Source of the DNA: Legionella birminghamensis
Lineage (GTDB): Bacteria > Pseudomonadota > Gammaproteobacteria > Legionellales > Legionellaceae
DNA: 64,000 nucleotides
Assembly (NCBI RefSeq): GCF_900452515.1
Contig: NZ_UGNW01000001.1
Coordinates: forward strand, 62,001 to 126,000
Direction: 5' to 3'
Below the pieces are notes generated by a model. The model had not been told where the DNA came from. It was given only the letters and a program-made list of their open reading frames with translations, and made no database searches. Shown here one piece after another: positions 1-64,000 of this stretch. Every line of letters begins with the position of its first letter. The first letter of the stretch is position 1. Both the position numbers and the translations under genes were made by a program.

Positions 1-2107
1 GGCGTTGCATGAGTTCCTCATAATGGCCTGATTCAACACAGCGTCCATTATGAATGACATGAATGATATCCGCATTGATAATCGTGCTGAATCGATGGGC
101 AATAACAATCCGGGTTAGTTTCATTGCTTCCAGGGTATCGTTAATTTGCGCCTGAACCTTATTATCCAGCGCACTGGTGGCTTCATCGAGAAGCAGAATT
201 TTGGGGTTCACACTAATCGCACGGGCCAGGTTTATCCGCTGAATTTCGCCGCCGGAAAAGGTTTGGATGCCGTCGCTGATTAATGTGTCCATCCCCATGG
301 GTAAATCCTGGATGAGCGTTTCAAGACCGGTTGCACGGGCAATGTCCCAGGCTTCGCGCCGGGTGAGCGCATTGTTATTGCCGGCAATATTTTCAAAAAT
401 AGTTCCGGGGATAAGACGGGTAACCTGCATGACTACCCCCATCTGTGAGCGCAGATTACGCAGATGAATATTTTTTAAATCGATACCGCTAAACTTAATT
501 TCACCAGACTCAATTGTTTCCAGGCCCAGCAACAGGCGAAAAAGAGTGGATTTGCCGGAGCCGGAGGGACCGACAATAGCGGTGAAGGAACCCGGTTGGA
601 CTTCCATATTAAAATCGACAAATATAGGTTCTTCATGATCGGGATAACGAAAGACAATATCTTTCATGACGATATGGCCATTGAGTTCAACCGATGACTT
701 GTCTTCTTCCTTTTCGGTTTCGGTCGAAAAAATAGGTTTCGCCATATTGAACAAAGGAATGATTTCCAGGCTTTCACTCACCACATTGCTTAAGGAAACG
801 AAGGCGGCAAAAAATTGAATAAAGGCTGAGTTAAAAACAATGAATTGGCCAAAACTGATAGCATTATTCTGCCAGATGACCAGGCTATAAATAATTAAGG
901 TGCTGATGCCGCCAAAAAAGATATTAAAAATATCCAGGCGATTCTGATACTTATGCGCGAGATTTTCTTCCCGCATCTTTTCGCCGTAATGTTTATTCCA
1001 GCTGGTAAACGCTGCATCCTCTTTGTGGGCAATACGCAGCTTCACAATCGCACTGATAATGCTTAGCAAAATACCGCTAAGCGTTGACTCCGCCTCGATC
1101 ACCCGACGTTCCTGACGCAAGATAATACGGTTAAAGATTAAACTGGTAATGGTTATAACCAATACAATGCCAACAGCAGCCAGTGACAGAAGTGAGTTAA
1201 TGTAAAACATTAAAAAGAAATTGATCAGGGACATCATGCCGTCCAGCATACTGCGTAAAATATTTGCACTTAAAATTTCCTGCACTTCATTGATGATACC
1301 TGAGCGGTAACTTAATTCACCGGCGCTGTAGCGATTGAAAAAGGAAAGCGGTAAACGCAAAAGCCGATCCATGATAGCCACTTGCAGGCGATGCTTGGAT
1401 TTAATTTGCAGCCGAATAATTGATTCGGTCTGTAAAAGGTATAATAACTGTGTAATAACGTTTGTTAGAATTAATAAAACGGCTGCCTGACCTAAGAGTG
1501 AAAGATTGGCAAAAGGGATAATTTCATCGAAAATCACGCCGGTCATGATTGGAACTATAAGCAAGCTCAGGCTAATCAGTAATTGAAAAATAATTATTTT
1601 CGCCTGATCTTTCTTTAACACTTTAAAGGTAAAGCGAAAGATATCTCTCAATGACAGACTTCTCTGCGGCAAAGTGGGATAAAATAAATAGGCTTCGGAT
1701 TTAATCTCCTTCTGATTCAGCTGCGTAATCCTGACCTGTTTTCCAGTCCTGCAATTAACCAGTTGATACCCTTTGTTGCCTTCGGGAATTAATGCGCAGA
1801 ACTGTTTTTTATAAAAAACTGCCATAGGTCCCATATCGCTGTGCCACCAATTGCGCTTTAAACGAATTTTTCTCATGCGCAGGCTATTGGCCGTTGCGAC
1901 TGAAGTCAGGTAATCGATGGGGTCGACCTGCTCGGTGGACGAGAGCGCCGGTTTATGAATTTCTATCCCCAGGTGTCTGGTAATCATGGAACAAACTGCA
2001 AAATAACTTTCCAGTATGTTGTCGCTGTGATAAGGGTTGTCCTTTTCATTGTATACATCTTCCAGTAAATGCAAACTGGAAAGAGGCAGTTCTTCATCCT
2101 GATTCAT
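1..2107 (-). CDS. NHLM-type ABC transporter, second subunit (C-terminus cut by window edge)
   Basis: Fused permease/ATPase of a peptide or microcin exporter. Translating the minus strand from the ATG at 2107 gives an open frame to base 1. About 150 N-terminal residues have no peptidase Cys motif, a membrane-domain region follows, then an ATPase domain with Walker A VGPSGSGKST (near 537-565), the signature FSGGE (near 250), Walker B LLLDEATSALD (near 175-200) and the switch His in VIAHR. Only the last residues should be missing. Its ATG overlaps the TGA of the upstream exporter gene (ATGA), so the two are translationally coupled and probably form a heterodimer. This matches the second ABC protein of NHLM (nitrile hydratase leader microcin) export clusters. 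The cargo is unknown because no precursor peptide lies inside the window; it could lie beyond the left edge. Confidence 0.85.
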   Translation of the reverse strand, partial: MNQDEELPLSSLHLLEDVYNEKDNPYHSDNILESYFAVCSMITRHLGIEIHKPALSSTEQVDPIDYLTSVATANSLRMRKIRLKRNWWHSDMGPMAVFYKKQFCALIPEGNKGYQLVNCRTGKQVRITQLNQKEIKSEAYLFYPTLPQRSLSLRDIFRFTFKVLKKDQAKIIIFQLLISLSLLIVPIMTGVIFDEIIPFANLSLLGQAAVLLILTNVITQLLYLLQTESIIRLQIKSKHRLQVAIMDRLLRLPLSFFNRYSAGELSYRSGIINEVQEILSANILRSMLDGMMSLINFFLMFYINSLLSLAAVGIVLVITITSLIFNRIILRQERRVIEAESTLSGILLSIISAIVKLRIAHKEDAAFTSWNKHYGEKMREENLAHKYQNRLDIFNIFFGGISTLIIYSLVIWQNNAISFGQFIVFNSAFIQFFAAFVSLSNVVSESLEIIPLFNMAKPIFSTETEKEEDKSSVELNGHIVMKDIVFRYPDHEEPIFVDFNMEVQPGSFTAIVGPSGSGKSTLFRLLLGLETIESGEIKFSGIDLKNIHLRNLRSQMGVVMQVTRLIPGTIFENIAGNNNALTRREAWDIARATGLETLIQDLPMGMDTLISDGIQTFSGGEIQRINLARAISVNPKILLLDEATSALDNKVQAQINDTLEAMKLTRIVIAHRFSTIINADIIHVIHNGRCVESGHYEELMQR

Positions 2108-4281
2108 TCCATCTCCTGGTTGATTAGTTCCTGATACAGGCCGGGCTGATTGAGTAATTCCTCATGCGTCCCGGTCTGTACCAATTGTCCTTCTTTGAGA
2201 ACATAGATTCGATTACAATCGCGGATGGCACTCAGGCGGTGAGCAATAATCAGTAAGCTGGTATTCATTGCCCAGAGGTTATGATATATCTGTCTTTCAA
2301 GTACCGTATCCATGGCAGAAGTGGCTTCGTCCAATATCAATAGCGGCGCTTGTCTTAGAATGGCCCGGGCAATTTCAAGACGTTGGCGCTGGCCGCCGCT
2401 AAAATTGTTGCCGGATTCATTAAGTGTCAAATCAAGGCCGCCACGGGATCTGATGATTTCATCCATTTCAACGGCTTTAAGAGCCTCGTATAACTTCTCA
2501 TCCGTTAGCGTCTTGTCCCAGAAACTTAAATTATCGCGCAGGGTTCCAGGGAGGAATAATATATTCTGGTCAACCTGCGCTAGAAGCTTGCTGATTGCTA
2601 ATCGGCTTAGATGGTCAATAGGACAGCCATTCAGTAGAATATTACCCGCAGAGGCCTGATAGACCCCGCAGATGAGTTTCGCCAGAGTTGATTTCCCGCT
2701 ACCGCTTTGGCCCACCACTGCGACTCGTTCCCCTGCGCGAAGTTCCAGGGAAACATTATCAAGCACAGGCGGATCCAGTGGTGAAAAGCTGAAGCTCAAA
2801 TTATTAACCTGGAGGATCAGCTGATTGTCAGGAACCGGCGGCGGTTCCTGGCTCAGGGATGGGGCATTGCTAAAATGAGCATCCGCAGGTGCATTGACCA
2901 CATCGTCTAAGCGGATGATATCGCCCTTTACCTGATTTAACTGCTGATAAAAGCTAATCAGATCATACAGCGGCTTGAGAAAACTGCTGAGCAGTGCCTG
3001 AATGGCAACCACCGAACCAATGGTAATCACACCGGCCATAACCAGATATGCACCATAACAGATAATAATCATGTTCGCCCAGAAGCCAAGCAGGTTGGGG
3101 ATAAGACCAAGCAGGCCGCCAATCCAGTGGAGGCGCTGTTCTGTAGTCAGGTATTCGGTATAGTGGGCAAGCCAGCGGTTAAAAAAATGCGATTCAAGAG
3201 CTGCGACTTTCAGGGTTTCAATAATTTGGAAGCCATTCGCTTCGATGCCATCCAGTTTTCCCTTATTTTGCGCATAACGTCGGCCCTGATCAAGAAGAAA
3301 GCGTCTGCCCACCAGCATCGAAACCAGATTTAGCGAGGTAATCAGAAACAAGGCAAGGCCAATTTGCCAACTCAAAATAAAAATAACCAGGCCAAAGGCG
3401 AACATTTCAAATATACCGACGACCTGGGCGGGCAGATTTTTCGATAGCATGATGGCCAGTTCTTCATTGAGCGAGTTACGATGCGCAATATCCCCCGCCG
3501 CCCGCTGTTGGAAATAACGAATAGGCAGATGCAGCAGATGCCAGAGGAACTGAATAGAGTTAACGATACTTAACTTAAGCTGCAATCGCCGCAGCGCCCT
3601 GAATTGCAGCACGGAGAAAGCGGTTTCTGCAAGCGTGGTAAACGCCAGGCCCAGCAGGACTACAGGAATCAGCGAGCGTTGGTTATCAATGAGTAAATGA
3701 TCAATAAATGCTTTGGTGAAAATAGCGGTGGCAATCTGCGGAACGATAAGGGCTATGGTGGTCAAAATAATAAATGCCATCGGCCAGTAATTATTGCCAA
3801 TTTTGGCAAATAAGAGGGATAGGGTAGATCGTTCAGGAGCTCCTTCTTTTTCAAATTTCTCCCCAGGAGCCATTTCGAGCACAACACCGGTATAACTCTT
3901 GCCAAACTCTTCCCAGCCAAGCTTGCGGGGTCCTGTTGCGGGATCGTTGAGATATACGGTTTTGGAATTAAATCCTTCTACCACCAGAAAATGGTTAAAT
4001 TCCCAGTAAGCAATGAAGGGTACCTTGACGTTGTTCAGTTCATCGATGTCAACATTGGCGCCAAAGGCATCCATTCCATAATGCCGGGCTGCTTTCACAA
4101 TATTGATAGCTTTGGTGCCGTCACGGGAAATGTTACAGGCAATCCGGGCTTCTTCTGCAGAAATGTATTTTCCATAGTAGGCCAGAATAATGGACAGTGA
4201 CGTAGCGCCACATTCTGTAGCCTCCATTTGCAAAATGGTTGGGGTACTGACTTTCGCCTGCTGTAGCTTTTCTTTTGTCAT
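2104..4281 (-). CDS. NHLM-type peptidase-containing ABC transporter (C39)
   Basis: 725-residue inner-membrane exporter that should cut a leader peptide and pump the product out. The N-terminal C39 peptidase domain carries the nucleophile Cys24 in MEATECGATSL, a His in the WEFNHFLVV stretch and an Asp in LNDPATG, so the triad is complete. A multi-helix membrane domain follows (about residues 160-440), then an ATPase domain with Walker A GQSGSGKST, signature FSGGQRQR and Walker B LLILDEATSAMD. The length is usual for this family. It lies 16 bases downstream of the HlyD-type adaptor and overlaps the second ABC gene by 4 bases. The intact catalytic residues indicate a working processing exporter rather than a degenerate C39-like domain. 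Confidence 0.92.
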   Translation of the reverse strand: MTKEKLQQAKVSTPTILQMEATECGATSLSIILAYYGKYISAEEARIACNISRDGTKAINIVKAARHYGMDAFGANVDIDELNNVKVPFIAYWEFNHFLVVEGFNSKTVYLNDPATGPRKLGWEEFGKSYTGVVLEMAPGEKFEKEGAPERSTLSLLFAKIGNNYWPMAFIILTTIALIVPQIATAIFTKAFIDHLLIDNQRSLIPVVLLGLAFTTLAETAFSVLQFRALRRLQLKLSIVNSIQFLWHLLHLPIRYFQQRAAGDIAHRNSLNEELAIMLSKNLPAQVVGIFEMFAFGLVIFILSWQIGLALFLITSLNLVSMLVGRRFLLDQGRRYAQNKGKLDGIEANGFQIIETLKVAALESHFFNRWLAHYTEYLTTEQRLHWIGGLLGLIPNLLGFWANMIIICYGAYLVMAGVITIGSVVAIQALLSSFLKPLYDLISFYQQLNQVKGDIIRLDDVVNAPADAHFSNAPSLSQEPPPVPDNQLILQVNNLSFSFSPLDPPVLDNVSLELRAGERVAVVGQSGSGKSTLAKLICGVYQASAGNILLNGCPIDHLSRLAISKLLAQVDQNILFLPGTLRDNLSFWDKTLTDEKLYEALKAVEMDEIIRSRGGLDLTLNESGNNFSGGQRQRLEIARAILRQAPLLILDEATSAMDTVLERQIYHNLWAMNTSLLIIAHRLSAIRDCNRIYVLKEGQLVQTGTHEELLNQPGLYQELINQEME

Positions 4282-4297
4282 ATTTTCTTAATAATTC

Positions 4298-5557
4298 TTA
4301 TTCAACAAAATGGATAAATAAATCAATTGGTTTTTTCGCTTCAACATTAATCATGCCATCCACCACGGTTCCCTGCGTCAGGGTAACATTGGGCCCTTTT
4401 GAGCTCGTCCATTCATAGCCGCTGCGAGTCGTAGCATTTTTATCAAGCAGGATTTTGACCGCGATCAGCGGGGTCGGGCCATTAAAAAAGCGGACAAGGT
4501 CCTGGTTCCTCAACAGGGTCATCATATTTTCTGCGGTTACCGGAAGCAGGGAGATAGTTTCCACGCGGCCCTTTATGGTGCCATATTCCAGTTTATTGAC
4601 TGTGCTGGGCGCAATTTGAGCGGTCATGCCAATTTTAAGCAGCTTCCCTTTGGTTGCCGGGATGAAAATCAGGGCATAGAGGCTGCTTTCAGCCGGCGCA
4701 ACAGTGAGTAAAGGTTCTCCTGGTTTGGTCAGGTCGCCTTCCTTCACTTTAATTTCGGCAATAATGCCATCTGCGGGGCTAAGAATATTCTGGGTTATCT
4801 CCCAGCGTTTCTGGGCAAGGTTATAATCATACTCTGCTTTCTGCACGGTCATATCCATCTCAAGTTTTCGCTCCCGCCATTTATCTTTCAGATCGACAAG
4901 ATTGGCTTGCATGGAAATGAGATCCGCCTCGTGGGAGCGAATTTCCTGCAGCAGGCGATAATATTCAATTCGTGTTTCAGTAATGTTGGGTAGATCAAGG
5001 ATCCCTTTCTTAAAGGCTATCTCCTTCAAGCCCATCATTTTTTCAAGTTGCTTTAATTTTTGCTGGGCGGCGGCCAGACTCGAATTAATTTTTTCAATTT
5101 GCTGTTTTTGGCTTGTTTCAAGATTTACCAGGATGGTTTTGGCACGCTCGGTGAGATCGCTTTGCTGTTTTTTAAGCTGCATTAAATAATTTTTCTGTAA
5201 TTGAAGCTGTAATGCCAAATCGCTGTCCATTCTTACCAGTAACATATTCTTATGGACGCGTTGACCCGGATGGACATAAATCTGTTTAACGATTCCTCCC
5301 TGTTCAGAGGACTGCACCGAAACGACAGAGCTATCGAGGCTGAGCAGCATGCCATTCCCCTGGACGCGCAGATAAATATTTCCAAAAAATAACCAGAATA
5401 TAAAGGCCAGTAACAGCAGCGATAAAATCAGCAGAATAAGCCAATTCCGGGTCGAGACCACTTGCAGTGCATCGTCAAGCATCACTGGGCGGTTAAGATG
5501 CTCCAGGGCGCTTTGCCGAAAAACAATTGGCTTTTTTTCTGTATCCATATTATGCAT
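4298..5557 (-). CDS. HlyD-family adaptor (membrane fusion protein) of the exporter
   Basis: 419-residue periplasmic adaptor expected to join the ABC pair to an outer-membrane channel. It has one N-terminal membrane helix (about residues 38-58), a lipoyl/barrel half-motif, a long alpha-helical hairpin rich in Gln, Lys and Glu (about 110-260), then the second half-motif ILSPADGIIAEIKVKEGD and a C-terminal barrel. This is the layout of NHLM bacteriocin-system secretion proteins. The first ATG (5557) overlaps the upstream cNMP-binding gene; a second in-frame ATG at 5548 (MDTEKK) would just clear that overlap and is an alternative start. No TolC-like gene is in the window, so a housekeeping channel is presumably used. 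Confidence 0.88.
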   Translation of the reverse strand: MHNMDTEKKPIVFRQSALEHLNRPVMLDDALQVVSTRNWLILLILSLLLLAFIFWLFFGNIYLRVQGNGMLLSLDSSVVSVQSSEQGGIVKQIYVHPGQRVHKNMLLVRMDSDLALQLQLQKNYLMQLKKQQSDLTERAKTILVNLETSQKQQIEKINSSLAAAQQKLKQLEKMMGLKEIAFKKGILDLPNITETRIEYYRLLQEIRSHEADLISMQANLVDLKDKWRERKLEMDMTVQKAEYDYNLAQKRWEITQNILSPADGIIAEIKVKEGDLTKPGEPLLTVAPAESSLYALIFIPATKGKLLKIGMTAQIAPSTVNKLEYGTIKGRVETISLLPVTAENMMTLLRNQDLVRFFNGPTPLIAVKILLDKNATTRSGYEWTSSKGPNVTLTQGTVVDGMINVEAKKPIDLFIHFVE

Positions 5558-5987
5558 TCATGTTGGTTAATTGATTTTGGGCATCGCGCAGACGCCTCGC
5601 GATGACGGGTAATAATTGCAAGGCTATTTCAGGATAGGCCTGAATTTGGGCCTTAAAATCCCAGGCGGATATAGCCAATGTTTTGGTAAGCTCCAGGGCA
5701 ATTGCACTGGCAGAGCGTGGAAGGCCATCGATAATCGCTAATTCCCCCAGAATTTCCCCTTCGCCCAATGTGGCAATAAATAGTTTATCGGGGAGGTTCA
5801 TCTCACGGAAGACTTCGACGGTTCCAGAGACAATGATGAAGCAATACTGGGCGGATTCCCCTTCACGGATTAAATAATCGCCCTCCAGATAGGTTTTTTC
5901 CTGCGCCAAATCAGCGATCCGCCATAGAATGCGTTTGTTCAAAGCGGAAAACAGCGATGAAGACTCTAATATTTTAACTAAATCCAT
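5550..5987 (-). CDS. Cyclic-nucleotide-binding domain protein
   Basis: 145-residue single-domain protein of the Crp/cNMP-binding fold. The phosphate-binding cassette is visible as GEILGELAIIDGLPRSA, with the Gly-Glu-Leu and Arg-Ser-Ala positions that contact cyclic nucleotides. No DNA-binding helix-turn-helix follows, so it is not a Crp-type regulator by itself. It is the first gene of the minus-strand export operon and overlaps the adaptor gene by 8 bases. Stand-alone cNMP domains often gate or regulate partners, so a role in making export respond to a cyclic nucleotide is a reasonable inference but not shown. The start at 5987 gives the usual domain length. Confidence 0.8.
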   Translation of the reverse strand: MDLVKILESSSLFSALNKRILWRIADLAQEKTYLEGDYLIREGESAQYCFIIVSGTVEVFREMNLPDKLFIATLGEGEILGELAIIDGLPRSASAIALELTKTLAISAWDFKAQIQAYPEIALQLLPVIARRLRDAQNQLTNMNA

Positions 5988-6033
5988 TGTCTAATCCCTG
6001 CGCTAACTTATTGATGCCATTAAAATTAGTGTA

Positions 6034-6047
6034 GGCTACTAGTAGCC
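6034..6047. promoter_or_regulatory. Perfect 14-bp palindrome upstream of export operon
   Basis: GGCTACTAGTAGCC is a perfect dyad 47 bases upstream of the first gene of the export operon. Its size and position suit an operator. No clear -10/-35 pair was recognised beside it, so the role is inferred from symmetry and location only. Confidence 0.35.
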
Positions 6048-6111
6048 ATAAATTCTAGTCCGTTTAAAAAAAACGTTTGCTGGCCTGCAAACTGCGACTC
6101 ATATTGCTACG

Positions 6112-6202
6112 TACTGCGACTTGTTCGCAGTATCCAAGTTATTCTGGTGCTCAGTCCAACGCTTCTGAAAGCATTTATGGATACTGCGGACAAGCCGCAG
6201 TA
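6112..6202. repeat. Inverted pair of 25-base hairpin arms (palindrome family 2)
   Basis: Two 25-base arms (6112-6136 and 6178-6202) lie in inverted orientation around a 41-base spacer and differ at two positions. Each arm is itself a hairpin with a 7-base stem (TACTGCG/CGCAGTA) closing over a loop containing CTTGT. A related arm lies near 51260. The 334-base gap 5988-6321 holds only this element, the operator-like palindrome and a G-rich run (6207-6250); short open frames here are not coding. Confidence 0.7.
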
Positions 6203-6321
6203 AGTAGGCGGGGGGCATACGCAGGCGGGGGGTATAGGGAGGCAAGGGGCAAATCAAGGGATGGTGAACTTATTTGAAAGGCATAGAAATTGCTTAAAAG
6301 AAGAAAAAGGTTTGGATTGAT

Positions 6322-7905
6322 ATGATGAAGAAATGCCTGGCAGTTTTTGTGATGTTGCTGCTTTGCCTGGATCCGCTGATGGCAAAAATGAACCCTGTGC
6401 AACTCCTGACCCCCTTGGAGTCCAGTGAGTTCCGCAGCTTGCCAGATAGCGCAGAAATTGAAAAATTTCTTCTGCAACTTACCAGCATTTCCCCGAAAAT
6501 GAAGCTGCTTCATTTGGGGACATCCGCTGGCGGGCGGCCCATTTCCGCTTTGCTAGTCTCTAATTCCCCTGCATTTTTGCAAAGCGGCCAGCATGAATCT
6601 GGTAAATTGACCGTCTTGCTCCTTGGATCCCAGCATGGGACAGAACCTTCAGGATGCGAGGCTCTGCAGAAATTAGCGCTGGAACTGGCAATAAATAAAG
6701 AGCGGGCAAGCCTGCTTAGTGATTTTAATTTTATGATCATTGCTAATGCCAATCCTGATGGCCGTGATAATAATTCCCGCTTCAATGCTCAGAATGGGAA
6801 TCTGAATGTCGATTTCACCCGCCTTGCCTACCCAGAAACGCGAATTTTTATAAACCTGCTTAAAAACTATCAGATCGATGCCTTGCTCGATCTGCATGAA
6901 TCGTCCACCAAAAAGAAAATTCTTACGCTTAAAGAAGGTTTTTATGTTAATGCCGAAGCGCAATATGAGATAGGAAATAATCCCAATATTAATGAAAAAT
7001 TACAAAAATTCAGCAGCCAGGTTTTATTACCGCAATTACTTAAAACCAGTGAAGGGTATGGTTTACGCAGTGAGCATTATCGAGGAGAGATTCTGCAGCT
7101 GAATCAACCGGTTAGCCATGGCGGTTTAAGGGTAAGCAATATGCGTAATTATAGTGCGCTTCAGGGTATCTTCTCTGTACTGGTTGAAAACCGCCTGGAT
7201 TCAAAAACGGGGCATTATGAGACCCCTGGGAATATTAAGGCGCGCCGGGATAAACAATACATTAGCGTTTTAAGCTTCCTCACCGTTATCGAGAAAAACA
7301 AACAGGCGCTGCAGTCAATTATCCAGCAGGCCCGCAATGAGTGGAAAAACTATCCCATAAACTATAGAAGCTATCTCGCCTATCATTATAGTTTGAATAT
7401 GCAGCAGCCAAGGGCAGAGGTGTCATTGCGCCGCGCTGATAATTTACAGGAAGTTCATCGTGCATTTGCCAATTTTGATTTTATAGAAATTGATGAAACT
7501 ATTCTGATGCCGGATGCATACCTGATTAAAAGCAGTGAAACAGGAGCGCTTGAGCTACTAAAAAAGCATAACATTGAAGTCGAAAAAATGAATGCCAGTA
7601 AAGAGGTGATTGCCATCAATCCAGTGGTTCATTCGCTCTCCATTCACTACTCGCCGATCCAGGATTTTTTTACCAGTGTCAAGATTGATGTGGATTATGA
7701 TCCACAGCCCTTAATTCTGACTACAGGTGATTATCTGGTTAGCACCCATCAGCCGCAAGGCAAGCTGATTCCTTTGCTCCTGGATTTACGTTCTATCGAT
7801 AGTGTTTTTCAAAACCTGAAGTTTAATCCTGATTTGGCTCGCATCAAGAAGGGTGGGATTTTACCGGTTAAATTTGTGGATGACGTATTTACACCAATGC
7901 ATTAG
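6322..7905 (+). CDS. Secreted M14-family zinc carboxypeptidase
   Basis: 527 residues, exported metallocarboxypeptidase-like enzyme. A signal peptide (MKK, then a hydrophobic run to about residue 21) directs it to the periplasm or outside. Zinc ligands fit the M14 pattern: His105 and Glu108 in QHGTEPSG and His192 in LLDLHES. NPDGR (about 144-148) is a substrate-side motif of the family, and Glu289 in VLVENR is in the right place for the catalytic base. About 230 residues follow the catalytic domain, longer than a minimal carboxypeptidase, and I recognise no domain there. It is a lone gene facing away from the export operon. Substrate (peptide or peptidoglycan stem) cannot be told from sequence. 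Confidence 0.88.
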   Translation: MMKKCLAVFVMLLLCLDPLMAKMNPVQLLTPLESSEFRSLPDSAEIEKFLLQLTSISPKMKLLHLGTSAGGRPISALLVSNSPAFLQSGQHESGKLTVLLLGSQHGTEPSGCEALQKLALELAINKERASLLSDFNFMIIANANPDGRDNNSRFNAQNGNLNVDFTRLAYPETRIFINLLKNYQIDALLDLHESSTKKKILTLKEGFYVNAEAQYEIGNNPNINEKLQKFSSQVLLPQLLKTSEGYGLRSEHYRGEILQLNQPVSHGGLRVSNMRNYSALQGIFSVLVENRLDSKTGHYETPGNIKARRDKQYISVLSFLTVIEKNKQALQSIIQQARNEWKNYPINYRSYLAYHYSLNMQQPRAEVSLRRADNLQEVHRAFANFDFIEIDETILMPDAYLIKSSETGALELLKKHNIEVEKMNASKEVIAINPVVHSLSIHYSPIQDFFTSVKIDVDYDPQPLILTTGDYLVSTHQPQGKLIPLLLDLRSIDSVFQNLKFNPDLARIKKGGILPVKFVDDVFTPMH

Positions 7906-7954
7906 TTATCGAATCCCCGCGGCGCAGCCCCTTCGAATCCCCGCGACTGCGACC

Positions 7955-8177
7955 CATAGCTATCTACACAAATGTTTTTCCGCTCCGAATCCCCGCGGCT
8001 GCGACCGCGGGGCCCACACGAAGCCTATATAGAATATCGGTTTTACTAATTTAAGGATAATGTTTGAAAGATTTGTTCCTAAGTACTTTTAACTGCTATT
8101 TTCGGCAATATTGGATTTCTCGGAGAGCATTTTCGACTACCAGACATGGGCCCCGCGGTCGCAGCCGCGGGGATTCG
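7955..8177. repeat. Composite palindromic element, copy A (REPIN/MITE-like)
   Basis: Core 7986-8177. Left arm CGAATCCCCGCGG..CCGCGGGGCCCA and right arm its reverse complement enclose about 130 AT-rich bases with a conserved stretch GATAATGTTTGAAAG. Each arm folds on its own: CCCCGCGG, 6-base loop, CCGCGGGG. A left outer repeat (CATAGCTATCTACACAAATG) begins at 7955. Degenerate arm pieces continue on both sides (7911-7950, 8178-8220). It fills the whole gap between the carboxypeptidase and apaH; no gene is seen there. Confidence 0.85.
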
Positions 8178-8236
8178 AAGGGGCTTTGCCGCGGGATTCG
8201 AAGGGCTGGCCGCGGGGGCTTCGGCCTGATTCAGGG

Positions 8237-9052
8237 TTATTGCCCGGACACTGCGAAACGTTTTTTATCCTGTAGCCGTAATGCAGTCAACTGGCCTCCC
8301 CATAAACAGCCTGTATCAATGGCATGGATGCGAGGCACGGGACAATAACCTCTTAGTGCGGCCCAGTGGCCAAAGACGATCTGCGCTTCGATGGGGATGC
8401 GATGGGGAACAGCAAACCAGGGTATCAGGTTTGCAGGGGCCTGGGCTATTGTGCCTTTATAATTTAAGACAAGGCGCCCATTTTTGTCGCAGAAACGCAT
8501 GCGGGTAAAATAATTGGTAATCGCCCGCAAACGGTCCATTCCAATTAAGTCATCTTGCCATAAGCTGGGTTCATTGCCATACATTGCTGCGAGAAACTGC
8601 TTATAGTCAGGTGAATGAAGCACCTGTTCCAATTCTGCCGCAAGCCGCTTCGCGGTATCGAGATCCCACAGGGGCGCAATGCCTGCATGGCAAATCACTA
8701 TATCCAGGTCCGGCGCGTGCACGAGAATGGACTGCTGGCGCAACCAATCGCCCAGTTCTTCACGGTCGGGGGCTGCCAGAATCGCATGAAGTGTATCATC
8801 TGCGTTAATTTTCTTCTGCTGCTGGTCAAAGAGTCTCACCAGAAGATGTAAATCATGATTGCCAAGGGTAATCACTGGTTTTAGGGGAAGATTTTTTATG
8901 AAGCGCAGCACCTTGAGTGATTCAGGCCCGCGATTAACCAAATCGCCAACCAGCCAGATCCGGTCAGCCCGTTCATTGAAATGAATGCTGTCTAGTAATC
9001 GCATTAAGGGATCATAGCAGCCCTGAATATCTCCGATAGCATAATCCGGCAC
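8237..9052 (-). CDS. apaH: Bis(5'-nucleosyl)-tetraphosphatase, symmetrical
   Basis: 271 residues; hydrolyses Ap4A to two ADP and can remove Np4 caps from RNA. It is a calcineurin-like metallophosphatase with all signature blocks: GDIQGC near the N-terminus, [14 protein letters not shown], and a later GHWAALRG with the downstream His. The length is close to the E. coli enzyme (about 280). It starts 5 bases after the TraI_2-like gene and is third in the rsmA transcription unit; in enterobacteria rsmA (ksgA) and apaH are also together but with apaG between. The 3' end runs almost into the repeat element at 7986-8220. Confidence 0.95.
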
Positions 9053-9057
9053 AATAA

Positions 9058-10392
9058 TCAGCCCGGTAACAAGCTTTGCTGATTAGTCAGAACCGGTTGA
9101 GCTGGGTTCTGCCATCCTTTGGCGCTAAGATGCTGCAGCGGAGCGTTTACCGCTACCTGATTCTGCTGGGTAAATACATTGTTATACTGCGCCTGATGAA
9201 TCAATTCCATGCTGCTAATCCTGCTCTGGCTGCCTGTATTTAAGTTAATGGCAGTTACTTCGGGAGGCATAACCGAGGATCCATTCCCTTCAACAACCAA
9301 TCCAACAAATATTTTCTGAGTTTTGCCATGCTCAAAGCGCAAGGAAGTCGCATCGGGTCCTTTGCGGTGCAAGCCTAATGAGAGGAAGGCATTCTGAATC
9401 GCTTGCCAGTTTTTATATTCAGGATGTTCACGTACAAACAATTGAAATATTTCCGGACACATCAGCAAGCCTCCGGGAACCATTAAGAGCGGCGCTTTAT
9501 TAATCATAATGATGCCGCTATCCAGGCTTTTTTGCAGCCATTGCAAAAATTCAATCCCAATTTGCTGTTCAATATCACTGACCGAATCAGGTGTGCCGCC
9601 GAATGTACTCACGCGGCCATATCGGCCTCTGTTGCCATAATGACGCGCTGCCTGCTGGTTGAAATAACGTTGCAAAGCAATTGCATCGGCACGAATTAGA
9701 ATAGCGCCAAGCGTGCCGGCAGAATAAACATCTTCATTTAATAAGGCCAGCCAGACCTGGAGTACCTCCGGGTTCGAGGCAATCCATGCAAAGCCGCTGG
9801 ACGGCATTAACAGGCGAGCCATAAGCAGGTTCAGACGTTTGCGGAATTCAATATCACTTTCTTTCTGAAAACTATAAGAGTAATGACTGCCGACTAATAT
9901 CAGATTTTCAAGCAGTGGATTCCACTGTTTGAGAAATTGACCGTGATTGTCAAAAAGCTCTACCGTCAAATCGATTTGCAATTTACCTATCCCTTGCAGC
10001 AGGGCAGCAGAGAGCAGCGCATACTGCCATAATTTCTGTTCTTCCGAATAACTGACGTTTTCTTCCACAATGAGATATTGTTTAAAAAGGTTTAATGCCG
10101 CTTCAGTACGGTTTAAGGCATGATCAATCAAGCCGCCGGGCTGCGAATAATAACTATTGGAGGTTTCAGGTAAAAGCTGCGTATGATTGACCAGGTTATG
10201 AATAAGGGTTGTGCAGATGCTGTCAAAGCGTGCAGGTTCAAGGGCACAGTTTTCAGTAATTTGCTGCAATAACTGGTTACGTTTTTCTTCGGCAAGAATT
10301 TGTTCAACTGTTATTATTTTAGTTAAATCCTTCAATGGCCGGGCTTGGGACACACGTCCTTTTCCATAACGATGAAACAAGACAACCTCCAT
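9058..10392 (-). CDS. TraI_2-like (HD-related) protein of unknown function
   Basis: About 444 residues from the ATG at 10392 (a TTG at 10410 extends it by six). The N-terminal half resembles the TraI_2 domain found on putative relaxase/helicase-related proteins: the block [18 protein letters not shown] and then [13 protein letters not shown] match that domain's GGL..H and LLHDLGK motifs. The HD pair expected in the second motif is QG here, so metal-dependent phosphohydrolase activity is doubtful. The C-terminal part ([23 protein letters not shown]) resembles the domain that follows TraI_2 in these proteins. It is not next to conjugation genes; it sits between rsmA and apaH in one operon. Function unknown. 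Confidence 0.6.
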
Positions 10393-10448
10393 AATAATAG
10401 TGTTTTGCAATTGGACTGCGTGCCTAATTGCAGTGCTTCTAATTAATT

Positions 10449-11219
10449 TTACATCATATCCAGATGCTTACTGATCTCAATATACTCTCTTATTGAAACC
10501 TGCTCTGGCCTTTGGGTCGGATCGACCCCCAATTGAATTAAATCATGGGCTGACAACAGCGGTTTTAAGTTATTGGCCAGGGTTTTGCGACGCATGGAGA
10601 AAGCCTTGGCTACAAGATTTTGAAAGCGGCTGATATCCACTTCCGGATAGGGAGAACTTGTATAGGGTGTAAGCCTGACAATGGCTGAATCAACCTTGGG
10701 TTTTGGAAAAAAGGCTTCTGGCGGCACTTCAAACAAATAATCGGTCTGGCAATAATACTGGGTAATAATACTCAGGCGCCCGTAATCTTTGGAGCCGGGG
10801 GCTGCGACCAGACGTTCAACCACTTCTTTTTGCAGCATAAAATGCATGTCCTTGATGGACGATACAAAATTAAATAAGTGGATGAGCAGGGGCGTTGAAA
10901 TATTATAAGGCAGATTCCCTACAACCCTTAGATTAGGGCCAAATGCTTCATAATCAACCGTCAATGCATCGCAACTAATAAGCAGCAGCTGTTCAGCGGG
11001 ATAGGTTTCTTTAAGCAAGGCACAAAGATCGCGATCAATCTCTATGGCCGTGAGCCTGGGGAGCTGCTTAAGCAATGCCTGGGTCATAGCCCCCATACCC
11101 GGCCCGATTTCCAGCACATTATCGGAAGCGTTCAAATTAATAGATGCAACAATTTGTGCAATGATAGATGGGTTTTGCAAAAAATTTTGACCAAAACGTT
11201 TACGAGGACGATGACTCAC
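10449..11219 (-). CDS. rsmA: 16S rRNA (adenine1518/1519-N6)-dimethyltransferase
   Basis: 256 residues; dimethylates two adjacent adenines in the 3' helix of 16S rRNA during small-subunit assembly. Visible blocks: RFGQNFLQN at the N-terminus, SAM-binding [10 protein letters not shown], the acidic EIDRDL, and the catalytic NLPYNIS. The length is normal (E. coli 273). First gene of the minus-strand unit that continues into the TraI_2-like gene and apaH. The start at 11219 gives [13 protein letters not shown], the usual beginning of the family. Loss of this enzyme gives kasugamycin resistance in other bacteria. Confidence 0.96.
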
Positions 11220-11406
11220 TTTTTCTCACCTGAAAACAGTCTGCACTCGCGTTCAGAGTTTAGCGAATATTAGATTTTGTTACCGAACCTAAGGAATTGC
11301 TGCGAGTCTTGACCACGATTGAATGAATAACTTCTGTATTCACTTACAAATTATCGCTCCCTATTCTACAGTAATAGTCCCACATTTGCAAAAGGGATAA
11401 TCCAGG

Positions 11407-12492
11407 CTAATTTGCAGCAAACCACAGCACCAGGGGGTTAATAAATGACCGCCCGATTATTATCAGAAGCAAAATGGCTAATACGGCATACCGGTTAATG
11501 AAATAAATCCATCCTTGCTTTGCGCTAATAAAGGGCGGGAGTTCTTCCAGCCAGCGGGATATGGCGATGCAGACAGGAAAATAAAGCAGGATGAGTAATT
11601 CATTAAAAATTCTTGCCTCCATAAAATGGCCCACCAACAGAAGCCCGAGGAAGTAAAATAAGGCTAAATACCGGATTGGGCGGTATTGCAAGGGAATATA
11701 ATCGTAAAATCCAAACCAGAATAGCGGCAAACCGCAGAAACAAAATACGAAGAGCAGCAGATTATTATCAGCCAGCAGCCAGAGAAGATTCGCTTCAAAA
11801 TGGCTGTGACTGGTATCGCGAAAATACCATTCGCTATAAGTGCCGGGTAACTTACAGGTTAATAAAACCACCATTAATCGGGCCAGCAGATAGCTTATCA
11901 AAGCCAGACTAAATACCGCGCGTACTTTTTTCAGTTGCTGCCAATGCAGGGCTGGAATTAAAAGGACCAGTAAGATGCTGCTTTCCCGATTGAAGGTGGC
12001 AATAAAAATTAAGAGAATCAGCCAGCGCCATTGCTGTTTAAGACAAAAGAAAAAACCCAGGGCCATAAAAAATAAGGACGCACTGTCGGCTGGATAGAAA
12101 AAAGACGCTTCGCCTTCAATTGTAAAACGGTAATTGACAATGGACATCAGGGGCAGTAGCAGGAAAAACAGCCAGCTTAACAGGATTGCCCTTTCAGCGT
12201 TGAATATTGTTCTTAACAACTGATAAAGCGCTATAAAAAATAAAGCGACAAATATTACCTCAAGGAGGAAGAACAGTTGATAGGTTCCCAGCGGAAGAAT
12301 ATAACTGAGCAGGCGCGCCAGTGCGGGTACCAGCATGCGCTGGCCAAAGGGCAAGCGGGCGGTGAAGTTGATCATTTCGTCTAATGTGGCGCCGCTGTAA
12401 ACACCTGCTAATTTGACATGCATAAACGCATAACCGAAAATCAGAGCGATACTAATGAAGCGTAATTTATAGCGAAAAAGATCCCTGTTCAT
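11407..12492 (-). CDS. Multi-pass membrane protein, paralogue 1
   Basis: About 361 residues with roughly ten hydrophobic segments and no recognised family. Closely similar to the protein at 14500-15672: shared blocks include FYPADSASLFFM, FNRESSILLVLLIPALHW and a YIPLQYRPIR segment. The long, aromatic-rich helical layout with a conserved Arg-Glu pair in a loop recalls GT-C-type glycosyltransferases, but this is only an impression. I chose the ATG at 12492 (MNRDLFRYK) because it aligns with the paralogue and because a tatC promoter lies just upstream; the longer frame to 12576 would need a TTG start. Confidence 0.6.
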   Translation of the reverse strand: MNRDLFRYKLRFISIALIFGYAFMHVKLAGVYSGATLDEMINFTARLPFGQRMLVPALARLLSYILPLGTYQLFFLLEVIFVALFFIALYQLLRTIFNAERAILLSWLFFLLLPLMSIVNYRFTIEGEASFFYPADSASLFFMALGFFFCLKQQWRWLILLIFIATFNRESSILLVLLIPALHWQQLKKVRAVFSLALISYLLARLMVVLLTCKLPGTYSEWYFRDTSHSHFEANLLWLLADNNLLLFVFCFCGLPLFWFGFYDYIPLQYRPIRYLALFYFLGLLLVGHFMEARIFNELLILLYFPVCIAISRWLEELPPFISAKQGWIYFINRYAVLAILLLIIIGRSFINPLVLWFAAN

Positions 12493-12517
12493 GATTGCAA
12501 TAATTAAATCACCCGAT

Positions 12518-12546
12518 TTGACCAGCCTAACCGAGATCGATATAAA
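12518..12546 (+). promoter_or_regulatory. Sigma-70-type promoter for tatC
   Basis: TTGACC at 12518-12523 and TATAAA at 12541-12546 are separated by 17 bases, a near-consensus pair. Transcription would begin near 12553, about 40 bases before the tatC ATG at 12596. It lies in the gap between tatC and the divergent membrane protein gene and supports short starts for both. Confidence 0.6.
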
Positions 12547-12595
12547 TAAATAGTATTTCATCGATCTCCCGGGCAATTACCCATTGGAACGAACT

Positions 12596-13336
12596 ATGTT
12601 AGAGCAGCTTATTGAGCTTAGAAGACGAATGATTAGGGTGCTGATTTTTTTTGCCCTTCTGTTCGGCAGCTATTTTTATTTCGCCAAAGACCTGTTTCAC
12701 TGGGTTGTCTCCCCTTTAATCAATGCATTGCCCGCCGCACAAGGCAGCCTCATTGCCACCCAGGTCACTGCGCCTGTTTTAACCCCTATCGCTTTGGCGA
12801 GTAACCTGGCGCTTCTCTCAGTAACGCCTTTTTTCCTGTTTCAGCTTTGGTGTTTTATTGCCCCTGGGCTCTATCGCAATGAACGCGAGAAAATTAAAGC
12901 CGCCATTATTAGCAGCTTGAGTCTTTTTATGCTGGGGGTGCTTTTCTGCTTTTATATCGTTTTACCCTTTATGTTTCAGTTTTTTATCCAGGCGGTTCCT
13001 GAAGGGGTTAAAATGATGCCGGATATCAGCAATGCGCTCGATTTTATTACCCGTATGCTCATTATCTTCGGTATTTGTTTTCAGGTTCCGTTAATTTGTC
13101 TGGTGCTTGTGCAGTTGGAATGGATTGAGATTAAACATTTAATTCTGGTGCGCCCTTATATCATTGTCCTGGCCTTTACGGTGGGCATGTTATTAACCCC
13201 CCCGGATGTGTTATCGCAAATCCTGCTGGCAGTGCCTTTATGTCTGTTATATGAATTGGGTATTGTTCTTTGCCGCTGGCGAAACCCGCGACGCCCTCAA
13301 AAAACTAAACCGCTGGAGAGGGAAACGCTCCATTAA
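12596..13336 (+). CDS. tatC: Twin-arginine translocase subunit TatC
   Basis: About 246 residues from the ATG at 12596 (a TTG at 12584 would add four). It is the receptor subunit that recognises twin-arginine signal peptides of folded proteins. Family blocks are clear: LIELRRRMIR at the N-terminus, LFQLWCFIAPGLYRNERE (first periplasmic loop and helix), and RPYIIVLAFTVGMLLTPPDV near the C-terminus, with six hydrophobic segments. tatA and tatB are not adjacent, so the Tat genes are split in this genome; as I recall this is also the case in L. pneumophila. Its last 32 bases overlap, tail to tail, the end of the RES-domain gene. Confidence 0.95.
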   Translation: MLEQLIELRRRMIRVLIFFALLFGSYFYFAKDLFHWVVSPLINALPAAQGSLIATQVTAPVLTPIALASNLALLSVTPFFLFQLWCFIAPGLYRNEREKIKAAIISSLSLFMLGVLFCFYIVLPFMFQFFIQAVPEGVKMMPDISNALDFITRMLIIFGICFQVPLICLVLVQLEWIEIKHLILVRPYIIVLAFTVGMLLTPPDVLSQILLAVPLCLLYELGIVLCRWRNPRRPQKTKPLERETLH

Positions 13337-14057
13337 CCCAGAAGTCTTCTTGCATAAACATTGTGCGCAAGTTGTTTTCTTTCGATATAAATCCTATTTC
13401 TTTTATGCTTGCCTGGCATAACCAGGTTGTTCGTTTTGAGGGTTTGTCACTATGGAAGGCCTCTGGTGTAAATAAGGCTATGTTTTTTCCTTTATTTTTA
13501 TCTCTGGCTGAAATATATCTAAAAACTTCAACTCCATCCTGACGCATATTGGAGCCTAATTGCTGTGTTTCTGAATATGAATTGGGAGATGTCAAAATGG
13601 ACTCATATTTTGAAAAGGGCTGTTCGTCCAGGAAAACTCCGGCCTCGCTTTTTACCGAGACCGAGAATGAAGAGTATTCGCTGGAAATAATAGAGTGAAA
13701 GGGTGTTTCTGGTCCAAGTATGTAAACAAAACGGTAATAAGCGGTTTCCGTTAGGGCGGTGAGTAAATTTAATGAGCCATAAAAAATTCCCCGTTCCAGA
13801 GTCGTCCCAAATCGGGAGCCATATCGTAAGGGAGGATAGCGAAAAGGTGTGGTTAGCAAATAGTGCATAGAGGGTGGTTTTTCAGGCAGCGGATTTTTAG
13901 TTGATTCAAGTAATTCTTCAAGAACTCCTTGCTCATATACATTATTTACCAGATTGAGTGTAGCTATTTGTTCCTGAGATTCGACAAAACGGAAAATACT
14001 CGCCATCAATGGCTGGATTTCATTCATCCCTTTTACCTCAGACCATATATCAACCAT
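13305..14057 (-). CDS. RES-domain toxin of an Xre/RES toxin-antitoxin module
   Basis: 250 residues. RES proteins have an ADP-ribosyltransferase-like fold and act as toxins by consuming NAD+. Family features visible: FRYPPLRYGSRFG, with the conserved Arg and the Arg-Phe, then ERGIFYGSLNLLTALTETAYYRF with the conserved Tyr and Glu. The gene starts on the base after the TAA of the upstream antitoxin gene (TAA/ATG abutting), as in the family's standard two-gene operon. It is longer than many RES toxins, with about 75 residues before the core. The 3' end overlaps tatC by 32 bases on the opposite strand. Confidence 0.85.
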   Translation of the reverse strand: MVDIWSEVKGMNEIQPLMASIFRFVESQEQIATLNLVNNVYEQGVLEELLESTKNPLPEKPPSMHYLLTTPFRYPPLRYGSRFGTTLERGIFYGSLNLLTALTETAYYRFVYILGPETPFHSIISSEYSSFSVSVKSEAGVFLDEQPFSKYESILTSPNSYSETQQLGSNMRQDGVEVFRYISARDKNKGKNIALFTPEAFHSDKPSKRTTWLCQASIKEIGFISKENNLRTMFMQEDFWVNGAFPSPAV

Positions 14058-14423
14058 TTATACTTTTCCTCTGATAGCATCCAGATAATTAACAACCCTG
14101 GATAAACCTAATACCGTTTTCATGGTTTGCAAAGGAATACCCTGAATATGACGATTTTTTGTTGTTAACCAGTGTTTGATAGCCTCTTTATTGCCTCCAT
14201 TTAAAGCAAATAAAGCACGGTAAACCCGGATTAATAATAGTGAAAGCTCCCCTTCTTTACTTGCAGGGTTAATCCCTCCCTTTTTTAAAAGGCGAGTGAT
14301 GCTATTGCGATGGAGGCCAATAATATGCCCTAGATCTTCATAAGATAGTTCTAAATGCTCTTTTAAATTCATTAAGGCAACTGCCAATACATGGTTTTCA
14401 TCAGGTTTGGAGTGGGTATTCAT
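14058..14423 (-). CDS. Xre/MbcA/ParS-type antitoxin
   Basis: 121 residues; the partner that binds and neutralises the RES toxin and represses the operon. The N-terminal half holds a helix-turn-helix (YEDLGHIIGLHRNSITRLLKK); the C-terminal half is the DUF2384-type toxin-binding domain (LLIRVYRALFALNGG, then a WLTTKN block and IPLQTMKTVLGLSRVVNYLD). It is immediately upstream of the toxin gene, the usual order. A dyad that could be its operator overlaps the putative promoter at 14451-14480. Confidence 0.87.
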   Translation of the reverse strand: MNTHSKPDENHVLAVALMNLKEHLELSYEDLGHIIGLHRNSITRLLKKGGINPASKEGELSLLLIRVYRALFALNGGNKEAIKHWLTTKNRHIQGIPLQTMKTVLGLSRVVNYLDAIRGKV

Positions 14424-14450
14424 TCGTTTCTCCTGTGCACCTTATGTGAC

Positions 14451-14480
14451 ATTATAGCATGATTTGCACCATTTAGTGCA
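14451..14480 (-). promoter_or_regulatory. Promoter and operator of the Xre/RES module
   Basis: On the minus strand a perfect TATAAT (14451-14456) stands 18 bases after TGCACT (14475-14480). The inverted repeat TGCAC-6-GTGCA (14465-14480) covers that -35 region, and further GTGCAC and TGTGAC pieces lie at the start of the transcript (14434-14450). The overlap fits negative autoregulation by the antitoxin, which is inferred. Confidence 0.5.
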
Positions 14481-14499
14481 TCGATTTTCTAATGAGTAC

Positions 14500-15672
14500 T
14501 CAATAGTTGTAATACTTGTCATACCAATCTTTATTCAGCGGGTTACTGTTTTTGCTTCCCGAGAGATCAGCAACCTTGCTGACCAGAGGAGCAAGTACGG
14601 AGTGGGCCATGATAATAATTAACAGAATTAGAGAAACAGCATAGCGATTAAGGAAATACAGGAGGGGTGATCCGGCGGGCTCTGTAAAGGGAGGCTCCTG
14701 CTTTATCCAGCGATAAATAGCCATACATACGGGTAAATAAAGCAGGATTACAATTTCATGAAATATACGGACTTCTGGAAAATTTCCAATCAACAATAAT
14801 CCCAGGAAGTAGCAAACTGCGATGAACCGTATAGGTCTTAGTTGAAGGGGAATGTAATCAATAAATGCGAACCATGGCAAGGGCAAACCCATAAAACAAA
14901 AACTAATCAGGAAAATGCCCATTTGCCTGAACAGCCAATTAAAATTGGTTTCGAAATAAGTATGGCCAAAATACTGATCATACCATTCGGTGAGCGGGCC
15001 GGGGGAGCTGCGCGTCAGGAAAAGAATAATCAAACGCGCCAGGATATAGAGCATTGTTCCTGCGATGAAGGGCTTAATACTGGTTTTATCTTTCCAATGC
15101 AAAGCAGGAATTAACAGAACCAGCAAGATACTGCTTTCGCGATTAAAGGTGGCGAGAAATATCCAGAGTAAAAGTAAAGGCCAGCGTTTTTGTAAACACA
15201 GCAAAAAACCCAGGCTCATAAAGAAAAGAGATGCTGTATCCGCCGGATAAAAAAACGTCGCCGGCCCTCCATACATAAATCGATAATTCACAACCGAGAG
15301 CAATGGCAGTAACAGCAAAAACAGCCAGGAACCCATTAAGCTGGTTTTGCGGGGAAGCTGGGTACGCAGCAGGGCTTGTAAACTGAAAAAAAAGGCTGCA
15401 GTGAACAGAAATTCCAGCAGAAAAAAGAGGGAGGCAGCAGAAAAAGGGAGAAAATCGGATAATAGTTTGGCTAATGCAGGAACCAGAAGACGCTGGGCAA
15501 AAGGCATGCGCGCGCAAAATCCGAGCATTTGATCAAGAGTGACCTGAACATAGATAACAGTCAGCCGGGTATGTAAAAAGGTATAGCCGAATAGTAATAC
15601 AAAACTGATAAACCGGGTTTTATAAAGAAATAAATCCGAATTAACAGGAGGGGAGCCAATCCTTGCTGACAT
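14500..15672 (-). CDS. Multi-pass membrane protein, paralogue 2
   Basis: About 390 residues from the ATG at 15672 (MSARIGSPP); the open frame reaches 15756 only through a TTG start. It has about ten membrane segments and is paralogous to the protein at 11407-12492, sharing FYPADTASLFFMSLGF, FNRESSILLVLLIPALHW and a closing segment with a NRYAVSLILLIIIM helix. The C-terminal tail after the last helix (about 30 residues, ending KDWYDKYYNY) is longer than in paralogue 1. The two copies bracket tatC and the toxin-antitoxin pair. Function unrecognised; a lipid-linked sugar or similar GT-C-like transferase is one possibility. Confidence 0.6.
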   Translation of the reverse strand: MSARIGSPPVNSDLFLYKTRFISFVLLFGYTFLHTRLTVIYVQVTLDQMLGFCARMPFAQRLLVPALAKLLSDFLPFSAASLFFLLEFLFTAAFFFSLQALLRTQLPRKTSLMGSWLFLLLLPLLSVVNYRFMYGGPATFFYPADTASLFFMSLGFLLCLQKRWPLLLLWIFLATFNRESSILLVLLIPALHWKDKTSIKPFIAGTMLYILARLIILFLTRSSPGPLTEWYDQYFGHTYFETNFNWLFRQMGIFLISFCFMGLPLPWFAFIDYIPLQLRPIRFIAVCYFLGLLLIGNFPEVRIFHEIVILLYLPVCMAIYRWIKQEPPFTEPAGSPLLYFLNRYAVSLILLIIIMAHSVLAPLVSKVADLSGSKNSNPLNKDWYDKYYNY

Positions 15673-15794
15673 AATTGGAGCGCAAAATGTAAATATGCCA
15701 AGCATTTTGAGCCCTAACGAAAGGAATATCAAGCGCTTAAGATTTACGGCAAGCAACCGATATCTATAGAGAACAGTATAAAAAAGGAGAGCCC

Positions 15795-16106
15795 ATGACT
15801 AAAGAAGCCAAATTCAATATCGGCGATTGCGTCAGGCATCAACAGCATGGCTATCGTGCCGTAATTGTTGATATCGATCCTTTATTTCAGGCCTCAGGGC
15901 GCTACAATCCGCAGGCAAGCAAACGGGAGTTCGCCACCCGCAGCACCTGGTATCGATTGCTGGTGGATGAAAGCAGCCAGATTACCTATGTTGAAGAAGA
16001 TCAGTTAATCCTGGATAAGGGGAGTGAGCAAATTGACAATCCCAGACTGCCGGAGTATCTGATAGCTGATAAAAAGGGCTATCGAAGCTGTATAAAGAAG
16101 CATTAG
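15795..16106 (+). CDS. hspQ: Heat-shock protein HspQ (YccV-like)
   Basis: 103 residues with the YccV/hemimethylated-DNA-binding fold: FNIGDCVRHQQHGYRAVIVDIDP, then RSTWYRLLVDES and YVEEDQL. In E. coli HspQ promotes degradation of DnaA and acts as a Lon specificity factor. The length matches the family (about 105). A strong ribosome site (AAGGAG) stands 8 bases before the ATG. It is a lone gene between a divergent membrane protein and a palindromic element. Confidence 0.9.
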   Translation: MTKEAKFNIGDCVRHQQHGYRAVIVDIDPLFQASGRYNPQASKREFATRSTWYRLLVDESSQITYVEEDQLILDKGSEQIDNPRLPEYLIADKKGYRSCIKKH

Positions 16107-16146
16107 CCTGAAGGCAAACGCCGTTTGGATCAATTGCTTCGCTATG

Positions 16147-16416
16147 CATAGCTATCTACACAAATATGTTCCCACTTGGAATTCCTCGTTGCGCAGCTCC
16201 TTCGAATCCCCGCGGCTTCGACCGCGGGGCCCACACGAAGCCTATTTGGAATATCGATTTTGCTAATTTAGGGATAATGTTTGAAAGACTAGTTCCTAAC
16301 TGCTTTAAATTGCTATCTACGGCAACATTGGATTCATCTGAGAGCTTTTGGCCACCAAACATGGGCCCCGCGGCTTCGACCGCGGGGATTCGACTGCATT
16401 TGTGTAGATAGCTATG
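16147..16416. repeat. Composite palindromic element, copy B (with both outer arms)
   Basis: The most complete copy. Core 16203-16392 (190 bases) has GC hairpin arms with loop CTTCGA and the conserved AT-rich centre. The outer inverted repeat is present on both sides: CATAGCTATCTACACAAAT from 16147 and its reverse complement at 16397-16416, 19 of 20 bases matching. It fills the 333-base gap between hspQ and the small membrane protein gene; no gene is seen in that gap. Confidence 0.88.
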
Positions 16417-16439
16417 GCTCGCAATGACGGGGAATCGAT

Positions 16440-16634
16440 TCAGGAATACTTCAGCATCAAAATCAGAAAACCGACAAAGGCAATAAGAATAAGTGCCAGG
16501 ACACCCATTGTACCCATACTTTTGTTCATGTTTTCCCGGCTGAATAGTTCCGGGCGGTTTTTAACTGTGCGGTAGAGATACCAGACGATTAAGCTGGCAG
16601 CGATCACGCCAAGAATTTGATAAAAAGTTTCCAT
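16440..16634 (-). CDS. Small two-helix membrane protein
   Basis: 64 residues with two hydrophobic segments (about 8-23 and 43-61) separated by a basic loop (NRPELFSRENMNKS). Its ATG overlaps the TAA of the flavin reductase gene (TAATG), so it is probably the third gene of the ubiD unit. I do not recognise the family. The tight coupling and the clear two-helix pattern make it likely to be real despite its size. Confidence 0.7.
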   Translation of the reverse strand: METFYQILGVIAASLIVWYLYRTVKNRPELFSRENMNKSMGTMGVLALILIAFVGFLILMLKYS

Positions 16635-17335
16635 TATTTCTTTTTTCCTTCTGAAACACTGAATGCATCTGAATAAAGCTGGGATTTGCTCAAGCCCTGG
16701 GCAAGCAGCTGATCACGTACGATGTAAGCCATATCAAAGGGGCCGGCGATTATAATTTCATATTGCATCAAATCGTCAGGATGCTTTTTGATTGCCAGGG
16801 GGGCCAGGAAATTGGATTCTGGCGGCAATAATGAAAAATACTTGAAATGGCTGGAATGTGCTTCCCATTCCTTCAATTTCTCATCCATATATAAGTCAAC
16901 CTTGGAGCGTGCTCCCCGATATAACTCAAAGGGACGGGGTTCGCTGGTGGCCAATAACTCTTCAATCATTGCCTTGACTGGCGCAAATCCTGTCCCTCCC
17001 GCAATGAAAAGGATGGGCTTTTTCGGTTTTAGCCTGGACAGGCAGCAATCCCCATATGGAAGACGAATGGTAACTTGCCCTTCTTCTTTGATTTGCGTAA
17101 AAAGCGGCTGGCTGTAGGGGTTGCCGGTATGGCGTATGTGTAACTCGTATTTGCGCGAACCAAGAGGCGCATTGGCAATTGAAAAGCAGGTGTAACTGTC
17201 ATTCGATTTAATCTGAAGATATTGGCCGGCCTCGTAATCCACATAGCGGGCAGGTGAAAGTATAATCTCAATAATGTTATCTGATAAAGGAGTTATGCTT
17301 TCAATTTGCGCCGTGGTTTCAATAATATCCATCAT
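16634..17335 (-). CDS. fre: NAD(P)H-flavin reductase
   Basis: 233 residues from the ATG at 17335, the same length as E. coli Fre. It reduces free flavins with NAD(P)H. It has the ferredoxin-reductase layout: flavin-binding block CFSIANAP near residue 50, then [21 protein letters not shown] for the nucleotide phosphate, and a C-terminal [19 protein letters not shown]. The start was chosen because ATGA overlaps the ubiD stop; the longer frame to 17434 lies inside ubiD. The pairing with ubiD makes sense since UbiD uses a prenylated FMN cofactor made from reduced FMN; fre next to ubiD is also seen in other gammaproteobacteria. Confidence 0.9.
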
Positions 17336-18795
17336 TTCAATCCTAACTTGTCCCAGTAGTGGTTGACCTTGTTCAAGATTTCGGTATCCATGAGAATTGG
17401 TTTCCCCCATTCTCGTTGTGTTTCCCCCTGCCATTTACTGGTCGCGTCAAATCCAATTTTTGAGCCTAGTCCGGAGACGGGTGAAGCAAAATCAAGATAA
17501 TCGATTGGTGTATTTTCAATCATCACCGTATCGCGGGCAGGGTCCATTCTGGTAGTCATGGCCCAGATAACATCCTGCCAATTTCGCGCATCAACGTCAT
17601 CATCACAAACTATTACAAATTTAGTATACATGAATTGTCTTAAGAATGACCACACCGCCATCATTACCCGCTTTGCATGGCCAGGGTATTGCTTTTTGAT
17701 AGTCACCACAGCCAGGCGATAAGAACAACCTTCCGGCGGCAGATAGAAATCAACAATTTCCGGGAATTGCTTCTGCAGTATAGGAATAAATACTTCATTC
17801 AGGGCAACACCCAAAATAGCGGGTTCATCTGGTGGACGGCCGGTATAAGTACTATGATAGACGGGATTTGGCCGATGTGTTATGCGCTCCACTGTAAAAA
17901 TGGGAAAGGATTGAACTTCATTATAATAGCCGGTGTGATCGCCAAACGGTCCTTCTTCTGCGGAAGATCCAGGCTCAATATAGCCCTCAAGGATGATTTC
18001 TGCAGACGCTGGAACATGTAGGGAATTACCAATGCATTGGGTTAGCTGAGTCCGTTTTCCCCGCAAAAGCCCGGCAAAAGAATACTCGGAGAGGGTGTCT
18101 GGAATAGGCGTTACGGCGGCAAGAATGGTGGCTGGATCGGCACCGAGAGTTACCGCTACAGGAAAGGGTTCCCCTGGATGGGCTTTTTGCCACTCCTGAT
18201 AATCCAACGCACCTCCCCGATGGGAAAGCCAGCGCATAATCAGTTTGTTTTTATCAATCACCTGCTGACGGTAAATGCCCATGTTTTCCCGGTTTTTGTA
18301 CGGGCCTTTGGTAGTGACAAGCCCCCAGGTAATCAGCGGTGCAGCATCTTCAGGCCAGCAGGTTTGCACAGGCAGCGCATACAAATCGACTTCTTCCTTT
18401 TCGATAACGATCTGCTGACAAGGCGCTTTTTTTACCATTTTGGGCGCCATGGTCAATGCTTGTTTCAGTAAGGGAAGCTTTCCCATCGCATCTTTGAAGC
18501 CTTTAGGCGGTTCAGGCTCTTTCAGACTAGCCAGCAACTGGCCAATTTCCCGCAAGGCGCTGATTTGTTCTGTTCCCATACCCAGGGCGACACGTTCTAC
18601 TGTACCGAACAGGTTTGTCAAAACAGGGATTTGCGCATGGGAGCGGGTAAATAGCAGAGCCGGGCCTCCAGAGCGCAAAACCCTGTCGCTTACTACAGTC
18701 ATTTCAAGGTAGGGAGAAACGGGATATTCAATTCGTTTCAACAATCCCCGTTTTTCCAATTGCTCCATAAAATCACGTAAATCGGAATAAATCAT
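17332..18795 (-). CDS. ubiD: 3-octaprenyl-4-hydroxybenzoate carboxy-lyase
   Basis: 487 residues from the ATG at 18795 ([17 protein letters not shown]), the standard family start and length; an upstream extension to 18879 is unlikely. It decarboxylates the ubiquinone precursor 3-polyprenyl-4-hydroxybenzoate using prenylated FMN. Family blocks seen: [20 protein letters not shown], the catalytic region [11 protein letters not shown] with its acidic residues, and [13 protein letters not shown]. It is first in a three-gene unit with fre and the small membrane protein. ubiX, which makes the cofactor, is not in the window. Confidence 0.95.
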
Positions 18796-19027
18796 TTTAA
18801 TACAGTGGCCTGGCCTGAGTTCAGATATCCGGAAATTATGGCACAAGCCTGATTTTAGATATAGAAAAAATCCGGGCAAAAACGGGAAAATACCGCTAAG
18901 CGCAGTACAGGAGGCAATAGGCTCCAGGTTTTACTTGTCTTTGCACATTAGAACTTCTCACGCATTGCTTTAAAAAAGAGGCGGGAGTATGCTTAATCTT
19001 AGGGTTCATTTACTTTAATAATTTATC

Positions 19028-20803
19028 ATGGCGATACTGCAACTGGACGCGGCATTGCTTCACTCAGCCGTAATGAGTGCCTGCAAGACGCTTATAGCTC
19101 AACGGCAAAATCTAAATGCAATCAATGTTTTTCCAGTCGCTGACGGCGACACGGGCGATAATATGGCAGCGACTGCCCGCTCCATTCTTACCTATGCCAA
19201 ACAGCAGCCAGATCTCGAACTGACCTGCAAAGCCCTGGCTGATGCGGGGATTATGGGTGCACGGGGCAATTCAGGAATGATTTTCTCCCAGTTTTTTAAT
19301 GGATTGATGGAGTCGGCCCCTCTGCCGGATGCATTGGATACCCGGCAGTTTGCGCAAATGATAAAAATTGCGGTACAAAGTGTCCGCTCGGCGATCCTCA
19401 AACCGGTTGAGGGGACTATCCTGACGGTAATGGACGTTTGGGCTGCCTGTCTGGAGCGGGATGCAGTAACTATTGATTGCCTGGTTGATTTATTAAACCG
19501 CAGTTTACCGGAAGTGAAGGCTGCTGTTGAGTCGACCAGAAATACCCTGGCGATATTAAAGGAAGCCCAGGTGGCCGATGCGGGTGCTTTGGGATTTTGT
19601 TTTTTCGTAGAAGGATTCGCCGGCTACATTGCTGACCCCAAACCGCTAGATGAGGAAATTGATGAGGTATTGGTCAGTGAAAACCATCAGCATGAACAGC
19701 CAGTTTGCGGAAATCCGCCTCATAACCGTTATTGTACGGAAGCGGTTATTGCCGGCAAACAGATAGATAAAACCGAGATTGTCAATTCATTACAGGCGCA
19801 TGGCGATAGTATAGTGCTCACCGCCAATCAGCAATTATGTCGATTGCACCTCCATTGCAATCAACCGTCTACAGTATTCAAGATTTTAAGGCAGCACGGC
19901 AGCATCCAGTCGCCGAAGGTCGAGGATATGCTCAGGCAATACCAGGTCATGCATGAGAGCCGTTACCGGATTGCATTGGTAACTGATTCCAGCGTGAACA
20001 TTCCGCAAGCGATTCTCGATGATTTTCAAATCCACTTAATCAATCTGAATGTTCATTATGACGGGCATGACTTATTAGACCGGTATTGCCTGGAAGGCAA
20101 TGATTTTTACAATAGTTTATCGACACTGGAGGCTTATCCAACCACTTCCTTCCCTGCGCCTGTGCTGATGAATGAACGGATTGCCTATCTGGCTCAAAAT
20201 TATGACCAGGTACTCGTCTTAAGTGTGGCCAAGGTTTTAAGTGGCATGCACGATGCACTTTGTAAAGTAGCAGCCAGTTATGCCAATGTACATGTACTGG
20301 ACTCGCGCCTGGTTTCCGGTTCCCAGGGCCTTTTATTATATTATGCCGCGGAATTGATTGCAGAGGGCATGGACGTAGAAGCTATAAAATCCGCATTGAC
20401 GGAGCGGGCCAGCAGCACGCATCTGTATGTGATGGTTGATCAGTTTGATGCCTTGATTCGTTCAGGGAGGGTCAGCAAACTCAAGGGAATGTTTGCCCGG
20501 TATTCGGGTATTAAACCCATTATTTCTTTCGACGCAGAAGGAAGGGCGGTAATTCAGGATAAGGCTTTTGGTGAAACCAAGGCTTTAGTCAAGCTGGTAA
20601 ATACGGTCAGTGAGCTTGCTAAAACCCGGTCTTTGGATAATTACTGTATTGTACATGCGGGTGTCCCTGAGAAGGCTGCGGAATTTGCTGCAATGACTTA
20701 CGAAGTGCTTGGTCAGGAGCCTGTGTTCGTTGAACCGGTTTCAACTGCCATTGGACTCCATGCCGGAAAGGGCTGTATCGCTATGGGAGCCATGTTCCAC
20801 TGA
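19028..20803 (+). CDS. DAK2-DegV fusion protein (fatty-acid kinase-like)
   Basis: 591 residues. Residues 1-200 form a DAK2/DhaL-type kinase domain with VADGDTGDNM and ADAGIMGARGNSGMIFSQFF, which bind ADP and metal. Residues about 310-591 form a DegV domain beginning ALVTDSSVNIP, with YPTTSFPAP and RSGRVSKLKG, the lipid-binding fold of FakB. In Gram-positives FakA (DAK2) and FakB (DegV) are separate subunits of a kinase that phosphorylates exogenous fatty acids; here both are on one chain. FakA's extra C-terminal domain is absent or much reduced. Fatty-acid phosphorylation is an inference from domains. The 3' end overlaps the convergent transporter gene by 63 bases. Confidence 0.85.
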   Translation: MAILQLDAALLHSAVMSACKTLIAQRQNLNAINVFPVADGDTGDNMAATARSILTYAKQQPDLELTCKALADAGIMGARGNSGMIFSQFFNGLMESAPLPDALDTRQFAQMIKIAVQSVRSAILKPVEGTILTVMDVWAACLERDAVTIDCLVDLLNRSLPEVKAAVESTRNTLAILKEAQVADAGALGFCFFVEGFAGYIADPKPLDEEIDEVLVSENHQHEQPVCGNPPHNRYCTEAVIAGKQIDKTEIVNSLQAHGDSIVLTANQQLCRLHLHCNQPSTVFKILRQHGSIQSPKVEDMLRQYQVMHESRYRIALVTDSSVNIPQAILDDFQIHLINLNVHYDGHDLLDRYCLEGNDFYNSLSTLEAYPTTSFPAPVLMNERIAYLAQNYDQVLVLSVAKVLSGMHDALCKVAASYANVHVLDSRLVSGSQGLLLYYAAELIAEGMDVEAIKSALTERASSTHLYVMVDQFDALIRSGRVSKLKGMFARYSGIKPIISFDAEGRAVIQDKAFGETKALVKLVNTVSELAKTRSLDNYCIVHAGVPEKAAEFAAMTYEVLGQEPVFVEPVSTAIGLHAGKGCIAMGAMFH

Positions 20804-21397
20804 GCGCCGCCCTTTTCCTGGCAGAATGAGGCTTAATAATAGCCCGTATAATGGCACAAAAGAGCCGATGCTGATTAGCAGCTTAAATATCAGGTCCACA
20901 CTGGCTATTTCCGGCCAGTGCCCGCTGAGAAAGAGATCGCTGCATTGATAAAAAGCAATGAAGAAAAAGCAATAAGTATCCAGAACATTCCCAACACTGC
21001 TTGAAACGGTCGGGGCAAGCCACCAGGAAGAGTGCCGCTGCAGCTTCTGAAAAAAGCGGATGTCGAGTAGTTGACCGACTACATAAGCGCTGAAACTTGC
21101 GACTGCAATGCGTAGAGCCAGGGGATTGCTAACCCAGAGACTACCATAACTGAACCAGTTAGTGATCAGGTAAGAACAGCATAAACCAGGCAGCATGGCC
21201 AGAAAAACAATTCTTCTTGCTGTAGCAGAACCTGCCAAACGGGTGGTTAAGTCAGTCAGAATGAAAATAAGTGGATAGGACAACGCCCCCCAGGTCGTAT
21301 GAAACCCAAAGATCATCATCGGGATTTGTACCAGAATATTGCTTAAACAGAGTAAAATAATATGTAAAGCGCTCAGAGAAAGGAGCTGTTTCGTCAT
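20741..21397 (-). CDS. yhhQ: Queuosine-precursor transporter family (VUT/YhhQ)
   Basis: 218 residues, about six membrane helices, of the vitamin-uptake-like family whose E. coli member YhhQ imports the queuosine precursors preQ0 and preQ1. The blocks YPLIFILTDLTTRLAGSATARR, ALRIAVASFSAYVVGQLLD and SSVGNVLDTYCFFFIAFY match the family pattern (TDL near helix 2, SQ/GQ-L-D near helix 4, S-N-x-D-T/S in helix 5). The last 21 codons overlap the 3' end of the DAK2-DegV gene on the other strand, giving a family-atypical polar tail. Confidence 0.88.
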   Translation of the reverse strand: MTKQLLSLSALHIILLCLSNILVQIPMMIFGFHTTWGALSYPLIFILTDLTTRLAGSATARRIVFLAMLPGLCCSYLITNWFSYGSLWVSNPLALRIAVASFSAYVVGQLLDIRFFQKLQRHSSWWLAPTVSSSVGNVLDTYCFFFIAFYQCSDLFLSGHWPEIASVDLIFKLLISIGSFVPLYGLLLSLILPGKGRRSVEHGSHSDTALSGMESNGS

Positions 21398-21531
21398 AAT
21401 GCACGAGGACAGTTAAAGTTTCATTATTATACCATAACAACCCTGCGTTTAAGTAAGGCTTAATGTATTTAATTTCATCTTTTTGTGCTAAAATAACTTT
21501 GTTTATCAGTTTTTGGCTTATCTCTATTATT

Positions 21532-22368
21532 ATGAAACCAACGCAGTTTTTCATTGACGTGAATATCCAGGGTGAAACAGTAATCTTTAATGCCTGCAAT
21601 CGGGCTGAGGGGCAAACAGTTCAGGATAAATCGCCTGGCAATCTAATCAAATTTGATCAGACTGAACTTTGCGATGAAGTAAAGAAAAACAAAGACGTCT
21701 ATTCAAGCCTGCATCAGATTAATTTGAAATTTAATGGCTTGTGCGAGCTGATTTGTAATTTTGTAATTATGGAAGATAAGCTGGGAAGAACATTTAAGCA
21801 CAACAAACGATTCAGTGATGCCTTTGCGAAAAAATCCTTCGAAATGAAAGCCGACGATGACAAACTGGTTCTGATAGAAAAAGAGAAAATTTCCCGTCAT
21901 CGATTCTATGTGACTGATTTAAACGAGGATAAAATCCGAAAAAGCCATATCCTTCATGTCAGTACTCTCTTCCAGAAAATCATTGCTTATTTCTTTAATA
22001 TTTATCCGCACGATTTATTCAGGCCTTTCGAATCGAATCAGAAAAACGGTTTGGTTAACGAATCTGCCCTGGCTGAAAAACTGGATGCGCTTCCCGACGG
22101 GCATTATGTTAAATTTTCTGTTTTCAAGAAAACTTTTTTTGATTTTGAAGGCCATTCGATGGTGATTAAGAAAACGAAGGACAGTTACTCATTTTTTGAT
22201 CCCAATGAAGGGGAATATACCGAACTGGCTTTTACAGAACTTTGCGAAAAAATAAATGAAGCCATGCGCAAACATCAGGGTACCCACATGGCCTTTATGG
22301 ATGGTGAGGCTTATGTAAAAAGTTTACAGCAAGAGGATACGCCAGGCAAAGATCCCGCTCCGGCTTGA
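21532..22368 (+). CDS. Putative YopT-like (C58) cysteine protease, candidate effector
   Basis: 278 residues from the ATG at 21532 (MKPTQFF); the upstream extension is hydrophobic and out of character. The C-terminal part has GHSMVIKKTKDSYSFFDPNEGEY, which matches the His/Asp half of C58 proteases of the YopT/AvrPphB group, with His208 and Asp223 15 residues apart as in that family. Upstream, NGLCELICN offers Cys71 as the nucleophile in a G-x-C context, about 137 residues before the His. No signal peptide. Such enzymes are injected into host cells by pathogens, so a translocated role is plausible. The assignment rests on three motifs only. Confidence 0.6.
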   Translation: MKPTQFFIDVNIQGETVIFNACNRAEGQTVQDKSPGNLIKFDQTELCDEVKKNKDVYSSLHQINLKFNGLCELICNFVIMEDKLGRTFKHNKRFSDAFAKKSFEMKADDDKLVLIEKEKISRHRFYVTDLNEDKIRKSHILHVSTLFQKIIAYFFNIYPHDLFRPFESNQKNGLVNESALAEKLDALPDGHYVKFSVFKKTFFDFEGHSMVIKKTKDSYSFFDPNEGEYTELAFTELCEKINEAMRKHQGTHMAFMDGEAYVKSLQQEDTPGKDPAPA

Positions 22369-23949
22369 TTAAGATTCCGCCATCTCTGCCATCAGTAAAT
22401 TTGAAGTAATTTCCTGATGCAGTTTGTCATCCACTAATACCTTTTGTGAGAAGTGCAGGATTAGCATGCTCAGGGGCAGTATCAGAATAATATCCTGAGG
22501 AAAGCCGATTCGGCCAATCCCCCCGAAAGAACCCAGATAGGAAACAAGCAACATGGAGCTCATATAGAATGCAAACCAGTAGAGGCTTCGATCGGTGAAA
22601 GCGGTCGATTTTTTCCTTTGACAGATCCGATTTATAATAAAGCCGAGTAATAAGGCCAAATCCAGTTTCCAAAGAATATCAAAGCCACACCAGTAAAGCA
22701 TAAGATTACAGGCGTAAAAGGCTGCATGGCAGAAAAACTGGCTGGCGGACAGATGAAATGGCCGTTCGCGATTGGGTTGTAATTTACGCATGGCGAGGAG
22801 GCAGACGGGTCCTATTCCATAGGAAAGAATACTGCAGGAAGATAGAAAAGCCACCATTTTTTGCCAGCCGGGAAAGGGCAGAAAGGATAAGCAGCCCACT
22901 AGTAAATTGGCATAGAGAGTGATGTAGGGAATGCGGTGTCTGTTTAATCGGGTGAAGAATTTAGGCAAATGGTTATTGAGCGACATGCCATAAACAATTC
23001 GAGAAGTCGCGGCCGTATACACCAATGTCGTGCCAAATGGTGAGAAAGCGGCATCAAACATCAGCAACATGGCAACGAGCCCCAGACCCAGAAGTAAACT
23101 GAGACCCACCAAAGGCCCGCTATCGCCAGGGAAACTTAAATTCTGCCAGCCATTTGCCAGATAGGACGAGGGTATGGCGACTAAAAAACTAAGCTGCAGC
23201 ATAAAATATAAAACAAAGCCGATAAGCACTGCGCCAAGAATCGCAATGGGAATATTGCGCTGGGGGTTCTGCACCTCGCCTGCGAGCATCAGGCCATTCT
23301 GAAAGCCGGTAAATGCAAAGGCTACACCGCCGGCTGAGAGGGCGGTAAAGATTTGTACCCAGGCATTTTTATCACTAAGGTGAATGTCAATATTGGCCAT
23401 GGATGGCGCACTGGATATCAAAGCAACAATGGCAATACTGGGCACCAGAAATTTTATGATACTGGCAAATTTGTTACATTCGGCAAGCATTTTAATGCCG
23501 TAGGAATTGAGCAATACCACAAAAAACATGATAACGATGGCAACAACATAACCAATTCCAGACAGCGTAAATGTCGTGGAGTTTTTTACCAGCAAGACTG
23601 GGAAAAAATGGCTGGAATACTGCAGGATGGCCTGAATTTCAATGGGCGTCATAACCACATAGGATAACCAGGAGGTCCATGCAAACAAAAAACCAACTTC
23701 ATTGCCATGGGTAAAGCTTGGATAGTTGGTCATTCCACCAGAGATAGGGAACATTGCGCCAAGTTCGCAAAGAGGGAGTGCAATAAACAGCATAAACAAG
23801 GCTGCAAGGATCCAGCTTATCAACGCATTGCTTCCAGCCATTTGGGCGCTGATAAAAGGACTAAACAGCCAACCGGAACCGATCATGCCCCCTGCTGCTG
23901 CGATTAATACATTGGTTCTTGATATGTCGCGCTTTAACACGATGGGCAT
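22369..23949 (-). CDS. APC-family amino acid permease
   Basis: 526 residues with about 12-14 membrane helices. The N-terminal AAGGMIGSGWLFSPF is the amine/substrate-binding first helix of the amino acid-polyamine-organocation superfamily, and GAMFPISGGMTNYPSF is the typical second block. The protein probably imports or exchanges an amino acid across the inner membrane; the substrate is not readable. The stop codon is adjacent to that of the convergent protease candidate (22368/22369), so the two share a terminator region with no spare bases. Confidence 0.9.
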   Translation of the reverse strand: MPIVLKRDISRTNVLIAAAGGMIGSGWLFSPFISAQMAGSNALISWILAALFMLFIALPLCELGAMFPISGGMTNYPSFTHGNEVGFLFAWTSWLSYVVMTPIEIQAILQYSSHFFPVLLVKNSTTFTLSGIGYVVAIVIMFFVVLLNSYGIKMLAECNKFASIIKFLVPSIAIVALISSAPSMANIDIHLSDKNAWVQIFTALSAGGVAFAFTGFQNGLMLAGEVQNPQRNIPIAILGAVLIGFVLYFMLQLSFLVAIPSSYLANGWQNLSFPGDSGPLVGLSLLLGLGLVAMLLMFDAAFSPFGTTLVYTAATSRIVYGMSLNNHLPKFFTRLNRHRIPYITLYANLLVGCLSFLPFPGWQKMVAFLSSCSILSYGIGPVCLLAMRKLQPNRERPFHLSASQFFCHAAFYACNLMLYWCGFDILWKLDLALLLGFIINRICQRKKSTAFTDRSLYWFAFYMSSMLLVSYLGSFGGIGRIGFPQDIILILPLSMLILHFSQKVLVDDKLHQEITSNLLMAEMAES

Positions 23950-24074
23950 CCTTTTTTGAGCTGATTAAAAAACTATATACAACAAGCCCTTGCTTTGGCA
24001 ACAAGTCTCGAACAATAGCAAAAATTATTTTATGGGCTAAAGTTAAAATATAAGTGTAATGCTGGGGAGTAGTC

Positions 24075-24245
24075 ATGCGTAATCGAGACGTTAAAAATGC
24101 AATAGATGAGCAGGAAAAGGAAAATGCGGATTCAGTGGTTGTGAAGCCAGAGAATAATGTACAAAAAACGCTAAATTTCTGTGATGGACTTCGACAGGAT
24201 GAAGAGTTTTATCAAGAGTTTGATGCAATTCGCTCTATGAATTAG
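24075..24245 (+). CDS. Small hypothetical protein upstream of PHA synthase
   Basis: 56 codons (MRNRDVKNAIDEQEKEN...), very acidic and polar, ending DAIRSMN. A ribosome site (GGGGAG) stands about 5 bases before the ATG, and the phaC-like gene begins 25 bases after its stop with its own AAAGGA site, so the two look co-transcribed. No recognised family; it does not have the length or heptad pattern of a phasin. The fit to the operon and the good ribosome site are the only support. Confidence 0.5.
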   Translation: MRNRDVKNAIDEQEKENADSVVVKPENNVQKTLNFCDGLRQDEEFYQEFDAIRSMN

Positions 24246-24269
24246 CAAATTCTCTTCTAACAAAGGACC

Positions 24270-26066
24270 GTGATGACAGAAGAGAACAAGGCGAATCCAG
24301 ACAACAAATCATTGCAACCGGTTGAGCCCCCGGCCAATGGTCATTATGACGGGCAAATTTTCGATATCCTCCTGCACTCCTGGCAGGGACGTTTTACCGG
24401 ATGGTTATCTCCTGCGTCAGTTTCCCTCGCTTTTTTTGACTGGCTTTCCCATTTTAATATGGCACCCGCCAGACAGGTTTATATTGCTCGAAAAAATTGG
24501 CAGAATCTAATCAAGCTGCTTTTTTTTGCCGTCCACTGCCAGCACGGTGATCTGAGTAAAAACGAACATTGCATGCAGATTAAACTCGAAGACAAGCGCT
24601 TTCAGGCAGACTCCTGGAAAAATTTTCCATTTTCATTATATGTCCAGCAATTTTTAATGGTAGAGCAGGCTATCAATGAAATGACATGGGGAATCCGCGG
24701 CGCCACACCGCATCATTTACGGGTTGTTAATTTCGTTCAACGTCAGTTTCTCGATATTTTTTCACCCAGCAACTTTCCCTGGACAAATCCTGAGATTATT
24801 GAAAAGTCGCTGCAATCGAGAGGCCAGAATTTTTTAGCAGGGGCAGAAAATCTTATCGAGGATATATTTCGTGAGTGGCTAAACCTGCCGGCTAAGGAAA
24901 TGGAAAAATTCAAGGTAGGCGTCAATCTGGCAGTGACGCCTGGAAAAGTTGTTTTCAGAAATCGTTTAATTGAGCTTATTCAGTACGAAGCAACTACTAA
25001 AGAAGTCTATGCGGAGCCTGTATTTATAATACCTGCCTGGATTATGAAATATTATATTCTAGACCTCTCCACTCATAATTCGCTGGTGAAGTATCTGGTG
25101 GGCAAGGGACATACTGTTTTCATCATTTCCTGGAAAAATCCGGGTCATGAAGACCGGGATTTTGGTTTTGATACCTATATTAACCATGGCATTTTAGAAG
25201 GCTTGGATGCCATTCTGAGTATTGTTCCCACCCAGAAGGTTCATGCTGTAGGTTATTGTTTAGGCGGTACTCTGCTTAGCATGGTCGCCGCTGCCTTAGC
25301 AGGCCGTTCGGATGAGCGCATGAAAAGTGTGACCCTTTTTGCCGCCCAGGTTGACTTCAGGGAGCCTGGGGAATTGCAGTTGTTTATCGATCCTAGCCAG
25401 GTGACCTATCTGGAAGATATTATGTGGGAGCAGGGTTACTTAAAAGGGAATCAAATGACTGCTGCTTTCAGCATGCTCCGATCCAATGATCTGGTCTGGT
25501 CCCGAATCATTCACCATTATTTCCTGGGCACGCGTCGGCCATTAAATGATCTGATGGCCTGGGACCATGATACTACCCGCTTGCCCTATCGTTTTCATTC
25601 AGAATATCTGCATTACTTATTTTTAAATAATGATCTGGTCCAGGGGCGCTTTCGGGTGAACCACCGTCGGGTTGCCTTAAGTGATATTCGAGTGCCTATG
25701 TTTGTTGTCGGGACACAGACAGACCATATTTCCCCCTGGCGTTCTGTTTATAAGCTCCATTTGTTTACCGACACTGAAATTACTTTTGTCCTGACTAGCG
25801 GCGGCCACAATGCCGGAATTGTCAGTGAACCCGGGCATAAAAACCGCAGTTATCAGATACGCACGCGTAAACCGCATGATAAATACTTGACCTCCGACAG
25901 CTGGCTTGAGAAAGCGCCATCCTATAAGGGATCCTGGTGGCCTGTCTGGGAGGAATGGCTGGCCGCTCAATCAGGTGAAAAAGTGACGCCCCCACCTATG
26001 GGTAACCCGGAAAAGGGTTATCCCCCTCTGTGCAGTGCACCAGGAACCTATGTATTTCAAAAATAG
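24270..26066 (+). CDS. phaC: Poly-beta-hydroxyalkanoate synthase
   Basis: About 598 residues, close to class I synthases. It polymerises 3-hydroxyacyl-CoA into storage granules. An N-terminal PhaC domain (about 40-220) is followed by an alpha/beta-hydrolase domain with the lipase-like box AVGYCLGGTLL carrying the nucleophile Cys. VVGTQTDHISPW supplies the catalytic Asp region and LTSGGHNAGIV the catalytic His. IISWKNPGHEDRDFGFDTYI is a conserved family block. GTG (24270) and ATG (24273) are adjacent possible starts. Legionella species store polyhydroxybutyrate and usually carry several synthase genes; no phaA or phaB is nearby, so this may be one of several. Confidence 0.92.
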   Translation: MMTEENKANPDNKSLQPVEPPANGHYDGQIFDILLHSWQGRFTGWLSPASVSLAFFDWLSHFNMAPARQVYIARKNWQNLIKLLFFAVHCQHGDLSKNEHCMQIKLEDKRFQADSWKNFPFSLYVQQFLMVEQAINEMTWGIRGATPHHLRVVNFVQRQFLDIFSPSNFPWTNPEIIEKSLQSRGQNFLAGAENLIEDIFREWLNLPAKEMEKFKVGVNLAVTPGKVVFRNRLIELIQYEATTKEVYAEPVFIIPAWIMKYYILDLSTHNSLVKYLVGKGHTVFIISWKNPGHEDRDFGFDTYINHGILEGLDAILSIVPTQKVHAVGYCLGGTLLSMVAAALAGRSDERMKSVTLFAAQVDFREPGELQLFIDPSQVTYLEDIMWEQGYLKGNQMTAAFSMLRSNDLVWSRIIHHYFLGTRRPLNDLMAWDHDTTRLPYRFHSEYLHYLFLNNDLVQGRFRVNHRRVALSDIRVPMFVVGTQTDHISPWRSVYKLHLFTDTEITFVLTSGGHNAGIVSEPGHKNRSYQIRTRKPHDKYLTSDSWLEKAPSYKGSWWPVWEEWLAAQSGEKVTPPPMGNPEKGYPPLCSAPGTYVFQK

Positions 26067-26090
26067 TTGGCTGTTCTAAAAATAATCTAA

Positions 26091-26118
26091 TTACAAAATA
26101 AAGGGCTGCGTGTATAAT
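26091..26118 (+). promoter_or_regulatory. Promoter of helicase/ankyrin gene 1
   Basis: TTACAA (26091-26096), a 16-base spacer and TATAAT (26113-26118). The string TGTATAATAT is repeated upstream of the second gene copy (29971-29980), so the pair of genes probably share control. Confidence 0.5.
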
Positions 26119-26160
26119 ATCGAACCAGTTTTGTATTCATATTTAGTTTCAGGTTGACCC

Positions 26161-29100
26161 ATGCCCAAAAAGAAAACAGCGCCTCCTTCCCGTTGGGACA
26201 GGGTATTTATAGACCGAGCCGTATTAGAGGGTTATCGGAGAGGTCCAGAGCCTGTATATAAGCTAGCGGATGCGATGCTGTCAGGGGAGTCCGTGTCGTA
26301 TGAGGAGTTTAGTGATAAGGATAATTTGGGGAGTGCGCGCTTGAGTGGTGCAGACCGTGCGCTGATAGTGAATTTTGGCAGGACGGCGATGATAGCGGGT
26401 ATAGCGGAGCATCACGCCTATGCGCAATCGCCCTTATACCATTTACGGGATGGGGTGGCGAAATACCGTGCGAAGTATGGGGCTTCAATAGAGAAGCGGA
26501 TTGCGGAGGCAATAGCCGAGGAAGAGGCGGCAGCGGCGCGGGAGGCTGCGGGAGAAAGGGTGGCTGCGGTGCGTCGGGTTACCCCCTTAAGTTGCTATAA
26601 CCAGAATTTTATTCGCTTAAACAGTGAGCAGGCCAAAGTATTGCAGGTTAATTTACCGGCTTTGGTGAGCGGTCCGCCGGGCTCCGGCAAATCCTGTGTG
26701 GCGATATCGCTGATTCAGCAGGTACTCAGCCGCTTGTCGCAGGAGCCGGACGCGAGGATTTTGTATGTGACGCAATCGCCGGAGTTAATTGAGGCGATGG
26801 AGAAGATATGGGCTGAGATATCGCTGCCGGAGGCCTTAAAGAGGCGGGTGGAGTTTAAGACGTATGAGACGGTGGTACGGGAGCAGCAGTCCGCTTATTT
26901 TGTGGGTAAGACGCCAGCAAAAGAAGCCGATTTTGAGCAGTGGCTGAAGGACTATCTCGAGACAAAGAAAACGGCGCTAAAGCCTGCGGCAGCGGCAGCC
27001 GGCACTCGTGGTAAGAAAAACAGGCCGAGTGAAGCGGAATTAGAGCTGAATCGTTATTTTGAAGAGCGCAATGAGCTGTATCAGGAGTTTCGCCTTTTAT
27101 CAGGATATAGAGAGAGTGCGGACGATTATCTGAAGCTTGGTGAGGACGCGGGTTTATATCCCCCGGCAAGCAGGCGCTGGATTTTGGAAGCTTATGATTC
27201 CTATTTGAATTATCTAAAAGACAATCACAAGTATTCGCTGGATTTTCTGCCGGTTAATGAGCAGGGCAAGTATGATTTTGTTCTAGGCGATGAGGCACAG
27301 GACTTATCGGATCTGCAGTTGCGGTTTCTAATGCAGTTGGCGAAAGACGGCCAGGTGTGCTTTTGCATGGATACGCACCAGAGCCTTTTTGACTGTAAAT
27401 CCAAGCGTCCTTTTCTGCTTGGGATGAAAGGGATGAATCATATTGAGTTGCCGCATGCCTATCGTTGCCCTGAGAACGTGGTTCATTTTGCGAACAAGGT
27501 GATAAGCATTAAGAATACGGTGGTGGGAGGCGCTGCCGATAAATGGGAAAAGCCTGAGATAAAGATGTCAGCCGAGCAGAAAAATAAAGGCATTGTCCAC
27601 TGGTTAGAGCAGACGCCGGAAGAGTTGGACAAATTAAAAAAGCTGGCCAGGCAAAGTAATTTTGCGGTTATCACCCTGCCTGAATATATTGATGAGGCTC
27701 GCCGTAAATACGGGGAGGACGTGCTCATCTTCACGCCGGAGCAAATCAAGGGACTGGAATATGAAAATGTGGTGCTGTACCGCATGCTGGATAATGCGCA
27801 TTGCCGCGATGCCAGCCGCAAGTTAGGCCAGATAGGTCCTGACGGCAAAGTGCCTGTCCACCGCTCCCGCCGCGGCTGCAGCGATGAGCGCTTTGGCCCG
27901 GCGCTGAATAAGTTTTTTACCAGCAGTACGCGTGCCACGGGAGCTTTGATTATTGACCAGGATGAAGGCCATCCCTTAACCTGGCTGTGTAAAGCGTTAA
28001 AGGAGGGCATTAATACGCCCAAGTCTGCTTTTTTAAGGGAGCTATTATCCGAGCAGACTGCGGAAGAACAGTTGGCGGGTTGGGAGCTTGAAGTTTGCCG
28101 CTTGTATCGGGAGGGTAAAAAGGAATGGTCGCAGCATGCGTTTCACCGCTGGATTGAAGGCAAATTGCCCTACGCCGATTATGAAAGCTTTTTGCTGGCG
28201 CATGAGCTGATTAAAAAGGAAATGCCGCTGGCAGAAGAGAAACAGGATGCAGAAGTTGCTATAGAGATCAAGCAGCCAGCAGTCCAAACCCCGGAGCCTC
28301 AGGCAGCTTCCCCTGCGCCTGCCGAAGAAGAGGCAGCGGGCAGCAGGCGAAACCGCAGAAAGAAAGCGAAAAAAAGGGCGAGCCAGTCTGCCCAGAAAGC
28401 GCAGCCCTCAACAACAGCCAGTCTGTCGCTTAAACCGTCTGCCAATAGCGTCGATTTAAATCATTTCGTACCCTTAAGTAAAATAGGCCGATCCCATAAG
28501 TTTTGGCGTACAGCAGAATGCAGTGAGTTTACCTTTGTAAATCCTGAGTCTATAGAAAAACAGCCCTGCCCGGATGAAGCGCAGGTATCGAGCCCATCGA
28601 AACCTCCCGTAATGTCCAGTGTTTCTACGAATGTCCCTACAGCGGCCGAAAAAGAAAAAAGATTTCTCGATATTCTTTTTCGAAATTGCTCCGCGAAAGA
28701 CTTTGATAAAGTATTTTCCTATAAGCCGGAAACTGTTTTTAAATGGCTGGTTCTTACTGAAACGGGGAATGCAGACTGTTTTTTGACCCGGCTTAAAAAA
28801 GATCCGAATAAGTGGACGATCTTTCGCGCTTATTTATTAGAACACTCCAAAAATTTTAAACAATGGTTTCCCCTGCAAAAATTATTTGAAGCTGCACCGG
28901 ATTGCGCCAAAAGCCGTTTTGAAATATTGGCCCGCAAACCGGCAGGACTGGAGATCCTTGATTTAATTTTTGCTGAAATTATTGATGAAAATTTTTGTAC
29001 TGAACTAAATGCGCGCATATGCGAGGTATTTTTTGCCAAGCCGGGTCAATTTAACTGGGATAAGTTAACTGCAGAAAATCACTGCCTTATGCATTTAATA

Positions 29101-29610
29101 AGCAGCTCAGAAGGTCTAGTTCTTTTTCAGAAAATTGTGGAATGCCGTTTTACACCGGGTTTGAAAATACAGGATGAAGAGGGAAATACTTTTCTGCATT
29201 GGGCTATCAACAAGAAGCGAGCGGATTTAGTGCTCATCATTATGAATACCAGGGTAGCCGGTTTAAGGGGGGGAGACCGTACAGTAAAAGGGACAAATAT
29301 GGATATTATTTTTAATATCCAGAATAAGGATGGCCTGATCCCGCTCGCTTTAGCTAAAAAGGTTAAAGAAGCTATAAAAACTGAGGGGAACAATGACACT
29401 GAAATAGTAAGTCTTGAGGCCATCATTTCCTTGTTAGAAAAACAATCAATTATAGCAAGGGACAGATTAAGAGGCGGGCCAAAAACGATACCCTACCCTA
29501 ATCCCTATACTAGATCATCCAGTGTATTTTTTGCACCTCCAACTGGTTTAAGCTCGAAGGACGTAGAAGCGATGTTAGCGAATGAAATTGAAAAATTTGA
29601 GTTTCAATAA
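26161..29610 (+). CDS. SF1 helicase-like protein with ankyrin-like C-terminus, copy 1
   Basis: 1149 residues. About 130 leading residues precede a UvrD/SF1-type ATPase: Walker A SGPPGSGKSC near residue 170, Walker B with the DEAQD box near 376, FCMDTHQSLFD, HAYRCPENVVHFANK, and SSTRAT near 590 in the place of motif VI (usually TRAR/K). A Lys/Arg-rich, Ala-rich linker (about 700-760) leads to a variable C-terminus with one copy of a helical module (about 853-1030) that ends in an ankyrin-like repeat, EEGNTFLHWAINKKRADLVLIIM. The last residues (ANEIEKFEFQ) are Glu-rich. Residues 1 to about 697 are nearly identical to the gene at 30016. No signal peptide. It might act on nucleic acid in the host or the bacterium; function unknown. 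Confidence 0.75.
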   Translation: MPKKKTAPPSRWDRVFIDRAVLEGYRRGPEPVYKLADAMLSGESVSYEEFSDKDNLGSARLSGADRALIVNFGRTAMIAGIAEHHAYAQSPLYHLRDGVAKYRAKYGASIEKRIAEAIAEEEAAAAREAAGERVAAVRRVTPLSCYNQNFIRLNSEQAKVLQVNLPALVSGPPGSGKSCVAISLIQQVLSRLSQEPDARILYVTQSPELIEAMEKIWAEISLPEALKRRVEFKTYETVVREQQSAYFVGKTPAKEADFEQWLKDYLETKKTALKPAAAAAGTRGKKNRPSEAELELNRYFEERNELYQEFRLLSGYRESADDYLKLGEDAGLYPPASRRWILEAYDSYLNYLKDNHKYSLDFLPVNEQGKYDFVLGDEAQDLSDLQLRFLMQLAKDGQVCFCMDTHQSLFDCKSKRPFLLGMKGMNHIELPHAYRCPENVVHFANKVISIKNTVVGGAADKWEKPEIKMSAEQKNKGIVHWLEQTPEELDKLKKLARQSNFAVITLPEYIDEARRKYGEDVLIFTPEQIKGLEYENVVLYRMLDNAHCRDASRKLGQIGPDGKVPVHRSRRGCSDERFGPALNKFFTSSTRATGALIIDQDEGHPLTWLCKALKEGINTPKSAFLRELLSEQTAEEQLAGWELEVCRLYREGKKEWSQHAFHRWIEGKLPYADYESFLLAHELIKKEMPLAEEKQDAEVAIEIKQPAVQTPEPQAASPAPAEEEAAGSRRNRRKKAKKRASQSAQKAQPSTTASLSLKPSANSVDLNHFVPLSKIGRSHKFWRTAECSEFTFVNPESIEKQPCPDEAQVSSPSKPPVMSSVSTNVPTAAEKEKRFLDILFRNCSAKDFDKVFSYKPETVFKWLVLTETGNADCFLTRLKKDPNKWTIFRAYLLEHSKNFKQWFPLQKLFEAAPDCAKSRFEILARKPAGLEILDLIFAEIIDENFCTELNARICEVFFAKPGQFNWDKLTAENHCLMHLISSSEGLVLFQKIVECRFTPGLKIQDEEGNTFLHWAINKKRADLVLIIMNTRVAGLRGGDRTVKGTNMDIIFNIQNKDGLIPLALAKKVKEAIKTEGNNDTEIVSLEAIISLLEKQSIIARDRLRGGPKTIPYPNPYTRSSSVFFAPPTGLSSKDVEAMLANEIEKFEFQ

Positions 29611-29706
29611 GCGATTCCCTGCAGAATGATGGATTCCCTCCTGCCCGGCGATGCGCCTCCGAACTCCCGAGCGAAGACCCTTCGAATCCCCGCGCGAAGA
29701 CCCATC

Positions 29707-29858
29707 CGAATCCCCGCGGCTGCGACCGCGGGGCCCAATGAGTCTAATTCAGAGCCCCAATTTACTAAGCCGTTCATCTTTACTGTGGCAGGATTGTGGT
29801 TTTTCTGAGCACTTTTTTGAGCGACCATGGGCCCCGCGGTCGCAGCCGCGGGGATTCG
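29707..29858. repeat. Composite palindromic element, copy C (short, diverged core)
   Basis: 152 bases. The GC hairpin arms are intact, but the centre is about 40 bases shorter and aligns with the other copies only near the right arm (GATTGTGG..TTTTTCTGAGC). Partial arm units (CGAAGACCCTTCGAATCCCCG) are strung out to its left from about 29655. With the promoter at 29950 it fills the 405-base gap between the duplicated helicase genes; no gene is seen there. Confidence 0.78.
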
Positions 29859-29949
29859 AAGGGTCGATGCTGTGGGATTCGAAGGTCTGCGCGCGGGATC
29901 CATATGGGATGTGGTGACTAAACATCGAAAATTGCGACGGCTTCTTTGT

Positions 29950-29978
29950 TTGATTAAACGTAGCTCTGTATGTATAAT
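29950..29978 (+). promoter_or_regulatory. Promoter of helicase/ankyrin gene 2
   Basis: TTGATT (29950-29955), 17 bases, TATAAT (29973-29978), giving a leader of about 30 bases before the ATG at 30016. It shares TGTATAATAT with the promoter of copy 1, and CAGGTT.ACCCATGCC is common to both starts, so the duplication included at least part of the leader. Confidence 0.55.
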
Positions 29979-30015
29979 ATTCCGCCATTGCAGTCGGATT
30001 TATTCAGGTTAACCC

Positions 30016-33000
30016 ATGCCAAAAAAGAAAACAGCACCTTCTTCCCGTTGGGACAGGGTATTTATAGACCGAGCCGTATTAGAGGGTTATGGGAGAGGTC
30101 CAGAGCCTGTATATAAGCTAGCGGATGCGATGCTGTCAGGGGAGTCCGTGTCGTATGAGGAGTTTAGTGATAAGGATAATTTGGGGAGTGCGCGCTTGAG
30201 TGGTGCAGACCGTGCGCTGATAGTGAATTTTGGCAGGACGGCGATGATAGCGGGTATAGCGGAGCATCACGCCTATGCGCAATCGCCCTTATACCATTTA
30301 CGGGATGGGGTGGCGAAATACCGTGCGAAGTATGGGGCTTCGATAGAGAAGCGGATTGCGGAGGCAATAGCCGAGGAAGAGGCGGCAGCGGCGCGGGAGG
30401 CAGCGGGTGAAAGGGCGGCAGCGGTGCATCGGGTTACCCCCTTAAGTTGCTATAACCAGAATTTTATTCGCTTAAACAGTGAGCAGGCCAAAGTATTGCA
30501 GGTTAATTTACCGGCTTTGGTGAGCGGTCCGCCGGGCTCCGGCAAATCCTGTGTGGCGATATCGCTGATTCAGCAGGTACTCAGCCGCTTGTCGCAGGAG
30601 CCGGACGCGAGGATTTTGTATGTGACGCAATCGCCGGAGTTAATTGAGGCGATGGAGAAGATATGGGCTGAGATATCGCTGCCGGAGGCCTTAAAGAGGC
30701 GGGTGGAGTTTAAGACGTATGAAACGGTTGCACGGGAGCAGCAGTCCGCTTATTTTGTGGGTAAGACGCCAGCAAAAGAAGCGGATTTTGAGCAGTGGCT
30801 GAAGGGGTATCTTGATGCCAAGAAAACGGCGCTAAAGCCTGCGGCAGCGGCAGCCGGCACTCGTGGTAAGAAAAACAGGCCGAGTGAAGCGGAATTAGAG
30901 CTGAATCATTATTTTGAGGAGCGCAATGAGCTGTATCAGGAGTTTCGCCTTTTATCAGGATATAGAGAGAGTGCGGACGATTATCTGAAGCTTGGTGAGG
31001 ACGCGGGTTTATATCCCCCGGCAAGCAGGCGCTGGATTTTGGAAGCTTATGATTCCTATTTGAATTATCTAAAAGACAATCACAAGTATTCGCTGGATTT
31101 TCTGCCGGTTAATGAGCAGGGCAAGTATGATTTTGTTCTAGGCGATGAGGCACAGGACTTATCGGATCTGCAGTTGCGGTTTCTAATGCAGTTGGCGAAA
31201 GACGGCCAGGTGTGCTTTTGCATGGATACGCACCAGAGCCTTTTTGACTGTAAATCCAAGCGTCCTTTTCTGCTTGGGATGAAAGGGATGAATCATATTG
31301 AGTTGCCGCATGCCTATCGTTGCCCTGAGAACGTGGTTCATTTTGCGAACAAGGTGATAAGCATTAAGAATACGGTGGTGGGAGGCGCTGCCGATAAATG
31401 GGAAAAGCCTGAGATAAAGATGTCAGCCGAGCAGAAAAATAAAGGCATTGTCCACTGGTTAGAGCAGACGCCGGAAGAGTTGGACAAATTAAAAAAGCTG
31501 GCCAGGCAAAGTAATTTTGCGGTTATCACCCTGCCTGAATATATTGATGAGGCTCGCCGTAAATACGGGGAGGGCGTGCTCATCTTCACGCCGGAGCAAA
31601 TCAAGGGACTGGAATATGAAAATGTGGTGCTGTACCGCATGCTGGATAATGCGCATTGCCGTGATGCCAGCCGCAAGTTAGGCCAGATAGGTCCTGACGG
31701 CAAAGTGCCTGTCCACCGCTCCCGTCGCGGCTGCAGCGATGAGCGCTTTGGCCCGGCGCTGAATAAGTTTTTTACCAGCAGTACGCGTGCCACGGGAGCT
31801 TTGATTATTGACCAGGATGAAGGCCATCCCTTAACCTGGCTGTGTAAAGCGTTAAAGGAGGGCATTAATACGCCCAAGTCTGCTTTTTTAAGGGAGCTAT
31901 TATCCGAGCAGACTGCGGAAGAACAGTTGGCGGGTTGGGAGCTTGAAGTTTGCCGCTTGTATCGGGAGGGTAAAAAGGAATGGTCGCAGCATGCGTTTCA
32001 CCGCTGGATTGAAGGCAAATTGCCCTACGCCGATTATGAAAGCTTTTTGCTGGCGCATGAGCTGATTAAAAAGGAAATGCCGCTGGCAGAAGAGAAACAA
32101 GAGAAGGAAGCAACTCCAGAGATCGAACCGCCAGCAGGAGAAGCCACTGAGCCTCAGGCAGCTTTGCCTGAGCCAGCCAAAGAAGAGGCAGCGGGCAGCA
32201 GGCGAAACCGAAAAAAGAAAGCGAAGAGGAAGGCCAGCCAGTCTGCCCAGAAAGCGCAGCTCTCAATAACAGCCAGTCTGTCGCTTAAACCGCCACAAAC
32301 TATGGATCAGACAAGCCCTTTCCCATCGAGTAATGCCTTGGTTCGATCGCCGGCTACATTCTTTGCCAATAGAGGGGTTAAAAGAAACTTAGGCCTTCCT
32401 GGCACTGTAGCCGATTTAGAGGCAAGTCTGAATACAGTGAAACTAAGCAAAATCGCAACAAGCGGCGAATTAGTAAAAACCTGTGATGCCATAATTGCTC
32501 AGGGCACCGACCTGGAAAAGAAATGGGCCGAAATACAAAAAGAAAAAGAGCAAGCTAAAACTGCATTATTACCCGGCGATTTAAAAGTTCAGCGCTTTCT
32601 CAATGAATTATTCAATAATTTTTCCAAGCAATATTTGGATAAGATTTTCAAAAGAGTTCCCCCATACAAGCCCGAAACCATTTTAAAATGGTTCGTTCTT
32701 ACAGAGAACCAGGGCTATGATTGCTTCCTAAGCCGATTAAAATTCGATAAAGGAAATTTAAAACCGAATGAAGACAAGTGGTTGGCATTGCAGCACTATG
32801 AAGGTTTAAATAGCTATTTCTCTTTGCAAGAGCTAACTCGGACAGAACCTGCTTCTGGAAAAACTTATTTTGAAATCCTCTGCCGCAAACAATGCGGGCT
32901 TAATTTCCTTAATTCAATCTGGGCTTCCATGTCAATCCCGGAAACGGTGCACTCTGGCGCGCTTGCGCAGTTATGGACAACTTTTTATGCCGCCTCTTCT

Positions 33001-34464
33001 ACAAATGCATGGGATGATCTGGACGACAAAGAAAATTTATTAATTTATCTGATTAATTACCCCGGAGGCCTCGCTGTATTTGAAACACTTTTCAGTAGTT
33101 CCTTATTCGCAACACTACGCTGGATGGATAAAGAGAAAAATACTCTATTGCATTGGGCAGTTAGTGATCAACGGAAAGATCTGGTTAAAAGTATCATGAG
33201 GGCGAGGGCAGCGGCTTTAGGAGGCGGATACCTGAAGCCGGAATTTGATGTGCTGGGTATCAAAAACAGCCAGAACTTAACCGCGTTTGAACTAGCGAAA
33301 AAGAATAATTCGAGCAAAATAATCGATGCTTTGAATCCTTCCAACTATGAGAAATCCTCAGGCACTAATACGCCCCCATTTCATGATGAAGAGTATATAA
33401 CAGTGGCCATACAGGAGATAGCAAAGACTAGAGGTTCAATCCAGATTCCTGCGATTAAGAAAATTGTAAATGAGACAAATGCGCTTCGGCATGATCAGAA
33501 AGTATGCCGGGATAAGTTATCATTGAACCCTCGAAATAAGGAATTGAGGAAAAAACTAAAACTTGTTGAAACAGTTATAGACGAGAGAATGAGCCAGCAT
33601 AACGAGTTGGAAAGGGAAATCAGAGTTAATGCCTTATTCCAATTAACGAAAGCGAATCTTGGCTCAAAAGCGATGTATGAACAACTCGACCTGCTAGTGG
33701 TTGGCACACCTCCTGATTTATTGTTCACCTGTCTGACTGCTAGTATCACCCCCAAGCTTCCTCCGTTACTCTATTGTCTGTTTACTACCAGTCTTTGGTC
33801 TGACGACAGAGAAGGCCCTTGGGGATCCTTTCTTAAATATATGGAAGATAATCCAGTACTGGTTAACTTTAATTTTTCTTTAAAGCAATTATTCAAAGTA
33901 GACAAAAACAGCGTTAAAAGCCGCTTTGAAACACTGGTCCGCAGCAGGGAAGGCCTTGTTTTCCTGCACGCTATTTTCAAAATGCTGTCTATATCAGACA
34001 CAGTAGGAGAAGAGTTACACGCCGGCATTATCACTCATTTATACCCTGATATTACAGCCAGACCGTGGGGTGACTTGAGCGAAGCGGATACCTTGCTCAT
34101 TTATTTGATAAATCGCAGTGAAGGGCGGGAAATCCTTGCAAAATTTCCTCCGAATATGTTTTTCAATATGATTGCGCAACAGGATGCACAGTGGAACAGT
34201 TTTCTGCACTGGGCGGTTATCAGTCAGCGCGCTGATTTAATATCAATGGTGCTCAAACTTGAGCAGCGGCTTTCCGATAAAACCGCCTTGCCACGGTATC
34301 TGGGCTTAAAAAATGAAGCGGGTCAGACTGCCCTTGATATCGCTAAAGAAAATAATTTTAAGCTAGGGATTGATTTACTGAGCGTAAAGGCGAATGAGAT
34401 TTCGAAACACAAAGCCGCTGAAACATCCTTTGAGAATTTGCCTGTTTCTGTAAACCCCTTCTAG
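30016..34464 (+). CDS. SF1 helicase-like protein with ankyrin-like C-terminus, copy 2
   Basis: 1482 residues. The first 697 residues repeat copy 1 with only about ten substitutions (for example RV to RA and KDYLETKK to KGYLDAKK), including every ATPase motif. After codon ~697 the two genes part. Copy 2 has a different linker and two units of the helical module: unit 1 about 883-1065 ending KEKNTLLHWAVSDQRKDLV, unit 2 about 1230-1420 ending QWNSFLHWAVISQRADLI. Each is followed by a short block with LGLKNEAGQTALDIAK-type ankyrin character. A coiled, charged stretch (about 1130-1210) separates them. No signal peptide or membrane segment. Probably a translocated or intracellular regulatory protein; the role is unknown. 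Confidence 0.75.
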   Translation: MPKKKTAPSSRWDRVFIDRAVLEGYGRGPEPVYKLADAMLSGESVSYEEFSDKDNLGSARLSGADRALIVNFGRTAMIAGIAEHHAYAQSPLYHLRDGVAKYRAKYGASIEKRIAEAIAEEEAAAAREAAGERAAAVHRVTPLSCYNQNFIRLNSEQAKVLQVNLPALVSGPPGSGKSCVAISLIQQVLSRLSQEPDARILYVTQSPELIEAMEKIWAEISLPEALKRRVEFKTYETVAREQQSAYFVGKTPAKEADFEQWLKGYLDAKKTALKPAAAAAGTRGKKNRPSEAELELNHYFEERNELYQEFRLLSGYRESADDYLKLGEDAGLYPPASRRWILEAYDSYLNYLKDNHKYSLDFLPVNEQGKYDFVLGDEAQDLSDLQLRFLMQLAKDGQVCFCMDTHQSLFDCKSKRPFLLGMKGMNHIELPHAYRCPENVVHFANKVISIKNTVVGGAADKWEKPEIKMSAEQKNKGIVHWLEQTPEELDKLKKLARQSNFAVITLPEYIDEARRKYGEGVLIFTPEQIKGLEYENVVLYRMLDNAHCRDASRKLGQIGPDGKVPVHRSRRGCSDERFGPALNKFFTSSTRATGALIIDQDEGHPLTWLCKALKEGINTPKSAFLRELLSEQTAEEQLAGWELEVCRLYREGKKEWSQHAFHRWIEGKLPYADYESFLLAHELIKKEMPLAEEKQEKEATPEIEPPAGEATEPQAALPEPAKEEAAGSRRNRKKKAKRKASQSAQKAQLSITASLSLKPPQTMDQTSPFPSSNALVRSPATFFANRGVKRNLGLPGTVADLEASLNTVKLSKIATSGELVKTCDAIIAQGTDLEKKWAEIQKEKEQAKTALLPGDLKVQRFLNELFNNFSKQYLDKIFKRVPPYKPETILKWFVLTENQGYDCFLSRLKFDKGNLKPNEDKWLALQHYEGLNSYFSLQELTRTEPASGKTYFEILCRKQCGLNFLNSIWASMSIPETVHSGALAQLWTTFYAASSTNAWDDLDDKENLLIYLINYPGGLAVFETLFSSSLFATLRWMDKEKNTLLHWAVSDQRKDLVKSIMRARAAALGGGYLKPEFDVLGIKNSQNLTAFELAKKNNSSKIIDALNPSNYEKSSGTNTPPFHDEEYITVAIQEIAKTRGSIQIPAIKKIVNETNALRHDQKVCRDKLSLNPRNKELRKKLKLVETVIDERMSQHNELEREIRVNALFQLTKANLGSKAMYEQLDLLVVGTPPDLLFTCLTASITPKLPPLLYCLFTTSLWSDDREGPWGSFLKYMEDNPVLVNFNFSLKQLFKVDKNSVKSRFETLVRSREGLVFLHAIFKMLSISDTVGEELHAGIITHLYPDITARPWGDLSEADTLLIYLINRSEGREILAKFPPNMFFNMIAQQDAQWNSFLHWAVISQRADLISMVLKLEQRLSDKTALPRYLGLKNEAGQTALDIAKENNFKLGIDLLSVKANEISKHKAAETSFENLPVSVNPF

Positions 34465-34497
34465 ACTTTAAATTCAAGGATAGAAAAAGGGGCGGCT

Positions 34498-35463
34498 ATG
34501 AAGCTTAGTGATGCAGAGAAAATAGTGTTGATTCAGCAGTTGCAGGCAATAAGGGATCTGACGGGTAAAACAGCATCAGAACAATTGCCTGCTGAACAGC
34601 GGGGCTTGACAAACCGTGCAGCGAATGAGACTAGTCCGCATGCCCATACGGTGAACCAACTGGCGGCTGCCCAGGAACTTTTGAAAGAGCCGGCAAAACC
34701 CCACAGCCTCTCATTTTTGTCCTCGGCCTCTTCTACACTGTCTGATGTATTTAACCTTATTAAAGACGGTATTAATGGAAAAATGAATGCCTATCTGCAG
34801 GAGTTGCTTTCCAATGCGGAAATTATGGCAGCAGTAAAAAATAAAGACGTTAAAGATCCCAATAGCCGTAAAGTACTGGAAATTAATATTACCATCGCAT
34901 CCACAATGATTGATAAATATGCGGGCTTGCTTGAAATGCTGCTTAGCCAAAAAAGCCTTTCTTCCCCGCAGCAGCAGTTGATTAAAGACGCGCATCAATC
35001 CATTAACCGCTCAGCAGAACGGTTAAAGCGAGTAAATCTTTTACGCGGCCTGAATAGCCTTGATGATTTTGCTGATGTTTACCTGTTTGAGCATCATAAA
35101 AGCAATTGCTGTTTTAGCTGGTTTTCTTCAACGCCAACTAAGGCCTACCAGAATCTTCTCCTTTGGTTTGAAGATTTAACCCAGGAGGCGTTTTCTACTA
35201 AAGAATTGTTAGGTGCCGTATATGCCATACGCAGCCAGATTGGAAAACTGAGGGATGAAGAAGAGCGAGCAGCTATTCGCGATGGCCTGGATAAAATCCT
35301 CAAGGACAATGCCTGCCCCGCATTCAGCATCGATGCTGCGAAGGGTGAACTCAGGGAATATATCGAAGCGTTTAACGGGCGGATGAAAGAGTTAAAGATT
35401 CGGTGGCCGGCGCCTTTTGCGGAAGAAGAAGCACCTGCTTTTCTGCTTGAGCAGCGCGCCTGA
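34498..35463 (+). CDS. Orphan alpha-helical protein, candidate Dot/Icm substrate
   Basis: 321 residues starting 33 bases after the stop of helicase copy 2 and probably co-transcribed with it (ribosome site AAAGGGG). Predicted mostly helical, with no recognised domain, signal peptide or membrane segment. It carries a CCF pair near the middle (KSNCCFSWFSS). The C-terminus, PFAEEEAPAFLLEQRA, has three consecutive glutamates at -13 to -11 followed by small and hydrophobic residues, the E-block pattern described for Dot/Icm substrates. That, the lack of homologues I can name and the neighbours suggest an effector; this is inference. Confidence 0.6.
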   Translation: MKLSDAEKIVLIQQLQAIRDLTGKTASEQLPAEQRGLTNRAANETSPHAHTVNQLAAAQELLKEPAKPHSLSFLSSASSTLSDVFNLIKDGINGKMNAYLQELLSNAEIMAAVKNKDVKDPNSRKVLEINITIASTMIDKYAGLLEMLLSQKSLSSPQQQLIKDAHQSINRSAERLKRVNLLRGLNSLDDFADVYLFEHHKSNCCFSWFSSTPTKAYQNLLLWFEDLTQEAFSTKELLGAVYAIRSQIGKLRDEEERAAIRDGLDKILKDNACPAFSIDAAKGELREYIEAFNGRMKELKIRWPAPFAEEEAPAFLLEQRA

Positions 35464-35489
35464 GTTGTTTATCCATTCTTGGGCAAGGG

Positions 35490-35609
35490 CACTCGAGTTA
35501 CTGTAGCGAAGCCCGCTCGAGATACTGTAGCGAAGCCCACTCGAGATACTGTGGCGAAGCCCACTCGAGATACTGTGGCGAAGCCCACTCGAGATACTGT
35601 GGCGAAGCC
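35490..35609. repeat. Tandem array, five 24-base units
   Basis: Five head-to-tail units of 24 bases (CACTCGAGATACTGTGGCGAAGCC type); the last three are identical, the first two have one to three changes. The unit resembles the start of a palindromic arm (CTCGAATTCCCGCGGCGAAGACC), and a real arm follows directly at 35610. It opens the 480-base gap between the orphan gene and cbpM. Confidence 0.85.
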
Positions 35610-35676
35610 CACTCGAATTCCCGCGGCGAAGACCGCGGGACCCACAACCTGGCTCATTCCTGGCCCCGCGGTCGCC

Positions 35677-35920
35677 CATAGCTATCTAAACAAAGGTTTT
35701 TCCCGCTCCGAATCCCCGCGGCTGCGACCGCGGGGTCCACACGAGGCCTATTTAGAATATTGGTTTTGCTAATTTAGGATAATGTTTGAAAGACTTGTTC
35801 CTCATTGCTTTTTGCTATTTACGGCAACATTGGATTCTTCTGAAGAGCATGTTCGGCACCAGACATGGGCCCCGCGGTCGCAGCCGCGGGGATTCGACTG
35901 AATTGGTGTAGATAGCGATG
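35677..35920. repeat. Composite palindromic element, copy D
   Basis: Core 35709-35896 (188 bases), same orientation and centre as copies A and B. Outer repeats on both sides: CATAGCTATCTAAACAAAGG from 35677 and GGTGTAGATAGCGATG ending at 35920. A separate arm hairpin (CCCGCGGCGAAGACCGCGGG) lies at about 35617-35640 and a half arm at 35662-35675. No gene is seen between 35464 and 35943. Confidence 0.87.
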
Positions 35921-35943
35921 GGTCTTCGCCGCGGGAATTGTTC

Positions 35944-36252
35944 TTATCGACCCTGTGAATACAACAAAGCCCGCAGCTGATCAATCTCTGCCAGCAAATC
36001 CAGTACCAGGCCTGCGCCTGCCAGATTAACTCCCAGATCTTTATTGAGCCGTATAACCGTACGGATCCGGCTTAAGGCTTCATCATCAAATAACCATTCA
36101 TTTTTTTCATTTTTATCAACCGTTACAATGCCTTCCTGAACAATTTCAATAATCGTCTCCCGGGTAACGCCAAATGAATGACTGATCTCCTGTAAAGAGA
36201 GAGAAAATAAATGTTCACTTTCAATAGTGGCTGTTTTTTGCTTATCGTCCAT
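35944..36252 (-). CDS. cbpM: Chaperone modulator CbpM
   Basis: 102 residues from the ATG at 36252 (MDDKQK); the longer frame to 36309 lies inside cbpA. CbpM binds the J-domain of CbpA and inhibits both its co-chaperone and its DNA-binding activity. The MerR-like N-terminal helix-turn-helix is visible ([26 protein letters not shown]), followed by the helical C-terminus ([29 protein letters not shown]). It overlaps cbpA by 11 bases, the standard operon arrangement. Confidence 0.9.
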
Positions 36253-37189
36253 GGCGCCCCCCCATTTTTTCGCGCGGATTGAAATGAACGCTTGCAGCCA
36301 TTTGCTCAAAAAGCTTTTTCATTTCGCTGTTCTCCGTTTCGGGAATCACAATCTCCAGCGTAATATATTGATCTCCCGGCGGATTGCCTGGCAGGCCGCG
36401 GCCTTTAAGCCGCATTTTTTTACCGCTTTGCGAATAAGGCGGAATCTTCATATTGACTGTGCCGCCCAGCGTGGGAATTTCAATATTGGCGCCAAGAACC
36501 GCTTCCCAGGGACTAATGGGAATCTTCAGCAGAATATCTTTCTTGTCTAAATGGAACAGATGGTGAGGGGCAATGTGAATCTCAATATAGAGATCGCTGT
36601 GCCTGCCGGGAGCATATTCGCCTCCCTGGCCTTTGAGCCGGATTTGCTGCTTATTGCCAATTCCCTTGGGTATTTTTACTTTGATTGCACGTTGCTGATA
36701 CTCCAGTTCCCTCTTCTGATTCACTGCAGGAAGCTGAAGCTGTATTAATTTTTCTGCCCCATGGTAACTGTCTTCCAGGCTAATAGTCAGTTGCGCGTGT
36801 ATATCCTGCCCCTGATCGTAATAACCTGAAGGTTTGCCCCGTGCGGATTGGCGGCTGAATATAGAACTTAAGAAGTCTTCAAAATCCGCAGGATCGAAAT
36901 CCGACTGTCCCGTGTATTGGTACTGCGGTTGATAGTCCTGGCCGTATTGCTGGTGGGCCTCACTTTGTTGTTTCCAGTATTGGCCGTATTTATCATACTT
37001 GGCTCTTTTTTCAGGATCTTTCAGTACATCATAAGCTTCGCCCAGCTCTTTGAATTTATCTTCCGCTTTAGGATCTTTACTGACATCAGGATGGTATTTT
37101 CTGGCTAATTTGCGATAAGTCTGCTTTATCTCTTCCTGACTGGCATTTCGATCCAATCCCATAATTTGATAATAATCTTTAAAGTCCAT
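36242..37189 (-). CDS. cbpA: Curved-DNA-binding protein CbpA (DnaJ family)
   Basis: 315 residues. The J-domain ([22 protein letters not shown], then YHPDVS with the HPD tripeptide that stimulates DnaK) covers about 1-70. A Gly/Gln/Tyr-rich linker (about 75-130) follows, then two beta-barrel substrate-binding domains typical of DnaJ C-termini. There is no zinc-finger (CxxCxGxG) domain, which separates CbpA from DnaJ. It works with DnaK and can compact curved DNA. Transcribed first, with cbpM overlapping its end. Confidence 0.95.
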
Positions 37190-37226
37190 TGTTATTTTTT
37201 GCAGTCCTTGTATTGTGGATAGTTAA

Positions 37227-37249
37227 ATTATAGCCTGCGTGATGCAGGC
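37227..37249 (-). promoter_or_regulatory. Likely cbpA promoter -10 with adjoining dyad
   Basis: On the minus strand TATAAT (37227-37232) directly follows an inverted repeat GCCTGC-5-GCAGGC (37233-37249), about 38 bases before the cbpA ATG. The dyad ends just after the upstream gene's stop region and could also act as a weak terminator. No good -35 was seen. Confidence 0.35.
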
Positions 37250-37256
37250 CAAAGGA

Positions 37257-37649
37257 TTAATCCAGTCGAATAGTATAATGGAAGCTGCCGCTGCCTTCAT
37301 AAGACATGTCTACAAAACGCATGCCTGAACAATTGGCATGAACTTTGGGATGCATCATGAAAGGGCCATCCTGAAGGTGAAGAACGCACCAGCCCGTTCC
37401 GTCCTGTGTGGCTACGGTGATATTCGCACGACCTTTGCGACAGGCAGGGGTGTCGCGGATTTCAAAACTTAAATGACTGAGGATTTGCATGTAGAGTTCA
37501 GGGGTAGTATTGGCATCAACGATGGCAATATCAGGACGGCTGTCGTCACTAATGCGAAAAAAATCAGTATATCCGCAGAGACTGGGATTTGCCTGAGCCT
37601 GGAGTGCAGTGAAACCACAGAATAAAAATAAAGCCATTTTTTTCATCAA
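37257..37649 (-). CDS. Small secreted Cys-containing protein
   Basis: 130 residues with a clean signal peptide (MMKKMALFLFCGFTALQAQA, cleavage after AQA). The mature part (about 110 residues) has four cysteines (SLC, PAC, GWC, ANC) that could form two disulphides. No family recognised. It probably resides in the periplasm. It is transcribed toward cbpA with a 67-base gap and its own likely promoter region in 37650-37810, a gap that also carries a solitary palindromic half arm (about 37732). Confidence 0.7.
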   Translation of the reverse strand: MMKKMALFLFCGFTALQAQANPSLCGYTDFFRISDDSRPDIAIVDANTTPELYMQILSHLSFEIRDTPACRKGRANITVATQDGTGWCVLHLQDGPFMMHPKVHANCSGMRFVDMSYEGSGSFHYTIRLD

Positions 37650-37810
37650 TTGTTTCTCCCTTATTAAATCTGGAAGGATTATATACTGGCGCCGAGGGAA
37701 TAAACAGATGTATTCGTATCTGCCCTTTCGAATTCCCGCGGCAGCTCAATAGAGGTTGACGTTCATGCTTATCAGGCCTATTGTAACAAATGATTAATTG
37801 AATTTTTGCT

Positions 37811-39208
37811 ATGAAAAAAAATCTCATTTTATTAATTGTCTCGTTCGCCTTATTCATGGAAGCTGTGGATACCACGGTATTGAACACCGCTATCCCGGTG
37901 ATTGCAAAAAGCCTGGATGTTAATCCCATCAATCTTAAAATTGCCTTAATCAGTTATCTGGTAAGCCTGGCAATCTTTATCCCGATTAGCGGCTGGATTG
38001 CTGACAAATTTGGCGCTAAAAAAGTATTTGTTTTTGCGGTGGTTCTGTTTACAGCCAGTTCAGTCTGGTGTGGTTTCACCAATACGCTGCCCGAGCTTAT
38101 CATAGCCCGAATTATGCAGGGGGTTGGCGGATCGCTGACCTTGCCGGTGGGGCGGTTAATCATTATAAGAACCTGTGAGCGCCATGAATTGATCAGTAAG
38201 ATGAATGTGGTGGTTATGGTGGCCGCGATCGGTATGATGTTGGGCCCAGTATTGGGCGGCGTCATCAGCAATCATTTTTCCTGGCGCTGGATTTTCTGGG
38301 TGAATGCGCCCGTGGGAATTTTTGCCTTTATATTGGGTTTGTTTCTTTTACCGTCAATGCCGCCTAAACCGGTTGCAGCGCTGGATAAATGGGGATTTAT
38401 CTTATTTGGCAGCGGCCTGGCATTATTAACAATCGGTTTATCCATTCTCAGTGAATCCGATGCTGCGCATTTCCTGGTTGTTATCTGTTTGCCGCTGGCG
38501 ATTAGTCTGCTGGCTTTATACGCCTGGCACTCTTATAAAAGATCACACCCGATTGTCAAGATTGAATTACTGCGAATCCGCACTTTTCGCGTGTCTATAT
38601 TGGGAAATCTCTTCGCACGTTTGGGATTTGGCGGCTTTCCCTTTTTATTGCCGTTACTCCTGCAAGTTGGCCTGGGCTATAATCCTCAGGTTTCTGGCTT
38701 ATTGCTCGCCCCCACCGCATTAGGCGTCTTAATTGTTAAACCTTTATCGGTATATATTTTACGCTGTTTTGGTTATAAGAAACTGTTAATACTCAATACT
38801 ATTCTAGTTGGAGTTGCGCTGGGAATGTTTGCCTTAATTGATGCCCAGACATCGTTTTTCGCGATTGCTTTATTGACCTTTGTTTATGGACTGTTGATTT
38901 CTTTACAGTACACCGGTATGAATTCGCTGGCTTATGCGAATATCGATGCCGAAGAAATGAGTGCGGCAACCAGTATTGTCAGTACTACGCAGCAACTTGC
39001 GCAAAGCTTCGGTGTTGCTGCGGCGGCATTGCTTATCAGGGTTTCTGCAATTTTCAGTGAAGAGCCAATGCTGAGTGTACGCAGTTTTCACCAGACCTTT
39101 ATTGCCATGTCATTGCTGACATTTGCGTCCATTGTTATTTTTATCCAGCTAAAAAAAGAGGATGGCCACGAGTTGATTGATATTCCAGCAAGAACAGCGA
39201 CGGTTTGA
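37811..39208 (+). CDS. MFS drug-efflux-type transporter (DHA2 family)
   Basis: 465 residues, about 14 membrane helices. Features of the DHA2 group: MEAVDTTVLNTAIPVIA in helix 1, the loop motif GWIADKFGAKKVF (motif A), RIMQGVGGSLTLPVGR (motif B) and GMMLGPVLGG (motif C, antiporter signature). It probably exports toxic compounds using the proton gradient; the substrate is unknown. A lone gene with no adaptor protein beside it, so it is likely a single-membrane exporter like HsrA/MdtD rather than an EmrAB-type complex. Confidence 0.9.
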   Translation: MKKNLILLIVSFALFMEAVDTTVLNTAIPVIAKSLDVNPINLKIALISYLVSLAIFIPISGWIADKFGAKKVFVFAVVLFTASSVWCGFTNTLPELIIARIMQGVGGSLTLPVGRLIIIRTCERHELISKMNVVVMVAAIGMMLGPVLGGVISNHFSWRWIFWVNAPVGIFAFILGLFLLPSMPPKPVAALDKWGFILFGSGLALLTIGLSILSESDAAHFLVVICLPLAISLLALYAWHSYKRSHPIVKIELLRIRTFRVSILGNLFARLGFGGFPFLLPLLLQVGLGYNPQVSGLLLAPTALGVLIVKPLSVYILRCFGYKKLLILNTILVGVALGMFALIDAQTSFFAIALLTFVYGLLISLQYTGMNSLAYANIDAEEMSAATSIVSTTQQLAQSFGVAAAALLIRVSAIFSEEPMLSVRSFHQTFIAMSLLTFASIVIFIQLKKEDGHELIDIPARTATV

Positions 39209-39250
39209 CTCAAGGCGAACTCGAATCTACCCTGGGTTTCAAGTAGCAGT

Positions 39251-39646
39251 TTACCCGGTAAATGCTGCACGAACCTCATCCGGGATCGGAATGGATTTAT
39301 TTAAACGATAGTCAACCCAGACAATTTTGCTGACACCCTGCGCCATCAGTTCATCATTTTGAAATAAATCATGGTCAATGACAAAGCTTGAGCGCCCAAT
39401 ACTGTGGATACTGCTGTCCAGAACTAAACTGGCAGGATAAATAACAGGTTTTAAGAAGGTGCAGGCGACGTGAATAACCACGGGGCCGGTATTCTCTGTC
39501 AGTTTGATATTAAGCGTGGCCAGCCACTCAATCCGCGCTTCCTGAAAGTAATCAAAGTAGCGTGCATTGTTGACATGACCCAGAGCATCCATATCGCCCC
39601 AGGCAATCGAAAAGCATCGTTGATGTATTTTATTTTTATTCGTCAT
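39251..39646 (-). CDS. Acyl-CoA thioesterase, 4HBT (hot-dog) family
   Basis: 131 residues with the hot-dog fold signature WGDMDALGHVNNARYFDYFQEAR; the Asp and His-Val-Asn-Asn are the active-site block of 4-hydroxybenzoyl-CoA thioesterase-like enzymes (YbgC, FadM). It hydrolyses an acyl-CoA; chain preference unknown. ATGA overlap with the priA stop shows it is the last gene of the methyltransferase-PTPS-priA unit. Confidence 0.88.
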   Translation of the reverse strand: MTNKNKIHQRCFSIAWGDMDALGHVNNARYFDYFQEARIEWLATLNIKLTENTGPVVIHVACTFLKPVIYPASLVLDSSIHSIGRSSFVIDHDLFQNDELMAQGVSKIVWVDYRLNKSIPIPDEVRAAFTG

Positions 39647-41622
39647 GACAAATCCAGCGGATCAATGTCGATATTCCAGCGGACGCTGGAATGCGCTTTA
39701 CTCATTGTTAACCATTCTCTCATCTGCGTCAATGCATGTTGCAACGGCTTTCTTGCCTGGGATTTGAGCAGCAATTGCATGCGGTGCTGATGGCCTTTTC
39801 TTGCCATAGGTGCAGGGGCTGGGCCGAGTACACTGATGGATGAGGCTAATAAATGTTTTTTCATGTCCTGCAGGGCCGCCATGACTTTATCCGCTTGCCT
39901 GCCCTGTGCGCGAATTAAGGCGAGGTAATGGTAGGGAGGCAAAAGCGCTGCTTGCCGTGCCTGCAGTAAAGCATCGGCAAAGGCGTCATAGCCTTGCCTG
40001 ATTAGTAAATTAAGATAGGGGTTTTGCGGGACATGCGTCTGGATAATTACTTTGCCGGCGCGATCAGCCCTGCCTGCCCGCCCGGAAACCTGCGTGAGTA
40101 ATTGGCCAAGTTGCTCGACTGCCCTGAAGTCATGATGAAAAAAACCGCCATCGGCATCTGCAATCACCACCAGGCTGAGATTGGGAAAATGATGCCCCTT
40201 GGCGAGCATTTGCGTTCCGACAATCAATTGTGCCTCTCCCCGGGTGATTAACTCAAGGCGCTTGCTCAGTTCATTTTTTCGGCTGACCTCGTCACGATCC
40301 ACCCTCATAATCTGATAGTCGGCAAATTCAGTCTGCAGAAATTCTTCCAGACGCTGTGTGCCGGTTCCCAAAGGTAAAAGGCCTGGGCTGTGGCATTTTT
40401 TACAGGCCGGCGGGGATGGTTTGTTATAACCGCAATGATGGCAGATGAGCCGGTTAATCTGCCGATGAAAGGTCAAATGGCTGTCGCAGGCCGGGCAATC
40501 CGCAATCCATGCGCATAACTGGCAGAATAATACTGGCGAAAAGCCGCGGCGGTTTATAAAGATAAGAACCTGATTTTTTTGGGCAAGTTGCTCTTTAATG
40601 GCTTCCAGGGTCACGGCTGCCAATCCCTGATTTGAAAAATTATTGCGTAAATCAACCACCTGGAATTGCAAGGGGGTTTGGTTCAGCGCCTTGTGATGCA
40701 GGTGCAACACGGTAAATTTACCTTGCCGGGCATTGTTGAGCGTTTCAAGACTGGGGGTGGCAGAGCCGAGGATCACCGGTATATTGGCTGTATGGGCGCG
40801 CATTAATGCGGTGTCGCGTGCTGAATAACGTACGCCTTCCATTTGCTTTAATGAGTTGTCGTGTTCTTCGTCAATAATAATCAAACCCAGTTTAGGCATG
40901 GGCGTAAAAACAGCTGCCCGCGTGCCAATCACCAGCCCCACCTGATGGGCGCTGGCTAATTGCCAGGCCTTGCTGCGCTCCGTTTCATTAAGGCCGGAAT
41001 GAATGACGGCCATGGGGTAATCAAAGCGCTCCTGAAAGCGTTTTAATAATTGCGGGGTTAAGCCAATCTCAGGCACCAGTACCATGACCTGCAATCCCTG
41101 GGCAAGCACCTTGCTGATCGTTTGCAAATAGACTTCCGTTTTTCCGCTGCCGGTTACTCCGTAAAGGAGGAAGCAATGGTAATGATGCAATTCTTTTGCA
41201 ATACCCTCCACTGCCAGTGCCTGTTCTTCATTCAGGGGGAGAGGATGTTTGATCTGTTCTTCTTTAATCGGCAGCAAAGGTTTAATGTCAATGGGTTTAA
41301 GATGTTTTCCTTCACGCAGTTTTTTGGGAAGCGCCAGCGGCAATACCTCAGAAAGAGGGGACTGATAATACTGGCTTACCCAGTGGCAAAGTTTTAATGT
41401 CTCCGGACTTAAGATGGGTTCTTTATCCAGAAGTTCAGCGATGGGTTTCAATTTGTCCGCCGGCAGGCTTGAATCGGTTTGTCCTGTCACAATACCAAGG
41501 CGTATTTTGTTACGGAATGGCACTTGAACCCTGCAGCCGACTGCGGCTTCTATCCCATTGGGCAGGTAATCGAAGCAATCCCGCAGGGTATTGGGGATAC
41601 AAACCTGAAGGACCTCAGTCAT
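39643..41622 (-). CDS. priA: Primosomal protein N' (replication restart helicase)
   Basis: 659 residues from the ATG at 41622 (MTEVLQVCIPNTL), which overlaps the upstream stop as ATGA; the longer frame to 41649 is not needed. PriA binds stalled forks and reloads the replisome. Seen in order: 3'-DNA-binding domain, helicase motif I LLYGVTGSGKTEVY, DEEHD, GSATPSLE, zinc-binding cysteines (LCAWIADCPACDSHLTF, CHHCGYNKPSPPACKKCHSPG: eight Cys), GTQMLAKGHHFPNL and VSGRAGRADRAG. Complete and of normal size. Confidence 0.96.
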   Translation of the reverse strand: MTEVLQVCIPNTLRDCFDYLPNGIEAAVGCRVQVPFRNKIRLGIVTGQTDSSLPADKLKPIAELLDKEPILSPETLKLCHWVSQYYQSPLSEVLPLALPKKLREGKHLKPIDIKPLLPIKEEQIKHPLPLNEEQALAVEGIAKELHHYHCFLLYGVTGSGKTEVYLQTISKVLAQGLQVMVLVPEIGLTPQLLKRFQERFDYPMAVIHSGLNETERSKAWQLASAHQVGLVIGTRAAVFTPMPKLGLIIIDEEHDNSLKQMEGVRYSARDTALMRAHTANIPVILGSATPSLETLNNARQGKFTVLHLHHKALNQTPLQFQVVDLRNNFSNQGLAAVTLEAIKEQLAQKNQVLIFINRRGFSPVLFCQLCAWIADCPACDSHLTFHRQINRLICHHCGYNKPSPPACKKCHSPGLLPLGTGTQRLEEFLQTEFADYQIMRVDRDEVSRKNELSKRLELITRGEAQLIVGTQMLAKGHHFPNLSLVVIADADGGFFHHDFRAVEQLGQLLTQVSGRAGRADRAGKVIIQTHVPQNPYLNLLIRQGYDAFADALLQARQAALLPPYHYLALIRAQGRQADKVMAALQDMKKHLLASSISVLGPAPAPMARKGHQHRMQLLLKSQARKPLQHALTQMREWLTMSKAHSSVRWNIDIDPLDLS

Positions 41623-42128
41623 TGACTGGCCTTTGCATGCCGCTGCCATTGATGGCTTGCTGACTGGCCAGGCGCAGAAAACACTTTGACCACCACTTTT
41701 TCAATGCGATGTTTATCCAATTCTTCCTTTTCCTTAATGAGCTCTTCGACAAACCAGCGTGACAATTCCTCTACGGTGATGTTGGTTAAAGGCATTAACG
41801 TCACATCTTCCTTGAGAAAGGGAATTTTCTTTTTATTAAAAACGAAATAATAATATTCCTCATCTTCTGAAAATTCCAGGAAGGGTGAATACTGGGGCAT
41901 CAGGAAGGTTTGATTTAAAAAGCGGCAGAGGTGATGGACGCGGTGTTTATAATAACGATAATCAAATGTCATTCCATTATCTTCCACCCAGGTCGTCAAG
42001 GCCAGATACACGCCGTACATGTGGCCATGCAGAGGCTCTCTTTCTGTCGCAGAGAATATGGTGGTGTGCCCCGCAGAAAATTTCATGGATTCTTTCTGTA
42101 ATTCGACGGTCGTCAAATATTTACTCAT
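41619..42128 (-). CDS. PTPS/QueD-family pterin enzyme, E-type active site
   Basis: 169 residues from the ATG at 42128 (MSKYLTTVELQ). Zinc ligands of the 6-pyruvoyltetrahydropterin synthase fold are present: the His in FSAGHTTIF and the two in LHGHMYG. The catalytic Cys of QueD (CxxxHGH) is absent; instead REPLHGH fits the ExxHGH motif of the PTPS-III type, which makes the folate precursor 6-hydroxymethyl-dihydropterin in bacteria lacking FolB. The body is longer than E. coli QueD (120 residues). It lies one base from the methyltransferase stop and overlaps priA; a pteridine reductase is divergently placed next to this unit, supporting a pterin role. Confidence 0.75.
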   Translation of the reverse strand: MSKYLTTVELQKESMKFSAGHTTIFSATEREPLHGHMYGVYLALTTWVEDNGMTFDYRYYKHRVHHLCRFLNQTFLMPQYSPFLEFSEDEEYYYFVFNKKKIPFLKEDVTLMPLTNITVEELSRWFVEELIKEKEELDKHRIEKVVVKVFSAPGQSASHQWQRHAKASQ

Positions 42129-42129
42129 T

Positions 42130-43242
42130 TTATAAGCTCGCTCGTTTATCTTGCAATTGAAAACCTGCCAGGTCTCCTTCATAGTGTTTTGACAGGGCAA
42201 TTACCTTGAATAGTTCGCCCATTTCGCTGGGCTGAATTAGTTGTTTAACCGCCTGGGCTGCCCGCAGACGCAGGCCTTCGTCCTGAATGTCTTCCAGTAA
42301 GCTTAGCAAACCATTGCCCAGCAAAAAAGCAGCCTGGTTAGTATAACCGCTCACCTCAAGACCTGCGGCCAGGGCTGCTTCTGCAACCTGAGTGAAATCG
42401 ACATGCGCGGTAATATCCTGCTCGCCGATATAAACCAGTGGATTAGAATGGGCCTGATGCCGGTAATGGCACATAAGCGTTCCCTGGTTGCGATCGGGAT
42501 GGTAATATTCGCTGCGCGGAAATCCATAATCGATTAACAGAATCACCCCTTCTTTTAAGCTGGCAGCGCATTGCTTCAGCCAGCCCTCAACATACAGGTT
42601 TGCTTCAGATAAATAGGGTGAAAAATCTGCAGGCAGAACTGTTTTCAAATAATTTAGCAGGCGGGGATTGCTACAGGGTTTAAAAATTTCTTTCAACTGT
42701 GATTGTTCATCAAGGCTAATAAAACTTTCGCAAATGCCATCGTCAGTTTGCAGGAAACGATGGACGGGCATGGCGTCCAACACTTCATTGGCCAGAATAA
42801 TGCCGGAGAAAGGCTGTTCTGGCCATTCCGAGAGCCATTGCACCCTTGAAGCCAAATCCGGGATCTCCTGTTGAATGTACTGTTTTTGCTGCTCGCGTAA
42901 ATAGCCGCTGACTTCAAGAATGTAATAGACTTCAGGCAGGTAATTTTTTCTGGCGAGGTGTTTTAGCAGGTCAGTGCATAGCTTGCCAGAGCCCGCACCG
43001 AATTCTAGAATGGTATCAGTGTCTGACTGCTGTAAAATCTGCCGGCATTGCTCGCCGAGGGTTTGTGAAAAAAGCGGGCTTAGCTCAGGAGCTGTAATAA
43101 AATCGCCGCCAGAGCCGAACTTGGGCTTTGAAGACGTATAATAGCCATATTCTGGAGAATATAAGGCGAGCTGCATAAATTCTGCAAAGGGAATGGCATC
43201 GTGTTTTTTAAGCTGTGCGACCAGCGCTGCAGGGACATTCAT
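42130..43242 (-). CDS. SAM-dependent methyltransferase, MidA/NDUFAF7 family
   Basis: 370 residues from the ATG at 43242 (MNVPAALVAQL), the family-typical start; the frame to 43431 runs under the divergent gene and is unlikely. Blocks seen: IPFAEFMQLALYSPEYGYYTS, GDFITAPELSPLF, the SAM site ILEFGAGSGKLCTDLL, and GIILANEVLDAMPVHRF. The human relative NDUFAF7 methylates an arginine of complex I subunit NDUFS2; the bacterial substrate is uncertain. First gene of the unit continuing into the PTPS-like gene, priA and the thioesterase. Confidence 0.88.
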   Translation of the reverse strand: MNVPAALVAQLKKHDAIPFAEFMQLALYSPEYGYYTSSKPKFGSGGDFITAPELSPLFSQTLGEQCRQILQQSDTDTILEFGAGSGKLCTDLLKHLARKNYLPEVYYILEVSGYLREQQKQYIQQEIPDLASRVQWLSEWPEQPFSGIILANEVLDAMPVHRFLQTDDGICESFISLDEQSQLKEIFKPCSNPRLLNYLKTVLPADFSPYLSEANLYVEGWLKQCAASLKEGVILLIDYGFPRSEYYHPDRNQGTLMCHYRHQAHSNPLVYIGEQDITAHVDFTQVAEAALAAGLEVSGYTNQAAFLLGNGLLSLLEDIQDEGLRLRAAQAVKQLIQPSEMGELFKVIALSKHYEGDLAGFQLQDKRASL

Positions 43243-43272
43243 AATTAGATAGGCAAAAAGGGGGAACATACC

Positions 43273-44025
43273 TTGAATCAGGAGCAGAAACAAGTCAGGA
43301 AAGTGGCATTGATTACCGGCGCTGCCCGACGCATTGGCAGGATGATTGCCAAGCACTTGCATAATGCAGGCTATCGAATTGCTATTCACTACAATCAGTC
43401 GAAAGCGGAGGCCGATGGTCTGGCGCAGCAATTAAATCAGCAGCAAGCTGATTCTGCTCAGGTTTTTTGTCAGGACTTAGCCGCTCTAAGCGAGGCGGAA
43501 ACCCTGATTGAGCCCGTAATTGACTGGGCTGGAAGACTGGATTTGCTGGTTAATAATGCTTCGCAATTTACTAAGAATCATTTTGAGAATTTTAATGAGG
43601 ATCTGTGGAATAGGCTGTTCAAACTGAATGTACAAATTCCTTATCAATTAAGCCAGTCTGCTTTGCCCTATTTAAAACAACAGCAGGGCGTCATCATTAA
43701 TATTACGGATATACATGCTGAAATTCCGCTGAAAGACTACGCGATTTACTGCCAGACCAAAGCTGCTTTATTGATGCAGACCAGGGCATTGGCCAAGGAG
43801 TTTGCGCCAAAAGTCAGGGTTAATGCGGTGGCCCCCGGCGCAATTATCTGGCCAGAAAAAGACAATAGCTTATCTGAACAGCTGCAGCAGAAAATTATTG
43901 CGGAAACTCCCCTGAAACGGCATGGAGATCCAGTCTTCATTGCCAAAGCGGTGGTTTGCCTGGTCGAAAATGAATTTGTAACCGGGCAGGTATTGAATGT
44001 GGATGGAGGGCGAAGTATAGATTAA
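43273..44025 (+). CDS. Pteridine reductase (SDR family)
   Basis: 250 residues, short-chain dehydrogenase fold. The cofactor motif TGAARRIG has the Arg placement (TGxxxRxG) that marks pteridine reductases of the PTR1/FolM type; NNAS and the catalytic YCQTK follow, with DGG at the end. It would reduce dihydropterins or dihydrofolate with NADPH. The start is TTG at 43273, with GGGGGAA about 8 bases upstream; no in-frame ATG precedes the Rossmann fold. Divergent from the methyltransferase/PTPS unit by 30 bases. A palindromic element begins one base after the stop, and a broken copy of the 3' part follows at 44240. Confidence 0.85.
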   Translation: MNQEQKQVRKVALITGAARRIGRMIAKHLHNAGYRIAIHYNQSKAEADGLAQQLNQQQADSAQVFCQDLAALSEAETLIEPVIDWAGRLDLLVNNASQFTKNHFENFNEDLWNRLFKLNVQIPYQLSQSALPYLKQQQGVIINITDIHAEIPLKDYAIYCQTKAALLMQTRALAKEFAPKVRVNAVAPGAIIWPEKDNSLSEQLQQKIIAETPLKRHGDPVFIAKAVVCLVENEFVTGQVLNVDGGRSID

Positions 44026-44026
44026 T

Positions 44027-44216
44027 CGAATCCCCGCGGCTGCGACCGCGGACCCATGTTTGGTGGCCGAACATGCTCCTCAGATGAACCCAATGTTGCC
44101 GAAATAGCAATTAAAAGTAGTTAGAAACAAGTCTTTTAAACATTATCCTAAATTAGCAAAACCGATATTCTAAATAAGCTTCGTGTGGACCCCGCGGTCG
44201 CAGCCGCGGGGATTCG
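44027..44216. repeat. Composite palindromic element, copy E (reverse orientation)
   Basis: 190 bases, the reverse complement of copies A, B and D (CTTTCAAACATTATC-type centre, here CTTTTAAACATTATCC). The left arm is slightly damaged (GCGGACCCA rather than GCGGGGCCCA). An outer-repeat remnant (GTGTAGATAGG) follows at 44226. It lies between the pteridine reductase and a decayed partial copy of the same gene. Confidence 0.85.
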
Positions 44217-44239
44217 GAGCGTGATGTGTAGATAGGATT

Positions 44240-44427
44240 TGCAGCAAAGACTGCACGATCTGTTGCCAGACCAAAGCTGCTTTATTGATTATCTGGCCAG
44301 AAAAAGACAATAGCTTATCAGAACAGCTGCAGCAGAAAATTATTGCGGAAACTCCCTTGAAACGGCATGGAGATCCAGAATTCATTGTCGTCAGGTATTG
44401 AATGTAGATGGAGGGCGAAGTATGGAT
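44240..44427 (+). pseudogene. Decayed duplicate of the pteridine reductase 3' end
   Basis: Aligns with bases about 43733-44022 of the intact gene upstream, with two internal deletions: 69 bases (43775-43843 of the parent) and about 40 bases (43943-43986 region). Shared runs include TTATCTGGCCAGAAAAAGAC and CGGCATGGAGATCCAG. A G-to-A change makes a stop in AATGTAGATGG. It cannot be translated as a useful protein. It is bracketed by two outer-repeat remnants (about 44226 and 44437-44462), then a half arm at 44465-44475. With copy E it fills the 454-base gap to the dus gene. Confidence 0.85.
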
Positions 44428-44479
44428 TCGGAGCGTGAAAAACATTTGTGTAGATAGTTATGGCACCGACCGCGGGGAT

Positions 44480-45469
44480 TTACAGCTCGGTATAAGCTCC
44501 AGGTATCTCCTTGGTCAAATATAACTCAATTCCCTGCAGGGAATCCAACCCATAATATCCTCGTAAAACGTCTGCAGGCAATTCACGAAAATAATAACGA
44601 ACCAGCGTTTTGCTCTGCAAAACAGCTTGAAACTCATTTTCGAGCTGTGATATATCGCGAAGGTGCACCATGAATAGATCAATTCGCTCTTCAGGCGAAA
44701 TAGCTGATTTGCTTCCTTCCGTTAAATGCTGATACAGCCAGGGTTTGCCAGTTCCTGCCCTTGAAATCATGAAGGCATCACAGCCGGTTGCAGTGAGGGC
44801 CGCAGACAGGGAGTGCTGGTCGCAAATATCGCCATTGGCTATCACGGGTATATTAATGGCCTGTTTGATCAAACGTATGGCTTGCCAGTTACTGGCGATG
44901 TCGTAATCATCCTGCCAGCGCCTTCCATGCACTATAAGCGCATCAATACCGGTATTTTCCAATCGTTGTGCTAATGCAAGATCGAGCGCTGTTTGCTGAA
45001 TCCGTATTTTGACGGTTAATGGGCATTGAATGGCATTACGTACTTTTTCTACAATGCTGATTAACTGTTCAGGTGTTTCCAAAAGCGCACTGCCAGCACC
45101 GCGTTTTCTTATTTTAGCTTTGGGACAGCCACAATTAATATCAATCAGATCAGCTCCCAGAACTTCCAATCGTTGAGCCGCTTTTGCCATTAGATCAGCA
45201 TCAGTTCCCGATAATTGATAACAGAGCCTGCCTTCTTCTGCCGAACGGTGCAGATAGCGGTTTTGTCCAGTATGCTTATGAATGACATCATGCGCGGAAA
45301 TCATTTCAGAAACACAATAGGCGGGAGGCAAATAACGTGAAAACAAGGCGCGCATCGGGGAGCAGCTAAATCCAGCCAAGGGCCCCTGTATCAAACGATG
45401 CGGGAAGTGCAACCCGCCTAGTGACCAGGAATCGGGGCTGGCTTCCCGGCTCGCAATTTCAGTAAACAT
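44480..45469 (-). CDS. tRNA-dihydrouridine synthase family protein
   Basis: 329 residues, FMN-dependent TIM barrel that reduces uridines in tRNA. Blocks: GPLAGFSCSPMRALF at the N-terminus, YQLSGTDADLM, the catalytic-Cys region DINCGCPKAKIRKRGAGSALL, LTVKIRIQ, LIVHGRRW, and IPVIANGDICD. The AGSALL after the Cys is closest to DusB/DusC-type sequences, but I cannot assign the subgroup or target position. The stop is only a few bases from a leftover palindromic half arm, so the C-terminus may have been reshaped by it. Confidence 0.88.
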   Translation of the reverse strand: MFTEIASREASPDSWSLGGLHFPHRLIQGPLAGFSCSPMRALFSRYLPPAYCVSEMISAHDVIHKHTGQNRYLHRSAEEGRLCYQLSGTDADLMAKAAQRLEVLGADLIDINCGCPKAKIRKRGAGSALLETPEQLISIVEKVRNAIQCPLTVKIRIQQTALDLALAQRLENTGIDALIVHGRRWQDDYDIASNWQAIRLIKQAINIPVIANGDICDQHSLSAALTATGCDAFMISRAGTGKPWLYQHLTEGSKSAISPEERIDLFMVHLRDISQLENEFQAVLQSKTLVRYYFRELPADVLRGYYGLDSLQGIELYLTKEIPGAYTEL

Positions 45470-45523
45470 CTGGCAGAATCCGCGTTCTAAATTAACTTGC
45501 TATTGTATCAAATTGAGTGCCCA

Positions 45524-45967
45524 ATGGATAAACATTACTACTCGCCGCTGGAATTGTTAAAAATAGCGACTCAACATGCCTATGCCGCTGATCATCTCAT
45601 GAGTAATCTGCGGGATGATTTTATTGAAGAGCAATACATTAAAGATAGCTTAAACCCTATTTGCTCTTTGATGTACAACGCCTTTCAATTGACCTTGCAT
45701 GCCTATTTATTACATGTCCACCGCCCCGTTAAACAGAATAAAACACTGGTTGAATTATTGGAAATGAATCAGGATCTCAGTTTTTCCGGCCAGGATCTGC
45801 AGCTTTTTAAAATGTTGTCCCGCCAGTTGGCTTTTCGTAAGGGCGTTAATTATGAGCTATGGCAAAGTCGACAGCAATTCCAGGTTTTCTGCGTTGATTT
45901 GCTTGATCTGTATGAGCGTCTGCAGACGATGATGCCGCTTGAGCTGCAGAGTGATTATCAGAATTAA
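45524..45967 (+). CDS. Hypothetical helical protein, possibly HEPN-like
   Basis: 147 residues from the ATG at 45524 (MDKHYYSPLELL). Predicted all-helical: AADHLMSNLRDDF, SLMYNAFQLTLHAYLL, KTLVELLEMN and a final LYERLQ helix resemble the helix pattern of HEPN-type proteins, but the RNase motif RxxxxH is not evident. No partner nucleotidyltransferase is nearby. Divergent from the dus gene by about 55 bases. Role unknown. Confidence 0.6.
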   Translation: MDKHYYSPLELLKIATQHAYAADHLMSNLRDDFIEEQYIKDSLNPICSLMYNAFQLTLHAYLLHVHRPVKQNKTLVELLEMNQDLSFSGQDLQLFKMLSRQLAFRKGVNYELWQSRQQFQVFCVDLLDLYERLQTMMPLELQSDYQN

Positions 45968-46035
45968 GGTTATCAATAATCTTCTGTTTGATTAGGCTAC
46001 GCACACAAATGTTTTTCCGCTCCGGCTCCACACGG

Positions 46036-46139
46036 CGAAGACCTTCTCCGACTCCCCATGGCGAAGACCTTCTCCGGCTCCCCACGGCGAAGACCTTCTC
46101 CGAATCCCCGCGGCGAAGACCTTCTCCGAATCCCCGCGG
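46036..46139. repeat. Tandem array, four 26-base units
   Basis: Four direct units CGAAGACCTTCTCCGAATCCCCGCGG (given here as type only: CGAAGACCTTCTCCG plus ACTCC/GCTCC/AATCC endings), beginning at 46036, 46062, 46088 and 46114. The last unit runs into the left arm of copy F. The 26-base step is not a multiple of three, so it is not a coding repeat. Confidence 0.85.
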
Positions 46140-46324
46140 CTGCGACCGCGGGGCCCATGTCTTGTGGTGGGACATGCTCCCCAAATGAGTTTCCAATGTT
46201 GCCGAAAAATAGAGATTGAAGAAGTTAATCAAAAACAAAGTCTTTTAAACGCTAGCCTTAATTAGCAAGACCGATATTCTAATAGGCTTCGTGTGGGCCC
46301 CGCGGTCGCAGCCGCGGGGATTCG
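46127..46324. repeat. Composite palindromic element, copy F (reverse orientation)
   Basis: 198 bases, same orientation as copy E. Arms intact (CCCCGCGG-6-CCGCGGGG on both sides); the centre has GTCTTTTAAACGCTAGCC and CCGATATTCTAATAGGCTTCG. It is flanked by one tandem array on each side. The 456-base gap 45968-46423 holds only these repeats. Confidence 0.87.
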
Positions 46325-46387
46325 ATGGTCGGTGCTGCGGGGATTCGATGGTCGGTGCTGCGGGGATTTGATGGTCGATGTCGCAGG
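46316..46387. repeat. Tandem array, three 24-base units
   Basis: Units of the GGGGATTCGATGGTCGGTGCTGCG type cut at 46316, 46340 and 46364; the first is the end of the right arm of copy F, the third has four changes. The unit is the outer half of a palindromic arm plus a spacer. Confidence 0.8.
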
Positions 46388-46423
46388 ACCTATGGATTCC
46401 GCGAGAGAGGGAAACGAGTTCGT

Positions 46424-48094
46424 TTACACCGGCGGCCCTCCTATATCAGTACCTTCTTCCGGCTCATCAAGCTTCTCGCCTTTCCGCCGCTTCCCGTCTT
46501 CTATAAAGGTATCTGGAATAATGCTTGAGGTTTCGCCCATTTCAAATTGAAAGACATCGTCTGCAGACAACTTCTCATTAATTAGCGGGAAGTGAGTGCG
46601 GGCCTCTATAAATTCGATGAGATACTGTTTTTGAACCTCGGGATCCTCTGCTGGCCAGATTTCTGCGGCCAGCGCTTTAAGCTCTTCTACTCCCTGGGTA
46701 ATAAAATCTTTTCGCCGCTCGAACAGGCTCCAGGAGGTGCTTTTTTGCGCTTGCTTCTGTTTATGTTGCTGAAAATCTTTATCGCTCATTTTCAGATAGC
46801 TTAATAACCTGGAATAAATGAATACATTTTCATTGAAGCGATCCGGCCCTAATTCAAATTTATTATGATGCATGAATACTGTCGACGTAGCATCAAGCCA
46901 CTGGTTGGCAGTATGGGATTTTTCAGCGCCTTTATGGGCTGTTTCCACTTTCTCCAGTGAAACCGCCAGACGAAAGGCTGAGACGATACTATCTACCGCT
47001 GATTGATGGGTAGCTTCCATGTCCCTGCGCGTGTAGTTTGGGCCACCTGGTTCCATATTAATGATTCTAGGTAATTTATTATCAGCCAGACCGGTTTTAT
47101 GCTGAACCTGATGGTAAATATCCAGTGCCAGACTATCCATGCGTGCATTGCTTAACCGGGCAGTATCGCCGGCAAAATAAACAATTTCATCGCGATTTTT
47201 AGGACTGATAGTCCAGCCGGTGACCAATGATTTATGATGGTCATGGCCCTTGCGGCCAGATCGATGGTCAGCCGGCGTTGCGCAAAAGCTTATGGCCTGA
47301 TTGCTTGGAGAATACAGGGTAATTTGCTCGTGCCATTCGAACTGTTTAACATCCGTAAATCCAAGATCCCTGAAGAATTTTTCATCGCCCAGGGGCACTA
47401 GCAAACGGGGTAGCGGCTTTCCTTCATCTTTCGCTTTCTTAATCAGTTGTTTTAGAGAATCAACATCCACATGATCGCGATGGTTATGGGAAATTAAAAT
47501 CACATCAATGGCCGGTAAATCATTCGCTGAAAGATCGCGCGAGAACGGCTTGGTCGTGGAAGGGTAAATTAGCGGCGCCAAATCGCCAAAAACAGGATCG
47601 GTGAGGATATTCATTCCCTCGGTTTGAATTAGTTGAGTAGCATGACCCAGGTTATGAATGGTAAAATTATGTTCACGGCTGCTGATTTCATGTTTGAAGC
47701 CCTGTTTGTATAATTTATCCGGATTTTTATTTTCTTCCTGGGTGAAGTAATCGAGTTTCATCCCCAGTCGCTTAATAAAAAGCCAGTTAAAAAACAGGTT
47801 AATCAGCGGAGGAGTAGAGCTTAACCAGCGTGCCAGGCGTTTGACTTGTGTTTCTCGAAAAATGCGCCCATCCGTACCACGCAAAGCCCCTTCACTCGTC
47901 ACGTAACGACCGTCTTTACGCTTTTCAGGGGAAAGCGCCTCTTTCATTTTGCTTTCATCTTCTGCATTGATTTGCTTCATTAACAGCAGAAGATTTCCGA
48001 GGCTCATATCGTCCGGGGCGGCGTGTTTTTTCTTAAATTGCCTCTCTTGAATTTTTTTGCTTTTGATGTCAGTAAGGCTTTGCTTGTACTTCAT
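46424..48094 (-). CDS. Large metallo-beta-lactamase-fold (NAPE-PLD-like) protein, candidate effector
   Basis: 556 residues. A charged N-terminal region (about 1-140) precedes a hydrolase domain of the NAPE-PLD/RomA group: HNLGHATQLIQTEG, LTDPVF, the zinc motif SHNHRDHVD, LLVPLG, PADHRSGR, VYFAGDT and FMHHNKFELG. Members cleave N-acyl-phosphatidylethanolamines or related phosphodiesters. About 130 extra residues follow, ending EKLDEPEEGTDIGGPPV with acidic residues at -17 to -10, similar to a Dot/Icm E-block. No signal peptide, unlike the paralogue at 59026. A cytosolic or host-delivered lipid hydrolase is inferred. Confidence 0.78.
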   Translation of the reverse strand: MKYKQSLTDIKSKKIQERQFKKKHAAPDDMSLGNLLLLMKQINAEDESKMKEALSPEKRKDGRYVTSEGALRGTDGRIFRETQVKRLARWLSSTPPLINLFFNWLFIKRLGMKLDYFTQEENKNPDKLYKQGFKHEISSREHNFTIHNLGHATQLIQTEGMNILTDPVFGDLAPLIYPSTTKPFSRDLSANDLPAIDVILISHNHRDHVDVDSLKQLIKKAKDEGKPLPRLLVPLGDEKFFRDLGFTDVKQFEWHEQITLYSPSNQAISFCATPADHRSGRKGHDHHKSLVTGWTISPKNRDEIVYFAGDTARLSNARMDSLALDIYHQVQHKTGLADNKLPRIINMEPGGPNYTRRDMEATHQSAVDSIVSAFRLAVSLEKVETAHKGAEKSHTANQWLDATSTVFMHHNKFELGPDRFNENVFIYSRLLSYLKMSDKDFQQHKQKQAQKSTSWSLFERRKDFITQGVEELKALAAEIWPAEDPEVQKQYLIEFIEARTHFPLINEKLSADDVFQFEMGETSSIIPDTFIEDGKRRKGEKLDEPEEGTDIGGPPV

Positions 48095-48166
48095 AGAGAT
48101 GGCTTAATTATTTGCAGGTAATGTAAAAATTATATCTCAAGCATCAATTTTAATCAATTTGTAATG

Positions 48167-50647
48167 CTAGACTTGATCAAGAGGTAACTTTTGTTTAATT
48201 TTCCAAAATGCTTTCCAGGGATCTTCCCGCAGATGGTCAAGCCGTTTGAAGATTGTTCGAATAGTATAAAAGCAATCATTCTGATTATCAGTTAACTCAT
48301 CCCAGTGCAAAGGCGTGGCTACTGGGGCATGCAATCGGGCACGCGGTGAATAAGGGGCTATAGCAGTTGCCTGGCGTTGATTGCGCAAATAGTCGACAAA
48401 GATCTTCCCCTTTCGTTTGGCTTTTGCCATATTGCTGGTGTATTTTTTTGGATATTTTTTCTCCAGATATTCGACAAAGACATGGGTAAATTCCTTTACA
48501 CTATCCCAGTCATACTCAGGCTGAATGGGAATAACCAAATGCAGACCCTTTCCGCCTGTTGTTTTAATAAATACCGACAAGTCTAACTGCTCTAACTCTT
48601 CCCGTATTTCAAGCGCTGCGGCCACCAGCATTTTCCAGCTGACTTCAGGATCTGGATCCAGATCAAACACCAGCACATCAGGTTGCTCCAAATGATCAAC
48701 TGTACTTCCCCAGGGATGAACTTCCAGCACTCCCATTTGTGCCAAGGCGAGTAAGCCCTGTTCGTCTTTTAAATAAATGCAGTCTTCAATGCTGCCGCTA
48801 TTCTTGCTCTTTACCTTAATGTCATATAAACCGGCATGGTCTTTCTGGTTAAGATGTTTCTGATAGAAACACTCCTGATAGTGTGAAGGGCAGCGGACAA
48901 GCGTTAGCGCCCGATTGGTAATATAAGGAAGGATATAGGGGCTGATAGCCTGGTAATAATCAAAGAGTTCCTTTTTGGCGATTTCATCTTCAGGATAAAT
49001 AATTTTGTCAGGGTTACTCAATTTGATGGATGGCATATCATTTCCTTTTGAAGATAGCTTGGTTATTGGAATTTCCTGCTCCTGTGTTGCTTCTTCAGCG
49101 ATTTTATCGAGACGAAGCCCCTTGAAACTCGGATGCCTTAAATGTCCCTCTTCTGTCCACTCACTAAATTCTATTTCGGCAATTAATTCAGGATTAACCC
49201 AGATGCTGCTTTTAGCGTCAGGTGGTTTGCTTGTGAACGGATTGCTTTCGATTTTCAAGGCTTCTAACTGCTTTGCAATCGCTTTTAAGGATGTCTCTGT
49301 AAAGCCCGTTCCCACTTTGCCGCAATAAATAAGCCCTCCTTTATCATTAAAGTAACCCAGCAGCAGAGAACGAAATCCTGTCCGGTTTTTCTGTGATTTA
49401 GTGAAACCGCCAATCACAAATTCCTGACGCTTACTGCATTTGATTTTGAGCCATTTTTTGCTTCGTCCGCCCTCATAGCTGCTGTGTATATTTTTAGAAA
49501 TAATCCCCTCCAGATTAAAATCGCAGCTTTGTTTGAATACGCTTGCGCCACTTCCCACAATATGGTCGCTATAATGCAGACTGTCATCACTATCTTCAAG
49601 CAGGGATGCAAGCAGCTTTTTCCTTTCCAGCAGTGGAAGCGAGCGGATGTCGTAATGTCCTACATAAAGCAAATCGAAAAGATAATAATCAAAATGGGTT
49701 AGCCGTCCATGGCTCATGGCATTTTGCAGTAATTGAAAGCTTGAATGCGAGTTTTCATCCAGTACCGTTATTTCACCGTCCACGACTGCATAATCGACGG
49801 GTAATGTCTTTAAAGCATCCACAATGTTGGGGAATTTGCTTGTCCAATCCAGTTTGTTTCGGGAAAGCAATTTAATTTCAGCGCCTTGTTTATAAGCAAT
49901 GATTCGATAACCGTCGAATTTAATCTCATGCAGCCAGTCCTCGCCTGCTGGGGGTTTATCGACTAGGGTGGCCAGCTCAACCGGATAGTAATGGGGGAAA
50001 GGGGCATCAGGGAGGTCAAGGTTCAGTTTTTTTTTTCTGGCCGGCTTATTGGGCTTCTTGCTCTCCTTACCCTCCTTGCTGTTCCAGACCGATTCATAAT
50101 TTTCTGCAATTTCATCGATCGTCTGATGACTGACTACGCTGTCTGGTTCTTCAAGGGTAATATCATAATCATCCAGGGGTTTGGCTTCCTTGTCGCGGTG
50201 TTTAATCAGAAACCATTGTTTTTCCTTAAAGCGGATCAGATCCCACTGGCCGTTCAACTTCTCGGCATCCAGTTCAAAATGGAGATGTCCTTTTTCATAG
50301 GCAGCCGCCGGATCCTTATCCAGCGGTTTCCATTTGCCTTTATCCCATAACATAACTGTTCCGCCGCCATATTGGCCTTTGGGGATGATGCCTTCAAAAC
50401 TGCCATATTCAACCGGGTGGTCTTCCACCTGCACGGCGAGGCGTTTAACGGAGGGATCCAGGCAGGGGCCTTTGGGGACTGCCCAGCTTTTTAGCACACC
50501 ATCAAGCTCCAGGCGGAAATCATAGTGTAAATGGCTGGCAGCATGTTTCTGAATAATATAAAGAAATTGAGGCTTACCCCGAACATGGCCTTTGGGCTCC
50601 GGTGTTTTACCAAAATTCCTTTTCTCCTGATAACGATCAAGGGTCAT
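48167..50647 (-). CDS. ligD: Multifunctional DNA ligase LigD
   Basis: 826 residues, bacterial non-homologous end-joining enzyme. Domain order: 3'-phosphoesterase (about 1-165; HAASHLHYDFRLELDG, GRWxx-like VPKGPCLDP, EDHPVEYGSFEG), ATP-dependent ligase (about 220-510; nucleophile Lys in HEIKFDGYR, DGEITVLD, LEGIISK), and an archaeo-eukaryotic primase-type polymerase (about 535-826; DLDPDPEVSW, TTGGKGLHL). All three activities look intact. The partner Ku is not in the window. It starts 4 bases after the stop of the PfpI-type gene, so the two form one unit. Confidence 0.94.
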   Translation of the reverse strand: MTLDRYQEKRNFGKTPEPKGHVRGKPQFLYIIQKHAASHLHYDFRLELDGVLKSWAVPKGPCLDPSVKRLAVQVEDHPVEYGSFEGIIPKGQYGGGTVMLWDKGKWKPLDKDPAAAYEKGHLHFELDAEKLNGQWDLIRFKEKQWFLIKHRDKEAKPLDDYDITLEEPDSVVSHQTIDEIAENYESVWNSKEGKESKKPNKPARKKKLNLDLPDAPFPHYYPVELATLVDKPPAGEDWLHEIKFDGYRIIAYKQGAEIKLLSRNKLDWTSKFPNIVDALKTLPVDYAVVDGEITVLDENSHSSFQLLQNAMSHGRLTHFDYYLFDLLYVGHYDIRSLPLLERKKLLASLLEDSDDSLHYSDHIVGSGASVFKQSCDFNLEGIISKNIHSSYEGGRSKKWLKIKCSKRQEFVIGGFTKSQKNRTGFRSLLLGYFNDKGGLIYCGKVGTGFTETSLKAIAKQLEALKIESNPFTSKPPDAKSSIWVNPELIAEIEFSEWTEEGHLRHPSFKGLRLDKIAEEATQEQEIPITKLSSKGNDMPSIKLSNPDKIIYPEDEIAKKELFDYYQAISPYILPYITNRALTLVRCPSHYQECFYQKHLNQKDHAGLYDIKVKSKNSGSIEDCIYLKDEQGLLALAQMGVLEVHPWGSTVDHLEQPDVLVFDLDPDPEVSWKMLVAAALEIREELEQLDLSVFIKTTGGKGLHLVIPIQPEYDWDSVKEFTHVFVEYLEKKYPKKYTSNMAKAKRKGKIFVDYLRNQRQATAIAPYSPRARLHAPVATPLHWDELTDNQNDCFYTIRTIFKRLDHLREDPWKAFWKIKQKLPLDQV

Positions 50648-50651
50648 GACA

Positions 50652-51185
50652 TTACTCGAATAGTTGAATCATCGCTTCATTAAATTTTGGAATGTCAGCC
50701 GGCTTTCTGCTGGTTAGAATATCTTTATCGCAAACTACCGGTTCATCGACCCATTCAGCGCCAGCATTGATTAAATCGGTTTTAACAGATAACCAGGACG
50801 TCATTTTCCTGCCCTTCGCCAACTCCGCATTAATCAACAGCCAGGGGCCATGACAGATTGCAGCAATGGGTTTCTGCTGTTCATTGAGTGCTTTGACAAA
50901 TGCGGCCGCTTCGGGATAAAGACGTAACTGGTCTGGATTGATAACCCCACCGGGAAGAAGCAGCGCGTCAAAATTCTCTGATTTGGCTTCATTTAGCGGT
51001 ACGTCAACCGGAAATTTATCCCCTTTTTCGAAATGATGCCAACCTTGAACTTCGTCCTTCTCGGGAGAAATGAGAAAGGTTTCCGCGCCTTCATCCTCCA
51101 GCGCTTTCCGGGGTTCCTCCATTTCCACTTGTTCAAAGCCATTGGCTGCCAGAATAGCGATTTTTTTACCTTGTAATTTATTCAT
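50652..51185 (-). CDS. PfpI/DJ-1-family protein
   Basis: 177 residues, class I glutamine amidotransferase-like fold. The nucleophile elbow AICHGPWLL with its Cys and the adjacent His are the PfpI signature; ANGFEQVEM supplies the conserved acidic residue, and LLLPGGVINPDQLR is the family block. Close in pattern to E. coli YhbO/YajL-type stress proteins, which act on glyoxal-modified molecules. Cotranscribed with ligD; the pairing suggests a stress or DNA-damage setting, by inference. Confidence 0.88.
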   Translation of the reverse strand: MNKLQGKKIAILAANGFEQVEMEEPRKALEDEGAETFLISPEKDEVQGWHHFEKGDKFPVDVPLNEAKSENFDALLLPGGVINPDQLRLYPEAAAFVKALNEQQKPIAAICHGPWLLINAELAKGRKMTSWLSVKTDLINAGAEWVDEPVVCDKDILTSRKPADIPKFNEAMIQLFE

Positions 51186-51259
51186 AAATTCCTCCTCCTT
51201 GAGTAGCGTTACTCTTAACTTTGTGCTGACGAGTTTACAGCGTATGAGTCTACCCTACG

Positions 51260-51307
51260 TTCCGCGACTTGTTCGCGGAATCCAGAACTCTGCGGCAAGC
51301 CGTATCC
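51260..51307. repeat. Hairpin-arm element, palindrome family 2, degenerate second copy
   Basis: A 25-base arm at 51260-51284 with stem TTCCGCG/CGCGGAA and loop ACTTGTT, the same plan as at 6112 but with different, still-complementary stem bases. A damaged partner (CTGCGGCAAGCCGTATCC) follows to 51307. The surrounding 295-base gap (51186-51480) holds nothing else recognised apart from the moxR leader. Confidence 0.6.
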
Positions 51308-51480
51308 GATTAATCTAATTTTAGTACAGAAACTGTTCCATAATTGGTTTAAGTCGAATCCTGCGGCATGGCCGGAGATTTGGGCATAATGACAACACTC
51401 TCAGATTAATACAGCCGCCAGAGCTTGGCAGAGGCAGTGATTCACGTTAGGATTATGTTTTTTTTGCACGAGGTTGAATA

Positions 51481-52476
51481 ATGGAACAACTGCAAGAATC
51501 AGCAACACAATCTGTGCAGCAGGACATTTTGCGGATCAGTCATTTCTTAAACGAGCGTATTTTGGGCCAAAAGGCTTTGGTCTCGCGTTTATTGATCGCC
51601 TTGCTGGCTGATGGCCATTTACTGGTAGAAGGTGCGCCAGGGCTTGCTAAAACGCGGGCGGTTAAAGAATTATCCGCCCTTATCGAAGGTAGTTTTCATC
51701 GGATTCAGTTCACCCCTGATTTATTGCCGGGAGACCTGACCGGAACAGATGTCTTTCATCCGGAAACCAGTTCCTTCGTATTCCAGCCGGGTCCGATTTT
51801 CCACCATTTATTGCTGGCGGATGAAATTAACAGGGCGCCGGCCAAAGTTCAATCGGCCCTGCTTGAGGCCATGGCAGAACGTCAGGTCACTATTGGCAGT
51901 AAAACCTATCCCTTGCCGGAGTTATTTCTGGTAATGGCAACCCAGAATCCTATTGAACAGGAAGGCACTTATCCCTTGCCTGAGGCGCAGCTTGACCGTT
52001 TTTTGATGTACGTTAAAATCGGGTACCCCGATGCAGCTATTGAGCAGGATATTCTCGCCCTGGCAAGACGAGAAGCAATGAGTCTAGAGCATGCTGCCCC
52101 TGCGAACATTAAACAATTACCCCAGCGCGTATTGTTTGAAGCCCGTAAACAGGTTTTAAAAGTTCATACCAGCCCTGCATTGGAACACTACCTGGTGCAG
52201 CTGGTTGTGGCCACCCGTAATCCGGCAATGTACAGCAAGGAATTGGCCAAATGGCTTCGCTTTGGCGCCAGCCCCCGCGCAACCATAGCGTTGGATCGCT
52301 GCTCAAAGGCCCATGCCTGGCTTGCGGGGCGCGATTATGTGACCCCGGAAGATATTCATGTGATTGCGCATGACGTTTTAAGGCATCGTATATTGCTCAG
52401 CTATGAAGCGGAAGCAGAGGGAATAAGCAGCGATGATTTTATTGATCATCTGCTGCGGCTGGTGGCTGTTCCCTAA
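51481..52476 (+). CDS. MoxR-family AAA+ ATPase
   Basis: 331 residues. It is a chaperone-like AAA+ ATPase that works with von Willebrand A proteins. Walker A EGAPGLAKTR, Walker B LLLADEINRAP, sensor 1 ATQNPIEQEGTYPLPEAQLDRF, and the C-terminal lid domain with GASPRATIAL are all clear. First gene of the seven-gene unit ending at 58320; the next gene begins 24 bases later. Such operons support envelope or stress functions in several bacteria; in this organism the role is unknown. Confidence 0.93.
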   Translation: MEQLQESATQSVQQDILRISHFLNERILGQKALVSRLLIALLADGHLLVEGAPGLAKTRAVKELSALIEGSFHRIQFTPDLLPGDLTGTDVFHPETSSFVFQPGPIFHHLLLADEINRAPAKVQSALLEAMAERQVTIGSKTYPLPELFLVMATQNPIEQEGTYPLPEAQLDRFLMYVKIGYPDAAIEQDILALARREAMSLEHAAPANIKQLPQRVLFEARKQVLKVHTSPALEHYLVQLVVATRNPAMYSKELAKWLRFGASPRATIALDRCSKAHAWLAGRDYVTPEDIHVIAHDVLRHRILLSYEAEAEGISSDDFIDHLLRLVAVP

Positions 52477-52500
52477 CGGCCTGTAAATCGGAAAATAACT

Positions 52501-53415
52501 ATGGGAAATGGTGTATCAGTTGATCTGGCGGAACTTATAGCCTTGAAGCGTTTCGCCCGCAAAATTGCCTACAAGCCTGAGAGGGCTTCTAATGGCGTGG
52601 GAAATCATTTGTCGAAATTCCGCGGCAGGGGAATGGATTTTTCGGAAGTTAGAAATTATCAGGCAGGTGATGAGATTCGGCATATGGAGTGGCGGGTGAC
52701 TGCGCGGACTGGCCGGCCGCATATCAAGCTTTATCAGGAGGAGCGCGAGCGTCCGGTGGTTATCGTCACTGATTTCAATCCCTCCATGTATTTTGGAACC
52801 CGAAAGGCATTTAAATCGGTTGTTGCAGCTAGGCTTGCTGCGCTGATTGCATGGACTACGGTAAAGCAGGGCGACAAAATTGGCGCCTTGCTTTATTCAT
52901 CAGCCAGACACAACGAATTTATACCCCGGGCTCGCGAAGCAGGGGTTTTACCTATCCTGGCCTCATTAATGGATTATACCAACCAGGTTGACGAGATGAT
53001 GTCCGATCATTCTCCCTTGCCTCTGAGCGAGGGGTTATTACGACTTAGAAGAGTTGTTAAACCTGGCAGTATTATTGTTTTAATCAGTGATTTCTATCAC
53101 TTGAATCAGGATGCTGAAAAGCATTTAAGCCGGCTGCATGAGCATAATGACATTCTGGCTTATCATATTTGCGATCCCTTGGAACTATCTTCGCCAGTAC
53201 CTGCGCTTTATGCGATGACTGATGGCCGTCAGGAGTTGCTTCTGGATACCGCCAATACCCAGGTGAAAGCGGATTATCAGCAATGGTGCGACCAGCGCCA
53301 GGCCGCTTTGCAGAGTGTATTCAAGCGCCTGCATATTCAATATGTGCAGCTAAGCGGTGAAAATGACATTGCGCAGGTCATTTATCAGACTTTTCCGCGG
53401 AGGAAGCATGACTGA
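52501..53415 (+). CDS. DUF58-domain protein
   Basis: 304 residues. The DUF58 signature is present: FRGRGMDFSEVRNYQAGDEIRHMEWRVTARTGRPHIKLYQEER, followed by a degenerate vWA-like region (VIVTDFNPSMYFGTR). DUF58 proteins sit with MoxR ATPases and vWA proteins and probably form part of the same assembly. Overlaps the next gene by 8 bases. Confidence 0.9.
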   Translation: MGNGVSVDLAELIALKRFARKIAYKPERASNGVGNHLSKFRGRGMDFSEVRNYQAGDEIRHMEWRVTARTGRPHIKLYQEERERPVVIVTDFNPSMYFGTRKAFKSVVAARLAALIAWTTVKQGDKIGALLYSSARHNEFIPRAREAGVLPILASLMDYTNQVDEMMSDHSPLPLSEGLLRLRRVVKPGSIIVLISDFYHLNQDAEKHLSRLHEHNDILAYHICDPLELSSPVPALYAMTDGRQELLLDTANTQVKADYQQWCDQRQAALQSVFKRLHIQYVQLSGENDIAQVIYQTFPRRKHD

Positions 53416-53896
53416 GCCAAATGCCCTGAACAATCTTCGCGATATACATCTGCCTGAAGCAATCGGCTGGTGGCCCCTGGCACCGGGCTGGTATCTTCTA
53501 ATCCTGGTGATTTTATGTATTTTCATACTAGGCTTGTACTATTTTTTTGAATACCAGAAAAACAGTAAACCTAAACGCCATGCACTAAAACTTCTAGCCC
53601 AGTACCAGGAAGAGTATCAGCGGACAGGTAACAGCCAGTTGGCCAGTACCCGTATATCAGAATTGTTAAAGCGGGTTGCGCTCGTTTATTTTTCACGTGA
53701 AACAGTAGCCAGCCTGAAAGGGGATGACTGGGTGGCTTTTCTGAATCAAACTGGCAAGAAAATTAATTTTAATGCAGTGCGCCAGCAGTTGCTGGAACTG
53801 CCCTATCAGTCCTCAACCAGCCAGGTCAACCTAGCCCCCTTATTTACGCGGGCAAGACTCTGGATAAAACAACGGGGTAAACGATGTTTGAATTAA
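53408..53896 (+). CDS. DUF4381-domain membrane protein
   Basis: 162 residues from the ATG at 53408 (MTEPNALNNL), which overlaps the DUF58 stop. Start of the mature domain LRDIHLPEAIGWWPLAPGWYLL is the DUF4381 signature; one membrane helix (about 28-50) follows, then a cytoplasmic helical domain with ISELLKRVALVYFSRE. Its position between DUF58 and BatA is the usual one in gammaproteobacterial operons of this kind. Overlaps batA by 13 bases. Confidence 0.88.
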   Translation: MTEPNALNNLRDIHLPEAIGWWPLAPGWYLLILVILCIFILGLYYFFEYQKNSKPKRHALKLLAQYQEEYQRTGNSQLASTRISELLKRVALVYFSRETVASLKGDDWVAFLNQTGKKINFNAVRQQLLELPYQSSTSQVNLAPLFTRARLWIKQRGKRCLN

Positions 53897-54912
53897 CCTC
53901 TCCCTGGGTGCTAATTTTGCTTATTCTGCCGCCAGTCATCTGGTTTACAATCCCGCGCGCCAACTTAAGCCTCGCTGCCGCATTAAAAGTACCGTTCTAT
54001 CAGTCGATGCAGGCAATCGTAGAGAAAGATAAGCATATTCTGGGAAAAAAATCCGGTCCCGGATTCTGGTATATAATTTGGATTTTACTGGTGCTGGCTG
54101 CCTCCGGGCCGCGCTGGATAGGAGACCCCTTGCCTTTGGAAAGAGAGGGGCGCAACATCATGATGGTTCTCGATTTGTCTGGCAGTATGGAACTAAATGA
54201 TATGCTGATGAATGGCAGGCCAGTGACCCGGCTTGCTTTGGTAAAACATGCGGCGGAGCAGTTTGTCAAAGAGCGCGCAGGCGATCGCATAGGTCTCATT
54301 TTATTTGGCAGCCAGGCTTATCTGCAAACCCCTTTAACCTATGATCGTCACAGTGTCTTATTGCGCCTTCAGGATGCTACTGTGGGCTTGGCTGGCAAAA
54401 CCACCTCAATAGGGGATGCCTTGGGGCTTGCTGTTAAACGTCTCCAGGATGTGCCCAAAAATAGTCGAGTGGTTATTTTATTAACTGATGGTGCAAATAA
54501 TTCCGGGATATTGGCCCCATTGAAAGCCGCAGAGCTTGCCAAGTCTGAACAAATCAAGGTTTATACCATTGGCCTGGGCTCAGAGGCCGACCCGCGCATG
54601 ATGGCGGGGCCATTTATTAACATGGGGGCAGGCGCCGATTTGGATGAGGATACCTTGAAGGCCATCGCCCATGCCACTGGCGGGCAATATTTCAGGGCAA
54701 CAGATTCCAAATCGCTGGAAAGGATTTACGAAAAGATTAATCAGTTAGAAACAGTGCAACAGGAGCAAACCACGCTACGACCGCAGCATGAATATTATCC
54801 CTGGCCATTGGCCTTCGCTTTGGGCCTAATCTTTTCCTGGCTCCTTCATAGCTTGGGAGTGGTTCAATATTTACGACAACGAAGTACTGTGTTTCAGGAG
54901 GAAAGGCTGTGA
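53884..54912 (+). CDS. von Willebrand A-domain membrane protein, BatA-like
   Basis: 342 residues: two N-terminal membrane helices, a vWA domain (about 85-270) with a complete metal site (DLSGS, a Thr in QTPLTYD and LLTDGANNS), then a C-terminal helix. The intact MIDAS implies metal-dependent ligand binding in the periplasm-facing or cytoplasmic domain. GTGA overlap with the following BatB-like gene. Confidence 0.9.
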   Translation: MFELTSPWVLILLILPPVIWFTIPRANLSLAAALKVPFYQSMQAIVEKDKHILGKKSGPGFWYIIWILLVLAASGPRWIGDPLPLEREGRNIMMVLDLSGSMELNDMLMNGRPVTRLALVKHAAEQFVKERAGDRIGLILFGSQAYLQTPLTYDRHSVLLRLQDATVGLAGKTTSIGDALGLAVKRLQDVPKNSRVVILLTDGANNSGILAPLKAAELAKSEQIKVYTIGLGSEADPRMMAGPFINMGAGADLDEDTLKAIAHATGGQYFRATDSKSLERIYEKINQLETVQQEQTTLRPQHEYYPWPLAFALGLIFSWLLHSLGVVQYLRQRSTVFQEERL

Positions 54913-55838
54913 GTGATTTCCATCTTCTTCGCCCACTCTGGCTTTTTGCGTTCTTACCCCTGATCGCCTTATTTTGGCGATTATGGAAACAGAAAGCGCC
55001 CTTTCAGGCCTGGGCAGCGATTTGTGATCCGCATTTGCTGTCCCATCTGATGAAAAATCAGCATGCGGGCAAAAGACATAATTCCCTGCTGCTATTAGCT
55101 GGCAGTTTTGCCTTCATAATTATTGCACTCGCAGGACCCGTATGGAAAAAGTTACCTGTTCCTGCCTTTAAGCTTCTGGAGCCCAGAGTTATTGTGCTGG
55201 ATTTGTCGGATGCCATGCTGGAGGATGATTTAAAGCCTAACCGGCTTATGCGGGCCAAGTTTGTGCTGCATGATCTATTTAGCCGAAAAGAAACTGGCCA
55301 AACGGGTCTGGTTGTTTATACGGGCGAACCCTTTGTCGTGTCCCCGCTAACTGAGGATGCCAAAACCATTGATACCCTGCTTGATTCGTTAAACCCGTCA
55401 ATTATGCCGGTTAGTGGTCAGGACTTGTCTGCTGCTTTGCAAGAAGCCGAGCAGCTAATTGAACAGGCTGGCTTTTCAATGGGGCAAATTCTGGTATTGA
55501 CTGCGACTCCGCCTGATGCGGCAGCGCTGAAAACTGCAGGCCAACTGGCCGGGCAAGGAATTGACAGTTCAATTATGCCTATCCTGGCGGACTCAACCTT
55601 AAATCCGATGTTTAAGCCTTTAGCTAAAGCTGGAAACGGGATCCTTCTCAACTTAAATGATGAAGCCGCTTCACTGACCCACTGGCTGAATCTGGCAATA
55701 ACCAGCAAACAATATACATTAAGCGAGCAAAATGAAATCCCTGTATGGCAGGATGAGGGCCGCTGGTTTTTAATACCGGCAATGATACTTCTTCTCCCTG
55801 TGTTTCGCAGAGGTTGGTTACAGAGGGTACAGTTATGA
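54909..55838 (+). CDS. von Willebrand A-domain membrane protein, BatB-like
   Basis: 309 residues with the same layout as BatA, starting GTG in a GTGA overlap. The metal-site motif reads DLSDAM where DxSxS is expected: the fifth position is Ala, so metal coordination may be lost or altered. The rest of the fold (VYTGEPFVVSPLTEDA, ILVLTATPPDA in place of LLTDG) also departs from consensus. It may be a structural partner of BatA. ATGA overlap with the BatC-like gene. Confidence 0.87.
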   Translation: MSDFHLLRPLWLFAFLPLIALFWRLWKQKAPFQAWAAICDPHLLSHLMKNQHAGKRHNSLLLLAGSFAFIIIALAGPVWKKLPVPAFKLLEPRVIVLDLSDAMLEDDLKPNRLMRAKFVLHDLFSRKETGQTGLVVYTGEPFVVSPLTEDAKTIDTLLDSLNPSIMPVSGQDLSAALQEAEQLIEQAGFSMGQILVLTATPPDAAALKTAGQLAGQGIDSSIMPILADSTLNPMFKPLAKAGNGILLNLNDEAASLTHWLNLAITSKQYTLSEQNEIPVWQDEGRWFLIPAMILLLPVFRRGWLQRVQL

Positions 55839-56692
55839 GGGTTTTGGTATTCATTTTAACTGTTTTCACCATTACACCATCCTGGTCATTCTCCTGGCAG
55901 GATTTATGGTATACACCCAATCAGCAGGCTCAAGCCTTAATGCAGAAAGGGCAATACAAAAAGGCGGGGGAATTATTTGACCAGAAGGATTGGCAGGCCA
56001 CTGCTGCGTATCGGGGAGGGAATTATCAGCAGGCAGCGCAGGCCTATAGATCACTTAAAAACGAAATGGGCTATTACAATGCCGGAAATGCCCTGGCACA
56101 TATGGGAAAATACGAGGATGCACTAAAAGCCTATGATGAAGCTTTGAAAATGAACCCTGTTAATCAGGATGCAAAATTTAACCGCAGGCTGGTTGCTGAT
56201 CTGTTAAAAAAGGAACAAGAGAAGCAGGAAAAGAAAGATCAGAATGGTGCTGAGAATAAGCAAAATCAGCAACAGGACCAGAATAAACAACAACAGAATC
56301 AGCAGGGACAGGGGCAGGATTCAAAGGAAAACCAGAAAAATAATAACCAGCAGAATGGACAGCCGCAAAAACAGGAAAACAAACAATCAGATAATTCTGG
56401 CTCTGATGAGAAAAAGAAAGAGGAATCTGCTAAAGAGGAACAGCAATCGGATAAAAACGCTTCTTCTTCGGAAAAGGAAGATAAACAAAAGAAAAGCCAG
56501 AATGATGCAATGAATGCCGAAGACAAGGCAGACCAGCAGTCTGCAGCGCAGTCGCAATCGTCATTATCTGATAAGGAGCAGCAGCAGGCCAATGAGCAGT
56601 GGTTAAAATTGATTCCTGATGATCCTGGCGGATTGCTGCGGGAAAAGTTTTTGCGTGATCATATACGCCGGCAACGAGGGTGGTACCAATGA
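55835..56692 (+). CDS. TPR-repeat protein, BatC-like, with low-complexity region
   Basis: 285 residues from the ATG at 55835 (MRVLVFILTVF), in an ATGA overlap. A signal peptide is followed by two or three tetratricopeptide repeats (AMQKGQYKKAGELF type; YYNAGNALAHMGKYEDALKAYDEALKMNP). Residues about 135-255 are a Gln/Lys/Asn/Glu-rich disordered stretch of irregular repeats. It ends with a conserved DPGGLLREKFLRDHIRRQRG tail. Likely a periplasmic interaction protein of the Bat assembly. Confidence 0.87.
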   Translation: MRVLVFILTVFTITPSWSFSWQDLWYTPNQQAQALMQKGQYKKAGELFDQKDWQATAAYRGGNYQQAAQAYRSLKNEMGYYNAGNALAHMGKYEDALKAYDEALKMNPVNQDAKFNRRLVADLLKKEQEKQEKKDQNGAENKQNQQQDQNKQQQNQQGQGQDSKENQKNNNQQNGQPQKQENKQSDNSGSDEKKKEESAKEEQQSDKNASSSEKEDKQKKSQNDAMNAEDKADQQSAAQSQSSLSDKEQQQANEQWLKLIPDDPGGLLREKFLRDHIRRQRGWYQ

Positions 56693-58320
56693 AAAAAATT
56701 ATTAGCCTCTTGATTTTAGTTTATTCCGGAGTTTTGTTTGCCCAGCTCAGCATGCAGCTGGAAAGCAGTAAAGTTCAGATTGGTCAATCGTTTCGTCTCA
56801 TCCTGACGCTTGACGGTCAAAGCAATGCCGTACCTGATTTAACCCCGCTGCAGGATAATTTTAAGATTGTGGGTACAGAACGCAGCACTAATTACAGCCT
56901 GATTAATGGACAGGCGCGTACTCTCAACCAGTGGACTGTTTTTTTAGTGCCAATTAAACTGGGGATGATCAGCATTCCTTCCTTACAAGTGGGACAGGAA
57001 CATACTGCGCCTACCAATATTGAAGTCACTGCCGGTAACTCCACCCAGACAACGGACAAACCGCTTGCCAAACAAGAAGATATTCAATTAATCGCTGAAG
57101 TCGACAACAAAACGCCTTATGTTAACCAGCAGGTGATATATACCGTCAAACTGTATAACAGTTTACAATTGCTGGATACGGATTTTCAGGGCCCGCAGGT
57201 GGATAATGCCCTTCTGGTACCCTTAGGCGACGGCAGGCAATATCAAACTACTGAGAATGGCCGTCTGTTTTCGGTTGTTGAGCAGCAATATGCCATTTTT
57301 CCCCAAAAAAGTGGGGAATTAACGGTTAACCCCCCCTCATTCAGTGCATTGGTTTATGATCAAATGCCGCATAAGATGAAAATTAGCGCCGAGCCGCTCA
57401 ACCTGCAGATTAAGCCAGCCCCTGCGAGCTTTACAGGCAAGGAATGGCTGCCTGCCAATCAGGTCATGCTAAGTGATCACTATGACAAAGAGCCGCTTAA
57501 CCTGCAGCAGGGTGACACACTGACGCGCGTGGTGACTCTGGAAGTGGTTGGCATGCCTGCACAATTGTTGCCGCAGCTGGATTTTAAAGGAAAAGATGAT
57601 TTTTCGGTTTATCCTGAAAAAGCGGATGAAAAAAACAGCTATCGCCAGCCTTATCTGGTAGGAACAAAAACCGTCAAAGTGACTTATCTGTTCAATAAGG
57701 CTGGAAAAATTACCATACCGGAATTGCGTTTGCCCTGGTTTAACACGGTTACTCAAAAAAATGAGGTCGCTGTCCTTGCCCCCCGTGTTATCCAGATTAG
57801 CGCGAGCGCGAATGACGCTGGTAGTTCAGCAAGTCCAGCATCTGAGCCGCAACCGGCTGCAACAGAATCCGCTGCTGTGACTAGTTCACCCGATGGGAAA
57901 ACGGCGAGCCGGAATTGGCTGGCCTGGGGATTGGCTGCCTTGTTTGCATTGGCCTGGCTGCTTACCTTGGGGGCAGGCCGCTTTAATTTCAGCAAGGGGA
58001 ACAACAAAAAAGCGGCTTTGAAACGTATACAAACAGCCTGTTTGAATAATCAGGCTGTCGAGGCCCAGCAATCACTCATTCAATGGGCAGCACTCAATTG
58101 GCCTGATACACGAATTCTGAGTTTGGCTGATATTTGCGAGCAAATTCATGATATGAATCTTAAAAAACAAATTAACGAATTGTCTGAGGTTTTGTATCAT
58201 CCACAGAGGAAAGCCTGGCAAGGGCGGCCTTTATGGGAGGCATTGCAACAAAACTTGTCTGGAGGGGCAGCCAGGCGGAAATCAAGTCTAAACCTGCCGC
58301 CTATTAATCCAACCGCGTAG
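56689..58320 (+). CDS. BatD-like protein
   Basis: 543 residues from the ATG at 56689 (MKKIISLLIL), in an ATGA overlap. Signal peptide, then several Ig-like beta-sandwich units (QLSMQLESSKVQIGQSF; VDNKTPYVNQQVIYTVKLYNS; VGTKTVKVTYLFNKAGKITIP), a single membrane helix (about 405-425, LAWGLAALFALAWLLTLG) and a C-terminal cytoplasmic domain. This is the normal oxygen-tolerance BatD layout. Last gene of the unit; a hairpin pair begins inside its stop codon. Confidence 0.9.
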   Translation: MKKIISLLILVYSGVLFAQLSMQLESSKVQIGQSFRLILTLDGQSNAVPDLTPLQDNFKIVGTERSTNYSLINGQARTLNQWTVFLVPIKLGMISIPSLQVGQEHTAPTNIEVTAGNSTQTTDKPLAKQEDIQLIAEVDNKTPYVNQQVIYTVKLYNSLQLLDTDFQGPQVDNALLVPLGDGRQYQTTENGRLFSVVEQQYAIFPQKSGELTVNPPSFSALVYDQMPHKMKISAEPLNLQIKPAPASFTGKEWLPANQVMLSDHYDKEPLNLQQGDTLTRVVTLEVVGMPAQLLPQLDFKGKDDFSVYPEKADEKNSYRQPYLVGTKTVKVTYLFNKAGKITIPELRLPWFNTVTQKNEVAVLAPRVIQISASANDAGSSASPASEPQPAATESAAVTSSPDGKTASRNWLAWGLAALFALAWLLTLGAGRFNFSKGNNKKAALKRIQTACLNNQAVEAQQSLIQWAALNWPDTRILSLADICEQIHDMNLKKQINELSEVLYHPQRKAWQGRPLWEALQQNLSGGAARRKSSLNLPPINPTA

Positions 58321-58372
58321 GCTGGGCTGTAAAGCCCAGCGCATACAATTGTTGGGCTTAACAGCCCAGCCT
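58319..58372. repeat. Hairpin pair at the end of the Bat operon (palindrome family 3), possible terminator
   Basis: AGGCTGGGCT (58319-58328) and AGCCCAGCCT (58363-58372) are exact inverted repeats; inside, GCTGGGCT-4-AGCCCAGC and GGGCT-4-AGCCC make two smaller hairpins. No U-run follows, so as a terminator it would be weak. GTAGGCTGGGCT-type repeats are, as I recall, scattered widely in Legionella genomes. Confidence 0.6.
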
Positions 58373-58438
58373 ATGACGCAAAATTGTAAAGATAGAAATA
58401 ATTTGGTTACAATTCTCGCTATTTAAGCCTCAGTAAGT

Positions 58439-58604
58439 TATAATGAAAGCACTTGTATCAAGTTATCGTGATTGAATGAGCGTTATTCGTGAAAAATCCC
58501 TCCTTTTGTGTTCCCAAAGTAGTGAAAATATCGCGTCCGTCGACGGTGATTCAGGAATGAATTACTTGTACAGGTTTTATGTTTAATTTTTTTTGGAAAG
58601 TATA
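58439..58604 (+). promoter_or_regulatory. Probable long leader of the cold-shock gene
   Basis: A TATAAT at 58439-58444 would give a leader of about 155 bases before the cold-shock ATG, in keeping with the long 5' leaders of cspA-type mRNAs that refold with temperature. No good -35 was found, and the leader fold was not computed, so this is tentative. Confidence 0.3.
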
Positions 58605-58823
58605 ATGTCTGCTATAGTAGAAACTGGTTCGGTTAAATGGTTTAACGATGACAAGGGTTATGGTTTTATCAGCCGTGACAATGGCCAAGATGATGTTTTC
58701 GTACATTTTCGTTCAATCGTAGGAACGAGTGGTCGTAAAACACTGCATGAAGGTCAACGTGTTAAATTCCTGGTAACAAAAGGCCCTAAAGGTTTACAAG
58801 CCGAAGAAGTTACTGCGGTCTAA
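58605..58823 (+). CDS. Cold-shock domain protein
   Basis: 72 residues from the ATG at 58605 ([13 protein letters not shown]). RNA/ssDNA-binding OB-fold with RNP1 KGYGFISRD and RNP2 DVFVHF. Ribosome site TGGAAAG precedes it. Acts as an RNA chaperone; whether it is cold-induced or constitutive cannot be read. The frame's earlier ATG (58593) would add four residues and is less likely. Confidence 0.94.
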
Positions 58824-59025
58824 TAATTAGATCACAAGTATTCTGAGTTTTTTTCTTAAATCGTCCCCTCTTATTTTTTACGTGAAACTAAGGGGGGAAT
58901 GATGATCTTCAATTGTTCAATTGATATTTATTGAGCCTGTCCACGCTTGCAGGTATGATAAAATAATTCTGCTCTTAAGCTCCGGGCTGTAATCAAATTT
59001 AATTTCCATCTGGAACCCTATCGAA

Positions 59026-60057
59026 ATGGAAGTCATCCTGAAACTTCTGTGGCTTATTTTTTTCTGCCTCTTGTCCGGCTGTCAAAGCGGGTTTTATAAG
59101 GGACCGCCTTCGGATCATTTTAACGGCAAGGAATTTTATAATCCCGGGGAAGAGCATAAAAAGCGAAATGCCAATTATGATTTGTTCAATCTATGGGTGG
59201 CAATACTGCAAAATCAATGGCCGGAATCCTTGCCCAAAATCGCCTATCCCCTACTGCCGGCAAATTATCCCGATGGCGCAATGGTCACTTTTATCAATCA
59301 TTCTACCGTGCTCATTCAGAGTAAAAGAGTTAATGTTTTGATTGATCCTATTTTTTCTTACCGCGCAAGCCCATTTCAATGGATTGGCCCGGCTCGGCAT
59401 CGTGAACCTGGCCTTGCTTTTGATGCATTACCTACGATTGACGTGGTGCTTGTCAGTCATAATCACTATGATCATATGGACTTAAACACGCTCAAAAGCC
59501 TGGAAAAACGCTATCATCCCCAGTTTATTGTGCCTTTAGGCAACAAAGTAATCTTGCAGCGCCAGGGAATCAAGCAGGTAAGCGAGCTGGATTGGTGGGA
59601 AAACGTACAAATCAAAAATACCAGGATAAGCCTCTTGCCTGCGCGGCATGATTCGCGACGCGGTTTATATGATCTCAATAAGACGCTTTGGGGCTCGTTT
59701 GGCCTGGAGATTGAAGGGAGAAAAATATACTTTGCCGGCGATACAGGCTATTCACCTCATTTCAAAGAAATAAAAAGCCACTGGGGGCAGCCGCAGCTAA
59801 GCTTTGTACCGATAGGCGCTTATGAACCGCGTGCTCTGGCAAAACCTTACCATTTAAATCCGGCCGATGCAGTACGCGCCCATTTGGACTTGGGCAGCCG
59901 CAGATCAATTGGTATTCACTGGGGAACCTTTCAGTTGGGCGCTGAAAATTTTACTCAGCCTGTTGATGATCTGGCCTTGGCTCGCAAACAATATGGGTTG
60001 TCCGCAGAGCAGTTTTTTGTTATTCGCGAAGGGATTCCTTTTTATATTGATAAATAA
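59026..60057 (+). CDS. Metallo-beta-lactamase-fold lipoprotein (NAPE-PLD-like)
   Basis: 343 residues. Lipoprotein signal with lipobox LSGC (Cys at about 19), so membrane-anchored. Zinc-hydrolase motifs: NHSTVLIQ, LIDPIF, SHNHYDHMDL, FIVPLGN, PARHDSRR, IYFAGDTGY and IGIHWGTFQLG. Same group as the larger protein at 46424 but shorter, exported and complete by family standards. Probable phosphodiesterase or acyl-phospholipid hydrolase. Followed by the RNase T2 gene after 64 bases. Confidence 0.88.
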   Translation: MEVILKLLWLIFFCLLSGCQSGFYKGPPSDHFNGKEFYNPGEEHKKRNANYDLFNLWVAILQNQWPESLPKIAYPLLPANYPDGAMVTFINHSTVLIQSKRVNVLIDPIFSYRASPFQWIGPARHREPGLAFDALPTIDVVLVSHNHYDHMDLNTLKSLEKRYHPQFIVPLGNKVILQRQGIKQVSELDWWENVQIKNTRISLLPARHDSRRGLYDLNKTLWGSFGLEIEGRKIYFAGDTGYSPHFKEIKSHWGQPQLSFVPIGAYEPRALAKPYHLNPADAVRAHLDLGSRRSIGIHWGTFQLGAENFTQPVDDLALARKQYGLSAEQFFVIREGIPFYIDK

Positions 60058-60121
60058 GGTTTTTTGCCAAAACCCTAATTCAGTTTATACTCAGGAACTA
60101 CTCCTTAAATCGGATTTAAAT

Positions 60122-61105
60122 ATGCCTAAATGGATTTCTTGCTTTTTTCTCTGTTTCTATTCTTCAATAACCATGGCAGCTGCGGCTTCTGGCAGCTTTA
60201 CCCTGGAAAAAACCTGTCCCGCCTATGTTTCAAAAAATAAGAAAACCAATCCGGATAATGTTTACTTACAACCTGGTCAGGTATATGAAATCAGGGAAAT
60301 CAACCGCGAAAGTAACCCGGACTGGTTTCGTGTGTATGTGTCTGATAGTTCAGCACCGCTTCGCTGGATAAGCATGGATTGCGGGGAAGCTTCTTATCAT
60401 ACTACCCCTTCACCACGTTGCGATCAGAGTCCAGGTTTAGCGGATTCTTTTGTGCTGGCGTTTAGCTGGCAGCCTGCTTTTTGCCAGACTTATGGCTATG
60501 AAGCCGGCAAGCCCGAATGCCTGCATCTACCTGCCCGTTCGTATCAGGCGAGCCATTTGGTGTTACATGGGCTATGGCCAAATCAGGTTCAATGCGGCGA
60601 ACACTATGGGTTTTGTGGCACAACACCGCGCAGCAGCCATTGTGATTACCCTCCGCTTAATCTCAACGCTACGGTTTCGGCATCACTTAAGTATTTTATG
60701 CCCAGCTACTCACATGGCAGTTGTCTGGAACGTCATGAGTGGAATAAACATGGTAGCTGTCAATTACTCTCGGCAGATGAGTATTTTGCGCTGGCAATTC
60801 GCCTGACTGAGGATATGGATGAAACAGCATTAGGCAAGTTCCTGCATGATCACGTTGGTGAATCGGTAAACCGTGTAGATCTCCAAGAGATGGTACGCTC
60901 TTCTTTTGGAAAAGACAGCACCCGAAAAGTATACCTTGGCTGCAAGAATGGCATGTTAGTCGATATTTTCGTGCAATTGCCAGCATTAATAACCGCACAG
61001 GAATCCCTGGCGGAATTGGTGGAAAGAGCGCCTGAGGCCAGCCGCTATGAAGGGTGTCCGGCAAAAGTGGGCATTTCTGATTTTAACAGCGAGGCCTGGT
61101 ATTAA
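60122..61105 (+). CDS. Secreted ribonuclease, T2 family
   Basis: 327 residues from the ATG at 60122 (MPKWISCFFLC), with a signal peptide ending near AAAASG; the frame upstream overlaps the lipoprotein gene and is not used. The two catalytic boxes are intact: LVLHGLWPNQ and LERHEWNKHGSC, each with the active-site His. About 95 residues precede the catalytic domain (an SH3-like stretch, GQVYEIREINRES). It degrades RNA outside the cytoplasm; T2 enzymes are known in Legionella and other periplasms. Several Cys suggest disulphides. Confidence 0.93.
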   Translation: MPKWISCFFLCFYSSITMAAAASGSFTLEKTCPAYVSKNKKTNPDNVYLQPGQVYEIREINRESNPDWFRVYVSDSSAPLRWISMDCGEASYHTTPSPRCDQSPGLADSFVLAFSWQPAFCQTYGYEAGKPECLHLPARSYQASHLVLHGLWPNQVQCGEHYGFCGTTPRSSHCDYPPLNLNATVSASLKYFMPSYSHGSCLERHEWNKHGSCQLLSADEYFALAIRLTEDMDETALGKFLHDHVGESVNRVDLQEMVRSSFGKDSTRKVYLGCKNGMLVDIFVQLPALITAQESLAELVERAPEASRYEGCPAKVGISDFNSEAWY

Positions 61106-61127
61106 TATTCTTCTTCCAGTTTACGCG

Positions 61128-61149
61128 ACCCGGTAGCCTGCAACCGGGT
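61128..61149 (+). terminator. Hairpin downstream of RNase T2 gene, possible terminator
   Basis: ACCCGGT-8-ACCGGGT, a perfect 7-base stem 22 bases after the stop codon, followed by a second small stem (ATTGC-4-GCAAT at about 61162-61175) and a short T run. Could end the RNase transcript, though the T run is not immediate. Confidence 0.4.
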
Positions 61150-61227
61150 AAGCTAAGCGATAATTGCTTGCGCAATTTTGCAAGTTATTCTAATGTAGGA
61201 GACTAGCTTGGATTGGAATGGCGACTT

Positions 61228-62184
61228 ATGTTAACCCGTGTTATCTCCTTGATTTGCATTTTATTTCTCTTATCAGCCTGCAGGCACTCGGCTGTTAACC
61301 CGGCAGGCGATTTGCCTGTACCCGTTAATAAAACACAGCAAACCCGATCCTTGTCATCGTTTAACCATGTATCAGTTAGCGGCCGCCTGAATGTGGTACT
61401 GCATACGGGTTATTCCAAGCCACAGATTATTTTACATGGCGATCCACGTGATCTGGCTCAGGTCAGTACCCGGGTTCAGAATTATACCCTGGTTGTCAAC
61501 CTGGGCAGCGGCTACCCGCGCTATGGCAGCGTCACAGTGGATATCCGCGGGCGCTTTCTTAATACCTTCCGCTATGAAGGGGCGGGAATTGTCACGGGTC
61601 CCAGGCTAAATTCGGGATTGCTTGATCTTTATATTGAGAATGAGGGACGCACTGTATTAGGCGGCCATATCAACGTAGGCGTGCTGGAAGTGAAGGGGAA
61701 TGGATATACCGAAATCAATGGCGTACAAGCCCGCAACCTGCATTTGCGTATGTCAGGAAAGCCCAGAGTTAAATTAGCCGGTATAGAGCGTATTAATACC
61801 CTGGATCTGGAGGGTGACGGCGCCTTAAGCATGTATTGGGTGAAAAGTGACACCCTGACCATTCGGGCAGGCGGAAATGCCTTTATTCAGTTGGGCGGCG
61901 TAGCGAACAAAATTGATGTTTGCCTGCATGATAAAGCCCGTTTCAATGGCCGTTACCTGCGTGCCAAAAGAGCCTTTGTTAAAACGTATGAGAATTCGGT
62001 CGCTGAATTAAGTGTGGTGAACCGCCAGCATACATTGGCCAGTGATGCGAGTAATATTTATTTCTACAATATTCCGGAAATGAAAACGGATTTCATGGCC
62101 TTTGATGGCTCTGTTCTGGATATGCGGGATCTGAATGATTTTTTCGTTCAGGAATATGACCGGTATAATAAGCAAATCCAGTAA
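61228..62184 (+). CDS. GIN-domain (DUF2807-like) lipoprotein
   Basis: 318 residues from the ATG at 61228 (MLTRVISLI). Lipobox LSAC gives a lipidated N-terminus. The body is a repeating beta-strand pattern (FNHVSVSGRLNVVLHTGYSKPQIILHGD, LDLYIENEGRTVLGG, LHLRMSGKPRVKLAG) like the head GIN domain of putative autotransporter-associated lipoproteins. A right-handed beta-helix surface protein is likely. Function unknown. A rearranged palindromic element starts 30 bases after its stop. Confidence 0.8.
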   Translation: MLTRVISLICILFLLSACRHSAVNPAGDLPVPVNKTQQTRSLSSFNHVSVSGRLNVVLHTGYSKPQIILHGDPRDLAQVSTRVQNYTLVVNLGSGYPRYGSVTVDIRGRFLNTFRYEGAGIVTGPRLNSGLLDLYIENEGRTVLGGHINVGVLEVKGNGYTEINGVQARNLHLRMSGKPRVKLAGIERINTLDLEGDGALSMYWVKSDTLTIRAGGNAFIQLGGVANKIDVCLHDKARFNGRYLRAKRAFVKTYENSVAELSVVNRQHTLASDASNIYFYNIPEMKTDFMAFDGSVLDMRDLNDFFVQEYDRYNKQIQ

Positions 62185-62213
62185 TTTTGTCTGGTGCTCT
62201 GAATAAGCCCGGT

Positions 62214-62315
62214 TGGGCCCCGCGGTCGAAGCCGCGGGGATTCGAAGTGGTCGGAGCGGGGATTAGTGTGTTTGTCGAAATCACCGTATCCCCGCGGCTT
62301 CGACCGCGGGGCCCA
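62214..62315. repeat. Rearranged palindromic element, copy G (arms inverted)
   Basis: Two arms in the opposite arrangement to all other copies: the left one (62214-62245) reads GGGCCCCGCGG...GGGGATTCGA and the right one (62288-62315) ATCCCCGCGG...CGGGGCCCA, so the GGGCCC ends point outwards. Only about 42 bases lie between, and the usual AT-rich centre is missing. Loops are TCGAAG/CTTCGA. Looks like the junction of two elements or an excision remnant. Confidence 0.75.
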
Positions 62316-62365
62316 TACACCCCCATTCGATAGCAAAAGGCAAACCTCTTACTCACACTCCTAAC

Positions 62366-63724
62366 TCAGGCGCTATTCCTGATACTGTCAATTTGGTGCG
62401 CCGTTTCAATACAAGCTTTTGGCGCCGCACAGATTGGTGATGGTTTCATAAAGCGATGGCGGTGCTGGGAGCGCATGTAGGCCTCAAATTTTTTATCCCA
62501 CACCGAGCGGATCCCCCGATCCCGAGCTTGTTCCCAGCACTTGGAAATGGTTTTCATTTCTGCAAAAGTACAGCCTTTCATAAAATCCATATCAAAAAAA
62601 TTTTCCTTCCAGCCGTTTATGAACTCCTGGCTGGAAAATAACTGGGATTCCCTGTCCTCCGGTGGTCGTTTGACCTGTAATAAATACTGTTGGTGAAAGG
62701 ATAGAACAGCTGGATCGGTTTGAAACTGCAAGGAAACATCCCAATATCGACGAGAGTTGCACTCCAGGCCCGCAGCAGAAAAAACTAAGGGGAGATGGTC
62801 ATTCCCGGGTACACAGAAGATAGATTCCAGACGATCGGCAGGCATTTTGCTTTTCAAGAGGAATTTAAATTCTGGCAGCCGGAAAAAGAATGGACGGGAA
62901 AGAAGGTATTGGCTTTTAAAGATAATTTCCAGCTGTTCATTATTAATGCCAGGCAGTTTTGCTATTTGTTCTACCGCGTCAAACAGATTCCGGTTGGCTT
63001 CCTGGGAAAAAAATACTGATCTTGCCTCCGGGGAAACCCTGGATAAAAGCTTGAACACATTCCTGTTTACTGCATTGTTTTTTATTAGCAAAGGATAAAA
63101 AGCGGATGAAGGGGAAAGTGAGTCTAATTGTTGGGTGATTTTTAATGCCGTTTCAAATGCTGATTGCACAGAAAGGCGGTGAGTATGGTCGAGAATATAA
63201 CTTAGCAGAAACCCCAGGGCAGCGCTTGATAGGCAAGCAATTTTTTCATAATGATTGAAATGGCGCCAGGATTTAAGGAATTGGCGCATTTTTGTAAAAT
63301 GGCAAAGCATTGTACTGTTAAATTGCCTGAAAATTTCATTATTCGTGAATACATCATCTAGATAATCCTCAAGCGCTGCTTGTTCTGAAACGGGCATCGC
63401 TGAAATCTCATCCATTGTAAAAGGATGGTAGGGCATCAGCATATGGTAAATCCTGAGACGGCAACGCCAGGATTTATAGAGATCAAGTTTGGCAACTATT
63501 TCAGCACTTACCGACGGGGGATATTTGGGTAAGGCTAATAAAGGCTTTGGAATAAAAACAGGGTTGCTTAAATTCCTAATCAACTGAACAGCTTTCGCTA
63601 CCGATTGTGAAAATTCGCTTTCTTCACCTTCGCCAGGATTATTTAAAAAATCCTGTATATTTCTGTCAATCGTTTCAAAGCGTTTTTCCAGGCTTTTTTG
63701 TTGGCTAAGCTTGAGTGGTTTCAC
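62366..63724 (-). CDS. Large orphan protein, unknown function
   Basis: About 452 residues from a GTG at 63724 (VKPLKLSQQKSLEKRF), chosen because AAAGGA stands 7 bases upstream; the ATG at 63751 and a GTG at 63796 are alternatives. Mostly helical, with no signal peptide or clear membrane helix (one weak hydrophobic run, ACLSSAALGFLLSYIL). Many short charged helices and no family I recognise. The taxonomic flavour and lack of partners are like Legionella effector orphans, but the C-terminus (QIDSIRNSA) has no E-block. Start uncertain. Confidence 0.65.
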   Translation of the reverse strand: MKPLKLSQQKSLEKRFETIDRNIQDFLNNPGEGEESEFSQSVAKAVQLIRNLSNPVFIPKPLLALPKYPPSVSAEIVAKLDLYKSWRCRLRIYHMLMPYHPFTMDEISAMPVSEQAALEDYLDDVFTNNEIFRQFNSTMLCHFTKMRQFLKSWRHFNHYEKIACLSSAALGFLLSYILDHTHRLSVQSAFETALKITQQLDSLSPSSAFYPLLIKNNAVNRNVFKLLSRVSPEARSVFFSQEANRNLFDAVEQIAKLPGINNEQLEIIFKSQYLLSRPFFFRLPEFKFLLKSKMPADRLESIFCVPGNDHLPLVFSAAGLECNSRRYWDVSLQFQTDPAVLSFHQQYLLQVKRPPEDRESQLFSSQEFINGWKENFFDMDFMKGCTFAEMKTISKCWEQARDRGIRSVWDKKFEAYMRSQHRHRFMKPSPICAAPKACIETAHQIDSIRNSA

Positions 63725-64000
63725 AAAATATCCTTTTCGTAAAAAGAGCATAGTAGCATGGACAGTTCGGTTGCAGAATAAGCAGTTTTTTGGCACAAGC
63801 AGATCAAGTGGTCTATAATTTATATAGATTAGGGATAATCTCTTTTTAATGGGAGGTTATAAATAAGCTGCATTACCATCAATGTTTCATGTCTGTTGCT
63901 TTGCAGAACCGACATGCCACGTAGCGAAATCATTTCTGCTATTCTGATTTGCAAAGCCAGCATGGTTCGTCAAATAAAAACAATAAAATCGCGAAGTTGT
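63725..64000. other. Right-edge intergenic stretch
   Basis: No gene or RNA was recognised. A near-palindrome CTATAATTTATATAG (63813-63827) could contain a -10 for the minus-strand orphan gene. A loose inverted repeat of CAGAACCGACATG/CCAGCATGGTTCG type lies between 63904 and 63970. Confidence 0.4.

What the first reader, a model, noticed from the sequence alone, without database searches (positions are those of the whole stretch)
26161..34464. Adjacent giant genes with an almost identical SF1-helicase head and different ankyrin-bearing tails
Seen: codons 1 to about 697 of the two genes differ at about ten residues, then identity stops abruptly inside the charged linker and the tails (about 450 and 785 residues) diverge. 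Known: ankyrin repeats are common in Legionella effectors, and SF1 ATPases are common in nucleic-acid processing. Inferred: the head is kept identical by recent duplication or gene conversion while the tail varies, a constant-head/variable-tail design that suggests the tail picks targets or the family diversifies by swapping tails. Motif VI reads SSTRAT instead of TRAR/K, so activity may be unusual. I know of no described system of this form.
Basis: partly seen in the sequence, partly recalled or inferred. Interest (0 to 1): 0.75.

Follow-up and report, generated by a model that had tools for sequence, protein, structure and literature searches.

The report
Effector-like genes share one recopied head
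A family of very large proteins in Legionella-type bacteria keeps its front half nearly identical between some gene copies by recopying it inside each genome, while the back half of each copy evolves on its own, so one machine is carried by different tails.

Summary
Genes A (26161-29610) and B (30016-34464) differ at 10 of 690 head residues; identity ends at codon 694-695 and the tails diverge. It is neither artefact nor recent duplication. Two related species carry the pair at the same place. Heads are 97-100% identical within each genome but 57% between G000 and G005. Head trees group by genome, tail trees by descent; AU tests reject the swaps. Tail trees show the same split in a second tandem array (G010, G008) and a dispersed pair 1.36 Mb apart (G119). 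Head dS is 0-0.045 within genomes; tails are saturated. Homogenised heads have raised silent-site GC. So the head, start codon to linker, is homogenised by gene conversion while tails diverge. The head is an SF1 ATPase behind a probable ParE/RelE-like domain (weak match, invariant R, H, Y). Relatives occur in 78 of 143 Legionellaceae genomes. Translocation and tail targeting are inference. The A and B tails are diverged homologues, not unrelated, and motif VI is not unusual.

The parts
26161..29610 (+). gene A, short-tail copy, 1149 aa
   Evidence: orthologous by place and tail to L029:10097-13483 and L030:10827-14204
30016..34464 (+). gene B, long-tail copy, 1482 aa
   Evidence: same place as L029:5282-9853, long tail 44% identical
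26148..28244 (+). homogenised head tract in gene A (13 bases upstream to nucleotide 2084)
   Evidence: dS 0.032 against gene B
30003..32099 (+). homogenised head tract in gene B
26161..26490 (+). probable ParE/RelE/YoeB-like N-terminal domain (residues about 1-110; E48, R66, H85, Y87)
   Evidence: profile of 19 relatives: YoeB chain E=0.011, PF24732 in 9 of 19; R66, H85, Y87 invariant in 24 of 24; not detected in the window copy alone
30016..30345 (+). same domain in gene B
   Evidence: head identical to gene A apart from 10 of 690 residues
26584..28035 (+). SF1 (UvrD/HelD/Schlafen-like) ATPase core, residues about 142-625
30439..31890 (+). SF1 ATPase core in gene B
   Evidence: PF00580 E=2.3e-7
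28245..28722 (+). charged, low-complexity linker and start of the tail of gene A; the homogenised tract ends at its start
28723..29445 (+). tail module of gene A (one copy)
   Evidence: 39% to module 1 of B
32548..33345 (+). tail module 1 of gene B, with a sub-threshold ankyrin match
33712..34416 (+). tail module 2 of gene B (31% to module 1); weak similarity to the end of effector AnkY/LegA9
   Evidence: (22.3 bits, cut-off 600)
26111..26118 (+). TG-TATAAT, extended -10-like site upstream of gene A; this flank resembles that of the short-tail copies of G005/G006
   Evidence: sequence
29971..29978 (+). TG-TATAAT, extended -10-like site upstream of gene B
   Evidence: sequence

Best explanation
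Shown by sequence: A and B belong to a Legionellaceae-wide family built as N-terminal domain, SF1 ATPase, linker and tail. Within a genome, heads of some copies are overwritten from one another by homologous recombination (gene conversion) over the stretch where the copies are still alike, from near the start codon to the linker. Tails have diverged too far for this, so they descend with their own locus. Tandem and far-apart copies both take part. Homogenised heads have raised silent-site GC, as GC-biased conversion predicts. Inferred: the proteins are translocated by Dot/Icm; the head is a nucleic-acid motor with a possible RNase-like domain; the ankyrin-type tail directs it to different host partners; conversion spreads a working head through the set without touching tail specificity. 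My odds: conversion of heads with independent tails 0.93; SF1 ATPase 0.95; ParE/RelE fold 0.75; translocated effector 0.6; tail as target selector 0.5; selection rather than by-product as the reason for head identity 0.4.
For: Window set: head tree A+B 100/100 and G005 short+long 99/99; tail tree A with the G005 and G006 short tails 100/100; AU p 5.5e-124 against A+B tails as one clade, 8.5e-70 and 5.2e-72 against grouping heads by position. Flanking genes in the same order at 68-94% protein identity. Second array: G008 head segments identical over 855 bases; tails pair G008_1 with G010_2 and G008_2 with G010_3 and G007; AU p 2e-4 and 4e-9 against tails clustering by genome. Dispersed: G119 heads 100% identical, 1.36 Mb apart; tails 67% to a G125 gene and 48% to a G124 gene but 32% to each other; AU p 5e-107. 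dS of heads within genomes 0.032, 0.013, 0.000, 0.005, 0.024-0.045, 0.000; tails 1.7-2.8 or not calculable. In 8 of 8 pairs scanned the tract ends after the SF1 core, in or near the linker. GC3 head minus tail +14.5 in homogenised genes (13 of 13 positive) against +3.8 in the others (32 of 46); the step falls near the tract end. DotA in the genome. SF1 motifs conserved.
Against: In 13 of 21 genomes with two or more fetched members no homogenised pair was seen, per-window head identities being about 15-90%. Paralogue D, not homogenised, also has GC-rich fourfold sites in its head (60.9 against 47.8), as has its G005 counterpart (55.0 against 39.7), so the GC signal is not exclusive. In the tail tree A and B are flagged as long branches, the short tails fill under half of the columns, and B does not group with the G005/G006 long tails alone. 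For the G010/G008 and G119 sets the AU test was done on tails only (the head test failed and was not repeated). AU groups were named after identities had been seen. G130 has no orthologues in hand. A/B heads are closer to D heads (61-63%) than to the syntenic G005 heads (57%), unexplained. Translocation is unproven; PF24732 reaches its cut-off in one of nine pieces tested alone, and that part of the model has pLDDT under 50.
Confidence: 0.75

Rival explanations
1. Neutral by-product: copies recombine wherever they are still similar. Tails drifted apart first, so only heads can still convert. Head identity needs no selection and has no function of its own.
For: Tract ends coincide with loss of similarity, and I saw no shared border motif upstream across arrays. 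Tails are under purifying selection between related species (dN/dS about 0.17-0.43).
Against: Synonymous sites of heads and flanking genes are near saturation between G000 and G005, yet conversion went on in each lineage. It is seen in three sets with orthologues and over up to 1.36 Mb. This does not exclude neutrality.
Confidence: 0.5
2. Independent recent duplications in each lineage followed by fast tail divergence or tail replacement.
For: Would give near-identical heads; possible for G130, where no orthologues are in hand.
Against: Window pair: conserved order and flanks, an upstream flank of A 70-83% identical to that of the G005 short copy, conflicting trees. G010/G008 and G119: tail trees with AU rejection.
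Confidence: 0.05
3. Assembly artefact: one 2.1 kb head placed twice.
For: Some fragmented relatives break inside heads (G111 contigs C37 and C47; runs of N in G007).
Against: The window genome has 2 contigs and the two heads differ at 25 positions. The pattern recurs in other genomes listed with 1 or 2 contigs: G005, G008, G010, G119, G130.
Confidence: 0.01
4. Not effectors: a mobile-element or defence-type family (toxin-like domain plus helicase plus ankyrins) that expanded in Legionellaceae.
For: Shorter relatives with head and ankyrin stretch sit beside transposase or recombinase genes on plasmids of Piscirickettsia and Polymorphobacter. PADLOC helicase models (GajB, AbiO, Nhi) match weakly.
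Against: The best PADLOC match of five proteins is 46.5 bits, generic SF1 similarity. No phage record matches the 897-aa relative. C-terminal ends are polar and hydrophobic-poor, and the genome has DotA.
Confidence: 0.25
5. Purifying selection alone keeps heads identical.
For: Heads hold conserved catalytic motifs.
Against: Synonymous sites are also nearly identical within genomes (dS 0-0.045), but dS is 1.68 between A and the G005 short-copy head.
Confidence: 0.01

Closest known systems
Concerted evolution by gene conversion in bacterial gene families (passages of PMC4209131, which cite Santoyo and Romero 2005)
   Same: Paralogues cluster by genome rather than by orthology
   Different: Only the head half does so; the tails of the same genes evolve independently
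Polymorphic toxins of the Rhs/CDI kind (recalled)
   Same: Constant N-terminal part, variable C-terminal part
   Different: Here tails descend with their lineage and heads are overwritten; no Rhs/PAAR model is among the matches of the two window proteins
Dot/Icm ankyrin effectors (AnkY/LegA9, AnkH/LegA3; NCBIfam models)
   Same: Ankyrin-type tails; one G119 tail matches AnkH at 61.6 bits and AnkY at 56.7
   Different: Far below the equivalog cut-offs (600); the AnkY match in gene B covers only the tail end
Schlafen group 3 helicases (SLFN11, SLFN14) and HelD
   Different: ParE/RelE-like rather than Schlafen N-terminus; HelD model 35.6 bits against a cut-off of 419
Plasmid-borne relatives of about 900 aa (Piscirickettsia, Polymorphobacter; others listed)
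   Same: SF1 head followed by an ankyrin stretch in the two scanned
   Different: Short tail; 139 places in 137 records; head homogenisation not examined there

Membership tests
SF1 helicase/ATPase (UvrD-like) | Walker A, DExxD/Q, motif IV R, motif V KG, motif VI R | tested here: met
   G171, G174-K177, E378, R435, K530-G531, R591 invariant in 24 of 24; D377 in 23 of 24
SF1 helicase/ATPase (UvrD-like) | SF1 core in the predicted fold | tested here: met
SF1 helicase/ATPase (UvrD-like) | unwinding or ATPase activity | not testable with these tools
   needs protein
ParE/RelE/YoeB superfamily | profile match above curated cut-off | tested here: inconclusive
   PF24732 in 9 of 19 relatives at E up to 5, best 2.3e-5; of 9 pieces tested alone 4 match at E<=1 and only L099 reaches the cut-off (24.4); the window copy has no match
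ParE/RelE/YoeB superfamily | catalytic Glu, Arg, His/Tyr | tested here: inconclusive
   R66, H85, Y87 in 24 of 24, E or D at position 48 in 23 of 24; that these correspond to YoeB's catalytic residues is recalled, not tested
Schlafen group 3 | PF09848 above cut-off and Schlafen core | tested here: inconclusive
   49 of 54 members match PF09848 at E<=0.01; window copies 22.3 and 20.6 bits, cut-off 24
HelD RNA polymerase recycling factor | NCBIfam equivalog cut-off | tested here: not met
   35.6 and 37.2 bits against 419
Dot/Icm effector | Dot/Icm system in the genome | tested here: met
   TIGR04346 (DotA/TraY) over its cut-off; 0 of 14 control genomes; other Dot/Icm genes not searched
Dot/Icm effector | C-terminal translocation signal | tested here: inconclusive
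   last 35 residues: S/T/N/Q 10.6 against 7.3, hydrophobics 11.6 against 15.2, FF in 24 of 62 against 12 of 120 control ORFs; rows related, some are pieces, no trained predictor
Dot/Icm effector | measured translocation | not testable with these tools
   bench step, referred
Ankyrin repeat protein | ankyrin repeats above cut-off | tested here: inconclusive
   gene B sub-threshold, gene A none; 23 of 54 members match Ank_2 at E<=0.01
Concerted evolution by gene conversion | paralogues cluster by genome against orthology | tested here: met
   heads yes, tails no
Rhs/CDI polymorphic toxins | displaced orphan tips and immunity genes | not tested
   no systematic search was made

The most novel reading that the evidence does not exclude
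A selected constant-region/variable-region design in bacterial effectors. A single nucleic-acid-acting head (toxin-fold domain plus SF1 motor) is broadcast through a genome by ectopic gene conversion, across tandem and megabase-distant copies, while each locus keeps its own promoter and its own faster-evolving targeting tail. Improvements in the catalytic head spread to other copies without loss of tail specificity.
Probability: 0.35. Interest if true: 0.82.

Novelty: new variant of a known kind. Interest (0 to 1): 0.66.

Why it matters
It gives a clean natural case in bacteria of one gene evolving in two modes, head in concert and tail by descent, with a sharp border at a domain linker and a silent-site GC signal to study biased conversion. 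It also brings out a large, unnamed protein family with a toxin-fold plus SF1 motor head in 78 of 143 Legionellaceae genomes searched. And it warns that whole-gene comparison of such genes mixes two histories, and that assemblies can break in the identical heads.

Tried and rejected
Motif VI as unusual: rejected. Recent duplication, assembly artefact and purifying selection alone: rejected for the window pair. A site-specific head cassette: by eye, upstream borders share no motif across arrays, only a -10 box within the window's clade; homology-limited conversion is simpler. Viral origin: 47 viral contigs matches of 538 candidate stretches, mostly short and around SF1 motif II, and no phage record with the 897-aa relative. 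Structure of the tail module: mean pLDDT 43.6, not used. No family was excluded by its absence from a fold list.

Literature: ten searches of the held library listed no paper that I recognised as describing this family or head-only conversion in Legionella effectors; most hits were seen as listings only. Passages seen: PMC3710099, PMC4209131, PMC5025774, PMC3218107; abstract and outline: PMC4450053. Most subscription papers and all preprints are outside this library.

Biases and dropped rows: multi-copy genomes and best matches were chosen for fetching, so 8 of 21 genomes with a homogenised pair is not an unbiased frequency, and one of the 8, G111, rests on 377-aa contig-end fragments. One search left out members under 1000 aa (so G008) and three ORFs without a whole head; its 46 'others' include close relatives of homogenised genes (G003, G007, G124, G125) with high values. 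One search left out the head of the G006 long copy. Searches left out the C/E and G006 within-genome pairs. The p of 1.6e-4 sets seven lineage means, typed in, against 46 single genes that are not independent. The AU test of heads in the second array failed (identical rows) and was not repeated; none was made for G119 heads.
Full report
What is there. The window is part of a 3.59 Mb contig in a two-contig genome. Gene A (26161-29610) and gene B (30016-34464) lie one after the other on the plus strand. Their first 690 residues differ at 10 places, and 25 of the first 2084 nucleotides differ. A two-state scan of the aligned DNA puts the like tract from 13 bases upstream of the start codon to codon 694-695, 2097 bp at 98.76%. 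The tails of about 455 and 788 residues are related but old: the module of A is 39% identical to module 1 of B and about 29% to a second stretch. The two B modules align at 31%, though BLAST of the B tail against itself showed no repeat. The same genome holds three more members: C (L016), D (L017) and E (L018, frame interrupted, left in pieces).

The family. With P0001, 74 of 143 family genomes match at E<=0.001; with the head alignment, 78 of 143 at E<=1e-10. That this family is Legionellaceae is inferred from contigs of L. brunensis and a Legionella MAG. In a class-wide draw 19 of 369 genomes match, 16 of them outside the family; 11 of those 16 have open frames of 897-1054 codons. Among 54 members scanned, 23 match Ank_2 at E<=0.01 and 49 match the Schlafen group 3 helicase model. 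Of three proteins from outside the family, L105 and L106 carry an ankyrin stretch and L103 (778 aa) shows none. Plasmid relatives in Piscirickettsia and Polymorphobacter have head plus ankyrin stretch and lie beside recombinase or transposase genes.

The decisive test. Two species of the same genus group, G005 and G006, carry the same pair at the same place: flanking genes are in the same order at 68-94% protein identity, with the short-tail copy first. Inside G000 the heads are 99% identical, inside G005 99%, inside G006 97% and 100% in two pieces; between G000 and G005 they are 57%, between G005 and G006 89-93%. Tails do the opposite: G000 long to G005 long 44%, G000 short to G005 short 39%, G005 short to G005 long 32%. 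The raw A/B tail figure of 42% includes the linker, which is still partly alike. The head tree joins A+B (100/100) and the two G005 heads (99/99). The tail tree joins A with the short tails of G005 and G006 (100/100) and puts B with the long tails and the D tails. Forcing A+B tails together is rejected (p 5.5e-124), and so is forcing heads into positional groups (p 8.5e-70 and 5.2e-72). Caveats: A and B are long branches in the tail tree, the short tails fill under half of its columns, the groups were named after identities had been seen, and the G005/G006 long tails are nearer to the D tails than to B, which I cannot explain.

Recurrence. A second tandem array in G010 (three copies) and G008 (two) shows the same. 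The G008 head segments are identical over 855 bases and the G010 heads join at 88/86, while G008 tails pair one with G010 copy 2 and one with G010 copy 3 and G007; clustering of tails by genome is rejected (p 2e-4 and 4e-9). In G119 two copies 1.36 Mb apart (0.197 and 1.559 Mb) have heads 100% identical over 600 residues. One tail is 67% identical to a G125 gene and the other 48% to a G124 gene, but they are 32% to each other; p 5e-107 against grouping the G119 tails. Heads were not AU-tested in these two sets, and synteny was not checked for G119. G130 (1.056 Mb plus strand, 2.495 Mb minus strand) has identical heads too, without orthologues to test. In all, 8 of 21 genomes with at least two fetched members have such a pair (G111 by fragments only); in the other 13, head identities per 60-residue window are about 15-90%.

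Mechanism evidence. dS of heads within genomes is 0.032 (A/B), 0.013 (G005), 0.000 (G130), 0.005 (G119), 0.024-0.045 (G010) and 0.000 (G008); tails of the same pairs give 1.7-2.8 or cannot be calculated. Between G000 and G005 the heads give 1.68 and 1.67, flanking genes 1.7-3.6 or cannot be calculated. So protein-level selection is not the cause. Tracts of 1.5 to 2.2 kb were found in eight of eight pairs scanned; G008's was measured from inside the head because of its frame break, and in two comparisons with G010 copy 1 the tract starts 30 bases inside the ORF. They end after the SF1 core, in or near the linker; for A/B 53 residues after W641. Silent-site GC is raised in homogenised heads: GC3 head minus tail is +14.5 on average (13 of 13 positive) against +3.8 in the other 46 (32 positive). 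The step lies near the tract end, and G119 gives an internal control: homogenised heads 53% GC at fourfold sites, a non-homogenised paralogue 34%. This is what GC-biased gene conversion predicts; PMC4450053 (abstract) reports a link between recombination and GC in bacteria. Against it, paralogue D and its G005 counterpart, not now homogenised, also have GC-rich heads (60.9 against 47.8, 55.0 against 39.7).

Function. DotA is present. C-terminal ends are polar, with an FF motif in 24 of 62 members against 12 of 120 control ORFs. A G119 tail matches AnkH and AnkY models far below their equivalog cut-offs (61.6 and 56.7 bits), as shared ankyrins would. I therefore favour translocated effectors in which a shared motor head works behind different ankyrin-type tails, with moderate confidence; a mobile-element or defence role remains possible, as the plasmid relatives show.

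Verdict. Head and tail of these genes have separate histories: the head evolves in concert within a genome, the tail by descent. Partial conversion is known in kind; this family, its spread, the reach over more than a megabase and the recurrent domain border make it a new variant. Whether identity of heads is selected or is a by-product is the open question.

Noticed in passing
window 29712-29733, 29832-29853, 35714-35735, 35870-35891: A GC-rich 22-base palindrome (REP-like) lies in pairs between genes A and B and again after the gene that follows B; within one mismatch the genome has 98 forward and 88 reverse matches, none for the reversed control.
   Followed up: partly
window 35485-35652: A 24-base tandem repeat in an intergenic stretch, reported as six overlapping 48-base copies.
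   Followed up: no
L035 (G008), both copies: Both G008 copies have a frame break at the corresponding place of otherwise identical heads: conversion may spread disabling changes, or it is a sequencing error or a programmed shift.
   Followed up: no
L018 and L030:5263-9828: Paralogue E of the window genome and the G006 long copy have interrupted frames; left in pieces.
   Followed up: no
(listings): Shigella and some E. coli plasmids list a protein about 38.5% identical over 98-99% of the 897-aa relative, annotated as UvrD-helicase, ankyrin or hypothetical protein; not fetched.
   Followed up: no
window 24270-26066: The upstream neighbour looks like a polyhydroxyalkanoate synthase (my reading, no family search made); 85-86% identical in G005 and G006.
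   Followed up: no
L050:6145-10851 and L041/L042: A more distant branch of the family (heads about 25% identical to A where BLAST aligned them) sits between two members in G074 and elsewhere in G005/G006.
   Followed up: no
L036 (G007): Runs of N near the starts of both open frames: one nearly whole gene and a second tail without its head in the frame, as expected where identical heads confuse assembly.
   Followed up: partly
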